Of a stretch of 64,000 nt of DNA, positions 1 to 64,000 are shown piece by piece. The notes under the pieces are model-generated. The model was not told the origin of the DNA. It did no database searches and worked only from the letters and a program-made list of their open reading frames with translations. Position numbers and translations under genes: made by a program. The stretch is from Polytrichum commune (taxonomy: Eukaryota > Streptophyta > Polytrichopsida > Polytrichales > Polytrichaceae), in contig OX485806.1 of assembly GCA_950295325.1 (NCBI GenBank), positions 7,128,001 to 7,192,000 of the forward strand, read 5' to 3'. Numbering within the stretch: position 1 is the first letter of the stretch; every line of letters begins with the position of its first letter.

Positions 1-1
1 C

Positions 2-2431
2 ATCAATGAATGTAACCCAGAGAGTGACATCGAAACAAATACTAACACTATCCAAACACAATTCGACGTCGCTCACATATATGAAGATAACGGTCGGCAC
101 CTCATTACCATCTCAAAAACTAGATTATTGTGGTTATGGAAACAATATCATCAAGCTAAAGATACCCCACATAGTCTAGAACCACCTACCCAATCATTTG
201 AAACAGAAATTGTGTGGCTATACCAAAGGTATAAATACCGTATTCCAAAAAACGATCCACTTAAACGTGCCCAATACACAATACCAACTCCAATACTAGA
301 CTTCCTAATAACATCCTTCAATATCAACCATTCATACTTCTCATCCCCAGTTACTTGCCCCATACAATTCACCCAATTCCACTCACCATTCTCCAGGGAT
401 AGAATATTTGGATCCCTAGGAAAAGCGTTTGACCAAAAATGGAAGGGAATTGGTTACGCCCACCCCCATAACGCAACAGATTTACAACAAGCCATCCATT
501 GGGCCCGCATTGCGGCCAAAAACGATCCAAATACAATCACTATACTTATTTCAAAAGACATGGATTGGTACCACAATTTTAACCCATATACTGGCCCATT
601 CTCGGACACACACATCATTACCCACTTTGCAGCAGACACCATTATATACGAAGAACCCACAATTCCCCCCGAACTCAATATCACGAGAAAAGAATTATCA
701 ACATTACGAATATTCTGTATCCACCACCAAAACAATCACATCGGTACCTACGAACAAATGAATCAACTCACCAACATAGCAAATAACCTCCAAATATTAC
801 AAATTCACACACAAATTGCACCACCCACCCCCGTGAATACCGCCGTTAACCCTAGCAAAAAATGGGCTAAATCTAACTACCCAAACACACCCGTAAATAA
901 TAACACACCTATTCCACAACTCCCAGATTACCAAACTAACTTACTACTAAAATTCCACCCTCAATTCAGCTACTACACAGACGGCTCTTTCATGAAACCC
1001 AAAGAAATTAACCCTGGAGTATGGAGAAGAGAAAGAGCCGGCTATGGAATCTATAGCCCCAAGGGCCTTAACATCTCCAAAAGACTATATGGACACCAAA
1101 ACATACTACGAGTAGAAATGATAGCAATACATGAAACACTAACAACCAGTAATACACTATACCCAAATGAACCCGCATACATATTTACCAACAGTCTAAA
1201 TGTATTACACTTACTCAACACACAAATTAAACACCCCGCACTTCACAATAGCCACCCCGACCAAATTACCCTCGCCACCATGGTACAACTACTTCAAAAC
1301 CGGACACAACCAATCACACTATACAAAGTTAGAGCACACGTCAACATTGACGGCAACGAACAGGCAGACAAATTGGCAAAAGAAGGGCTAGAACTAGAGC
1401 ACAGAATTGCCATTCATCCATATGAGCATGCTCATGCCACCCCATACTACTACCAAAAGGACATTTGGGCCTCAATGACGGACGTTCATGATAAAGGCCC
1501 CGTTAGATTCCTAGAAAAACAAATTATTAAATACGATAGGGAAAACAACTTGGAAAACATGGCCACACAAACCCCCAACACTTACAAATGGACAGGAAAT
1601 GCAGATATAGATAAAGAACTTTCTAACGAATTCTGGGAAAACCCGGAAGTCACGGATAAACAAAAATCATGCCTCATCAAATTCCGAACAGGAACCTATA
1701 TGGGCAATGCTCGAAAACAATTGTTCTTCGGTAGACAAACATATCCCTCTATTACATGCCCCATTTGCACCTCATACGAACCGGACACGTGGTTACATGT
1801 GCTACTTACGTGTAAACAACAACATATACATTCACTCCACGTCAAAAGACACAACAAAGCAGTATGGGAAATTAGGAAACTACTAATCTCATCTGAGAAA
1901 TCTAGATGTTATACTCTCATGAATGCTGGCACTTTCAATAATACACCCCAGGAAAACACTGTTCCCAACTGGCTACTCCCTTGCACATGCGGTACACAAA
2001 GATGCCATTGTAACTCCAGATTTAGACCTGACATCCTCTGTGTTAGAGGATTACCATACCAAAATGACCCCCCCACAGACTTGGACCCCAACCTCACCAT
2101 ACAATTCCTCGAATTTACATACTGTAATGATAGATTCTCTCCATAAACACTCGAAGCAAAAAATAACAAGTACAAACCATTAATTGATAGTATTGCTGCT
2201 AGAGGATGGAAAGTTGACCCCCTTATTATAATCACCGCTGGCGCTAGAGCCACTACACACATTCCTTCAATGAAATCACTCGAAAATAAATTTAAAATAC
2301 CTATGTCTACCATTAAAAATACCTTTAAAAACATCAATACTATCGCTATAAAATATGCCATGACTATCCTCCTACACAAAAGAAGAATAGAAAACCATCA
2401 ACCACTACCCCAAACACTAGACCCCCCTTAG
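2..2431 (+). pseudogene. Non-LTR retrotransposon ORF, C-terminal part: methyltransferase-like, RNase H, zinc clusters, restriction-like endonuclease
   Basis: The frame is open from base 2, so the protein enters from the left edge and its reverse transcriptase should lie outside. Residues count from base 2. A region near residues 165-230 (SRDRIFGSLGKAF, WKGIGYAHPHN, ITILISKDMDWYHNF) resembles the degenerate N6-adenine-methyltransferase-like fold of some retroelements, with AHPH where an NPP-type motif would sit. An RNase H domain follows: YTDGS (D327), VEM (E372), D456 in GNEQAD; the third acidic position is N397 (FTNS instead of FTDS). CPIC (from C586) with a later C/H pair and a CTC..CHC cluster precede RPDILCV (D677) and LEFTYC (E704), matching a PD-(D/E)XK restriction-like endonuclease. 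A TAA at 2144-2146 interrupts the frame, which then continues to TAG at 2431. The second copy has CAA at the equivalent codon. Inactive as it stands. Confidence 0.85.
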
Positions 2432-2719
2432 ATAAAGCCATAAAACCTTAACAACTAAGCTACTCCACCCCATCCACTAACAAAGAACTAGAAACATGGC
2501 GACCCAAATCATACTAACAACCCCCCCCCCCCTAATAACTAACCATTTTGGTTCGTGTTACTAGTGACTGGTGACTATAGTGTCTACTCTCGAAAGGGAG
2601 GAGTAGATCTTCACCTCCATACCTTTGTCCTGTGGGCATTGGATTGGAGGAGGATCGAACAGACACTTCATTCACGTCGGTCTCTTCGGAGACCGAAGTT
2701 TTTCTCTCTTTCTCTCTCT
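2432..2719 (+). repeat. 3' UTR and pyrimidine tail of the first LINE copy, with a UUCG hairpin
   Basis: After the stop comes an AC-rich stretch and a run of C near 2520-2531, then a segment (about 2560-2719) that recurs at 20,050-20,215 and at the 3' half of the SINE at 45,303. Shared blocks are ATAGTGTCTACTCTCGAAAG, a GGGCATT..GATCGAAC region, ACAGACACTTCATTCACG and a terminal TC-rich tail. Bases 2677-2696 form a perfect 8-bp stem closed by TTCG. In this element class such a structure would be the reverse-transcriptase recognition site; that role is inferred. Confidence 0.7.
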
Positions 2720-2732
2720 GCTTTGGAAAGCC

Positions 2733-3518
2733 GAGGTCATAACCAACGCCCAAATTACCCAAACTCTAAAATTAAGATATGCTCAATACGTGGGCAACTA
2801 TAGAAAAAATACCTTTTGGACCCTCACACACCAAAACCCTAATGACATGTTGTGCCTAATAATGATAGACACATGGCCACACCTCCTATCAACATGTGAG
2901 AACTCACACATAAAAAACCTAAGAATATCACGCCACAACAAAGCAATGCACCTCATTGCCCAAACACTACGAGCCAACAAATCTACCCAGTTCTTCACAT
3001 TGACCAATACATGTAGCTTTAACAACAAACCACCTAACTCAACCATCCCGGAATGGCGATTGAAATGCACATGCACACACACAACATGCAAATGCCAAGT
3101 GAAACTAAGACCATACATCCTATGCATAATAGGAGCCCCAAACCAAATAAAAACACCAATATCACCCTCCCTTACACTCACAATCCAACACATAGAATTT
3201 ACATATTGTCGTGATAGATTTCTTGACCAAGTCCTCGAACAAAAACACACCAAGTATGACCCACTAATTAACATTGTACAAAATAGTGGATGGAAAATCA
3301 ACCCTCTCATTACCATCACACTCGGATTGAGAGGAGGAGCCACACATGAACACTGCATCAAAAAAGTCACCAACCTAAACACCCCAAAATCAAATATTAA
3401 AACCCTTATAAAAAGAATACACCAAAACCCCATCAAATATCACACATATCTAGTCTTAAACAAAAGAAAACTTGACAACAAACAAGCACCCGTCCTCCCC
3501 CCAATGAACTTGGGATAA
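2733..3518 (+). pseudogene. Second, 5'-truncated LINE copy: C-terminal zinc/endonuclease region
   Basis: This copy begins directly after the pyrimidine tail of the first one and stays open to TAA at 3518. It aligns with the last ~250 residues of the first copy: MHLIAQ, LTNTCSFNN, CTC..CKC, IEFTYCRDRF and the KYDPLINI..GWKINPL block. Two key features are lost: the first zinc cluster reads CLIM where copy 1 has CPIC, and the endonuclease motif reads RPYILC where copy 1 has RPDILC. It is therefore a truncated, catalytically defective remnant despite its intact frame. The region after the stop (a short CCTCC..GGAGG hairpin near 3540-3555) does not resemble the copy-1 tail. Confidence 0.75.
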
Positions 3519-6500
3519 CTACTCTACTACCAGAGCCCACCTCCTAAAGGAGGCATAACACCCTATGTCGCATCATGATTAACTGTGATCAACATACAAC
3601 TAACGGGCTCACATTAATGCCAGTTCCTAGATACGAGCATTACTATGATTTTATATATGTTCATGGGTTGCGTATGGATGAACTTTTGAAATGCTTATAC
3701 ATACTTTATTGAGTTATAAATAATAGACTACCAGTCATTCTGTGATGAATGTAATCTCTTATTAACGCCATTAATTTGTTAAATTTATTTATTTTTATTA
3801 TTTTTAGTAGAGGCAACCTTTCCTATTATAAATGTGAATAAAGGTCTCAATTTAACCATTAAGAGGGATGTAATTAAGTAAAAATAGACTAAGTTAAAGT
3901 CTAAGTCTAAAATATAACATGTTGAATTTTATTATAGTATCTTAAAATAAAATTGTATGATAAGATCCTCCAATAAAATGTGTAGAGTTGATTATGATAG
4001 TAATATGGCAGATGTTTTGATTGTATTTTCATTATTCAACATTTCTTATATAAAATTAACACAAATATAAGTATTTGAGTTATTCTGATCATGTTTTAAT
4101 AGTATAACATTTAAGTAATCATTGAGTTCACATTCCTCCCATAAAATTTAGGCATATCAAAACTGCATCGACAGATTTGCCCATAGATTTGAGACAACTT
4201 TTTTAAAACATATGCATATTTACTTAAATATGTCATTGTCCATCTTTTGAATGAAAATGTAGACATTTGGATTATGACTACGGTATATATATGGATTTAT
4301 GGGTTTTTCTATCGACATCATGGATGGAAAAATGATGGATTATTATAATATTATATTTGTAGGGTCAATAATTAACCCCTAAATCCATGAGAGACCAAAA
4401 ATGACCAAAATTTGAGGGTCTTGGACTCGAATGAGGTGTGCAACTTCTTAAGGTGGATGTGAAGTGTCAATCAACATTAATGATTTTGATTTGTTATCTA
4501 GTGCCCCAAATTTCGTTGGATTTGAACAAAATCTTAATCTAATGGATTTTTTCAAAGTGACCATGTGCCAAAACAGTTGTCAGCCATTGTTTTTGAAAAC
4601 ATGCCCTGCAATGATGTTGTGCCATGTGTGGCAATGCATAGCCCGAGGTAAGATGTGGGCAAGTCCATGTTGAGGCCGGGGGAAAACATGTTTTGGGCTC
4701 TGCCCTTGATTTCGTTGGTTTGCGTGCCAAACCATTTGGGTTCCCCATAACACCACCAACCCACAAACATCCCACCTTTACACACTGGTCCAAGTGCCAT
4801 TGCCTTACAACTAAAAGTTTGCTCAAAGCCTACAATGCAAAGGAGGCATTGAATTCGGGCCCCCAAATGGATGCGGAGGCCGAGCATCGGTAGTGTTGCT
4901 ACTACACAAGAGTAGAAGTTCGGAAGCTCTTCATCAAGCAATGAGAGTGGTAGATCGGAATAATTCCCAAACCCATGCTTGTGCAAGAGAAGGGTTCGAG
5001 GAGGAGGTGGGCCAAGGACCTCTTTTTGGCTCTGCTTGACCCCAGTGCCATGCTTGCCTTTCACAAAAATTGTCTAAATACACCTGGGAATGTGTCACAT
5101 GACAAAAGAACGCTAAAATGTGCTTGGAAAGCTATGAAATGTTGCAATGAATCTTTATATTACATGTTCTACCTACCTACTATTGGAATGGGTAAATACA
5201 ATTTTGTGGCTACCCAAATAAAATGTGATTTTGGATGCAAAATGGAGTCATTCACATTGCAAGGGCTCTCAAAAAATCACATGTCATGTGGTCATCCATT
5301 CGCTCATGTCAGCAAGATTAAAAAAAAATTAAGTAGGTGCCTTGCCTTGTATCCCTTCACACATACTCTAAAGTCTCACACATTTTGACACATGGATAGT
5401 TATTATTTTCCCACATAACACCTATAGTGTTCCACATTATATCCATATGTTTGGATGATGAAGAACACCTTCAAATTTCACTTCAAAAAATCTCAACTAG
5501 AAAGTGTGATTTCAAACCTATTTTGGGAAGAATGCAACCTAGGGATCTATGGGTAAAAAAAGGCTCAAGTACATGATGCACAATGTGAAGACAATATACT
5601 CAAAGCCACTAGAACAAGTCCATAAGTTTTGTTCATTTGATGTTGGATTGTCCCAATTTAGGGCACACCTCCATGAGCCAACCAACTTGGTGAAAATCAC
5701 TAACTTATTTGTGAAATAAAAAAATTGACCCTCTTCCACAAGGAAATATGAGGTTATTTACCCTAGAGAGTGAGAATGAACAACCAACACATAAATTAGA
5801 AGTAATCCAAATTTTAGGAGATGCATGTGCGGTAGGGGGGGGGGGTACAATTGCCTTTTTTCTAGAATATGAGAATGCCTTTATTTTCATGATACAAGGA
5901 GCCAATAGAATCAAAATCCCTATGTAGGGAAAATAACATAAAGTCTATAATTGAGTGGCCACAACACAAAGAATGCAACTGCATGAAAAGGAAGGAGGAA
6001 GAAGATCCAAAATCGAAGTGGCCTTAGATTCACTAGATTTCAAGAAACAAGTTAAGAAAATCATAAAACATTAAACATGGAGTAAGAAAAGTAGCAACAG
6101 TCATAGATGCAATATTAGGCCTATTGAGACTTCTCATGTGTATCTTAGAAACTAAAATTTGTAAGAGTCCACAGACACGTTGCCACTTACTCTCTCAACT
6201 GACAATGACTACTTCCATTCGTTTTGTAATTTCAAGGTTCAATATCCCACCAACATGAGAAAACAAGAACGGAGTCAACAAGAGCAAGCTTATGCAATGA
6301 GATTAAGTGCAACTAAATAACCTCATCTGCAATGCTTTAGGCGAATTTCTATGATAGAGATGCCTTCCACTCAATTCCTACCACTAACCTCCATGGGGGT
6401 GATTCAAACATCCGACAATTCTAAGGGATTGATTGACTTCCATCAAAGAGAAAACCCTAGCTTCCACAAAACATCATCTTCATCCACATGATGAACAAAG

Positions 6501-6860
6501 TGCAAGTATGAATCATGAGATCAATTTAACGCATTTTCTCTCAATGGTGGCCATCAAATATGAATACAATCAACACATTCCTCCCAGTTACACTAGGTAA
6601 CCCAAAACAAATGTGCCAAAAAGGCACAAATCCCAAGAAAGCCAAAAACAGAAGGGCCAACATTGCAAAGACATTGAAGCTGCAAACCTTGACAAAGAGT
6701 AAAGTGAATTGTTGATTTGCGTGTCCAAGCTCCAAGCAGAGAACCAAACCCCAAGCTCCAAACCCAACAAGCTTCAACTTTGTGCAAACTCAACCCTAAA
6801 CAAGAGCAAAATGAGACAAAATTCTAGCGCTCTATAAGGTGGGGAAGATGACTAGAGACT
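3519..6860. other. AT-rich intergenic tract without recognisable genes
   Basis: After the LINE remnant the composition is AT-rich, with stops in all frames to about 4,450. At 4,450-5,390 both strands carry moderately long open frames (for example 4552-5064 on the minus strand, 4975-5388 on the plus strand). None has a motif I recognise and codon use looks random, so I do not call genes. A short G run lies near 5,836-5,846. Nothing else was seen. Confidence 0.6.
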
Positions 6861-9370
6861 ACGTCCCAAAATTTCATCCAATTTTCCATGTACATCGAAT
6901 TAATTTTTCATTCATCCAACGTGCAACATGCTTAGTGCATGCTTGCAAACATATTATACTAAATATAAATCCTAGGATCCTAACTTCAACCTCTATACTA
7001 GTTCTACTAAAAAGTAATTACCCACATTTTATATTTGCATGCTTTACTTATAATTGGATTTTCGACTTTTAATTGACCTTTCGTTATTTGGATTTCCTTT
7101 ATAATTTTTATTTCATATGAGTTTAATCTTCCCTATATTATGCCGCATGTTGTTTTTAAAATTCACTAAGTGACCTATCTGGGGAGTTTCCATTACCACA
7201 CCCACCAAAGTAGCATGTCAGCAATTACATTGCATTAAGCCCTTGCCGGCAAGTGTGGCCTCCAACCCAATATAATCAGGAGGTTGGTACCCACTTCCTC
7301 AGCGAACCCCATACATGCGGCCATGCCCGTGTGCATATGGACATGCTCCATAATATAAATATCTATAAGTTTGGTTTAAGATGCTAGACCCCATTGTGGG
7401 CACATCCAATTCTACACAGAATTTTGGTTGTTGGACCATATTGGATATTCTCCCATCATATTGGCAATTACAAATCACAAAGATCCTCATTTCAAGTTTT
7501 AGAATAGGAGTTGAGATGTACAAATCATATAATGTTAGAGTGAATTTTTTCTCACTCTTCAAACAATCTTATAGGCCCTCCTAAGTTTATTGACTATTGA
7601 ACCTATAGTCTAAGCTTATCATAAAACATGTCTTTTGGGTGCCCATTCTTAACCACAAGTCTTGTTAAATTTCACTGAAATACGATCCAATCGAGAAGAT
7701 TGACCACATAACAACCACATACCTTGAGGGTGGGTTTACATGTGGCTCCAAGACCAAAGAAAATTCAAAATAAAGTGATCCTATTGGTAATGAATTGTTT
7801 TTTTGGGCCCAAGGACTTATAGTATGGTATGGGTCTAAGGTATGAGAAAAATGAAGTGGTGTAATGTGGCATTACTTTTTTTTTTTGGGTCAAATTTTGA
7901 CAATTCTCACTCAAGGAAGTACTCTTTCTAGTTTGAGAGACCAATCTTAAGTCTAAAGTAAGGTCCTCTAAGATGTTTTGGACCTAAAATACTTTACACC
8001 TATACTCTTGATGCAATTCCACCCTTAGAGATTATTGGTGCACACATTATATTGTAGGAGATAAGTAGGTTTGACACTTTGGTGTTGAAGTGGTTAATTT
8101 CTTGAAGTGACATATGGGATTTTATGCATATTTCCGCCAATATAAGAACGACATGTGGCATTTTGGTCAAAACTTTAATTAATTTGCACCGCACATGCTT
8201 ATCACCTATATTATTCACATGTCATACATATTGTACTTGGACACAAGACATCTTGGCATCAAAACAACTACAATTTATGACAATTAGCGAACTTGTAGCA
8301 TCGTAAGTACATTGCCATATTGTTGCAACCTCTATTTGTACTAGATTTACATGACGAGCTTATTAGTAAACTACACTAAACAATCCTATTAGAGTGGGTG
8401 AAAAGTTAGCGTTGGCCACATTAATTTTCTAGTCGAGGTGGAATTAACATGAGTTCAAGACCCAAGGTTTTTCCTTGAGTCTTCATGAAGACTTCTGACC
8501 AACACATTAGATATTAGTTATAGGACAAAGGTAGCACAAAATAAAACAATCGCCAACATTAGTTTTACCAAAAAGCATTATTGTGACCCATGCTAATTAT
8601 GTACTTGAAATCTAGCATGGGCGGGATTTTAATGTGGCCCACATTAGTTAGCGTGGGCTTCAAATTTTACTATGACCCACAACACTAGGACTATTGAGTG
8701 TACCATGAAACGATGCGTCCCTTGGGACCATCTAGGGGAGCCAATCCAATCCCAACCACCACCCCATTTTTGCAGCTTAGGCCACCCTATTTCCATGCAA
8801 CACAATGTCAATATTTGATCAGTGTTGATATGTCATGGTCAAAATCCAACTTAGCCAAATGTCAATGGCTAAGTTGATAACTAGGTTTAAGTTGTGAGCA
8901 TATTTAGGGGCCACAATTATCGATTATGGGAATCAAGCATTCTCAATTTTGCAACCAATTGGTGATTGAAAATAAAATAGCCTATATCATGAGTATAGGT
9001 CAAAGAGAGTATATATTTAGAAAATTTACAATAATTTAGTTAATGTGAAAAATATTATAGAAAAAGAAATCATTTCTTATTTGTATTTCTCTACATAGGA
9101 GTGTTATTTTCTTTCATTCTTTGATCATACCTATACTGCAGCTATAATGTTGATTTTTGACAAAGGGTTTTGCCTTTCATGTGACAACCACTTTGGACAA
9201 CACCAAATTTTGACAAGTTTGTCAAATTTCAACATATCTTTTGACACCTCATTTTTTGAATTGACGGCTTTATAGAATTCTTACTAGTTTCCAAAAAAAA
9301 AAATTAGTCACAACAACACGTAGAAGTAGTACAAATTGAAACAATATGCAATTAGTCGATTGGTCAGAAT
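6861..9370. other. Intergenic tract with decayed repeat pieces
   Basis: No coding motif was found. About 7,560-7,650 resembles a dispersed family also seen at 13,780, 26,440, 33,680, 39,200 and 53,100 (a GTTGACTATTGA-type block followed by AAACATGTCTT and CCATTCTTA). A stretch near 8,380-8,700 contains complementary GTGGCCCACATTAGTTAGCG-like pieces suggestive of an old TIR element, but its ends could not be fixed. Confidence 0.45.
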
Positions 9371-9374
9371 TTAA

Positions 9375-9520
9375 CATTTTCTCTTTACTAATTTGAGGTA
9401 TCCTATAGATTCATCTAAAATGATCAGCAATTTTCTTGAAAATCTTGTACTTCAACCGGTTACTTCTCAAACTCAACCAGTTCATTTGTAACTAATGATC
9501 GATTCTCCCCGTTTATTGTA
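9375..9520 (+). repeat. ACCGGTT-rich dispersed repeat, partial unit
   Basis: This carries the blocks TTTGAGGTAT, CTATAGATTC, TCTAAAATGATC, CTTCAACCGGTTA, CTCAACCAGTTC and TTCTCCCCG in the same order as the units at 12,316, 24,938 and (inverted) 35,853. Only the inner half is present. No coding capacity; probably a piece of a short non-autonomous element. Confidence 0.6.
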
Positions 9521-11633
9521 TTGGACGATGGAATTCGGAAGAGGGGGGTGAGAGATGGATCCGATGTTGTTGTTGCTTCCCATTGTCAAGTTCAACTTCA
9601 ATTATGCCAAATGAGCTAACAATGGACTTTGAAGCAACAACTTGCCCAAGAATATGCATAATAAAATGTTGACAAGTATTCTAAAATTGCATCCGTCAAG
9701 TGATGGGCATTTTGGGAGTAATCAGTCAAGTGGCGGATTGAAAGTCTTAACCCTTTGTTTTTTGACAAGTCAAATGGGGCCAATGCCAGAAACTGGCTCT
9801 CAAATGGACTATGATGGATGCAAAAAAAACCAACCTTGCTCAAATAGTTTAAATTGCTTGAGTGGTCGGGAATGGGTCGGCTACCATATAAATTTGCAAA
9901 ACAATTGTGAAGACTCAATAGCTTAAAAGTGATGAATTACTAAATCTAACATGACATGATTGAAGCCTACATGGAAACGACATTTTGCCACTTGGATGTT
10001 ACAGTGGTCTTCGCAAGATTTGTACAAAGCTTTGAGATGCTATGAAGTCTAGAAGGTCATTGGACGAGACCCATCACAATCACAGTCACATCCTCCATAA
10101 GCTAAGGAGTCAGTTTAAGTTATAATTGCAAGTTTCAAGCCCTAGGATACCCATCGCTCTAGCTACCATTAAACAAAGCTACGCTTACTCAACTTGTCTA
10201 GTATATAATTAAGGTTAGGTAACAACTCGTTATTATGATTGAGAGATAGAAATTTCGGTCCCCTATGAGGCAAGCATACATGGAGAGTCTATTCACTTGA
10301 GGGCTATTGTCAAATGCCGGTGAATGAATATGATATGTTGGTTGGTTTGTTAATGTGGTATTCATACATGTAGGAGGGCGATGACTTGTTTGTTGGAGAT
10401 TTGTGGTGTCTATGTAAACAAACCCCTTCTAAGTTGAGGAGGGTTAATGCATCCCAATTGAACCTCGATAGATTAATTTGGCAACTTTTTGTTGTCATTT
10501 TTAGAGTCATATTGTCTTATGATAGTATTTTGAAAGCTATAAAAAGTTCATTGCATTTTCACCTTCCCAATCGCTGGAGTTTGCGTAGGTATCACAAAAC
10601 TCTAATCATTGCTTTTGTCTTTGCAAGTCATGGTAAAAGGGTTCTTGTTATGTAAGTTAGGTGAGATTCCCCAGTCCTCAACATCTTCAAGGGAAATAAT
10701 TAGTTAGCAAAACCATTGATGCATGAGTTAGCAACTAGGCATTACCATGGTTTGTGTTGGCAGTGAAAAAACGACTCCATTTTGCCACACCTCATACCTA
10801 CGTAACATTATACAGATCCGTAACAATGTTCTATGGGGTTGATAATATTATATGTAATAATCCTCGATATTTTTCACGTTCAGTTTGAATATGGGGAATA
10901 ATCTATGGAGTATTGTCAGTCCCACATAACACTATTACAAATCTTAATAATATTATACTAGATTGAGACGAAACATGTACTTTCTTAGTACTCGTTGACA
11001 TTAAGCTATGAAACCTCCACATTCACTTTGGGCACAATGAAACTGGGAATGGCCTCATTTTGTTAGCAATTACAAATCACAAAGGTTGTCATCTCAACAT
11101 TTAAGTTGCAAAAGTTGTAGGGGATCAAATTGAAGATTACCTCATCTTTGAGCAATTGTAAATTCATATACCGCTCAAATATACATATACAATCATGAAG
11201 AATGACCATATACGATTCCATGTGTCTTAAGGTATATAGGTGTTACTCATTTACTTATTTGAACGCTTATATTTGAATGATGTGGACCTAAGAGCAACCA
11301 CCACAAAGATACATGTTTGAAGAGATTGGACTACACCTTCAAATTTTATTAACTACTTTACACTCAACAATCAACACTATCAAGGGGGTTAAGGAATTGA
11401 CAAATGTGCACTTTCGCCAATCATAACTAAATGAGGGGAGGTACAATTTCAATCCAAAATCTGTTGTTGTTTCAACATAGATTCGTTGATGCAAAACAAA
11501 CGACATTCTTGAAAGTGACATTGATCAATAGAAGATGGAGAACACGAAATTATAATCAAATAACACCCACACACCATGTGTATTGATTATGGAGAGCTAG
11601 GGTCTAGACTTTGCAATTTGTCCTCTATTGGCC
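9521..11633. other. Intergenic tract, no gene seen
   Basis: Open frames up to ~100 codons occur on both strands (9,616-9,926), but they overlap in opposite directions and show no family motif. About 11,280-11,400 resembles the dispersed family with TTAACTA..CAACAATCAACA..GGGGGTTAA. No RNA gene was seen. Confidence 0.5.
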
Positions 11634-12010
11634 TAAGGTATGTGGGTGTCATTCAATTCGTTTTTCATGTTCTCGAACTTCTACCAATTAGATTCTCACA
11701 ACGAAACGTTTGTGTGGCATTAGCAAATAGCAAATTAAAATCCGACCCTCCTACCCCCCATACTTGGTCATGGTTATCGAAAGTGCATGCTTGTTGATTT
11801 CTTAACTGAATACACAGGACCTCCCAACGGTGTTCACTATTGAGTATGCATCAATTGATAAACTTTGAAGACGCAATCCAATCTCTTATAAACACATGTC
11901 TTTATAACGTTTGTTATTCGATTCCCACCAAACCACACACCAATCAAGTCTAGGGTCCAATTAAGAAAAGTAACCGAATAAACACACGCATACGTCGTTA
12001 CCTTAGTGTG
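11634..12010 (+). repeat. Dispersed repeat, copy 1 of a ~390-bp pair (partner at 34,613)
   Basis: The two copies share long colinear blocks: TAAGGTATGTGGGTGT, ATTCGTTTTTCATGTTCTC, GTTATCGAAAGTGCATGC-type, TTGATAAACTTTGAAGACG, CATGTCTTTATAACG and a final CATACGTCGTTACCTTA-type end. Neither copy has an open frame. Identity by eye is roughly 75-80%, so both are old. Confidence 0.65.
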
Positions 12011-12315
12011 TAGTCAAGATAGACGTAAAGAACGTGCTTCCATGTACCAATCACCTTGGTGCCTTTTGAACTCTAGAACTTGAACATGATCTCGTGTCCC
12101 ATTACATCCCTTCACGTCGATGTGGCAGCAAAGTTGATGGGACGTGGGGTTTTGATGCTCCCAAACATTCAGTTAAGCTTACCCTTCACATCTGGAGACC
12201 ACCTGCCCGACAAACCAACATATGATAAGACAGGCGCACTCACTTCTTGACTTAGGTAGTATAGGCTTGTGTGATCCTAGATTGGTCACAATAATACTGA
12301 GCGGGGACGGTGATG

Positions 12316-13587
12316 GGGGAGATTTTTGGGCATAATCGGTTGAGATCCTAGTGTTTGCATGCCCAACCGGTTACATGTTGTTGACATTCTCCGGTTTTCC
12401 TTTATTGGTTATGTCTGTAGGACAAAGACTATGCATCAACTTCTTTGTTTCGCGAGCAAATTTCCTAACCACTTCATGTTCACACTTGGACGTTACTTGT
12501 TCCTGCTATTTTTGGTCCAATTGATTTAATGCGGATGTTAATTATAGTTTATATATATGTAATTTCTTTCAAAAATGTATAGGTATAGTAAATAGCCATG
12601 GATAGAGCTATATATATTATTATAGTTGTAGTCTTTCATAATAAAGGACAGAGCCTCAGGGTTCTAGTGTTTTCTTGTTACATTGGGGTATATTCTATAC
12701 ATTCCTCTAAAATGATCGGTAATTTTCATGCAGTCTTATAATTCAACCGGTTATTTGTCAAGCTCAACCGGTTCATTTGTAACTAACTGCCGGTTCTCCC
12801 CGATCGTTGAACGGGGAGAATTGGCTGCTAAGGGTTGGTTTACACCATGGAGAATGAAGTTGGACCATGGAAGATGGCCTTTTGCCATGGTCCGACTTGA
12901 TGGGCCAACTTCCATGGTCTGATTTCTTAAAACCGTCAATTTACAAAGCCTTCGGGCCCCTCACTGGGTGTAAACCGGATGTGGACCAAGAGGAATGACC
13001 GTGCACCAAAAAGCGAATGTGATGATTTTCATAAATATATGTCCCAAATGGGCGATTTAAAAAAACTTCAAGTTTGACCATTCTTTTGTCTTCTTTTGTC
13101 TTCATCTTCACTTCCACACAAAAAATAAGTCATTAACATATTATTATAACGATATTTCTCTGCCATGGACCCTTGCCTTTTTCTATCAGAGCATCTCTTT
13201 TGCCTCTCCCGCCACAAAACCCGTTGGACCATGTCAATGGATAATGTAGGCCTTAAAATATGTCTTTTGAGGACCTTGAACTCCATGGTCACTTTGACAT
13301 TTGTTTCCTTAGTGTAAATCGAAGTGGTCCCAGGATGAGTTCAACAACCAATCACAAATTTTACAGAGCCTTGGGACGACTTCATGGTCCATGGTATAAA
13401 TAACCCTAAGTTAACTTACAGATGAGCCGGTTGAAGTTTGAGGCTTCAAGGTAATTACCTATCATTGTAGGGGATTCTATAGAATAAACCTCCATTTTAC
13501 CAAGAAAAAATGAAAGGTGTCAACATGTAACCATTTGGTCTTGGAAACACTGGGATCTCGTCCAATTATGTCCAAAAATCTCCCTGA
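12316..13587. repeat. Head-to-head pair of ACCGGTT-repeat units, disrupted by insertions
   Basis: A forward unit starts at GGGGAGATTTTTGGGCATAA (12,316), continues through CCAACCGGTTACATG, is interrupted at about 12,419-12,660 by unrelated sequence, and resumes at GGTATATTCTATACATTCC to end at GGTTCTCCCCG (~12,800). An inverted unit starts at CGGGGAGAATTGG (~12,811), is split by the MITE at 12,832-13,406, and ends at AAAAATCTCCCTGA (~13,587). The single inverted unit at 35,853 gives the uninterrupted order. Isolated units begin and end with CGGGGAGA / TCTCCCCG, so each looks like a short TIR element. Confidence 0.65.
12832..13406. mobile_element. Tourist-like (PIF/Harbinger) MITE, 575 bp, TAA target-site duplication
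   Basis: The left end is GGGTTGGTTTACACCATGG. The right end, read inverted, is GGGTTATTTATACCATGGAC. The element is flanked by TAA on both sides (12,829-12,831 and 13,407-13,409). A G-rich start, ~19-bp TIRs and TAA duplications fit PIF/Harbinger MITEs. There is no coding capacity. It sits inside the inverted ACCGGTT unit, so it is younger than that unit. A second, 5'-truncated copy lies at ~46,500-47,020 just upstream of ICMT. Confidence 0.75.
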
Positions 13588-13779
13588 ACATTTTACAATA
13601 ACTAAAAGTCCTAGATTGGCATTCTAAAATGAGGAGATGTGCTACATTTTAGGAGATTTTGATCACTTTATAATTGGTGTCTTACTTACAATGAAAAAAA
13701 GGTAAGTGGGTCTTTTAATGTACACTTTTCTCCTCCATGCCCACTTCTTGTAGGATAGGAAACATGCAGTTAGTGCGAG

Positions 13780-14110
13780 ATGATTAAAAAATCCAAATCG
13801 TGTATGTAACCACTTCCTCATGATTTTTGGAGATCATATGAATGTTTCATACATTGTCAAAGTGAAATTTTTTTGAGAGTTATTGATCGACAATTTAGCC
13901 CCTCTCTCTCCCCCCCCCCCCCCCCAATATTCATTCAACTATTGCGTCTAGAACGGTTGATATATGATAGTCCAAATTTTTTGTGCATTGGTTTCTTTAT
14001 GGTGTTTGTTCTTAAATCCCCGCCCAACCAATCACCACTCAAATATAGGTGTATATTTAAGACGAGGCACCCAACTAGGCAAATATACCTTAATGGGGTT
14101 GTTGTAGATT
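13780..14110 (+). repeat. Dispersed repeat family member (R1) with poly-C tract
   Basis: It starts with ATCCAAATCGTGTATGTAACC, continues with CATATGAATGTTTCATACA and TTGTCAAAGTGAAA, then CTCTCTC followed by a run of about 16 C near 13,911-13,926, and ends with GTGTTTGTTCTTAAATCC..CCACTCAAATATAGGTG. The same blocks appear at 33,680-33,780, 53,090-53,345 and, inverted, at 26,440-26,660 and 39,190-39,345. Non-coding. Confidence 0.6.
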
Positions 14111-17100
14111 GGGCATGTCGTTGTTGAGACTTGCTCTTGAGCAAAAAGGACTATACATTGTTAGTTGTACTACGTATGCATTGACACATGCAATGAATCA
14201 AAGTTAATGCTCCTTGTTGTAACTTAAGCGGTTGATGTCGTTTAGAATCTCGCAATGTGAATTGAAGTACCAATAGGAGTGCAGATAATATGGAATTTAG
14301 AACTAGCATTGTAGTTGGAAATCAAGTTGCCGTCTCATATCATGCTTAATTCACGCTAAATGTTCATCTCCACTCCCTTTACTTCCCTCTCGAGGTCAAA
14401 TCCAAAAATAAACCACATTGGGTGAGGGGGCACCTTGTGGTGACAAACTCCTCTAAGAACACAACCGCACTCAAATCTTTGATCACTCACCATGATCACA
14501 TCATGCACTTCAAATGGTGGTCACTACACCCAACACAATTGAGAGTTAGGAGGTGAGTTGGGTGTCTATTAGAATCTCTCAACAAACTCTACAAATTGGA
14601 AAACTTGTTCACGAAAACAAGCATGATATCCGCGTTTGAAAAATCTATAGTTGTTTTTGAAAGTAGGTTTTTCGCCATGACCACCACCACCTTTACTAAG
14701 TTAACCACGACCCCCTTCAAAAAGAAGAGACCTTTTTGTTGAACACCTAGAAATAAATTGATTATCCTAAATAAAACATTCTTGTAACGTTACTCAACTC
14801 CTTTGGTTGTGTTTCGCGGGACCAGTTTTTGGGCGAGCATAATTCTACTTTAATTTCAGGACTCTATTGAAAGATACCACTCAAGCTATGTATTGTAGAG
14901 TTTTTGACAAGCAACTACGGAACTCCAAATGGCCATCCATGTTTCATTGAAATAAGACGTGTAGCATGCAAGTTTGTTAGTCAGGTCATTTTAAAACTTT
15001 TTTTACTCCTGAAACCAACCAACTTGACTATTCACAAGAAGTCTTCAAAGGCGGGTGAGGTCAATGTGGACACCTCCAACTAGGCATAATCATCTACCTG
15101 ATGGATTTGAGCATCAGAAGCTTGAGTAGGTTAGTAATTACAAATCATGACCAAAGAATTAGAAATCCTTGAAGTCGGAGTAGAGAAAGGCGTTTATCTA
15201 GGCTTTGGAATCAAAGATGTATGCTTCCGAATCTAGTGTTATAGGAGGGAACTCTTCCATCATTTCATGTTGTGTGAGTGGACGACATCATTAGCAAATT
15301 CTACGTGGGTTATTTGCCAATGAAAACCATGTGGAATGCTAAAGTGCTCACATGTAAGATAAAATGTTGCTAACTGGTTTTTCATCATAGAATACCCACA
15401 ATACAAGTTGTTGAGCACCTCACAAACACATGCCGCCTCCTGATTTGCCCAATTTACCCACAGAAAACAAGTGTGTTAGGGCTTAGTTGGTAGCGCTCCT
15501 GCTTATGGAGGATGATGGATGTAGTTTGATTTATGCGAAGATGACTACTCCAAAAATCTTCAAGTTGGCAGCTAAATTAGGATATATTACTCATCCACCG
15601 AATTAGACGATTGTGTTGCCGATTGGGACCCAAAAAAATAGGTGTAAGATTAAGGAAGCTAACTGAATTAGCTTCATCTACCTTAGCAAGAGAGGAGACG
15701 TGTAGGATATGATTTGTGTTGTGCATTGTCAACTTCTTGAGCAAGAAGCTACACGTTTCATAGGCTCAATTCAAGGTGTCCACTTCGTGTAGACCAACTT
15801 CATTGGGAACCCACTTGAACTTACGGCACCTAATTTTTCCCAAAGTGGGCAACCACATATTTTTTAAAAATCACACTTATTCTCCCAATTAGTGCATGTT
15901 ACTGTTTAGAGTTATGCAATGCTATGACTATTTAATTGGAATCTGATATTTTCAAAAGCAAAGTCATATATGTTTTAAAATGTTTAAACAACCTATTGAA
16001 ATTTTGCTAATAAATTGAACTCCTAAGTAAGATGTTATTACATTGCATAACTCCGAATAGTAACACACACTAATTGGGACAATCAGTGTATTGATGATAG
16101 TACTACGTGGATAAAAACATTGCATCTCATAAGTCAAGAGAGACAAAACGTGACTCAATACTCAACACTATCTATCAGCTTCGGGAGGACTGTGTGATCA
16201 TCTAACTTGCAAAAAAACCTTGTGACTTTCATTGATTTTGTTTAAATCACACCATGTCAAAAAGGGAGAGGGAGGAAATTATTGCGTACGAGCGTACAAG
16301 CACATTTCTCATTCATCCATCATAAAAGCCTTGATATAATATACAACCTAGAGGTTATTTTTTTAAAGTTGATTTGGCATCAAACTTAGTTTTAAAGGCC
16401 ACGTATTAGTTTCCTTGAGGTCATTTGAAATGATTTGGCAACAAATCTACAGGGGTCAACATAACATTACTAAGGAGCTAGATGACGGTCTTTTCCCAAA
16501 GAAAGAAGTTGCAGTTAAAAAACTATTAATTTATAGTTGCTTGTCGACAACTCCACAATACACAACCTGAGTACTCCCACCAATGGGAGTTATCATAATT
16601 AGAGGAGAATCATTCTCATATGATACTTTATCCCACATAAGAATGTAGCCAAAGACTTGAGTGATGTTATGAAGTTTTTATGTTAGATGAATGAGGGGGA
16701 TGCTTGTATACGATAAATTCCTCTCTCCATACGAGCGTGTCTCTCACCCATCCAACATTGAAACTTGACTTCCAAGTTGCATACTATTTCAAAGTCTTCA
16801 TGTTGGATGAATGGGAAATATACAATAACATCCTCTCTCATGTCAAAAGGTTCATGAGCTAAATTGCATTACCCTCGTTGTGGATTTGCTTCTTGTTTAA
16901 AATTCCCATGGTTTTGTGGGCACATTATGGGCCGTCTCAAGTGCTCAAAGGATCAAGATGTGGGCAAACTGCAAAGCATAGTCGATAAGGAGCCATTGGC
17001 CATCGTGTCTAAGAAGTTAACGTGGACTCAACAACTTTAACATCAAAAATTATAGGTTTTGATATAAATATTTTGGTACGGTAAAGATAAGAAAAGAAAA

Positions 17101-17695
17101 ACGAACATCGTTATTTATAAGTCACATGAATTTGAACTTGTTAGCACAGTAAGTTGTAATTGGTTGAAGTCCATGGTGCAACAATTCCGATGAATGGCTG
17201 CATGTGTCCCAAAGGCAAAGATTGCTCTAGTGTGGAAGTACAATATACCAACCACATTGTTTAGAGTTATACTTTAAATGTCTATCAATAGAGGATGAAA
17301 CACCTTGAGGGGAAAATTCTTGAGTTTCATGTGAAATTCTATTATGGTGTAGTTTTTCCTCTCCTAAGTTAGGACCTATAAACAAACACATATGTGATCC
17401 TTCTTCTAAGCAAGGTAAAGTTTCGTGGCATATGCTCATTGGAGGGAGGGTTGAAAATGTATGCATATGTATGGAATTCATATTTTAAGCCTATATTAAC
17501 CTTAATTTGGGATCAAAGACCCCGAAGTGGTCTAAAGGGATCACCTGAAATAAATTGACATCAAACTTGGGATTTTTATTGCATCACCCTTCCCCTACCA
17601 ACAGGTATTGTGAATTGAAATCTTCCTATCGGTGTTCGTGAAAAATGGACCCTCTCACAATATAGTTGCATGTAAACAACATGCACATGTCATGG

Positions 17696-17699
<4 letters not shown>
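14111..17699. other. Intergenic tract, no gene seen; R2 repeat pieces at 16,285-16,860
   Basis: No family motif was found in any frame. Between 16,285 and 16,860 the sequence contains blocks ATACGAGCGT, CTCTCACCCATCCAACAT, GAAACTTGAC and TGTTGGATGAATGGGAAATA. These recur at 24,650-24,856, defining a second non-coding dispersed family. Confidence 0.5.

Positions 17700-17753
<54 letters not shown>
17700..17753 (+). repeat. (GA)n microsatellite
   Basis: About 27 uninterrupted GA dinucleotides lie in intergenic DNA. The open frame running through them is an artefact of the dinucleotide repeat. Confidence 0.95.
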
Positions 17754-17757
<4 letters not shown>

Positions 17758-19663
17758 CAAGATTTACACGGTTACAAAATCAAATGTACATCTGTGATGG
17801 GTTTACAAAGCATGGGTAAGTGACAAAGGATATTGCCTCCATGTCGGAGGTGGTCCCTTTTGGTAACAAAGAAATGTGTGTGTGGAAATATAAGCAACAT
17901 CATCCCAACATCAAATTGGGAAATCTATTACTGTAAAAGACATTTTCCCCCATTTATTAATGCCAAAATATATTTCTATACGGGATTCAAATGAATCTTG
18001 AACATGTAGGAATGGCATGTCAAATTTCATTGGAAAAAAAAGGATCATGTCCCATGGGATTAGAGGGCCCTCTACGATAATTCATGTTTCATTGATGGCA
18101 ATTGTTGGTGTGTAGCTCAAAACAACAAGTCCCAATTCCTTCTGGTTTAATGCCATTAGAGGTGGAACCTTCACATCCAAGAGTATACATATGGCTCCTT
18201 GAGTTGGGCCCTACCAATCTTAGCTAGAATGAAAATGCAATCAACTATATTATTACACAAATATGTTTTTTTAACGATTTCATTTCAAAATTAGCAACAT
18301 AGACCCCAAATTGGTATAGCATGACCATGTTAGGGGGTAAGGTTTTACAAGATTCCATTTTTCTAGTAGTATTGGTGGGGGGCGATTTAAAGATCAAGAA
18401 ATGTACCCATGGCCAAAGCTTCACGATGCTCATATTCTTCAATAGTAACTTCACCCTTGCAAAAGTTCATATGTACAAAAGTGTTTGCACATATCCATAG
18501 CCCAACTACAACATCTTTGACTTCTTCACCAACATACGGCAATTGCTATTTAATTGATAAAGGTTTCCAAGGGTGATAATATGGTGGTACGGCATGAGGT
18601 TTGGTGCCACAAGGTCCTAGGCATTTCAAAAGGGAGGGGGTGCTTATAAAAGTCAAAGTAATGGGCATCAATCACAATGAAGTCAATACTATTTACTATA
18701 AAGAATTATAGTGAAAACCAAAAATAGATTGGAAAAATATAGCTAATCAATAAATTTGTTCATGTATAATATCAATTCAACTTTATGATGTAAATGTCTA
18801 ATCCACTTATAGGATTCATTATTATTCCAAACGCATGCCTACAATGTTTGTAATGAATATTTCATTTTTCAATTACATAACATTTTTCTCATCCATTGGA
18901 TGTTGTGCATGTTGTTTTATGGCCTTACAACATCATTGATTGAAGCTAAAGAAAATACATACCTCTAATTTGATTGTAACTGTGAAATGATACATGAACC
19001 AATTCATAGTGTAAAATCTTTAAAAACCTCATAGCATTACTAAACACCAAGGTGTTGCAAACCCTAATGCTGAGAAATTTGCAAGCACGAATCCCCACTT
19101 GTGTTAGGCCACCCTTGCAAAATGAACAATACTCAACTTGAGAATTGTTCACCTTGCAAGAGTGAACATACGTGTGGGCTCTTCTTTATGGAACAAAACC
19201 CTAATTTAGTTTAAAGAAATTCGCCAATCTACCAGCCAGCCATGTGGAACCAAAAACTGACCGCACACGTCACATCCGCATCGAGATCAAGGCCTTAGGA
19301 ATTGGATCAACAGTGTTGGTGGGCCATGTAGTAGGCCTTCATTTCTAGAAAAAAGGAACCCATCACACATGCTTTGTAATGTTGTGTTATATGTAAACCT
19401 ACAACTCAATCTACACTCGCAATAACTCGAGCATTTATGCTTGAAGGCTCGTATACAACCCCATCCCCTGAAAGACAAATTATGACAACCAATGAACCAA
19501 TAAGAGTAGACACATTTTTGAACACTCCACTTTTTGCATAGTTACTTATTTGGTGTCCATTCTTAGATCCACGCCCAAGCTCTAAACCACACGCCACTCA
19601 AACATAGGCGTCCATTTACGAGAAGGTGATTGAAGAAGTAGGCCCGCTGCTTACTTACATTAA
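17754..19663. other. Intergenic tract, no gene seen
   Basis: AT-rich, with only short open frames and no recognisable motif. The segment 19,545-19,660 contains the R1-like blocks CCATTCTTAGATCCACG and CCACTCAAACATAGGCG and borders the truncated LINE copy. Confidence 0.5.
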
Positions 19664-20215
19664 GTTTAGGAGGAAAAACCACAAAATACCAACCGCTCAT
19701 CAATAACATTATCACAAGGGGTTGGAATGTAGCCCCACTCATGGTACTAGTCGCAGGTGCAAGAGCCACTACACACATCCCATCAATGCAAAACCTAGAA
19801 ACAATACTTAAACTCCCTCTCATAAAAATAAAAAACACATTCCAACAAATTAACATTATCGCCACACAATATGCCCATTCAATACTAGTCCATAAACGTA
19901 GACTAGAGAACAAACAATCTGTCTCAGACCTTCAAGACCTAGCATAACCAAACAACCCATCTCACAGCTCAGTACACCCCAATATATAAAGAATGCCACT
20001 TTACCATATAAACCCCAATAGAAACTACCACATACTAATGGTTACCGGTTAACCGACTATCTGTTACCAATATAGTGTCTACTCCCTTAAAAGGGTAAAG
20101 TAGTTCTACATCTAACACCATTGCCCTAGGACATGGCTAAGGATGTTCTACGAACAGACACTCTAGTCACTCCGGCCTCCTCCAGAGACGGAGTTCTTCT
20201 TCTTCTTCTTTTTTA
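19664..20215 (+). pseudogene. Third LINE copy: last ~95 codons plus 3' UTR and (TTC)n tail
   Basis: From about 19,664 the frame reads KYQPLINNIITRGWNV, then AGARATTHIPSMQNLE and LVHKRRLENK, ending at TAA 19,945-19,947. It aligns with the C-terminus of the copy at 2-2431 (KYKPLIDSI, AGARATTHIPSM, LLHKRRIEN). The 3' UTR follows; from ~20,050 it shows the shared tail blocks ATAGTGTCTACTCCC, GAACAGACACTC and CCGGCCTCC..GAGACGG, then TTCTTCTTCTTCTT. It is a classic 5'-truncated insertion. Confidence 0.75.
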
Positions 20216-22800
20216 GGAGGGGGGGAGTCCAATGAGAAGCTCATGATGTTGTGGGGGAAAAGGGGTGGTGGCTAGAGTGATGTGGGGAAAGGATGCATGG
20301 GTGGCAACCTTATTACCAAAGGGTACAAAGGGTACACCTGGCATTCATTGCCATGCATCCGACCGGGGGTTGTTGGTACATGGTTATGCACCCGGCCCAT
20401 TTGTCTCCTCGGTCCTCTTGGCAGATGTTGGCTGCTATTAATGATGATGGAGGACATGTACTACCCCACATTCATCCAATGGAAAACGTTTAGAGATGAG
20501 AGTGGGCTTACATTACGGTCCATAACATTATTGAGAGATTACGTGCTTGATGGTCTTGTTCCAAAGCAAGACGTTGTACTTAGACCCACTTGATAATTCA
20601 CAACTACTTGTCGAAAAGTTCGCAGTACACAACATGACTGCTCCCATGAAACGTGAAGTAAAGGAGCACTGTGCTCATGTGATACATGGTCCCATGGAAC
20701 GCAGCTGATGAGTTGTGTAATGCTATGTCCGGGTTCAAGAAACGTGGGGTTTGAAACACCCCTTGATTCTTCGAAGATGAAGCGGAGTCTCCCCAAAGTT
20801 GCTCGAGTGTTTTTAGTCCAATTCGACAACTTATGAAAGACAACCTGCACATCTTTGTGGTTTCACCCAATTCATGATTTCATCCATAATTGTCGTCATA
20901 TGGTTGTAGTCCTCGATGACTACCATGTTCATTCTTGTTAGGGTTGGCATTTGGGTTCTAGGTTTTTATAAGCTAGAGGCTCTTGCAGTGCTCATGGGCT
21001 CTCTTGGAGTTTCACTCTCTAGATTGTGGCTAACTTATTGTGCTTTTGTCTTTCTTTGTTTGATGCTATCATTGAGTTACATGTTCTAAATGAAAAAATG
21101 TTCGATGACTTTCTCATTGGAAAGTGAGCATGGATTTTATGTGTAATGAAGGCATATTCAATTCATGAATTTATATTTTGTATATATAGTGGAGGCATTA
21201 TCACAACTCTGAAACTTTGGAGGTGTTGGAATTGAAAAGCCTAGTATAAATACATGAGTCCATTTCTAGCATGCAATACGTATGTATACATTTGTTTTTC
21301 TCTATAGTCTTCTCGTATATAGGGGCTTTAATTTCATAGTGACCCACGCACATCATTTAGGTTTCCAACGAAGAGTCCATCCCTCAGGATATTTCACCCA
21401 CCTAATACCAAACTTTTGGCACATTCTATAAACCCTTCCAATATACCAAGTCTTAGGCATTAATGGTTTTCCGCAGCAATGGCACAAGCCCGAGAGCAAA
21501 AATGGAGGGCACTCAAAGAGCCTCCATTTAAACAATGAAAAATAAAAGTAGAACACAAAGCAAAACATCAAAAGAATGGGCTTCATAATCATGGGGAATG
21601 ATAACCAAATGACAATAATGGATGAAAAAGTAAATTTGGTAAGACTAGCACATTTGTTACATTTTTTTACTCTAAACTTTAGGACCCCCTTTCTTACATC
21701 TACCTCTACTTTGAAATCCTCAATAGCAGTTGTATTTTTGCACACTTGAGAAAAACACCTCCCCGTTATGTATATTATGTACAATAATGTCTCAAAGAAT
21801 CCCCTCTTATCACTTGTGTTACTTCGTACATGGTATGGAAAGTCCACCTTGGGGGGTAACACTAAGACCATAGTGGGGGACGCCTTGATATCATTTGTAG
21901 TTCACTTTGTTGGATGCAACCATGGGAAGAAAGGCCCAAGCCAAAACAAACACACGATGGTGTTTTCATGGTCTTTGTGCACCTTGGAGGGCGTTCTATT
22001 TCATCTTGCTACGTTGATTGTCCCAATTAGTGAGAGAGGGCTAATAGTGAGCATGGGAAATCAATGAACATGATACTAAACTTATTTACTCTATGAGATT
22101 AGTGCCACTAAAAGATCTAGGAAGCACTATTCATCCCGACATTATTCACCGAAAGTACTACTCATAGCAACACCACTCGTTGCAAGTATCATCATTATTC
22201 TTTGACAAACATGTGTTTGCACCCAAAAAAAATTTATCACCCTACAAACACCTTAGAACATACACTAATTTCTTGAAATGTATGGTAAATGACCATGAAA
22301 TCATGAATTTAATATCTCTTAGTAAAATTGTGGCCCTCATTAATTTTGAGACTTGGCAAAATAGTGTGCGTTGCGGGAATTAGTATAACATACACTAATT
22401 TGGGACAATTAGTGTAGTGGCAAGAAGTAGTTTCCAGCTAGGCTTAAAGTGGGGTAAACTCGGTTGGAATGACGAAACTTAAGGGGAAATAAGAGAACCT
22501 TTTATGATTGATCCAAGACAGACCGTAGTGGAAGGTCATGTTTGTTATTTTTTTGCTCAACGTTGCTTAATCATGCCACCAAATTGGGGTATACTTAATT
22601 CATAGAGTTTTGAGGTTTAAATTGAGAATCAAGTGAAGTTGCTTTCCAATATCAATTAAAGAATTAGAGAAATAACCAACGTCAGGCAATCCGACGTGAA
22701 TTTAAGCCCGTTGGCTTTACCCTGCTCAAGAATCCTCTTGGTGCAGGGTGGGGTTCACTGCCTACCTGGAGGTGGGTGGGCTATTGACTTCCTACCTACC
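20216..22800. other. Intergenic tract, no gene seen
   Basis: A 172-codon open frame at 21,353-21,871 (minus) has a hydrophobic segment and four scattered cysteines, but no recognisable family or conserved context. Two 103-codon frames at 20,282-20,850 overlap on opposite strands. I do not support any as a gene. Confidence 0.5.
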
Positions 22801-22804
22801 TACC

Positions 22805-22945
22805 TAGTTTTGTTTTGTTTTGTTTGTTTCTTTTTTTTCTTTTTTTCTTTCATGTCAAGTAGAGAGAACATCTCATAACGGGAATCAAACCGCCATTCAC
22901 TCCATTTGGAAATGGGACCTCTTCACTATCACCGGTAGTTTAGGG
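22805..22945 (-). mobile_element. Possible small tRNA-derived SINE with A-rich tail
   Basis: On the minus strand a B-box-like GGTTTGATTCC (one mismatch to GGTTCRANNCC) is followed ~35 bp later by an A-rich tail with AAAC repeats. A plausible A-box lies upstream (TAGTGAAGAGG). No target-site duplication was found, so this is tentative. Confidence 0.3.
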
Positions 22946-23459
22946 TCATCTCAGATTAAATCCAGATTAATAGATATATAGTAACATATTTTTGCATACA
23001 TATAAGCCTCCCTCTTGTATGTAGTTGGAAATCAAGGGTAGAAACTTGTTGTGTATGGTTGGGTTGACCGATACAATGAATGGAATTAGGGACTAGGCCA
23101 ATTGAATTTATGGACAATTTTGCCCATATGCACCTAATTGCATCCTTTTGAGCACGATTCTTGTACCGAAGAACAACAACGTGCACATTGTATTGATGAG
23201 ATTTTATAGACATGAAATGTCACCACGGCCATTATTTAGAATGTTGACTTTTAAAAAGTTTGGTTTTTCATCGAGTAATTGTTCTTAAGGCATCACGGTC
23301 TCCCCCGAATGTGCTATCCTTAACTCTAAGAGCCAGTCAAGGATAACACTCCTAGACCTCGGTCTAACTATATCTACTTTGGTCATGCGGAGTTCAAATG
23401 GACTTTTCATGTGTGGAGATTGACAAGGGCCTTGGCGGGAAAGCGTTGCAAAAACACAC

Positions 23460-23998
23460 TACACCGTTCATGGTATTTAGTGTCATGTACAATATTTGCG
23501 AAGGGCCTAAACTAGATGCATGGAGGTTTCAAAGTGTCTCGGCTACTGATTGATGATACGATTCCGTTTGTCAACATAAATAACCTCTTTGAGTGAAAAA
23601 TATCTTCATCATGACATTTAGAGTAGCACGTTGGGATACGTTAGATGATAGTCTTGTGTTTTAGTATGCAAGGGAAGATATTGTTTAGCTTACCAACGGC
23701 AAGTGTCATGCGTTTGCATTTTAGTATGCAAGAGGAAGATATTCTTGAGCATACTAATGGCAAGTGTCATTTGTGTACACTTTAGTCAACTTGTAGATCA
23801 TTGTGGAACATAGACATCCACCTCATCGCACTATTGAACATACTCACGTTAAGATACTATCAAATGCACTTGAACGCCAAGTGTCATGAGACGACACTTA
23901 TGGTGAAGTTGTTAATCATCAATGTAACCTAACATACACTTCAAAATAGGGTAAGTGACACTATTTCACATGTGACACTAAATACCATAAACGGTGTA
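23460..23998. mobile_element. Non-autonomous TIR element, ~539 bp
   Basis: The left end ACACCGTTCATGGTATTTAG is matched by the inverted right end ACACCGTTTATGGTATTTAG, and the complementarity extends to about 28 bp. Possible 3-bp duplication ACT on each side. The interior holds a tandem ~70-bp repeat beginning TTTTAGTATGCAAG (near 23,660 and 23,720). No coding capacity; superfamily unclear. Confidence 0.6.
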
Positions 23999-24149
23999 CT
24001 TATTGTAACCCGACTTCACCATTCTCTACGTCTCTCTCAAACACAACTTCATGAATTTACATGATCCATTGCTTTTGCCTTAATGTGTTGCAAAATGTAG
24101 GAATAATAATAATAAGTGCCAATAGAATTAAACTCGTGTTTTTTTCATG

Positions 24150-24856
24150 TGCTTTCTTAGATCCACAACTAACCACATACCACTTAAATATATAGGTGTT
24201 TGCTTAAGATGAGTAATAAAATTAGGCCGCTTACCTTGACAACAATGATTGAAGAAATTCAAGCAAAGTATCAAAGTGTAAGTTGGAGAGTGTAGAAACA
24301 AAAATAGATCGATTTGTTTGTTTATTTTATTTTATTTTTTCATTTATTAGAATTTGAAAATTGTTGGCACAAATTGAAAATCAATTGCAAGAAGGGAACC
24401 AAAATACAACCATCCCGGGAGAACCAGTGGCACATCAATATGTATTGAATGCTTGAAATTTGTTGATCTTTCAAAGTAGAACATAATATTCTTCATTTCA
24501 CTCATATTATGACTCTGAAAAATAACAAAATGATGTATGCAAATCAAACCTCTAAAATGCATCGGTTCCTTTGATTTGAGACCGAATCTAAATAGCATGG
24601 GATGCTAAAGACAAAGGATTAATAAATGTAGAGACCAGTGGGAGAGTGGAATTTATTGCATACGAGCGTACCTCTCACCCATCCAACATGAAACCTTGAC
24701 CCCTACATGATTGTTGCCAACTCATATCAAATGACTACGGCCGTATTAATTTGGGGTCTTTGAAGCTAATTTTGGTGTCAAATCAACCAAATAAAGTACC
24801 TCGGGGCTGCATATTGTTTCAGGGCTTTTATGATGGATGAATGAAAGGTATGATCG

Positions 24857-24894
<38 letters not shown>

Positions 24895-24937
24895 TCATAT
24901 CGGTGTTGTCGAAGAATGCTATGCAGAGTTAAAGAAT
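24150..24937. repeat. Mixed dispersed-repeat tract with compound (TC)n(AC)n microsatellite
   Basis: Positions 24,150-24,240 carry the R1-like block TTCTTAGATCCACAACTAACC. Positions 24,650-24,856 carry the R2 blocks TTATTGCATACGAGCGTACC and CTCTCACCCATCCAACATG. A compound microsatellite, (TC)9 then (AC)9-10, occupies 24,857-24,893. No coding sequence. Confidence 0.6.
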
Positions 24938-25135
24938 TGTTGTTTGGGGATATTTTTTGGTATAATTGGTCAAGATCCTAGTGTTTCCAAGTCCAACTGG
25001 TTACATGTTAACATCTGTCGGATTTTCCTTATTAGTTTGAGGCATATTCTGTAGATTCCTCTAAAATGGATGGTAACCCTCCCAAAGTCTCGAACTTCAA
25101 CCAGTCATTTCTCAAACTCAACCGGTTGATCTGTA
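24938..25135 (+). repeat. ACCGGTT-rich repeat, forward unit
   Basis: The unit runs GGGGATATTTTTTGG, CAAGATCCTAGTGTTTCC, GTTACATGTTAACATC, AGATTCCTCTAAAATG, CTCAACCGGTTGAT. The order matches the uninterrupted unit at 35,853. The right terminal TCTCCCCG is missing. Confidence 0.65.
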
Positions 25136-26834
25136 ACTACACTAAATACAATGTTTAGTGTCACCAATTCTTATTGTCTTGCTCAATACTTATTGCAAGC
25201 CACGGTATAGTGTCACCAACACTAAATGTTAACCCACCATTATTTGTCATTCCTCGTAAACTTCTTAGAGGATTATACATTTAGAATGTTACAATTACTA
25301 TCACTTACCAAGTGATTTTTCACCCAAATTTCAATCATCCATGACAATATGTCATCACAAGTCGGTGACAAGAGAAGGTAGGGTTTGGGCCAATGGATGA
25401 AACTCATCCACCATCCATGCCAACACTTGCTCACTCATTCACAAGAAAGTGCCGTCATCGAAAAGGGTTACCCTAGCAACATAAAATACCATATGACACT
25501 AAATCTCATATTTAGTGAAGCCAACGGTTGCCCCCGCTCCTAGAAGACAATTCAAACGTCTGAATTTGGTGCCATAACTTAGTACGCAATGGGCAAGCTG
25601 CCAGGGCCCCGGGACATGAAGAAAGGAGAGGCAAGTAACAAAGTATTTATGATAAGCCAACCTTGTCAGGAAAGCTTTCAATTATGTCAGCTCTAAGCTT
25701 ACTAATTCTCTCCACCCAACTCCGACATCAGGTTAAGTACACACGCCCACAGTAAACGTAACTTAATTAATTCCCTCACTAATTAAGTATACTTCAAGTA
25801 TGTAGGGGGGCAAGTCTCCCTCTAACTTACGACATCATAAGTCACCGTTTCTTGTAAATGGTGTTATGTGGTGGCTCTCATGGCCCGATCACACCAAACT
25901 TTCCGTCCGGTTTTAGTCATGGAATTGCTGGGGATTGTGTTGAGGAATAGATGCTGGTCCACCACTTTTCACATTGTTATAGTTGGGGATGCTGACGGAT
26001 GGTGTCAGAAGTGGTTGGTGTGATAAGCCCTTTGAGCAATAGAGAGTTATATGTTAATTCGGCGAGAGTTTTGGTTGGGAGTTGGTTGTTTAGTGTACAA
26101 AACTTTCTATGTTCGGTAAGTCTTGGGTGTATGTTGGGAGACAATGTGGAGGTTTGAATGAAGAACTTTCTATATCGGTTCATTGAGGGCCAAACCCATG
26201 ATGACAAGGTTTTTGAGCATAATCGGTCAAGATCCACAAGGTGGTCTAGGGTTTTGGCAGAGTGCTTGTTGTAGTCATTTCATGTGGGGTCTATTGTGAT
26301 GTTCAATGTCAGTGGGTCTTTCATGGCTATTTCCCCCCCTGAATTGGACAACTATATTTTAGTGTTGCGTGGTTAGGTGTGGATGTAAGAATGGACACCA
26401 TAAACATGTGATTTTAGAAGAGATTGGATTATGTGTTCAAAACATCTTAATTATTATAGGTTCAATAGCCAACATAATTAAGGGGGGGGGGACCTATGTG
26501 ACCATTTAACATCATTGAGAATTTTGACTTTGACAATAAATAAGATATTCATAGGAGCTCCAAAATTTATGAGGAAAATGGTTACGGACAAGATTTGAGT
26601 TTGACCATCATCGATCTCACACAAATTGTGTATTTTGTAACCTACAAGAAGTGGGTGCAAAGCTTAAAGTGACCATTTAATACATGCTTACCTTAAGCAT
26701 TGTATGTGCACAAACTATCTTAAAGTCTCAAGTTCAAAGCTCAAGTGTAAAGTGGACTTGAGTGAACAAGTGTACAGTTAGTCAAAATACTCTTCACAAA
26801 AGAGAAGTCTCCTTTCTTCAAGCTCTCAACATCT
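25136..26834. other. Intergenic tract; inverted R1 repeat at 26,440-26,660
   Basis: No gene was recognised. At 26,440-26,660 the R1 family appears inverted (AGCCAACATAATTAAGG, a G run, ACCTATGTGACCATTTAAC, TTGACAATAAATAAGATATTC). Confidence 0.5.
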
Positions 26835-27200
26835 CTAATGTCAAGGGCAAGACACCCTAGGTCTAGGGGGGCATCAAACACCCCCTACGAGCTTTTAGGG
26901 GAGGTGGATAGGGGTTGGGGTAACATGCCCCCCCCCCCCTTTAAAATTTTTGATTTAAAAAAAAAGTTTTTTTTACAGTTTTTTTTAAATTCAAGATTTC
27001 TTGAACCTGACCCAAAATTGCTGCCCACCCCACCCGACTTCAAAAAACATTGCCCTTGCATTTTTGAAGGTCACTTGTCCACAAATTCCATATTAAATGT
27101 ACTTCACCTTCATGGTCCAAATTCCAATCTATCTATCTATCTATCTATCTATCTATATCTCTCTCTCTCTATATCTATATCTATATCTATATATATATAT
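26835..27200 (+). repeat. Dispersed repeat (R3, partner at 33,860) ending in a (TCTA)/(TC)/(TA) microsatellite
   Basis: Shared blocks with 33,860-34,095 are AAACACCCCCT, GGTTGGGG, CTGCCCACCCC-type, CATTGCCCTTGCATT, TTGAAGG and GTACTTCACCTTCA. A run of C lies at 26,929-26,938. The microsatellite at 27,126-27,200 consists of TCTA, TC and TA units. Non-coding. Confidence 0.65.
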
Positions 27201-27750
27201 GTGCACTTCCACCCATATATGTGCATTTATATATCCAATGCAAAATAAACAATTGATTGGTTATATGTAATATATGTAATCTATGTAATTATATGTAATA
27301 AAGAATATATAGAACTGTAAATTGACCACATTAGTTATACTGTGCCACTAATGTTATGAAGGCATGTAACATGATGTGAAAGTTGGATGCACCCAACAAC
27401 ATTCCTTTTGTGTTATTATCCACCTACCTTAGAAGTTTTTGATATGGTCTATTTGAGACGATTGAGGGCGCAACGGTGCTTTAGGCAACATAAATGTTTC
27501 CACAAGGGTACTAATTTATAAGCAAAAGAATCATGTGTCTAGAAGTTCACAGCCAAATCCCATGAACTCCAAATTGGCCAATGAATTATTTTATATTATG
27601 CAAAATATAAATTTTTTTGGATCATTTGATTTACAAAATGGCATCAAAGACCCTCAATGAATAAGTTTTACACACACCTCGAATCCCAAGCCCACATGCA
27701 TACATACATACATACATGTATGTCTGATTAAGAAGAGTGACCACAAAAGG
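27201..27750. other. Short intergenic tract
   Basis: AT-rich and without open frames of interest. A (CATA)4-type microsatellite lies near 27,700-27,716. Confidence 0.5.
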
Positions 27751-27759
27751 CTTACACAC

Positions 27760-28243
27760 CGTAGTTTTAAGAATCCGGTTCCTCCCTTGAGTCAATTGCC
27801 GTCGTCATCCACGGATATATGACCTCCACGGTTACGGACCCACTTCCTCTCGTTTGCCACGTGCGTACGAAGAGATGGCGCCTAAAACCGCGCGATGGCC
27901 GAAAGGGCTCGGAGTGAAGAAATCTCATCACCGGAGCAGATGGTATGCTGGCCCGGATGGTTTTGGGGCTAATTCCGGTGCCTTGTCGCATCCGTCGCCT
28001 TGCATCAGTACCTGCCAACTCTAAAAATTTCTTCCCCAAACTCCGGTTCTCGCAATGCTTCGGAATCACCAAACACAAATATTAGATTGCCTACTCCCCA
28101 TTTGGAGCCTATGGGGACCCCGCAAGGAAGTTGGGTTTTAGGCGTAGGTGCGGGGTTTGGAGAGTCTTGAGTCCCTGCACCCCTCTCTGTTTACATGAAA
28201 ACAGTTTCTGGATCTTGTAGCAGCAATTGCCAAACCCACCTTG

Positions 28244-28295
<52 letters not shown>

Positions 28296-29597
28296 CAAAC
28301 GTGCCACTTTTGAAGGGGTTGTACCCGAACGTTGGAATGCAAGCAAATTGAGTTCAGTAGGCTACAAACTGTTCACCACCGGTCCTAATACCGTGTAGAA
28401 CATCGTTAGGAACTTGCAGCTAGGAACCAAGAGTGACCGGTTTTGGAGTTTGCAAGGAGTCTCCGACCTTGGGGAGCAGTCAATTGATTATTTAGTCATA
28501 GCAATCTTAGAGAGGGTATGATGTTGTGATGAGTAGATGATTTGTCCAGTTTCTCTCTACAGATAGAGATTTTGTTGTTTTATTTCCTTATGTTTGCCAG
28601 GGATTGCTGGCTGGCTTGCTGCACTCACACCACAGCATTGCGATCGTTCCTACCACTTTCGGAAGCTTCGAGTCTCCTTTCGCGTTGAGGGTTATGGGCT
28701 TTGGAGCGAAACACGGGTGACTGTTGTGGTTACTTCTCTGAACATATTGGCCAGCTGGAGTCATTGGAGCCGAGAAAGTAGGCAAAATATACCCAAGGGA
28801 GCTTGAGTTAATAGGTTATGATCGACGGTTTGGAAACCATCTTGTCATTCATTATGGGGGTTAAGTATTCTTGGTATCTTGGAGCGTAGTAATAAGTGGT
28901 TTTTAGACTTCATTTGAAGTGTTTCTCCTCCACTTGGGAGATAGCAGCGGAACAGGGTGGCGTTTGCAAATTTAAAATTATGGAACAGGAGAAAAGAGCT
29001 GCCTGAGTAGACAGTGTTGGTGGTGTTGGCCTCTGAGAGATTAAGCTCCAACATCTTCGGAACACATGAATGCTATCTCATCACTGGATCTAAGGTTTGT
29101 TCCTCCCCTCTACGACTAAACCACCTCCAGACCTTGTGCACATTAGAAATTGCAAACTCACTTTAAGAATGTATGTACCGCCAATGCATGTATGTCTGGC
29201 TTCTTACGAAGACCAACCGAACCGAATATGGAATCAAACAATTGCCTACTCTGTTTCATTGAGTTCACTTCCCACAGACCTTAAACCTTGCAGGAGGTGT
29301 TAAACCCTAGAACAGAGCTTGAATAGTACAGTTGCTCAGTATGTTGCATTTTCTGCACTTGGGTATCCATGTTCTAGAAAAATAAGCTTACTTTACCCTG
29401 TCTGTTATCTTCAATCGATTGTTGTTTTAATAGACTGATTTCTTGTAGGTAAAAGTTTGTCTTTTGATTGAACCCCAACTTCCCTGTGCTCAATGTACCA
29501 GGCTCTAGTCATCCGACCCAAACTAAGGAGTCATCACCAAACTCTCCGAACTTCTGACATCTCAGTATCATTACAGGAGAATTGCTTTGATTTCACC
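27760..29597 (+). promoter_or_regulatory. GC-rich upstream region of the bZIP gene: G-box and (GA)n tract
   Basis: GC content rises sharply from about 27,760, unlike the flanking intergenic DNA. A perfect CACGTG lies at 27,858-27,863. A 45-bp (GA)n tract occupies 28,246-28,290, a type often found in plant 5' UTRs and bound by GAGA-binding factors. A splice-acceptor-like TTACAG ends near 29,576, shortly before the Kozak-like CACCATGG, so part of this region is probably 5' UTR with an intron. A 103-codon minus-strand frame here (27,767-28,078) has no recognisable motif. Promoter assignment is inference. Confidence 0.45.
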
Positions 29598-32500
29598 ATG
29601 GACAGTGTTTCCTTGGGGAAAGGTGAAGGGCGAGCGGTGAATTGGTCTTACCCTATGAATAACTCCACCCATCTGCCACCCAAGAGTCCGGGTGCTTACT
29701 CAATGTTTGGCTCTTCTTCTTCAACTTCTTCTTCAAGTTTGTTTAATTCCAGTGGAGGGTTCAATTTGTATTCTAGTTACCCAGTTCGGGGTGGAAGTAG
29801 TGGTACACACAAGCGCACTCCTTCAGCAGGATACCTTCCACATGTGCAACCGAGGTGGTTGGAAGAGATACGGGAGTTGCCAGATGGGGAGGTGAATGTT
29901 GTGTCGAAGAAAAACTTCCACCGGCGATCATCTAGTGATTCTGTAACATTTGTAGATACACCTCACCATGATTGTACAAACTTTGTAGAGAATGTGATGA
30001 AAGAGGAGGACGAGTTTGTTGTTTTACAGGAGCCACCTGTGCCTACCTATAGACCAACTCACAGAAGGGGTTTGAGTGCTGCCAATATTGAGAGGTGAGC
30101 AATCGTCACCTAATCTTTGTGTAATTCTGAACACATTTGTTGAAGTAATTAAACTTTTAGGACTAGGTTCAATTTCTTCAATGCTTTATAAAATCCAACT
30201 TCCACTTACGTATTACAAGGACTACATGCTGTTGTGTATGGTAAAGCATCACTTCAGTATGAGGTAACTCGATTGCTTAATGTTGATGGAATTCCTTCTT
30301 GCGAACAAAGGTCTTTTACTGCAATTTCGGAGTTTCTCTTATTGGAACGAGTATGGTGTTAAACTTGTACTTGGACTAATGCTTGAGACACTCTGACAAA
30401 CAAAAATGCAGTTCTCAGTATGATGTACCTTCACCACATGGATCATCATCCCACAGGAGGGGTATAAGTGCCAACTTTTATAGTGCCAGGTGTGTTTCTT
30501 CTTTTGATGATTGATGGCAATACAGTTATCTTTCAAGTCAATGGGATTTTTCGTCAGGAGTAGTTCACGTGTGATTTTTCATTGGTTGTTTCCTATGCAG
30601 AATTAGTAATTTCTTTCCACTTGTGGTGCATTGTTGGAGGTAGTTTTTGAATTGGAATGAAGAGCCACCTGTTTTGGTTCATTAAGGGCGAATTCATTTT
30701 AGCACCTCTTGTTGGCATGCCAAAATGAGTTTGACTCTTAATGAACCAATATAGAATGTTCTTTGTTCAAACCCCACACTGCCTTCGATTGTGCACCAAA
30801 GACTTACCAAACATGGGAGGTGTTCTATGAAAATCAACCAACTTCTGACCAAAAGTCCTGTTGAGTTTATGGGTAACCCTAATATAGCTCAGAACTTGAA
30901 TCTCTTGTCATCAAAATGATCTCTACTTGCAGCACTTGCGTCCATAAATTGAACTTCAATATGGGTTCTTGGTGATATTGGCAAGGGGCGAGATTGATCA
31001 ATGGATTGATTTTCTAGTTTTGTTGTACCAGGTTGGAGGAAGAGCAGTTTGTGAAATACCTTCCTGAGATTGATGCTTATCGAAATCATCAACTCAAGCA
31101 TGGTGCTGAGAACGCAGCTTCTTGTCATGGTGGCTCTCATTTGGGGAGAATGGGATCCTCTGGAGATATCTGGCACTCAGAGATTGGCAACAAAAAGCAT
31201 GTTACCCGTGCTGCACCTGGATTTGCGATTGACATGTCAACACAATTATACAGAGGGAGGAACCAGAAAGCTTTGTGTCAAACTACAGAAAACTGGTCCA
31301 CTGTGTCTGATAGTAACAGCTACAGTGATGACTCCAATGATGATATGCAAATTGGAAGGAATGGTAGGGGCCAGAGTGAGTCTGAAATGCAATTCCGTGG
31401 GGAGGGTGAGGAGTTACATGGTGATGGTTCTTTGGGTGTTGACCAGCTCGATACAAATCTGGACCCCAAGAAAGCAAAGCGGTAAGTTTTATCAAATAAT
31501 TGTACTCCCTGGCTGGATTAATTTTCGAGAACATGTACTTTTTGCTTGCTTTCGTGGTTGTCATCTATGCTTTGGGGTGTCTAAACACAATTTTAATTTT
31601 TGAAGAAAGGTATCTTAATGATACCTACACCTTTACCTCTATGTCTTAGGGTCACTGTCACCTCTTCTTTGATACCCTAAGGGCCCAAGATTCAGAATGG
31701 TTTGAGCTCATTTTCTGAGTAGGATCTCAGCTAAACAAAGTTGGACTTTGGTTGTGCAGAATTTTGGCTAATAGGCAGTCAGCACAAAGATCCCGTGTAC
31801 GAAAGTTGCAATATATTTCTGAACTTGAAAGGAGTGTCAGTGCTTTAGAGGTAAATTGTTCAAAGCCCGCACCTTCACTTTTCCTGTACATTGCAGTGGT
31901 TGAGATTCTGCTGAAGTTATGTCTTAATCTTATCTGTATGAAACTGATGATTGTTCATAGTGAATGAAGATCATGATGGTGTCAGTAACAATTTTATATT
32001 ACAGACGGAGGTGTCTACTCTTTCACCAAAGGTTGGATTTTACGATCATCGGAGAGCTGTTCTGACTGCTGAAAACGTAAAACTGAAGCAGAAACTTATT
32101 GCATTCGCACAAACTCAACGCCTTAAGGATGGTGAGTGGTGATTTTCTGTTTGTTGCATGCAGTCTGTACCTATTTATTGTATTGAAATGTTGCTAATAT
32201 CAGTGTATTGATGATGCTAGAGAGCACTTTTGTGAGTCCTCTTTTGCTATATTTATGAGGTGACCAAAGATGGCACATTCCAGGTCTGTCAATTTGTGAA
32301 GTGAACCCATTTCCATTGGAATTTTTTTAAATAAGAACACCCAGAAAGTTTATAGGTAGAGAGTGTCTTTGTAATAACGTTTGAAGTGCATTGGTGACTT
32401 ATATTTTATCTGTCTGGATTGTAGCTCACAAGGAGGCACTAAAGAAGGAGGTTCAGGGACTACGTCAGCTTTACAACCAACAAAAGCAACCCCAACAACA

Positions 32501-32696
32501 CATGCAATATATGCAGCCACGACCTCTTTTGTCAAAAGATTCCGACTTGCCACTAAACTTCAGTAAGCTTGATCTGGGGCCACCGATTCCGAAACCAAAC
32601 TCACTCGATACTCATTCCTCGGGCCCAACAAAATTCTCCAGTGGCAAACCTTCACCCCTCTATTCAGCAGGGTCTGTTGTGCCCACACCATCCTGA
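29598..32696 (+). CDS. Group E basic leucine zipper transcription factor (bZIP34/bZIP61-like), six exons
   Basis: Exons read as 29598-30094, 30412-30489, 31032-31481, 31760-31850, 32005-32131 and 32425-32696; phases match throughout, giving 504 residues. The N-terminal part has the group E motifs LPPKSPG, KRTPSAGYLP, QPRWLEEI and HRRSSSDSVTFVD. The basic region starts near residue 343 (ANRQSAQRSRVRKLQYI, N346 and R354 at the invariant N-x7-R spacing). The zipper continues across the next exons (ISELERSVSALE, LSPKVGFYDHRRAVLT, KEALKKEVQGLRQLY), ending in a Gln/Pro-rich tail. It should act in the nucleus as a DNA-binding dimer; the Arabidopsis relatives work in pollen and cell-wall/lipid pathways. 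I chose the ATG at 29598 because its CACCATGG context follows an acceptor-like site; an in-frame ATG at 29493 is possible. Confidence 0.88.
30675..30748. repeat. Foldback hairpin in bZIP intron 2
   Basis: TGGTTCATTAAGGGCG..ATTTTAGCA at 30,675-30,704 is nearly complementary to 30,718-30,748, with a 13-nt loop, a few mismatches and one indel. It resembles a tiny foldback MITE. Confidence 0.6.
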
Positions 32697-33679
32697 ATCA
32701 GCAATCCTTCTGAAACAATTGGAGCTTTGTAATATGTGGTTTCAGCAAGCTGCATGGCCGTAGGTGGGAAAAACTTGGAAGGCAGTATGATTTTAGGCAA
32801 TGGCACTTACATCATACCCAACTCTTGATCAGCTGGCGAAGTAAGAATCCTCAGTTTTGTGCTCCTGGAACAAGAAGTTCACTCCATTTGGAGTCGGCCA
32901 AGAACCACCATATATACTGGAACATGTCAACATGGATTCAGATCAACAAACTTCCTGTAGCAGTGAAACCACCATGTACCAGTGAACGATGAGATCTTTG
33001 GTATACAGAAAGGTCTAGTTTTTCCTTCAATACTTCTCTTCTGACACAAATCATGGGAGGACAGTTATGTGTAGGGTGTAGTTAGTTAGAACACTCCTCG
33101 CTGCTGCATCTCTCTTGCTCCCAGTTCACCCTTGCTTGCGGAGTGTAAATTAGTCTGAAGTGAACTGTAAACTAGTGTAGAGACAGTGATGCATAATATT
33201 TGGAGGTTGTGGGTGCCGGGCTGGCGGATCTACGATGGTGGGCCTACTTTTTGAGAGAGATTGAGAGAGAGAGAGAGTTGGTTGGGTACGATAAAACTGC
33301 ACTGGGCTGAGTACTTTTTGAGATTTTGGAAGTGACCATAATGCTTGTCACACCTCTTTATCTCCTTCATTTTGATTCTGTGAGGACCCTGCATTGTTTC
33401 TTGGATGTTGGCTCCCTAGGGTTAACTAAGTGACCATAAATGCTTGTGACAACTCGGCTGTTGGTTTTGGATAGACTTATAGGCCCCCCACAGCTGCTGC
33501 TGGTGAGGCCAGTCGACGACTCCCACCAGCAGGGTCGAACTTTTAAAAGAGCAGTGGCAGTGACTCGGCATATCCATCCTGCCACTCACTTGTTTGCTGA
33601 TGTGTGAGGTAATTTTGCACTATCACATAATTTCGTGCTAGAGAATTCACTATGTTTTCACCTTTGCAATAAGCTAATG
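32697..33679 (+). other. bZIP 3' flank / probable 3' UTR
   Basis: No further coding exon was found after the TGA at 32,694-32,696. An interrupted GA tract lies near 33,255-33,280. The last 300 bases show no recognisable structure. Confidence 0.4.
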
Positions 33680-34095
33680 TACTTAAGAATCCAAATCGTG
33701 CCTGTAGCCAGCTTTTTCATAGTTATCGGAGCTAGTATGAATATCTTATTCATTATCGAAGTGAATATTTTGTCTTCCTCCCTTTTTGTTTCATGAGCGC
33801 AAAATGTTTCATCAGCATTATTTTTTAAGGTAAGGTACTTAAAGTAATCAGGTCTTCAACACACCTTTCTTAAGCTCTACACCCTCTTCTTGGAGGCGGA
33901 CGTTAAACACCCCCTCACAAACTTTCGGGGGTGCCAGATCCAGGTTGGGGCAGCCCTCTGGAGAAATTTCTGAATCCAACCAAAAACTGCTGCCTGCTCC
34001 GCCCAACTTCGAAAAAAATATTGCCCTTGCATTCTTGAAGGCGGCTTGACTACAAATCCCACATTGAGTGCACTTCACCTTCAAGGTCTAAAATC
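33680..34095 (+). repeat. R1 fragment followed by second R3 copy
   Basis: ATCCAAATCGTGCCTGTAGCC and GAATATCTTATTCATTATC (33,690-33,770) match the R1 family. From 33,860 the R3 blocks follow (AAACACCCCCTC, GGTTGGGGCAG, ATTGCCCTTGCATTC, GTGCACTTCACCTTCA), colinear with 26,835-27,120. Confidence 0.6.
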
Positions 34096-34359
34096 TAATA
34101 TATACATATGCACTTCCAATTAGTAAATAAGCATTTGATTGAGATTTCATTCTAGAAGTGAAACTATCAATGAAGCACGCAATTGACTTGGAGGTAAAAA
34201 ACAATACAAAATCCTCATGAATGTTGAGGTTATTGTGACTCACCATTTGGAATTGTCTTTGTAATTCTAAAATGACACTTAAATTAGTGTGCTGATTTAG
34301 TATGTATATGTTATAATATTTTAGGTAATGCCTTCTACTTTCACAAGTATTCATATGCA

Positions 34360-34434
34360 ATTAATTATAAAATGTGCTTATTGGAATTAATTAATCACTG
34401 GAATTAATTCCAGTAAGTACATTTTATAATTAAT
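34360..34434. repeat. 33-bp near-perfect palindrome with 9-nt loop
   Basis: Bases 34,360-34,392 pair with 34,402-34,434 with about two mismatches (arms begin ATTAATTATAAAATGT). Right after it, ACTGGAATTAATTAA repeats a piece of the arm. It looks like a foldback element or cruciform-prone site; no termination context. Confidence 0.75.
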
Positions 34435-34612
34435 GAGGCTTACTTAATTACTGGAATTAATTAAGACTTGGCCGATTAAAAAGACTTGGAGGTTGATGTG
34501 TACCTGTGGTTGATTTCAGTGAGTTGTGTGGTGGAGTGTAGGAGGTGGATCATTCCATAGAAACACATGCAGAGCTGCAATCGACCTCCTCAGCATTGAA
34601 TTTGTCAAGTGT

Positions 34613-35011
34613 AGGTAAGGTATGTGGGTGTTATTCGATTCGTTTTTCATGTTCTCCAACTTCTACAGAGTACAACTTCCACAATGAAACTTGTGTTGCA
34701 TTAGCAAATCTATGATGATGAAGCATCAGTAAAATCATATTGAAAATCGGACTTCTCCTTATTTAGTTATGGTTATTGGAAGTGTACGTTTGTTGATTCT
34801 TTCACCGAATACATAGGTCTTCTAATTTATGTTCACTATCATGTGTGAAGTAGTTGATAAATTTTGAAGACGTAGTATACTCTATTTAAAGCATGCATGT
34901 CTTTATGGTGCTTGTTCTTTGATCCTCACCGAACCATGCACCAATCAAAGTATAAGGGTTTGATTAAGAAAGTAGCCAAACAACACGTGCATGCATACCT
35001 TACAAGGAGAA
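34613..35011 (+). repeat. Dispersed repeat, copy 2 of the pair with 11,634
   Basis: Colinear with 11,634-12,010 (GTAAGGTATGTGGGTGTTAT, TTCGTTTTTCATGTTCTCC, GATAAATTTTGAAGACG, CATGCATACCTTA). Contains small indels relative to copy 1. Confidence 0.65.
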
Positions 35012-35680
35012 TGTTACAAATCCCAATAGTGTGAATGTGAGAGGGGAACCAACAAGAAACATAAAAACAAAGTAATTCTCTTATCGATAATGGTTGTCAG
35101 TTCAGTTGCATGTGAACTTGAACCAGCCAACATGTGAGAAAAATAACTCCCAAGTAGGTTAGTTGTCGTAGCACTTAGATGCTTGAGAAAAAAATGGAAG
35201 GCAATTGTGTGAACACATATTAGAGTTTAAACACCTTCTTGAAGAAGAGGTCTTCTCCTTGGCACCATTACAATTTACAAGTTTGCACTTGAGACATGTG
35301 GCTGGGGAATACCAATTCATTTCTGTCAAGACATGGATCCCTTGCCTTTTTTTCCTTCCGCGAAAACTTTTTGGCATGAGAGAGTGGCACTGGTGCTAAT
35401 CTTCCGTATTTCAAGAATCAGGAAATCAGAGAAAGGCTCTCCAAGAAAGTTTCGAAACTGCAGTAATTACTATTTGCACAGAGACACTAATCTACAGTCT
35501 GAAAAGGTGTAGACCACTATATTGTTGCAAGATTGACACTGAAATGATGATGATGATGATGATGATAAGTACTGCGTGTTGCTAACAACGTGCGACTTGA
35601 TTACTTGACAGAAAGTGGCTATGGCAGACGGCCACAAGGCATGGAAGTCTTGCCTGTGGTGAAGCCAACAGCCCATGCGT
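35012..35680. other. Intergenic tract with (GAT)n microsatellite
   Basis: A (GAT)7 run lies at about 35,543-35,566. Around 35,640-35,700 a short internal duplication (GGAAGTCTTGC..GTGGTGAAGC twice) leads into the reductase fragment. No complete gene. Confidence 0.5.
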
Positions 35681-35689
35681 CTCCCTGTG

Positions 35690-36120
35690 GTGAAGCTAGG
35701 GTCACGAGGCACGGAAGTCTTGCAGCAAGGGCTGGGCTGCATGGGCTTGACAGCCTATTATGGCAACCCAACCCCGAGGAAGAAGGCATCGAAGTCGTTC
35801 ACCGCGCTGTCCGCTCGGGTGTCACCTTCTTCAACACCTCCGAAGCTATGATCGGGGAGAACTGGCAGTTAGTTACAGATGAACCAGTTGAGTTTGAGAA
35901 ATAACGGATTGAAGTTCAAGACTGCAGGAAAATTACCGATCATTTTAGAGGAATCTAAAAAAATAAATATACCTCAATTTAATAAAGGAAAACCGAAGGA
36001 TGTTAGCATGTAATCAGTTGGACTTGCAAACACTAGGATCTCAACCGATTATGCCCAAAAATCTCCCCGATCACTGCTCCAAAGTTTACAGCCCCGCACA
36101 CGAATGAAAATCTTCCTAGG
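35690..36120 (+). pseudogene. Aldo-keto reductase fragment, frameshifted and interrupted by a repeat
   Basis: The N-terminus of a plant aldo-keto reductase (perakine-reductase/auxin-induced type) is recognisable: [23 protein letters not shown], then after a frameshift near 35,770 [19 protein letters not shown] and NTSEA. The usual FDTS catalytic Asp reads Asn. At 35,852 the ACCGGTT unit begins; beyond it, near 36,090, CCGCACACGAATGAAA and CTAGGCAAGGTA resemble the following HTNEILLGK segment. Only the first ~80 residues of the usual ~340 are represented, so this is a dead fragment. Confidence 0.65.
35853..36080 (-). repeat. Complete ACCGGTT-repeat unit inserted in the reductase fragment
   Basis: The unit begins GATCGGGGAGAACTGGCAG and ends AAAAATCTCCCCGATC, an ~11-bp terminal inverted repeat around ~220 bp. 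Because it splits an alignable coding segment, it defines the unit of this family best. It is inverted relative to 24,938. Confidence 0.65.
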
Positions 36121-36957
36121 CAAGGTATTTTGATATCTGCACAACTTCAACCTTGCTTTCAAAAAACGAGTCTAGAAGGGATCATGGCTCCCATGTTGTG
36201 TCATCCAGCGTAGAGTATGGTGTTGCTTCACCTTCAAGCTGCTCTATCTGTCTATCTAATCTTGAAACATGCATCGTAAGAATTCAATCGAGGGACCTTG
36301 AAGAATTATGTCACCTATTAACCCCTAAGTGTCCATAATATTATTCAATTGTGATCAGTTGTTGAATTTTAATAACATTCAATGACAGTGTTTCACTTGA
36401 GTTTATTAGACTAAATCTCATATAGCAATGTTGTTAAGAGAATAACTATGGTATAGTTCCCAAATAATATCTTACTAATTCCCAGCCCCACCCCATCCTC
36501 CATACCGAGCTGGATAATGTTATGTCACAAGGTTTTGGCTTTACATAGAATAGTAAAAGAAAGAAATGAAGAATGAAGATTATTTCATGCAAAAGAGGAT
36601 TTCTTTTCTGAAAGAAACTTGTGAGGAAAGAATCAATGAACACATATGTATGGTTGGATTGTGCATCAAAGCTATAACAATTTGTGTGGTACTTCAAAAG
36701 AATTTTGGCTTGGAAATCCATTAACAATAAAAAATACATTAGTTTCAGTCTTTCTTTTTGTGCATGTTCACACCATGACGTGTGTCTCATGCCTTGTTGA
36801 AGTTGCCATGAAGAGCTCATGATTTTCTATTCTCTTTGAGGATAAAGTCATGGTATTTCCCAAACTTTTTAATATACCCAAGTACATCTAATTTCTCTTT
36901 ATATCCAACTTCTACCCCACATACATAACCTTATTCTCAACTCGAGGGAAGCTAAGA
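36121..36957. other. Intergenic tract, no gene seen
   Basis: A 124-codon minus-strand frame (36,446-36,820) is phenylalanine/leucine-rich, as expected of AT-rich noncoding DNA, and shows no motif. Confidence 0.5.
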
Positions 36958-37049
36958 TATGAGCAATGAGCAGTGAGCATTGAGCATTGAGCATTGAGCG
37001 GTGAGCGGCAACACATGAGCAGTGAGCGGTAGCATGTGAGCGATGAGGC
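36958..37049. repeat. Short tandem array of TGAGCAN-type heptamers
   Basis: The motif TGAGCA(A/G/T)T or TGAGCGG recurs about ten times (for example CATTGAGCATTGAGCATTGAG). An oppositely oriented relative occurs at 46,228-46,262 (GCTCACCACTCACCGCTCAC). Confidence 0.7.
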
Positions 37050-37287
37050 CATATTTAGTAATTATACACAATTTTAGGGTTCATACTCTAAATTTGGTCA
37101 TATTTTTAGTACAATTTTCAATTGTAAAGTACTAATATTTTGAATGAACAACAATGAAGGAGGCCTAATACTATAGATACTTTTAAAAACTATTAGTCCA
37201 TTGTTGATTCTTATCATAACATTCCATACCAATACATGTCACTTATTGACATTTTCAAGCATGCGGTTGAACACAACACTTGGAACA

Positions 37288-38432
37288 TTATTCACACTCT
37301 ACAACACTAGCAAGTTCAAATAGTCGCATGACCTCGTTGTAGGCATACGTTGGAGCGTGTATAAACTTATCATTGTCGTAATCCACCTTGCACATAATTC
37401 TAAACACATAATAAAGATGTTTGTAGTGCATCCATTTACCTTTCTTTCCCAAAGCCTGAGATGATATTTTTGTGAAGTCCGGGCATGTGCAATGCGGGAT
37501 GTTGCCAACTATAATACGGTATGAGATATCCTCCTTGAAGACGATGTTGATTATCACTCCAAATCTTGGATATGGAATGGCAATCACTTCAATCACATAG
37601 TAACCGTCCATGAGTCCGGTGTTCTCCCATTTGTTTTTGTGATCAACTGTGGGTACTGTTGGATTGCGACGCATTGTCTTCAGAATATGGTAGTTGGGTG
37701 GGTGTCCGGGTTTGGGGGCACACAAAAATGTGACCAAGGGATCATGATTGTCACAATTGTTGAAAGCATGCGACGTGGAGAAAGGGCTTCCCTCTGCTGC
37801 AATTGGATCCTGACGTTTTCGAAAGCCAACACCTCTTCCCTTGAGAGATTGGTACCTATCTTCACCGGCCATGTGTTGGGGACTATAAGCCAATCCAGAA
37901 CGTTTTTTTTTTTGTTATCACTTACACAACGCTTAATGTTGTCAGGGCAAAACCAAAACTCGTGCTCCACATTGTTGGTGAAACGAAACTCCTTCTTCAA
38001 CCCTTTGTAAGTTGGAGCAGGGGTGCCATGTTTTCCAATGTTGATTTTTGCATTGCATAAAGAACATGTATTGGCTTGCATTGCCCAACATCTTTTGGCC
38101 GAACTTAAGGGGAATCTAGCAATGTGCCACTAAGAAGCAAGATAGTCAATCTCTAACACAGATGTTGTATGAGCCACACCATGCTCTCCAGAATTCAAGG
38201 ACTCCTCTGTACATGCTCTTTTAGTCCGACGAGTGTTAGGGCGAAGAATGGAATAGTTAACTTTGGCTCCGGGTGGCAAGTCAAACTTCCGTTTGGTGGA
38301 CCCAAATAACTCCAAGCTCTCGAAAGCACAATCCCTAGTGTTAAGAGCTTTTATCCCTGGATAAGACTTTATTGCATCTGCTAGCAGCTTAGAATCTCCA
38401 TATTTGGCAGCAACCTTTAATTTCAAGGACAT
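37288..38432 (-). pseudogene. SWIM zinc-finger protein gene, broken by a stop and an A-run frameshift
   Basis: Reading from ATG at 38432, the frame carries MSLKLKVAAKYGDSK.. and reaches TAG at 38,130, continues in the same frame (NTCSLCNAKINIGKHG, VEHEFWFCPDNIKRC), then must shift at a run of 11 A (37,903-37,913) to read GLAYSPQHMAGEDRYQSLK and the C-terminal part ending at 37,288. The end has the SWIM signature: YRIIVGNIPHCTCPDF and KWMHYKHLYYVF, with Tyr where the third ligand Cys (CKH) is expected. SWIM domains bind DNA or protein and are common in transposases and transposon-derived plant proteins. Homopolymer frameshifts can be assembly errors, but the TAG and lost Cys argue for decay. 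Confidence 0.65.
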
Positions 38433-40565
38433 TGAATCATGGCCTTAATTAGTGGAACCCCTTTTCAACCATGACCTATAATTTGCAATATGCATGAATG
38501 TACGAATAGAATCGTCCACTGTCGCTTCGTAGAGACAAATCATCTTGTTGCCAGACTGTTGAAGCCACTTGTTGTGCACATGCGAAGGGAGTTGCTCGCA
38601 AAGAAAATGATAGAATTTATCTCTTTGTCTTTTTTTTTAAATGTTTGGGTTGACAAAACCCACAAAATTGCATTTATACTCCTGCACAATTGAAATTTTG
38701 GAATTTTTAATGTTTTCCAAGAATGTCTTTGGTTTGTGGATTGTTTTGTTGTTTTCTATCCAGCAGAGGAGAGATGTTGAAGACAAGGTTGTGATCGAAA
38801 GAACGGCCCTTGATGCATCGCAAGATACAATTCAAACCAATAAGGTTGGTCTCCAACTCATGTAAGAAGGTATGACCACAAAAACTGGAAAACGTAAAAG
38901 GGGTGATAAGGTCGACATTCCACGTACACTCCCAAACGTAACGAGCCACTCGGGGCCGAGGCCCCATCGTTGGTGGGAGGAGGAGGGCCCCTCGTAGGAG
39001 AGGCGGCTCATCTGGAAGGCAATGTGAATTGGAAATCGATATGCTCAACATTGCACAGAACATTATGAAGTTAAAGATAATGCGTCCACTTGCCTTGTTT
39101 TCATGGATCACACATACATGTAGATGACTTGGCAATGGGCCTTTTGCACTAAGAACAGAGAGACACCAAAAAGCCAAATGTTGAATAGAGATTGAATTTG
39201 TTAACTATTCTAGACACAATAATCAACATAACTGAAGGGAGGGATCTGTATGATCATTTGATAACTAAGAGAAACTCAGAGAATCTTCAGTTTGACAATG
39301 AATAGGACACTTGTTCAAGCTTCAAAGTGGGATGCCTCCCTCAAATTTAGCTTTAATGCTGGCCAACATGTCTGTATTTTCTCAACAGTCACCTTCATTG
39401 TGAAATTTTCCTGGTTTTGAGAGGTACAGGCATGCAGACACCATTCAATATTTAAAATATGATAGTGCCTCATGAGAGTCTTGCCAAGTCCAGATGCGCA
39501 TTAGGCAATGGGCGATACTTAGACTTTAGTTATCAAATTCTTGGGTTTCCATCCCTCCAGCTTTGCTAAGCCTAAGTGTCTGTTAAAATTCCTTGAGATT
39601 TGCATCACTTGTCCGACTCTGGTTGTAAGTGCCTAAGCTTACACTGTGGATGGAATCTTCCCCAAGTCCTCTCCAAGCTGCCTTTACCCACTTTCTACAG
39701 TGTTCTGCAATAAAATTTAACTTGCAACACAATTTGCCCTCAGGAGCATTTATGCAAAGACAATTACTGACCAACTAACGACTTTAAACCTACTGGAGTC
39801 CACAACGTTCTGTTTGACTGCCTGCATTTTCATAGAATTGAATCAAACAGATTCCTACCACCACAAAGGGTACATAGACTTTACATCCAAAAAACGTTCA
39901 ACAAATCTCAAGCATATGAAAAAAAATTCAGAACCACCTACACTGCTCTTTGACTACATGGACTAACTAAGTTAAGTTTACATAGTCAAATGAGCTACAA
40001 CAAAACAAATATTGCAACTTCAGTACTAAATTGCTGAATAATTCCAGGATTCTAGGATAATGGAGCATTTTATGTTGCATCCGCCCACTGTTGGGTATAA
40101 AATTGTAATTGTGAAGAGTGTATAGTTTGAAATCTCTGTCTACTTTGCATCACAGTGACTTCAAAAGGAAGTGAGGTGCTGCCTTCACGAAAGCCACTAC
40201 TATCATGCTAACCTGTTATCTTCTACTTCAGATCTTGCTGGATGTGAACCTTTGATGAGGGCCACATGAGACCTAGATTCTCATTTAAGGAACAGCTAGT
40301 ACCTGACTGGACTCAATGTTTGTGACCAAATTTGTGCACATCAGCCAACACCCTGCACCACTAGGTGAAGATTAACGCAAAGCAATCAAGGACCGCGCTA
40401 CCGATAATCGTCTTCCATTTTTACTTTGTGGAAGAATGGAATAACAACAGCCTAAAGTCCTTGCGTTTATTGCACTGCTTGAAATCTCTAAACAAACCTA
40501 AATAAGCATACAATGCGAATTTTTGAAATGAAGACCAGGCTGGAAGATGCTGCGAGACCGGGAGC
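38433..40565. other. Tract between SWIM pseudogene and Helitron fragment, no gene seen
   Basis: A 156-codon minus-strand frame at 38,707-39,177 has no recognisable motif. Positions 39,190-39,345 carry an inverted R1 copy (TTCTAGACACAATAATCAAC, TTGACAATGAATAGG). The remainder has no open frame above background. Confidence 0.5.
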
Positions 40566-41158
40566 TCAATGTGCGAAGAGAAGTTTATAAACCGAACGGA
40601 AATTGGTGTGCCAAGTGATGATGATGAAATCTGAAGGTACCAGTTTTCTTATAATCTTTAGGTGTTGCCTATTTGTTGTTCTAGATAGCATGACATACGT
40701 TAGTCTGGGTGCGAATGCATTTCGAATATCAACGATAACGTTGTTTGAGATTGTAGCACCTTGTGATTTGTGGCTTGTCATTGCGTATGCTAGAACAATT
40801 GGAAATGATGCTTTGTAATAATATTGTTCATATGTGTATTTGTGTTGGAAATTGTGTCGTTTTAAATAAATTTGCGTGGAGGTTCCGATGAGCTGAACAC
40901 CGATGGTTGTGACCACACCGTGGGTGTCTCGATGGACTGATGTTACCATAGCGGTTGCACCGTTAACAGCGCCTTTTGCAACATTGACATTTGATGTGAA
41001 CATAACGAGCACACCCACAGCCACATGATGAAGTTGGTCGAACTTTGAGTCTTTCAACCATTCCGATACGTTGTGAGCTTTGGTTGCATTTGTATCAAGT
41101 GTCACAGGAATTATATCTTTTGGTGCAACATGACATCTAATTATACAAGCGATTGTTG
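40566..41158 (-). pseudogene. Helitron helicase (PIF1-like) C-terminal fragment
   Basis: The minus-strand frame enters near 41,158 without a start and ends at 40,566. It contains the terminal helicase motifs typical of Helitron Rep/helicase proteins: VGVLVMFTSNVNV..GAVNGATAMV, then LAYAMTSHKSQGATI (motif V-like) and APRLTYVMLSR (motif VI-like). In the family this segment is the last ~190 residues of a protein longer than 1,200 residues that drives rolling-circle transposition; the Rep nuclease part is absent. It abuts the GRV2 exon at 41,177 in opposite orientation. Clear Helitron 5'-TC or 3'-CTRR-hairpin ends were not identified. Confidence 0.8.
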
Positions 41159-41176
41159 TGTCTATCTCCGGTTCAG

Positions 41177-42339
41177 ATCATAACCCTTGACCCTGCCACG
41201 CTGCAAACTACAAATGCATATGATGTTGCCACAGATTATGAATCTGCTGCACCTGTTGCGGGTGGGCGGGAGGATCCATTGCAGCAGCATGCACTGGAGT
41301 TCACCATCAACCTGCACACAGAGGGCCGCGGGAAATTCAAGTCCATTAGACTTTCTTCGAGGTACACACTTCCCAACCATTCCTTTGTTATCCCCTCCTG
41401 CACTATATCAGCCATCTGTTACAAGATCACTATTGAATTTGTGTTGCTGCATGAGATGCAATTAATCCCTTTCAGGACACTTGGGACAAATTGACAAACT
41501 ATTGTAATTGTGAATTCGATTCCATTGATGTAGTGCAGGCATGCCACTGTTGGAAATACATGAATCTCTTTGGTCAGTTTTGACAACTTTGTCATTTTTA
41601 TGGACAGTGGGGGTGATGTCTAGTAGATGCGTGTAATTTCTCTCCATTAGCTGTCCCCACCATTCTCTTTGGGTTTGTCCCTCCTGGATTTCATCAGCAA
41701 TCCTTTTTGATTGCTTCTCTTGAGCACAATTGAAATTCTGTTGCTGCATGAGATGCAATTTATCCCTTTCAGCGGATTCCAGGAAAATTGACAAACTCTT
41801 GAAATTGTGAATTTGATTCCATTGTACAGTGCATGCACTTGCCACTGATATAAATTCATGTTTTTATTTGGTTAGCCTACCGTTTTATGCACAATGGAGG
41901 TGATATCTGGTAAAAATGTAGAAATTCTCTCTAGTTACCATGGCAATAGAAGGTTCCTTGCAGACATTGATGATGAGGTTTATGTCTACCCTTAGAAAAA
42001 TATAGTTCTTTCTACTCTTTTCATAATGATTCCAGAATCGCCTCCTTGCCTATATTGAGTGCAAATAGGAACATACCCTAACCAGAGGTTGTAGTCTACA
42101 ATGCACATATGTCGATTCTGGTGCTGTCTGTTCGTCTACAAGTCTTTCCTGTAGTTACAATTCCAGACATCCAAGTTTTGATTGTGGGAGAGATATGCAA
42201 CAGGTACTGTGCTGCGATATTAACAGAACTGCATAAGTTGAGATCCCATAGTAGTTCGGGGGTAGCCCATTCCCAGCCAGAGGCTGCAGACTTCCCTGTT
42301 CTCCACCTGCGACGACGGGCATCGGACTGGTCACCCTTT
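41177..42339 (+). pseudogene. GRV2-like: Two-exon fragment of a GRV2/RME-8 (DnaJ endosomal protein) gene
   Basis: The exon at 41177-41361 reads IITLDPATLQTTNAYDV, VATDYESAAPVAGG and EGRGKFKSIRLSSR. The exon at 42204-42339 reads YCAAILTELHKLR and FPVLHLRRRASDWSPF. Phases match, acceptors end CAG and donors are GTACAC and GTATGA. These are N-terminal segments of GRV2/KAM2 (DNAJC13/RME-8 in animals), a protein of about 2,500 residues for endosomal sorting. Neither the preceding nor the following exons could be found nearby, and a Helitron helicase piece ends about 20 bp upstream on the other strand, so this is most simply a transposon-captured fragment. Both exons are undamaged, so capture may be recent or the fragment may be spliced in a chimeric transcript. 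Confidence 0.7.
41385..41940 (+). repeat. Tandem ~285-bp duplication in the intron of the GRV2 fragment
   Basis: TTGCTGCATGAGATGCAATT, ATCCCTTTCAG and AATTGACAAACT..GAAATTGTGAATTTGATTCC occur near 41,446-41,520 and again near 41,735-41,820, with flanking sequence repeated in register. Confidence 0.7.
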
Positions 42340-42754
42340 GTATGATTTCTTTCCTCCTTGCACCTCTTGATTTTCTAGATGCTGTTGTTCTCCTGTAGCT
42401 TATGAAAATCACATAATTCTGCAATGTGCTGGTCACAATTGTGACCAGGGGAATGATGATTGAATCTTTTCCTTTAAGTACTAGTGATGGACTAAATAGG
42501 TCACAGATTAGCCTGTTCTTAACTTATATCATGTTCTTTCATCTGAAGTTATTGTCATAGAGGTCATAAGTTGTAATGTCACCTTTGGAAAACACATAGA
42601 GTTTGAGTGATGCATTGACTTGGTATTCCTACATACCCAATATTTGTTACATTATACCTGTGGGCAGATCCGTACGGAGATCTAGGTTCTCTTTATGTTC
42701 ATTACAGTGGACCTGTGGCGCTTCTCATGTGGACATCTAAATTATTTTGGTGTA

Positions 42755-43200
42755 AGAACGTGACATCTAAGGCACCATAGTAACCAGAAGTAAAGACATC
42801 ATAGGCGGATAGTATTGAATTTCCGTTTTTACTTCACTTACTACAACCAACGATGCCCCCCTTAACTTGTAAGCAACTGTCTACCTCCAAATTGGGACTC
42901 TCGTCCCGCTCTCACATCGATACTAATCAGAATGCCCCTCTCCCTCTATACCAACAACCATCGACGATCAGAAAAAAATTTACATAATTCGATCATCCTC
43001 CACGTCACCACTAAACCTAATCTCAAGAACAAAGATTGACACAGAACCACTTACAGATGATTTCACAAAAGGACGTGACATCGAAGGCACCATAGCAACC
43101 AGAAGTAAGACATCACAGCCAGACAGCATTGAATTCCCGGATTTTACTTCACTCCTACAAGAGTAGAATTACAACTATGGATGCCCCCTTACCTTCTAAA
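42755..43200 (+). repeat. Tandem ~318-bp duplication
   Basis: GTGACATCTAAGGCACCATAG..ATTGAATTTCCG..TTTTACTTCAC at ~42,757-42,860 is repeated as GTGACATCGAAGGCACCATAG..ATTGAATTCCCG at ~43,076-43,155. Neither copy is coding. Confidence 0.65.
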
Positions 43201-44159
43201 AAAATGTCTTGACTTCAAAGTCCAGAATTTAGTTCCAAGCACCAGAGCAATCACCCTAATCATCAGGAGACATATGTATACAATCAATCAATATCCCCTT
43301 GCATTGGGAACGGAAAATCAAATCCACAACACTAACCTTCCAAGTCCGACCTTGTTGCAGCGCGGAAGCACCGACCGACCAAACAGGATCGCCTCCCCCA
43401 CGCATGGAAAGAACTTTAAAATCCAAACTCTCCAAGATTCCGTCAATTCACGCCTCCAATTGGTGATGTCTCTCCACCTCCGACGATCTGCCACCTCCAA
43501 AATCCGCAACCATCCAGTCCCGATCCGATCCACAACCCGATACAACTTAACCTTACACAAACTAAGCCCTTACACCATGTCAAATTCGCATAACCTAACC
43601 ATTTCTCGTAGGAGAAAAACGGAGGTTTTTGAGAGGCTTTTCAGCTCACACAGCTAGTTTGATCTCCGAAGTGGAAGTGCTAGTTTGATCTCCGAAGAAG
43701 AAGAGAGGAGGAAGGCCTTAACCCTAACCCTAACCTCAACCTCTCAGGTGACGTGGCCGCCTGAGAGGGCGTCATTTCGGGAAAGGGTTATAGGCCCTCC
43801 TCCTCGACCACCAATCATGCAACGTGTACATCTACTCCTATAGACGTATATAAATATCTCTCCTTCTTGCAATATGTCCCAACTGTGGTTCAATAACCTG
43901 CAGAGCCTTCCTCACTGCTAGTTCAAGTATTGTTGGAAAACACCTCTATCATGGCATTGATATTAACTCCTTCACATATTTTTTTATTGAAGGCTCACGA
44001 CTTTGTAAAGCAAGTGAACATCTACATCCATTTTTTGATGATTTAGTAATTATATATAGTTGTTAGTTTCTTATCCTTACATGAAATTGTTATCATTTTT
44101 CCTAATGTTATCTTGTTGTTTGCTAGTGTAGTTTGATGATGTAAGTACAACATAAATTT
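43201..44159. other. Unassigned tract, GC-richer at 43,300-43,800
   Basis: A 158-codon plus frame and an overlapping 80-codon minus frame occur at 43,181-43,657; neither has a recognised motif. On the minus strand the 43,800-43,600 stretch, with AGGGTTAGGGTTAAGG, resembles a plant 5' UTR/promoter, so this may be a captured promoter-exon piece. This is a weak suggestion. Confidence 0.35.
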
Positions 44160-45240
44160 CAAACGATATTTGTCCGCATAAAAGATATGACTTGTTAATT
44201 ACAAATATGCCTAAAGGACTTTCCGTGCCTCTTATTTTGTCATATGCTATTCTAGAATGGAATAAATACGATAGTTTTGAGATAAACACAATTTTTGAAT
44301 TTTCATTCAATTTTTTTCACGATGATGCACATATTCTCTTATTCGTGTTATAATCCAAATATGTTCGACTTGATGTTCGAACATTTGCAACAACTTACAC
44401 ATTTGTTCTCGTTAGAGATTGGTGGGGCATCAACTTCATGCAATTATGCTCAAATGTGGATGTATCTGCAAATATATGTGTAGCTAATAATTTTTTCAAA
44501 ATTCTTATATGAAAGCATCAATGTTGGTGTGAGAAAAACTCATATACTAATCTCCACGATATTTTTTGTTTTAAAATCAAAGGGATTTCGCATCTTTTTG
44601 TACCATTGAGCAAAAAAAAAAAACATGGCCATTCATTTAACAAGAATGAAGTCCTTGTCAAAGAAGGTGTGTGTGTCAAAGATGATGATATTATCTTCAA
44701 CAACATTTTAGAGAATGACCAATTGATGAATGGTTTGGTGCCATAGCGGGGTGCTCGAGAAAAACATAAAGTCATACACCAAATGTTTATTGAATCATTG
44801 ACTGAGCATGGTGAAGTAGTTATGGATGTCACTGCATCAATAGGTTCATAATCTTAATTGTAACAAAACTAGATGCATTTGTTCAAATTGATTTCTAAGT
44901 CTACCATATTGAAATATATGTCAATGATGTTTGCAGGTGCTTTTATTCATGCGTGTTTGAACAGTTGTTATCACCTTGTTGCATATGAGGCGGACTTCTA
45001 TATCTTTAATGTCATTCTTGGTCTACTTCGTGCACTGTCCGCTTAGTGTCCTAGAGTGCAAACACCAACACAATCCATGGTCATGGAGGATGATGAAGAA
45101 CTTGTCAAAAAAATGACTAGGAAAACTTGTTTGAATATGTGAGTTTCTCCTTGGATTTTCTTTTAATGTTTCTATTTTTTCATTGGCATTTCTTTGTCGT
45201 TTCTCACTCATATGATAATTGGTGTTTGCAGTGCAAAGTT
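44160..45240 (+). pseudogene. Decayed DNA-methyltransferase-like gene of permuted (N6/N4-type) order
   Basis: Conceptual reading with several stops shows YDLLITNMPKG near 44,189 (an NPPxG-type catalytic motif, here NMPKG), LSYAILEWNKYDSFE, FFHDDAHILLFVL, then FVPLSKKKKHGHSF and NKNEVLVKEGV. After that come GAREKHKVIHQMFIESLTEH and GEVVMDVTASIGS near 44,805-44,845, which resembles the SAM-binding motif I, then GAFIHACLNS and AYEADFYIF near 44,940-45,010. Catalytic motif before SAM motif is the circularly permuted order of the beta-class N6/N4 methyltransferases (Pfam PF01555-like). It has in-frame stops, including one in VP*RGAREK, so it is dead. The SINE lies just downstream. Confidence 0.5.
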
Positions 45241-45302
45241 GATGGAGTCATGACACTCCCCTCCGAAAGCAATGGTGTTTCGTATATATGTAGAGACTAT
45301 TG

Positions 45303-45665
45303 AGGCACCACGGGCCTTGGCTTGGTGGTTAGGCTCATGGCCCCCAATGAGGAGGTCGTGGGTTCTATTCCCCATGCCGGCGTGGTGCTCACCACCTTAG
45401 TCCACCCAACTATGGTGGGGGGTCTTGGACCTTGTTGTATGGGTACCTAAAGCCCTTTGGGGGGATACCATGTCCGGTATCTTCAAGGCACCTAGTGGCT
45501 AGCTAGGAACTAGTATAGTGTGTCACTATAGTGTCCATCCTCGAAAGGGGAGAGTAGTATTGTCCCAGTGTCCCCTTGTCCAGTGGCCATCGGGTTCATT
45601 GGCATTACGAACGGACACTTTATTCACGCCGGCCCCTTGTAGACCGGAGTTTCTCTCTCTCTCTC
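45303..45665 (+). mobile_element. tRNA-derived SINE with a LINE-derived 3' tail and perfect 12-bp target-site duplication
   Basis: The 363-bp element is bounded by TAGAGACTATTG at 45,291-45,302 and 45,666-45,677. Its head has a pol III A box (TGGCTTGGTGG, from ~45,319) and a B box (GGTTCTATTCC, one mismatch to consensus, ~45,360). The tail from about 45,520 shares ordered blocks with the 3' ends of the LINE copies at 2,560-2,719 and 20,050-20,215 (ATAGTGTCCATCCTCGAAAG, ACGGACACTTTATTCACG, CCGG..AGACCGGAG) and ends in (TC)n. The identical duplications indicate a comparatively young insertion. Mobilisation by the LINE is inferred from the shared tail. Confidence 0.85.
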
Positions 45666-45677
45666 TAGAGACTATTG

Positions 45678-46499
45678 TTATTTTATAGGCAACCGCGTCC
45701 ACACCCATACCTCGTATGCGAACAAGGAGGTTATTGTCACAAGTGAAGATTTTTTTTTCTTTTAGAGGCAACCGAGGACCATAGTATATGAATTTACTTG
45801 TTTTGGTTTTATTTATTTATTTTTATTTGACAATTGGTTTGATTTTGAGAATTTTGAAAAAAATTACCAATCTTGTTGGACACAATGTGGAGATTGCTCG
45901 ATGAATGCAATGTGTCGGGTTTTATTTTTAAATATCTAAACTAACTTGGTCTTCATGGATTTCGAGTCTTTTGTCATTGTGATCATTTATCCATTAAGGT
46001 ACCTCTATTGGCATAGCATTTCTTTGACAACGTGTTGGCCACTTCTATTGACTTTTGAATTTAAGAAACAACCTAAGCATTTGTACATAATCAAATTAAT
46101 GTAAATGGATAAAATAAAGACAATTTTTTTTATTCCCCCTTCGTATTTTCATGGATAGTGTTCATATATTTCATGTCAAAAATCCACGGTTATAGGATAC
46201 AAGTGTGGGTGAAACCAACATCCTTTCCCTTCTCACTGCTCACCACTCACCGCTCACATGATAACACTCCCCATATTATGTGTAGTCCCACGAGTGGTGA
46301 CACCGTATTTTATCTTATATGATATTATTGTGGTAGATGTTTAGATATTGCATTACCATACATGTATTAGCTTTCTACAACAACCAATGACTCATTTGGA
46401 TTTTTAATATTTTTCATGACATGTTCATTAGTAGACAGTAATTTGTTAGGTGTAAAAAAATATTAAAGGAATGCACCTAATCCAAATGTGGTGTACTTG
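45678..46499. other. Intergenic tract between SINE and truncated MITE
   Basis: No coding motif. At 46,228-46,262 the sequence CTCACTGCTCACCACTCACC..GCTCACATG is an inverted relative of the heptamer array at 36,958-37,049. Confidence 0.5.
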
Positions 46500-47020
46500 A
46501 AGAAACCGACAATCCAATTCCATGCTCCGATTTCTTAAAAAGTCAATTTACAAAGCCTTCAGGCCCCTCACTAGATGTCAACCGAATGTGGACCAAGAGG
46601 AATGACCATGCACCAAAAAATGAATGTGCCGATTTTTTTTAATATATGCCCAAAAAGGGCAGTTTTGAGGGAAAAAAATTCAAGTTTGATCATTTTCTTG
46701 TCTTCTCTTGTCTTCATCTTCTCTTCCCCAAAAGTAATTTCATAAAAAATATAAATATTATAACAACGTTTCTCTGCCATGGGCCCCTGCCTTTTTCTAC
46801 GAGAGCAACTCTTTTGCCTCTCTCACTGCAAAACCTGTTAGACCATGTCAGTGGATAATGTAAGCCTTAAAATATGTCTTTTAAAGACCCTGAACTTCAT
46901 GATCACTATGACATTTGTTCCTTGGTGTAAACCGAAGTGGTCCCAAGTTGAGTTCAACAGCCAATCACAGATTTTACATGGGCTTGGGACGACTTCATGG
47001 TCCATGGTGTAAACAGCCCC
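46500..47020. mobile_element. 5'-truncated copy of the Tourist-like MITE, adjacent to ICMT
   Basis: It is colinear with 12,910-13,406 over ~490 bp (GTCAATTTACAAAGCCTTC, GTGGACCAAGAGGAATGACC, TTTCTCTGCCATGG, AATGTAAGCCTTAAAATATG). The right TIR is intact (inverted, GGGGCTGTTTACACCATGGA, ending 47,020). The left TIR is absent. The end lies 131 bp before the ICMT ATG. Confidence 0.75.
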
Positions 47021-47151
47021 TTGGTGCTAATGAAACTTGAGGTTTTCGATATAGCGTGGAGGCCCTTATACAGGGGGCAGGTGAGTTTGCTCCTCCTTGT
47101 TGCCGAAGAAGATGGCCACCTGCGAGCTCTTCCCTCGCAACTCCGGATCGC

Positions 47152-50100
47152 ATGGCCGAACCGATCCCCAAAACTCTGCCTTCCTCAACAGGATTCCACT
47201 CTCATTTGGCCTCAACAACTGCACGATTGGCTGAATTTCTAAAGAATGTGAGAGGTTTAGCCTCATACGAGAGCGCAGGGATGGGGTTCACCCCGTGGGA
47301 GCAGCTCTGCTGGATGCTGGGATCGGTGCTCTTCTTCCACACATCCGAATTCCTTCTTGCTTTTGCGTACCACGGTCGGCGTGTTACTGTTGGCTGTAAG
47401 ATCCCTGGCCTTGGTGTTAGGGTTTAGGGTTTAGGGTTTTGAGGTGTGTCGCGGTTGTGGAATGTAATTTTCGGGTTTTGCAGCTTTTCTTTACAAACTT
47501 TCCGTAATTGGTAGCACTGGGAAGCCCAATTGGTGGAACAGTCCCTGGCTTTGCTCAAATTCCCACCACTTTCGGCTAGAGCACATTGTAGTTCTTGGGA
47601 TTAGGGTGCTGAGGTGTGTCTTGGTTGTGGAATTAATTGAATGCGTGGATTCTGCAGTGTTTCTCATAATTGTTCCTTATTTTGTAGTACGGGGATGCCA
47701 AATTGATGAAACAATCTCTGGATTTGCTCAAATTATCTACCACTTTCGGCTAAAGCACATTGTAGTTCTGGAAATTAGGATTTTGAGGCGTGCCGTGGTT
47801 GTAGACTGATTGTATGGAATTGGCAGATTCTTCAACGTTTCTTATTAGTGTTCCTTATTTCGTGGCACTGGAATCCCGAATTGGTGAATCCCTCCCTGGC
47901 TCTGCTCAAAGTATCTACCGCTCTCTGCTAGAGCACATTGTAGCCTGGGGTTTAGGGTTTTGAGGTGTGTCGTAGTTGTGGACTGATTGAAGTTGCAGTT
48001 TCTGCAGCGATTCTTATAAGTGTTCCTTATCTGTGGTAGGACTGAGATGCTCATTGGTGGAATACTCTATAGCTTTGCTTAAATTTTTTACCACATTTGA
48101 GCTAGAGCACATTGTAGTTCTTTGGGTTTAAGGTTTCAAGACAAGTCATGATTTTAGACGGATTGAATTGGAGGATTTTTGCAGCTTTTTTTTTTGTAAG
48201 TGTTCCTTATTCGATAGCACTGGGATGCCGAATTGGTGGAACACTTCCTGGCTTTGCTTAAAGCATCTACTATTTTGGCTAGAGCACATTGGAGTTCTTG
48301 GGTTTAGGAATTTGAAGTGTGTTGTGGTTTAAGACTGATAGAGTTTGTGGATCCTGCAGCGTTTCTTATAAGTGTTCCTTATCTGGTAGCACTGGGATGT
48401 GCATTGGTGGAACATGCACTTGAAAGCTGGTTTGTGCCTCGGCTGAAAGATCAGACTTATATAAGCTACATAGGGTTGGGTATGATAATCTTGGGTGAAG
48501 TGACACGCAAACTTGCTGTTGTGACTGCAAGTCGGAATTTCACACATGACATTAAAGTAGATTGGCGTTCAGATCACCAGCTTGTCACCCATGGCATCTA
48601 CAGGTGTGTCTCTGTAATCTCCTAGCCCTTCCTCATTATGTTCTGGTCCTCTTCGTTTCTATGTGGTGAAGCTTGTAAGAGCAAGCCATGGTTTGGTGTA
48701 TCTTCAAATTCTCCTGCATCCATCTACATTATGCTTTGCAGATTCTCCCACTGGTTGTCATATCCATATCTATATTGGGGGAAATTGTTTTCTGATTACA
48801 CTTTGTTGTGCAAAAAGACATGGTAAAGAGCTCATCAATTTAAGTATCCTAGACTAATTTAGGTTAATTGATCACCTTTGGGTGGAAATCCGAGGGGAAA
48901 TATGGTCATTGATTGCTCATCTCATTATGTTGTTGATTGTTGCGGTTGCAAGAAATGGGCACAATTTGTTGGGAAAAGTGGATGCCTGCATCCGCTTTCC
49001 ACATTCAGATGCAAATATGGTGATGGGTGGGAGCTATCTCAATGTATATTCCAACATAATATTCATTTTTAATCAATTCTAAATGTTTACGGTTACTGAT
49101 ACGGCAACCAGTGGGCCTGCTCTAAAAGGGAACCACAAGATTGGAAAGTAGGATGGAAACTGGTGAGGTTTAGAAAAGGGTTAAAACTTTGGGTTCAGCA
49201 CATGGGTTCAGAACTATTGTATTATGATTCTCATTGACATCTGCTTTCTCCCCATGAGAAGCCTTTAAATTCACATATCATAATTTCACATTGATTTAAT
49301 CACAAGAAACTGCAATACTGAATCAATGCCTACCTGACATAGGGTTGCATGTGAGGCAATCTTTTGTTTCTCTAATTTTTAGTTGCAAGACCTAAAAGGT
49401 TGATATATGAATCAGCAGCCAGATGCTGATTAACCACTGAAAATATGTTAAACTTAATAGGGTATGTATCCACATAAAACTCAACCTCAGAAGGTGGGTC
49501 ACTTGCATTTTGAGATGCCTCCATTCACTGATCATATGATACCTTGGGTGGCTTGGGATCATTGGTTTTGACTTATCGAAGAAGTATACGTAACTCTAAT
49601 CTACCTATTCTTTCTTCACTTTTCTCTGTGTTCAATTCCTCAAGATCAAAGGCCACTTCATGTCTAGGATGATCACTTCATTTTGACAGTTTCAACTTTG
49701 AACGCCCTTCTGTATTCAGGAACATGCCCATTGGGTGTATGTTAGCAAAAATGGATTTTAATTCCTTCAAGTGCTTGAATGGCAGTTATTTCCGCCACCC
49801 CAGCTATTTTGGCTTCTTTATCTGGTCAATTGGAACACAGGTACTATTAATCAATCCAGTGTGCACAGTTGGTTATACAGTTGTCACCTGGCGGTTTTTC
49901 AGGGATCGCATCCCGTATCCTTTAAAAAGGTTTTATTTCTGGCTTTTACTAATAACTTTTGGTTAAGGAGCACATGTGAAAATTTATACGGTTTTTTCTT
50001 GGGGAAGGTATCTTAAGAAGTGTGCAAAGGCATAGCTGATTTCTGTCCATTTAGGTTCATCGTGAAAATCCAGGTCTTAGCTTCAAATTTCTCATCAGAG

Positions 50101-50224
50101 ATGCACAAGTTTACCCTTGATTTGTGAGAGTAGATATGAGGAATACTTCCTTAAACGATTTTTTGAAGAAGAGTACGAGGAGTATGCAAATAGAGTTCCA
50201 TCAGGGATACCCTTCATCAAATAA
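47152..50224 (+). CDS. ICMT: Isoprenylcysteine carboxyl methyltransferase, four exons
   Basis: Exons: 47152-47395, 48360-48603, 49786-49914 and 50134-50224; 235 residues, phases consistent. The enzyme methylates the C-terminal prenylcysteine of CaaX proteins (ROP/Ras GTPases and others) in the ER membrane. Family hallmarks: FTPWEQLCWMLGSVLFFHTSE near the start, FLISVPYLVALGC and YIGLGMIILGEVTRKLA (membrane segments), HQLVTHGIY, FRHPSYFGFFIWSIGTQ (SAM-binding), NPVCTVGY, WRFFRDRIPYEEYF and YANRVPSGIPFIK at the C-terminus, where the usual catalytic Arg/Glu segment lies. Family length is about 195-285. The Met at 47281 would give 192 residues, closer to Arabidopsis; the 43-residue extension from 47152 is uncertain. 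Intron 1 carries the pseudo-exon array, and a MITE end lies 131 bp upstream. Confidence 0.92.
47405..48359 (+). repeat. Five decayed tandem copies of the intron-1/exon-2 junction in ICMT
   Basis: Units of ~172-179 bp end at acceptor-like TGCAG sites at 47,483, 47,657, 48,007 and 48,184 (mutated to CAAC at ~47,835). Each is followed by ~55 bp matching the start of true exon 2 (for example TTCTTATAAGTGTTCCTTAT). Units also carry TTTAGGGTTTTGAGGTGTGT and GGCTAGAGCACATTGTAG. The authentic acceptor is CAG at 48,357-48,359. The copy after 48,007 meets a stop within about 11 codons; the copy after 47,657 stays open to 47,809. The first unit contains three TTTAGGG telomere-type repeats (47,410-47,440). 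Confidence 0.9.
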
Positions 50225-50843
50225 TGGGGACTGTTGTGGGTAATCCTCTATCAAGTACCCTTCCATTCACAACTTGACAAGGCCTGGAAATCCTGGCACC
50301 TCTATCTCTCTCATTCTTTAGTAACTTGTAATTCACTGCTGAGAGCTATTGTTACTGTGTTGATATTTCTTTGATGAAAGTTGGGGAGGTAATTCAATGT
50401 AGAGGTGCTTGAAAGAAAGGATTGCCTAGGTGGGTTAACTTGTATATTCCACTCAGCTAGTTAATTTGGAAAAGCCTAGGTTAGTTGCATTCTATGAAAG
50501 AGTTGGCCCTATTTGGTTATCTTTCAGAGGGCAATGTACAGAAGGCTACAGAGAAATTGATCATACCAAGACCAATTCTTTCCATGTGTACTCAAGCATG
50601 TATTACTGTTGTAAAGGAAAACATCCAGAATACTAACTGATTGATTGTAAGGTACTTTTGTAGCCTTACAAAAAATTGCAATTGGGACTCTGAACAAGTA
50701 TGTACTTCTATTAGTGTAATGTTTTATGTAGTGTGGATTTTCGTGCCCTTTTGATACCTAACATGAAATGTGCATTTCTATTGCCGTCAGAAACACCTTT
50801 CACATGTCTTTAAAGTTTAGATGTTTTAAAGTCCAGAGTCTAT
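50225..50843. other. Convergent intergenic/3' UTR space between ICMT and the SMP/C2 gene
   Basis: No open frame above background. It presumably contains both 3' UTRs; no polyadenylation signal is distinctive enough to call. Confidence 0.5.
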
Positions 50844-53800
50844 TTATTGGACAGAATTGCATTCACTGGGGGGAGTATTTATGGGATCCTCCGAGCATAA
50901 ACTAGTGTGCCTGTCATTCCATTCAAGCCGTAAATACAATCTGCCACAAGGTACACCCACAAGCTTGAAAATGCCATCGAAGGAATGCTCTTGCAATACT
51001 CGGGTCAAGGTGGTGGCAGTTGAGCCCAGGAAGTCCTGCAGGGTGCCAAATAGTGTTGTCAGCTGTTCTGTTCTTTATAAGCATATGGTGTCCAATTCAA
51101 TTTTGGTGCTTGTTCAAAATCCCCTTAACTTGGATTTTTCAATTGTATCCATGATTAGAGTGTTTATTAGCAATGATATCTGCATAACTATATCAACTCC
51201 TCTGGTCTCTTGATAATCTGTGAGAAATGAAGATCTATGATATATATGGACTTTATTTTGAAACGAGCATGGAACATCAGCCCGAAACACTTTGGAAGCT
51301 GACTATCTAGTTTTCAGTGACCATAGAGGTTGGTTGCTACTGACGGAGATTTGGGTATGATAAAGAACTTGCCAATACCATCTGTACTTATTCGATTCTT
51401 CACAGGCTTTTGTAAAGAGGCATCATTTAGCATGACTTTTCACTCACAAATGCCAGACCTCACTGAAAATGCTCAGCAATTGTGTACTTCGTCGAAGAGA
51501 AAAACACTATCATGCACACAACCTTGCAGGTAAAGTAAGGAGTTGTTCCTAAAGAATACAAGTTTGCACTTCATATAACACAAGGGTGTCACAACAGAGA
51601 TTTCACCCTGCCAAAAGTGTCATGGTCCCAAACTTTTGCCATAAGCATATCTTGGCTGGCATCTTCCACAACAAATTGGAACCTCTCCTGCCAAACTGGG
51701 TTCAAATTTCTATGAACAACCTGCACAGTACACAAATTTCAAGGATAAATTAGAACGACTAGCCCACATTCAAATTCAATTGTTTTTGTGAAGGGTGATA
51801 TTGTGTTGACACCGTTCCTGTTAGATGTCGCATCTAATCAAATCAGCATCAACCGCAGGTACATTGTGTATGTACTGTGTACTTGCTATTGGTAGTATGT
51901 TTTAATGTTGTACTAATATCAACACTATTTTTATGATACCAATGGGTAATGGTAGAGTCATTTACAAACCTCTATTTTTTTAAATCATTAGGGTACTGGT
52001 ATCTACACACATGAAGTATCACACATGGGTAGGGTGTTATAACATGTAAACTAATGAAATAACATCATCAACAATCATAGAGCATATGTGTACATTACAT
52101 GAAGAAAAGCCAATGATTGATGAGAATTTTCCTGGAGATCTTTTCTTATTGAAGGAGCCATACTTATTCATAGTCCAATATTGGTATGTACAACTTTTTG
52201 TGAGAATATTAGTTGTTTAAGTGCATGCAAGATAGTGTCAACAAACCATGGTCTTTTTCTTGGATCGCTTGTGTTTTCTCATGTTTAGTACCACATATGG
52301 GTCACTCTTGCCATTAAAATCAGTGGGTAGGAGGTCCTCAGCTCGCATCACTACCACTGTCAAGACTCCACGAATCATTTCCCACATGCGTCCCTTCCGA
52401 GAAAATCTTGCAAAGAACCGCCAATCAGTCGTACAGCTATTGTCCATGTTATGAACATTATGAGCTTTCAACATAGAACAACATAAACTTTTAGTTCTCT
52501 TTACTTAAAACTAAAAAATAAAAATAAAAATAAAACTTGTTCTATGGGTGGTGAACTCTAGCTAGGGACAATCTCAAACCTTGTAAGACCATATTTTAAA
52601 GTTGACTACAACTCCCAATGCAATGACTTAAGGGGTTTAAGTTACACACAACCACCATTTTGGTGATTGATGGTTCTAGTTTACTTTTCTTTGGTTCTAT
52701 TTTTGAGAAATAGGTGTGTTGATGACAACCACAACCACAACCACAACTACTCACTTGCTCAACTACGATACAAGATACAAGCTATAGTTGCGAGTGGTTA
52801 GTGATGGCCTTCAAATAGTGGTGAACTAGTTGTGTGAAATACCTCGCACTTAAGGCCTTGCTTCTGGCCTCACGGCACTCTGCACTGATAGAAGGTCCAC
52901 TTGCTAATGCTAATTGCATTAAGACTTCTCGCTCATCATAACTTCGATAAAGGAACTCAATATTCACCTGTCAAAGGATAGCAAAGTGCAGCAATTAGCT
53001 TGACTAAAAGAGATTATTAAACTTAGCAATTTGCATCATGTCAAGTTAGGTCAATTGACTTCATGGACAAGTTAGTGGGTCTTAAATGTGTACTTTTAAT
53101 CATCCAATTTGTGCATGTAGCCTTTTTCCTCATAATTTTCGGAGCCCAAAATGAATATCTTACTCGTTTTCAAAGTGAAAATTCTATCTCTCATTAAATG
53201 ATTATATAGGTTCCCTCAATTATGTTGACTATTGACCTTAGAATGGTTAACAAATCTTGAGCATGTAGTCCAATCCCTTTTTAAACATGTCTTATCTTGT
53301 GTCCATTCTTAGATCCACAATAACTACACCACACAAATATGTTTTGCTGTACTTCTGAGCATCTACCACTTTAGATCTACAACAAAATAGTAAATGTAAA
53401 CCAGTGCAAACAAAATTTTTTATCAAGAAATTGTCTGGTATTAAGCCTCATCACACTAGTGAAGAAATCTCCACTAGTCAGGTGCACATGGCAACTAACC
53501 TGACCTCTATACTTGGTGTCATTAATAGTGCTGTGACATTCCATATTTTTGAAAACTCGGAGCCATCGTTCTGTGATATGTTCTTCCACAAGGGCCTGCA
53601 AATTACCACCTTGTAGGAATCACTGAACCATATATGCTGATGATCACTGGTACACATGGAATTTGTCCAACTTAATCTTAAAATAATTGGGGGTGTGTTT
53701 ATACCAAATATGTGACAATTTGTATGTTCCCCACAACAAATAATGAAATAATATTTATTTGGTCTATGATATAAATACGTACTTAGCACGACCTATCAAA

Positions 53801-56800
53801 AGAGGAAGTGAAAATAAAGTCAAAACTGTGATTAGAATTACATGGTGTGTATTTGAGTCTAGGTCATGTATACGAGCTCAAATCTCCCTATAATTCAATT
53901 TACATATATGTGTGTTATTGTAAATGGCATAGGTTTAGATAGCTTCACTTTGGCACTCTTAGCTAAAATATGAAGAAGTAAGCTTAAACTTCTCCCGATA
54001 ACACCTTGAAGCCCAAAATGGGGCTGTTGGAGCATTAAGGGTCAACCAACTGAGAACACTCACTTGCAAGTAAAATTGAGCATATCCCAGCACTTGAAAT
54101 TCCTGAGAAGCCCCTTCATCTAGCAGAACAATTACTACCTTCTGATCTTCCAAGTCCTCAACCTCGAGCTCAAAAAACTCGTTCCAAATAGGATTGCCCT
54201 CATGCCTCTGGATCAAAGAGTTGTATCCAAATCATTGCAAGCGAACTAATTTTATACCACAGATTAAAACATCATATAATGAGATCATACGAGCCTAACT
54301 TTCTGTATAAATAATCCCTATGAGTATGGAATTCAACTAATGTGGAAAAACTTTTGATGTAAGGTTAGGGCGTTACATGTTCCTTACTATGGTCGTGCTC
54401 TTCCTTATCTGCCCCGGGGTAGCATGGATGTAAAGCATTGCAAAAGGGTCAGGAGTTTTTTCACTGTGTCTTAGGTCTCTTGCCTGGACCAACTTGATGT
54501 CTAAAATCCCTAGTGGTGCTCCTGTCTTCACACCTGGTAACGTATTGAAGATTTGTCCATTTCTTCGTGGACACATGTGGCGTTGCAATCTGAACGAAGG
54601 ACAATAACAAGATGACTCAATCAAATATAAATTGCAAAGCAGGATTTCATGGCCAAGATGCAGGAGGATAGAAATGCAAATGCAAAAATATTTTACCTTG
54701 TGTAATCTCCGTCTGCAGGGATTGGAATTACAGGAATACAGACTCGCATAGGCCAACACAACGAGTCTATTACGGCTGTGCTGATCATTTCCTGCAATCT
54801 CGCATATCTAAGATTCAGTGGTAGCAGAGCAGAGCTTGGGTTTTGAGTAAATGTCAGTTACTATGAACTAGGTAGTATGGGTCTACTACAGCCGATGACA
54901 TGGCAACACATGTCCATTACTGGACGAAGTGGTCAGGCCATCAGCAGGGCTATCAAATATGGGTGATGATGTGCCTCCTGTATCCAATCAGGAATAGACA
55001 AGTCAGAAAAATCGTTTGACATGACCACTACGACATATTCATCTGCTCTACCATTAGGAGGAGCTGAGGAGCTTGATATCTCTCCTCCGCAGCTGGATGA
55101 CATCTTACAAGTCCAGAATATAAGTTTTGCCTTTGCAATGTTATACAGGAGATGGAGTAATTTTGTTTATAAGTGGAACTTACATGGAGCTTTTCACTCA
55201 ACCCGGGAACAGTTGCAGTGTCACCACCAACAAATTTCAACTTGAACTCGAACTTTTTCTGGTCCAAAAACACACAACCAACCCTTGGTCCTTTAATATT
55301 TAACCGACTTAAATCACTTAAATCACGGCTATGTCCCAAGACCAGCTCCAGACGTCTTGGTTAGATCCATGTAGATACGGCCATAGGTGGATAAACAAAA
55401 GTACAACTTGATTTCAGACTACAAGTCAGGAATATCTTAATGTAAATTTTCTTTTGCATTGATGGTGGACAAAACAGATACTTCTATACATTAAGAACTT
55501 GTGGTCCCAATTTGGAACATGCTGCACTAAATGCACCACCGGAAGTATTTTGGGTTAAATGTTGAATGTTAAACTTGCCTTTTTTCTAATTGAGTAAGTG
55601 ATAGCTCCAAATCCAGGTAGCTCTTCCACCAAAGGCTTGAATATGACCCGGAACACTGCTTTTAAGTGTATATTCTGGACCTGGAACACACTGACAAGAT
55701 GTAATTGGGAATTTGGCCCTGAAGCTTGGCAGTCAACAAAGTAATCCGTCACAATTATAACCCCAAGTAACCTGCATTTGTTATATCTTCTGCCCACCAG
55801 AGACCTGTCTGCAGCTCCAAGAATCAAATGAGATTTGACCTAGCTCTGTTTTCTTTGTTTTCTTTGGTTCTAGTACAAGTGGAGTACCTGAACAGGAAAA
55901 GAAACACCCATAATTGTTCCCACTGTCAAGATGCAGCTTGCATTGCCGTACCACCTCGTATCCACATCCATAGAAATTTCTTTTTCAACCAACTCCAGCA
56001 TCCGAAGCCCTGGGAAATGTGACAGAAAATGAGAACAACTTCTGATTGTTATATATTGCCTCTTCCTATCAGTCTCTCCTGTAATTGACTAAAACGTGCA
56101 AAGAGCCTAGCCTGGAAATATTCTTCAGTGTGATTCCAGTAGTCCAAGTGCAAGTGAGGCTTAGAACAAATTTTAGGGTTTATGGTTCAATATGTATCAC
56201 CCTCTTTGAATGTGTTACCTAATCTGTGGCCTGTTCAATATGCATAACTCTATTTGAATGTGTGGATAAAAATTCTATTTAACATTGAACTGACAGTGAA
56301 GATGAAAACAAACCGTCAAATTGAGGAGCAACGGAGCCAAGTGTGAGTTCCTGAAAACTGACAGATGTCGCCAACGTGGGCTTGTAAAAGTCCAAAAATG
56401 GCTCCCAAGAGTCCATGAGCATCCTGGAGTAAGCCTGCCAAAATACATTCCAGCACAAAATATCAAGACCACCCACTAAAACCTAGTTTCTTGCAATATT
56501 TTTGCATACAGTGAACGTCCAGAAAATAATTCCTTGCTCAAGAGTATATCCTTAAAAAAACTTGAAAGATGATCATAGTGATGCTGGCTCCTTGACACAT
56601 TGGAACATTTTGAATTTTCTACTTTTCACTCACGATATTGCTCACATACATCCCATCGGTGACTGTAAAGTTTACATGCAAGGGGAATAGGTGACTTACC
56701 TCATTGAAATATGGCCACACCTTCTTCAATTGATGATTCAGCCAATCAACCTGCCCAAAACCAATCGAAAACCTCATTTCAGCTGCGCGAGGTTGAAACC

Positions 56801-58289
56801 TCGTCATTTCTTCAGGTACTACTTTCATCAGGCTTAATGCAAAAACAAAACTTGCTAAAGAGTGTCGTCAATCAATCACTTCGCTCACCTAGTTGGGAGA
56901 GTGTGCTTTTCAACTGTAATAAAATTTGAAAGAGCTTAGTTGATGCATCAATTAGGTCGAGGGTAAATCCCAACCAAAGAGACACATCAATGCAAAAATG
57001 ATTATCAATCTATACACACCTAAGGTCCTTAACCAACATGCATGTATGAATGTGTTACACTACAACTTTTGATCACACCAATGGTGTTTTTAACAATGTG
57101 TGTCAAACGAATCCCGCAAGCACTGTGAAAATTTTCAGCAAACTTGACAGAAATCTATGAAGGAGCAGTTTTGAGCCATGCTTTACTAACCTTTTCAAGA
57201 TCACTGGACACAACCCACCGTGGCAGCATTGCCTTGGAGAAGATGGATTGAATGTCCTCTTTCATTAAATCCGAGAGTGTGAGGATGAAGCCAGCCTGTC
57301 AACCAAAGCTAAAGTACACCGTGAGCATTCTTTGTTTTTGGGTTCAATGTGCCTAACATTGGGTGATACGTTTCAAGACAGAGAAACGGCTTATCAGTTT
57401 GGTAGTTTTCATACTTAGAGAGTCACAATGCGTATGTATGAATGAATTGGGATCCTGTTTGTGTCTGGGTTCAATATGCCCAACATTGGATGATAACATT
57501 AAAGACCGACAAAGTGGATATCAGTTTGGTAGGTTTCATACCTAGAGTCATAATATCATTGTAGAATAAATTGGGATCCTCTTTGTTTAAGGTTCAATGT
57601 GACCAACATTGGGTGATAAGATTGACGGCAGACAAACTCATTTTCGTACTTAGAGTCACAACACTACCCCTTGAAGCCAACACCCAGTGAAGAATATTAC
57701 TGCAAGAGGTTTCTATCACAACCTCCCAACTCACTTCTTTCGATCAATCATTTCGGAATGTATGAATGAACTGGGTTTTCTGCACAAGCTACTTGTTTAT
57801 ATGAGCTTCGGTGACTTATAACAAAGCCTAAGACTATAAGTATGGTGAAAAGCAAACAGTATCATCCTCCCGGAACAGAAATCCGAACATCATGTTATAG
57901 CACACAAGATCAACTCCCTTTTCCATACTGTGGAATGAATTTGGCAACATGTGGCATACCTTCAACCGCCGAGCTCTCGATCGGGTTTTCTGGCAATGGC
58001 TGAATGCAACCATTAACCCCATGCCGGCAATAAACCCAGGAACAATTCCAAACAACAGAGCAGCGGATGTGCTCCCAATTAAGAAAGCCGGCACCGTCCC
58101 CACAACAAAGATGTAAACCGCCTCGCGTCCGAAGTGCTCTCCGGGAGTCGAATGAACGTACAATGTTGTAAGGAGATCTTCCCAAATTTTTCGAATGCGT
58201 GCAGGCAATGAAACCGAGACAAAGCGGCTCGTCAACCATGTCACCAAGTTCCCGAAGAAGTTATGCTCCTCTTCCCCCGCATCTGCCAT
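50844..58289 (-). CDS. NTMC2-type plant SMP plus two-C2-domain membrane-tethering protein, 15 exons
   Basis: Exons, from the 5' end (minus strand): 58289-57960, 57295-57191, 56750-56700, 56434-56314, 56009-55888, 55680-55579, 55258-55184, 54791-54697, 54589-54388, 54207-54064, 53595-53500, 52967-52843, 52406-52247, 51720-51607, 51035-50844; 677 residues with consistent phases. Residues ~48-95 are hydrophobic (VYIFVVGTVPAFLIG), the membrane anchor. An SMP lipid-transfer domain follows (VDWLNHQLKKVWPYFNE, ELTLGSVAPQFDG, FRVIFKPLVEELPGFGA, FVGGDTATVPGLSE). C2A (~359-450) has KTPDPFAML but lacks most calcium-binding Asps. C2B (~535-655) has LLPTDFNGKSDPYVVL and VWDHDTFGRDF, a full Asp set. The family (plant synaptotagmins/tricalbins) tethers membranes at contact sites. 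The intron after exon 6 starts GCAAGT, so it is a GC-AG intron. Confidence 0.9.
53090..53345 (+). repeat. R1 dispersed repeat inside an SMP/C2 gene intron
   Basis: ATCCAATTTGTGCATGTAGCC, GAATATCTTACTCG, CAAAGTGAAAATTC, TATATAGGTTCCCTCAATTA, CAATCCCTTTTTAAACATG and CCATTCTTAGATCCACAA lie in the order seen at 13,780. It occupies the intron between exons 11 and 12. Confidence 0.6.
57340..57665 (-). repeat. Tandem ~125-bp triplication in SMP/C2 intron 1
   Basis: On the plus strand GTTCAATGTGCCTAACATTGG starts at ~57,342 and recurs at ~57,470 and ~57,592, each followed by TCAGTTTGGTAG-type and CATAC.TAGAGTCA blocks and GAATAAATTGGGATCC. Confidence 0.75.
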
Positions 58290-59235
58290 GGCTTGCTTTC
58301 AAAAGTCTCAAACAGAGAGATACGATGATAGTGCCAGTGGAGAAAAGATTTCTTATCCTGCACCTTCATCTCCAATACAAACCCCTTCCTGCCACTTCAT
58401 CAATTGCTTGTTGCCGTTCAAGATATTTTCCAGCAACATGCATCACTTATGCATTAGCAAGGTAGAGACGACACCCGCATCTGCCATGGCTTGATTTCCA
58501 AAGTCCCAAACAGAAGAGGTGTGATACTGCGAGTCAGCAGATGCCTTAACCTGCACCTTAAGAAAGAAGCCTTCCTTCCAATTCATCAATCGCTTGTTGC
58601 TGTTCAAGAATTTTGCCAGCAATATGCATCACTTGCCATAGCTCTTCTCCTACATTCTGCCATAGCTTGCTTGATTATTGCAATGTGAGTTTGAGCAAGT
58701 GTCTTGACCTGCACCTTCACATCCAATACAGGCATCTTCCTTCCACTTCATCAACTGCTTGTTGTTTTCTGTTCAAGAATTTTACCAGCAATATGCATCA
58801 CTTGCCATAGCTCTTCTTATGCATTTACAAAGTAGAGGCGACATCCTCATCTGCCATGGGTTGCTTTCCAAAGTCGCAAACAGAGACATGATAGTGCAAG
58901 CAGATGTCTAAACCTGCACCTTCATCTCCAATGCAGACACTTTCCTTCCACTTCATGTATTGCTTAGTGCTGTTCAAGAAAATTTTCAGCAACACGCACC
59001 GCCTCTTCTTCGTCTGCATATACACGGTAGAGGCGACATCCGCATCTACCATAGCTTGCTTTCCAAAGCCCCAAAGCAGAGACGTAGGATAGTGCGAGTT
59101 GGGCAGGTGTCTTAACCTAAACCTTCATCGCCAATACAAATACCTTTCTTCTACTTCATCAATTACTTATTGCTGTTCAAGAATTTTACCAGCAATATGC
59201 ATCACCTGCCATCGCTCTTCTTATGCATTTACAAA
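58270..59235 (-). repeat. Five tandem ~176-198-bp units containing copies of the SMP/C2 start codon
   Basis: The true start ATGGCAGATGCGG (minus, 58289) is repeated upstream as ATG/ATGG-type starts at about 58,487, 58,663, 58,857 and 59,052. Each sits in the context GGAAAGCAAGCC / GGCAGATG. Units also share CTTCCTTCCACTTCATCAAT, TTGTTGCTGTTCAAGAA and CAGCAATATGCATCACTTGCC. Some copies give short open frames (for example 59,052 to 58,825), so decoy starts exist upstream of the authentic one. Confidence 0.85.
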
Positions 59236-59764
59236 GTTAGGGGCTACATTGATTAGGGTTAGGACAACGTTGATGTGATGTGTGGGAGTATATGATTCTT
59301 CCAAGTCAGTTGATCATTGATTATTGATGATCGATGCATCCACAGTGACAAAATGAATTGTTGTCTCGGCCGCTAAATATCAATCTCGGACCTAGAGCCC
59401 AGAACCCCAAAACGAGAATGTAACACGGATGATCTGCTGTGAAATATGTCGTAGACATGTAGCTCTCAGTGCGTGTGAAATCTGACCTGAGATCGAATTG
59501 ACGCAGGTTGGTCCCTAGTTTGCAGAGGAGAAACATCAATATCTGTTATTCGGACCACTGTGTATCAAGGCACATGGACCAATTTGATGGCCCAGTGGAT
59601 CATAATCTACAGTAGCTTACACGGAAATGTAGTAACTTAAAGTAGCTGTGTTGCGCCATTTGTATATTTCCCAATGTATTTACTTCACCGTTGGAGTCTT
59701 TTCTGCTGTTAGTCCTTCATTCACAAACCTAGATCAATTACTAAAATACAACCCTCAGATGCCG
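59236..59764. other. Divergent intergenic space between SMP/C2 and PLD-like genes
   Basis: No open frame above background. It separates the array around the SMP/C2 start from the duplicated PLD-like promoter, and probably holds distal promoter sequence of both. Confidence 0.4.
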
Positions 59765-60565
59765 CAGCGGACCTCCTTTGAAGTCTTGTGCTCCTTATAT
59801 TCTGTTTTATCCTTCTCTTTGTATGGATGGTCATGACATAACTCTTGACACTTGGATGGTAATTTATAGCATAATTTAGAATATGTCTTCTTAAATACAA
59901 AATAAGTCTTGTATAATCTTCTTACTCCAAAGCATCATCACCTCGCCGAACTTCAATAACCTGCAGAGCACAAGTGTCATCGTATAATCACCTCGTGACA
60001 GATTCAACATCGCATTTATCCCTTTGAAAAACAATGCACATTTGCTGAGTGGATTGGCACTAGTATGCAAGCGTGAGGGTTAAGTTTATCTCAATTCGGA
60101 ATTCCACCAGATTCCTTGCCGAAATAAGTTTCGTAAGAATTTGAAGGAGCTCGGATCGGGCTGCTCCATATGGAGTGTGAAGTCCTGTGCACTTTATGAT
60201 GTTCTGTTTTATGCTTCTCTTTGTCTGGATCTGTTGACATAACCCTTGTTGACACTTGGATGGTAAGTACTAAGCATATCTTAGAATATGACTTCTTAAG
60301 TACAGAATATGTCTTGCATATTCTACCGTCTCCAAAGGATCACCTCACAGAATTTCGATAACCTGCGGAGCGCCTCGTGACAGGTTCTTGCATTGAATTT
60401 ATCCCCTCAAAGAAACTATTCACATTTGCTAAGTGGATTGGTACTATTTAGTATGCAAGCGTGAGGGTTCAGGTTTGCTCAAATCGGACTTCCACCAAAT
60501 TTCATGCCGAAATAGGTTTCTAAGAAATTTGAGGAGCTCGGATTGGACTACACCCCAAGATGGAG
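59765..60565 (+). repeat. Tandem ~390-bp duplication of the PLD-like promoter/5' UTR including the start codon
   Basis: The blocks GACACTTGGATGGTAA, TAGAATATG.CTTCTTAA, GCAAGCGTGAGGGTT, CTCAA.TCGGA.TTCCACCA, TTGCCGAAATA and GGAGCTCGGAT occur in unit A (to ~60,172) and unit B (to ~60,563). Unit A ends in CATATGGAGTGTGAAGTCC, a copy of the authentic AAGATGGAGTGTGTCAAG at 60,560. Confidence 0.85.
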
Positions 60566-63500
60566 TGTGTCAAGAGCTCCTACACGTTACTGTTATTATC
60601 ACTTCTACTCGTAGCAGCAAAAGCCCACGCAAAACATCAAATTGATGGCGGAGGGAAGAAATGCAAAGCATGGTTAGTGCAGTCAGTTCCCACAGACATG
60701 CCGGAGCTTGCCCAGGTGCCAGGGGTTCTGCGAACTGGAGATGTGCTGAAATGGCTGGCAGGCAATGCCACAGAAAAAGGATCTTTGGACATCACCGCTC
60801 AGTACTGGGAGTTTTTGGAAGAGTCGAGCAATCCGAAGTCTGGTGACTATGGGTTTTCCAAGCAGCAGATGGAGCAGTTTGGAGCGGCAGCAGGTAAGGC
60901 TGTGCACGATTCGTTGCTACTAGCTGCAGACAGGGGCATACCTATCCGGTAACTCCCCGGCTACATAACCTTGAATTTGGGCAACCTTAATATCATCCTC
61001 ATTTGACATTGTTTCTCTCTATGTCTCTGTCTATGTAGAAGAGTCACTAATGTAGGGTTTTGCAGCATTCAGGATTCTACTCTTCTTTTTTATGCTGAAT
61101 CGGCTGCCATAAGCTACATAATCTTGAAATTGAGCAGCCTCAAGATCCTCACTTGACAATGTCTTCTCTCTCTCTGTCTATGTAGAAAAGTCATTGATGT
61201 ACAATTTTGCAGGATACAGGATTCTACCCCATTTTTTATACTGGATCAGATGCCATAAGCTACATAATTTCGAAATTGGGCAGCCTCAGTATCCTCATTA
61301 AGTAGACAACGTTGTCTCTGTCTATGGACAAAATTTATTGATGTAGAATTTTGCAGCATACAGGATTCTACCCCATTTTTGACCCTGAATCGGCTACCAT
61401 AAGGTACATAATGTTGAAATTGGGCAGCCTCAGCATCCTCGATCATAAGACAACGTTTTCTCTCTGTATGTAGAGTCATTAATATTGTATCACACACTTG
61501 CGGTGACCTAGTGTGAAGAACAAGAGTAATAGTTGGAATAGGGTTATCAGAAGCCCTTCCAGCTGGAACTAAAGTTTCTTTGAAAGAGAAGTTCTGAGTG
61601 TGTAGGATGTTGCAGCATACAGGATTCTAGCCCAGTTTTGATCCTGCCACAAGCTACATAACCTTGAAATTGAGCATTCTCAGCATCCTCATTATACAAT
61701 GTTGTTCTGTCTATGTAGAGTGACTGATGTTGTAGCACATGCTTGGGGCAACTCAGTGTGACAAACATATGTGATAGTTGGAATTGGGTCAACAGAAGGT
61801 CTTCCAGCTAGAACTGAATTGAATTGAAATAGTAGTTTTGGGTGTGTAGGATATTGCAGCACACAGGATTCTACCCCAGTTTTGATGCTGAATCAGCTGC
61901 CATGGCCGCGGGCAGGGCAAATGTGCAGAACCGAACTTTGGTTCTGACAGATTGGTGGGGATCAGGAATTGTTCATGCGAAAGTGTGGATTGCTAACAAG
62001 AAAGATGCTTACCTTGGATCTGCAAACAACGACTGGAAGTCTCTTACACAGGTAAATATCATTGATACCACATTCCTAGGAGGGGAGCTTGTCAAAGCCC
62101 ACTTAGCAAAAACAAGGGTGTTGTCTAGAAATTGGCTAAAACTTTGGCCTTTGTATTTCCTACTTTAGGGTTTTGTCGTACCTCTCCTGGTTTTTTGGGT
62201 GTCGAAGTTGAGGTGTTAGTACACATGATGCTAAAAAACATCAATTTGCTTGAGACTTCTCATACCCTCTGGAGGTCAGTAACAGAAACTCAAGACAAGG
62301 TGGCTTCTTCCATGCAGATTGTTGTGGATGACCCCTAGTCATATGGCCTTGCCACCATTTGACTATTTCCTCAAATGTGAAATTTCTGTCTATTTCATTC
62401 CAGTTCTTGACTGCTGCTTTGTATTGAGTATGTAACTGTAAAAGCTTTGGATTAACTATCTCTCTAGTTTCGTATCTTATGGATTATTGGTTACCTTTAT
62501 CTGTCACAAGTGTTGTTTGAACATCGATTCTTACAAGGGCGTCCTTCTGGTAGACATATATCCATGTAGATAGTCTCACTCTGTTAGACACACGCTGCTG
62601 TAATTGCAGACAGGAGGAATAATCAAACATCTGTGAGATAAATAATGTGCAGGTGAAAGAACTTGGAGTCTATTTCACAGATTGTCCTGCGGTTGCAAAG
62701 CGGCTCGAAGGTTTCTTCAATAACTTCTGGACTCTCACCACTTTAAACGCATCTCTTTACACCAAGAAATTCTGGGATGAGCAGTGGCAGCTCAACCGCA
62801 CGGTCCCATGCTGGTCCCACTTCCTCGAAGCCGACATCCGCTGCAAGTAATATATTCAATTCTTCACTACGTCCACCATCTACTCATTACAGTAACGGCT
62901 TATTATAGCCATGCTACAATTACATCTGATTTAGTGTGGCAATAAATGTGGCCTGCCATTTCAATTAGAGTGGTCTTCGTGACTTGTCATGTGGCACCAA
63001 GTGTCATGTGACAGCCTCTCTAGTTGCCACCTGGTGATTGTAAGACAATTAATGTGGGTCGATGATGAATAGCGTGGGTCACACTAAATGAGATGTTTAG
63101 TGTAGTCGAGTCCCGGTCCACGAGTCTCACATGAAAATCTCTCTCCTCTGCAGATCACCACTCCCAGAGTCTACCAAGTCATCGAATGTGCAAGGGTATC
63201 CTTATTTGTCCAAACCCAATTTTTTCCAATTGGACTTAGAGACTCCTTCCTGGAATAGTGGAGGCACCAGAGGAGCTTCAGCAACTTACATATCTGTAGC
63301 TCCCCCAGAGGTAAGAGGTTCACTGCGATGGTGAGGAATGTAATGTGTTGTTTGATCCCAAACTTGTGTCAATTGACTTGGAAACCTTCCCAAAGTTGAA
63401 TTAAGAAAATAACCCAGTTTTTTCTTTTTCATTTGTCTCCACCAATTTATGTACCATCCCTCAGGATAGAATTTGTCATGCCCAGCTCATGTTGATGACA

Positions 63501-64000
63501 AGCTTTCTTGTACATTTCAGATTGCTTCTCGAAAACATCAGATCGATGAGCAGGGCTGGGTGGACACAATTCTCTCTGTCCCCATCAACGGGACGGTGCG
63601 AATAAATACCATGGATTGGCTTGGACAATCCCAATATTCCCCAACAGTGGTTTTCTGGCCCGTCTTACTCGACGCTATCTCCAAGGTGCACATCCTCATT
63701 TTTCCACCATATCGGCCCTTGCAATGGTGTATTTCTTCAAGTGTTTTTGATGGATTTTTGTTGCAGCACCAACTAGAGTCCTGAGACTATCAATTGCTGC
63801 AAAGTTGTGTGCTCAGTGCGGAAATTGGCTTTCTTCTATGATTGCTATGCCTAGTTTTTTGGGGTGTTTTCTTTTTTGCCCCCTGCCTGTTGCAATGTCA
63901 ATAAGTCTTTTATTCCTTGTGGCAGGTCATTTTCTCAAAGCAAGCAACTGTGAGAGTCTTGGTTGCTCACTGGAGTACTTCTCTTGATGGTACAGAGAAG
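60560..64000 (+). CDS. PLD3-like secreted/luminal phospholipase-D-family protein, N-terminal six exons (cut at right edge)
   Basis: Exons: 60560-60948, 61850-62051, 62653-62846, 63154-63310, 63521-63685 and 63926 to the window end; 394 residues visible with consistent phases. Residues 1-24 form a signal peptide (hydrophobic YTLLLLSLLLVAAKAHA). DITAQYWEFLEE and the loop AADRGIPIRILQHTGFYPSF lead to TLVLTDWWGSGIVHAKVW. The first HKD motif reads H172-x-K174-x4-N179, so the usual Asp is Asn, followed by YLGSANNDWKSLTQVKELG as in PLD3/PLD4-type proteins, which act as lysosomal 5' exonucleases in animals. The second HKD lies beyond the edge. NNFWTLTTLNASLY carries an N-glycosylation-type site. The exon-2 acceptor is TAG at 61,847-61,849, chosen because it restores the frame to exon 1. 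Confidence 0.88.
60960..61860 (+). repeat. Four decayed tandem copies of the intron-1/exon-2 junction in the PLD-like gene
   Basis: TTGCAGCAT.CAGGATTCTA, the beginning of true exon 2, appears near 61,060, 61,208, 61,352 and 61,610, followed by TGAATCGGCTGCCAT and then a switch to intron-1 start sequence (AAGCTACATAAT.TTGAAATTG). Spacings are ~147, 144, 259 and 244 bp to the authentic exon at 61,850. The fusion point lies inside exon 2, after GCTGCCAT. The longer units carry an extra ~100 bp (AGTTGGAAT.GGGT..AGAAG.CCTTCCAGCT). Confidence 0.9.
62922..63096. mobile_element. Small TIR element (MITE-like, ~175 bp) in PLD-like intron 3
   Basis: The left end ACATCTGATTTAGTGTGGC matches the inverted right end ACATCTCATTTAGTGTGAC over 19 bp with about two mismatches. 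A clear target-site duplication was not resolved. The TTTAGTGT core also occurs in the TIR of the element at 23,460-23,998 and near 25,160, perhaps indicating a related family. Confidence 0.5.

Follow-up and report, generated by a model that had tools for sequence, protein, structure and literature searches.

Eight imperfect tandem arrays in the 64-kb window (the whole stretch of DNA analysed here) are probably relics of a genome-wide process of small tandem duplication, followed by local growth and filtered by selection on genes. TRF, a repeat-family search and self-BLAST were concordant, and the same detector found no array in five dinucleotide shuffles of the window; the repeated blocks that the original prediction had described in three adjacent genes are therefore real. 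The flagged region of 14.5 kb holds five of the eight arrays.

In the ICMT gene, whose exon 2 carries a PF04140 domain match, six copies of ~176 bp in intron 1 (47427–48414, forward strand; TRF, repeat families and self-BLAST) start 31 bp inside the donor and include 55 bp of exon 2. Because the array reaches exon 2, its upstream copies contain decoy 3′ splice sites together with exon-2 heads, repeating the first 55 bp of the real exon (48360–48414, forward strand). By eye, weak similarity extends back to about position +5 of the intron. The triplication expected in SMP/C2 intron 1 at 57,340–57,665 was recovered at 57329–57637 (reverse strand; three copies of 127 bp; TRF, repeat families and self-BLAST), with a weak third copy trailing to ~57670; this array is entirely intronic and stops, as judged by eye, ~33 bp short of the exon 2 acceptor. 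The leader of the same gene contains five copies of ~200 bp (58276–59249, reverse strand; repeat families and self-BLAST) that finish 13–14 bp past the ATG (start codon 58289), except for the middle copy, which lacks that end. In the PLD-like gene, a promoter/leader duplication (59779–60569, forward strand; two copies of 399 bp; self-BLAST) includes the first 10 bp of the coding sequence (ATG at 60560), and the five copies in intron 1 (60960–61903, forward strand; ~145–250 bp; TRF, repeat families and self-BLAST) begin 11 bp inside the donor and take in the first 54 bp of exon 2, which starts at 61850. The last two of these measure ~250 bp, against ~145–153 bp for the others, owing to a common insert of ~100 bp.

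The remaining three arrays comprise two copies each: a 297-bp unit in an apparent intron (41425–41875, forward strand; repeat families and self-BLAST), a 315-bp unit (42754–43209; repeat families and self-BLAST) and a 60-bp unit (23659–23786; TRF and self-BLAST). The first two correspond to the repeats of the same style reported earlier for the GRV2 fragment intron and for 42,755–43,200. For the array at 41425–41875, the donor was placed by eye at ~41363, and weak similarity, again by eye, reaches back to about +5. In the three window arrays aligned copy by copy, identity between copies was 64–83%. With exons drawn by eye, the claim that most units straddle an exon edge holds for four of the five flagged arrays, SMP/C2 intron 1 being the exception, and for four of the eight in the window.

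Under a sampling design set down before the sequences were retrieved, we searched 28 gene loci (3 kb on each side of a conserved-domain match, 168 kb), picked from domain-match tables with close copies and several weak matches omitted, and ten 9-kb stretches (90 kb), located at chosen round-number positions rather than drawn at random. The ten stretches held 15 arrays (0.167 per kb), several of them without a recognised gene nearby, compared with 12 in the gene loci (0.071 per kb); 15 Ras-family loci, picked likewise but cut tightly round their coding exons, held one in 29.5 kb. Loci L039–L041 served in the paralogue comparison only and are excluded from these densities. Arrays were spread over the genome samples at roughly one per 6–15 kb and were confined neither to gene starts nor to a single class of gene, with dominant spacings of 60–405 bp among 36 arrays (at most 200 bp in 21, above 165 bp in 20). 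For the flagged 14.5 kb, the density of the ten stretches would give 2.4 arrays and that of the 28 gene loci 1.0, compared with the five observed (P 0.097 and P 0.004, respectively); both values refer to a region chosen because it looked rich, and the clustering noted earlier is modest. Since similar old duplications occur throughout the samples, they look like the outcome of a general process under a selective filter rather than of one directed to gene starts. Any argument from repeats at the starts of genes in this moss has to be weighed against the sampled background of one array per 6–15 kb.

No cross-matches were found among the eight window arrays at E 1e-3, in agreement with the earlier statement that unit sequences are unrelated between genes, and each of the four arrays searched over 407.8 Mb, with very common words skipped, matched only its own locus, where the copies lie adjacent and head to tail. 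The attribution to a mutational process instead of a mobile sequence therefore stands for these four locus-specific arrays. Although the window contains many dispersed repeats, insertion into these genes of a dispersed or mobile element with internal repeats is hardly credible given this locus specificity, and the pieces of host exon included in the units contradict such an origin. That the arrays are artefacts of assembly is likewise extremely improbable: they are known from assembled sequence and not from raw reads, but their copies differ from each other by 17–36%, and the array of sampled locus L006 is kept at a second locus, L041, that is 97.6% identical. An origin from lariats or RNA circles was dropped because the units contain exon sequence and lack the donor. 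The arrays might instead be functional, retained as repeated 5′ elements acting as enhancers or splicing regulators. They are located in leaders and first introns, a common setting for plant regulatory elements, which would fit this reading. It is nonetheless very unlikely, as the decoy parts of the ICMT and PLD-like arrays show little extra conservation, the paralogues of L002 and L024 lack the array, and several of those in the ten stretches have no recognised neighbouring gene.

The alternative that deserves most weight is that duplication is preferentially initiated at the 5′ ends of transcribed genes, for example by meiotic breaks near promoters or transcription-linked nicks. Plant meiotic breaks arise near promoters (PMC7237205, in excerpt), and in humans repair of meiotic breaks yields duplications and other structural variants, mostly below 2 kb (PMC7615360, in excerpt). 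The three array-bearing introns in the flagged genes all read as first introns. Over 19 first introns (18.1 kb in total) and 71 later introns (31.7 kb in total), placed with approximate edges in gene structures drawn by eye from coding-score segments and domain matches, arrays occurred in five first introns vs one later intron (p 0.014–0.026 by length), a post hoc comparison of small numbers in which loci without a recognised start exon contributed no first intron, L006 (array 15 bp ahead of the first recognised exon) was excluded, and the single later-intron array, in L026, sits in an intron of uncertain rank. A 5′ bias within genes, as originally proposed, is thus retained at this strength, whereas a cause aimed at 5′ ends is unsupported. 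First introns did not clearly exceed the sampled background (P 0.10), and later introns were below it (P 0.03); first introns look like the background and later introns look depleted. The ten stretches are richer per kb than the gene loci, the L029 array straddles the 3′ end of its gene (stop codon), the arrays of L001 and L028 were placed by eye in 3′ flanks, and the 12 gene-locus arrays divide 8:4 between upstream and downstream of the conserved domains (p 0.39). The suggested relation to G4 potential also failed: a scan of 35 arrays from the window, the ten stretches and the 28 gene loci, with L043 left out, detected no simple-pattern G-quadruplex motif inside any of them. We therefore consider initiation directed to 5′ ends unlikely. 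Among introns of at least 400 bp, arrays were still found in five of 16 first vs one of 26 later introns (p 0.023, post hoc), which speaks against the preferred reading to the extent that some 5′ effect may exist.

Small tandem duplication filtered by selection, the reading we prefer, would proceed in two steps. Repair of nearby nicks or of a staggered break would copy 60–400 bp in tandem, and further copies could then be added through unequal exchange or slippage. Selection would demand that one intact exon remain; tolerated duplications would be those in non-coding DNA, or those including one exon edge with one intact copy left. Such a filter would leave exon stubs at both kinds of splice site, at start codons and at a stop codon. 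Exon context was read closely for seven of the 28 sample arrays (L002, L003, L006, L009, L025, the second array of L029 and the first of L036), the other 21 being placed from segment lists alone or left unplaced; an exon edge is straddled by five of the seven, another stops at an acceptor and the last lies just before an exon. The edges straddled are acceptors in ICMT and PLD-like intron 1, donors in L002, L003 and L025, start codons in SMP/C2, PLD-like and apparently L036, and a stop codon in L029, so that every kind of exon edge is represented. From the geometry, the ancestral intron is estimated at ~150 bp for a unit of 176 bp in ICMT and at ~185 bp for a unit of 192 bp in L025; with the intron shorter than the unit, a surviving duplication would have to include an exon stub. 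Some observations fit this scheme less well. The exon stubs of PLD-like and L025, two rough cases, are near the minimum allowed by unit length, unlike what evenly spread breakpoints would predict; that of ICMT is less so (55 bp vs ~24). Arrays were also few in the tightly cut Ras loci.

Vaughn and Bennetzen in 2014 and Schiml in 2016 reportedly ascribed small tandem duplications in plants to patch or nick repair. Minisatellites (VNTRs) resemble the arrays in their head-to-tail copies growing locally, but the classical minisatellite unit measures 10–100 bp, whereas the units here are longer, and their copies are strongly diverged without trace of recent homogenisation. Tandem duplication of a segment bearing AGGT is a known route to intron gain that likewise involves splice sites; the present arrays, in contrast, lengthen existing introns, and no new intron is shown. 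In mammalian cells, fill-in by CST and Pol alpha-primase at staggered breaks generates small tandem duplications (PMC8355091, in excerpt), a mechanism by which a break with overhangs gives rise to a tandem copy. The closest parallel is found in rice. According to the excerpted text of PMC7971508, small tandem duplications make up the most frequent class of insertion there, are enriched at 50–200 bp and are ascribed to the repair of neighbouring nicks, and exons lose structural mutations more quickly than introns do. In both cases the tandem copies are not mobile, occur often in the genome of a plant and are selected against in exons. The rice events, however, are recent, and the tandem share of insertions drops from 70% at 125 bp to 5% at 200 bp (same excerpt); our arrays are old, with multiple copies and lengths of 150–400 bp both frequent, and the 20 of 36 dominant spacings above 165 bp count against the preferred reading. 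The assertion that no described system predicts the clustering was too strong, since rice gains most insertions in this way (PMC7971508, in excerpt). Among the literature matches listed, none reported plant first-intron arrays of this type, which does not prove their absence. The arrays are best read as plant small tandem duplications by DNA-break or nick repair, filtered by selection.

In three older pairs of paralogues, with alignable exon pieces 78–94% identical, arrays were not common to both members, and in one pair each member had its own array without alignable similarity between them; in the 97.6% identical pair L006/L041 the array was kept (628 vs 626 bp). Divergence was below 0.10 in one of 36 arrays, 0.1–0.2 in 13 and 0.2–0.3 in 19 (1, 9 and 15 in the samples without the window), and the detector recovered planted copies in 40 of 40 trials per setting up to 10% divergence. 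At a constant formation rate, young arrays would never be rarer than old ones whatever the rate of loss; their scarcity here suggests that formation slowed. Divergence of dispersed repeat pairs also peaks at 0.2–0.3 (9 of 284 below 0.1), and low recent repeat formation may therefore be general, although pair divergences are not ages. Repeat hypermutation was rejected as a cause of the few young arrays (transition/transversion 1.09 in 36 arrays, 1.31 in dispersed pairs). It is possible, if rather doubtful, that tandem duplication in this plant lineage was episodic: some short introns would have been multiplied nearly in full, each together with a 10–55 bp exon stub, before a sharp slowdown, leaving many decoy splice sites and 30,000–70,000 diverged arrays, an order-of-magnitude extrapolation from two sample densities.

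The decoy exon heads are drifting in ICMT and PLD-like, and the real exon is shown to be the conserved copy. Among themselves the decoy heads vary to much the same degree as the intron parts (identity 0.741 vs 0.713 in ICMT and 0.818 vs 0.776 in PLD-like); the real exon matches the decoys at 0.811 and 0.845, respectively, above the values for the last intron part (0.697 and 0.753). Every listed decoy site in both genes reads into a stop codon ahead of exon 2. For splice-site choice in plants, introns that contain several near-identical decoy acceptors offer a natural test. If the proposed episode took place, it leaves many decoy splice sites for the splicing machinery to bypass, and should the lack of young arrays extend to the whole genome, it would be a rare record of a mutational process switched down.

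In the window (G000:C4:7128001-7192000, from an assembly of 407.8 Mb in 64 contigs), TRF and self-comparison identified eight imperfect tandem arrays, whose dominant spacings range from 60 to 399 bp, and the same detector found none in five trials with a shuffled window. Five of the eight lie in the flagged span, namely in ICMT intron 1 (47427-48414), SMP/C2 intron 1 (57329-57637), the SMP/C2 leader (58276-59249), the PLD-like promoter (59779-60569) and PLD-like intron 1 (60960-61903). Thus, the tandem arrays reported at these genes in the original prediction are confirmed. Pfam matches back the labels ICMT (PF04140, E 1.9e-7) and C2 (PF00168, E 6.2e-6). The PLD match in exon 2 of the PLD-like gene reached 19.8 bits, under the 27-bit cut-off, and Pfam matched neither the first exon of this gene nor that of the SMP/C2 gene; SMP and GRV2 are putative labels taken over from the original prediction. 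The ICMT array opens with two perfect units of the plant telomere type (TTTAGGG; 47423-47436), and one GGGTTTAGGG-like piece is retained by several of its later copies. A dispersed direct repeat of ~510 bp, 84% identical, occupies 12905-13406 and 46514-47019, with one member directly 5′ of the ICMT gene. Numerous short dispersed or inverted repeats at 9–36 kb and ~53 kb, mostly 67–88% alike, resemble small mobile-element families.

Such arrays did not prove peculiar to the three flagged genes. The same detector found 15 in ten 9-kb stretches (7.0% of 90 kb), which were taken at round-number positions and may mix genic with intergenic DNA, and 12 in 28 gene loci of the proteasome and E2 families (4.0% of 168 kb). 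Fifteen Ras-family loci, trimmed tightly round their coding exons, held one array in 29.5 kb. For the flagged 14.5 kb, with its five arrays, the ten stretches would predict 2.4 by their density (P 0.097) and the gene loci 1.0 (P 0.004), both values being qualified by the choice of this span for looking rich. Open frames built of short amino-acid motif repeats were seen at two sampled loci (L033:624-1262 and L038:2020-2343), and three ubiquitin-conjugating-enzyme genes whose exon match scores are the same or almost so lie inside 60 kb at C7:41.10-41.16 Mb.

The proposed 5′ preference stood in part. Of the introns placed, the 19 first ones (18.1 kb) held 5 arrays and the 71 later ones (31.7 kb) held 1 (p 0.026, or p 0.014 with extra copies left out of the target), and among introns of at least 400 bp they occurred in 5 of 16 first vs 1 of 26 later ones (p 0.023), in a test devised post hoc with small numbers and with exons drawn by eye. 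With the ten stretches as the reference, however, first introns showed no significant excess (P 0.10) and later introns a deficit (P 0.03), and the arrays divided 8:4 (p 0.39) between the upstream and downstream sides of the point where the conserved-domain match begins. Protection of later introns, rather than targeting of first introns, is the simplest reading. The 5′ mechanism as proposed was not supported. Donor and stop-codon edges are straddled too: the donor with 19 and 20 bp of exon in two proteasome genes (L002 and L003) and with 11 bp in an E2-like gene (L025), whose array fills the intron up to 4 bp short of the acceptor, and the stop codon in an exostosin-family gene (L029), with the second copy downstream. 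In an amino-acid permease gene (L036), the apparent start codon is straddled together with ~360 bp of coding sequence; a second, shorter minisatellite (~40 bp) is nested in the upstream gene-start copy (reverse strand, ~2240-2440).

ICMT intron 1 now measures ~964 bp, or ~150 bp once the extra copies are subtracted, and its unit of ~176 bp is longer than this ancestral intron; every unit contains the acceptor region and the initial 55 bp of exon 2. In PLD-like intron 1, the array begins 11 bp inside the donor and takes in 54 bp of exon 2, and units 5′ of coding starts overlap the coding sequence by 13–14 bp in SMP and by 10 bp in PLD. Copy identity was 64–83% in three aligned arrays. TGCAG is retained in four of the five ICMT decoys, i.e., upstream copies with a duplicated 3′ splice site and exon-2 head, and all ICMT and PLD decoy sites listed read into a stop before exon 2. 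Because divergence among the decoy exon heads is similar to that among the decoy intron parts, whereas the conserved copy is the real exon, the decoys look like relics.

Selection on surviving duplications could account for the straddled edges. A duplication within an exon would break the gene, and one within an intron would be harmless if it fits; where the unit exceeded the ancestral intron in length, a duplication could survive only by including one exon edge, leaving one complete copy. Stubs are therefore predicted at each kind of edge, matching the observation. The detail left over by this rule is the near-minimal stubs of PLD and L025, which are near the geometric minimum (ICMT is less near, 55 bp vs ~24). 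Selection against long decoy exons would yield such stubs, and breakpoints attracted to splice sites would do so equally; a strict minimal-stub rule is opposed by the long coding overlap of L036.

Across 36 arrays (window, L001-L038 and L043), divergence, taken from the best-scoring alignment of copies and thus an average over copies in multi-copy arrays, peaked at 0.2–0.3 and was below 0.10 in only one, although the detector recovers planted young copies of up to 10% divergence in 40 of 40 trials per setting; the youngest bin compared with the 0.1–0.2 bin gave p 0.0009 (p 0.011 without the window). As constant formation forbids fewer young than old arrays, array formation seems to have slowed. 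Alternatively, young copies may have been collapsed in assembly. Dispersed repeats in this genome are likewise mostly old. Two neighbouring proteasome-gene copies in opposite orientation (L006 and L041, C3:52.87-52.88 Mb), 97.6% identical over 3.2 kb, both retain their array at about equal length. In three older paralogue pairs the arrays are not common to both members, and in one of them (L012 and L039) each member has its own array without alignable similarity.

Excerpts from published work describe comparable events. In rice, most insertions are small tandem duplications, enriched at 50–200 bp and ascribed to adjacent-nick repair, and structural mutations are lost faster from exons than from introns (PMC7971508); a biochemical route leads from staggered breaks to duplication in mammalian cells (PMC8355091), and meiotic break repair in humans produces duplications and structural variants, mostly <2 kb (PMC7615360). 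By this comparison, the kind of event seen here falls within those published, and none of the literature matches listed gives an account of such array density and age. Background duplication combined with selection is probably the best explanation of the arrays. They represent a known kind of mutation, sampled locally, and their interest comes mainly from their abundance and the shortage of young ones.
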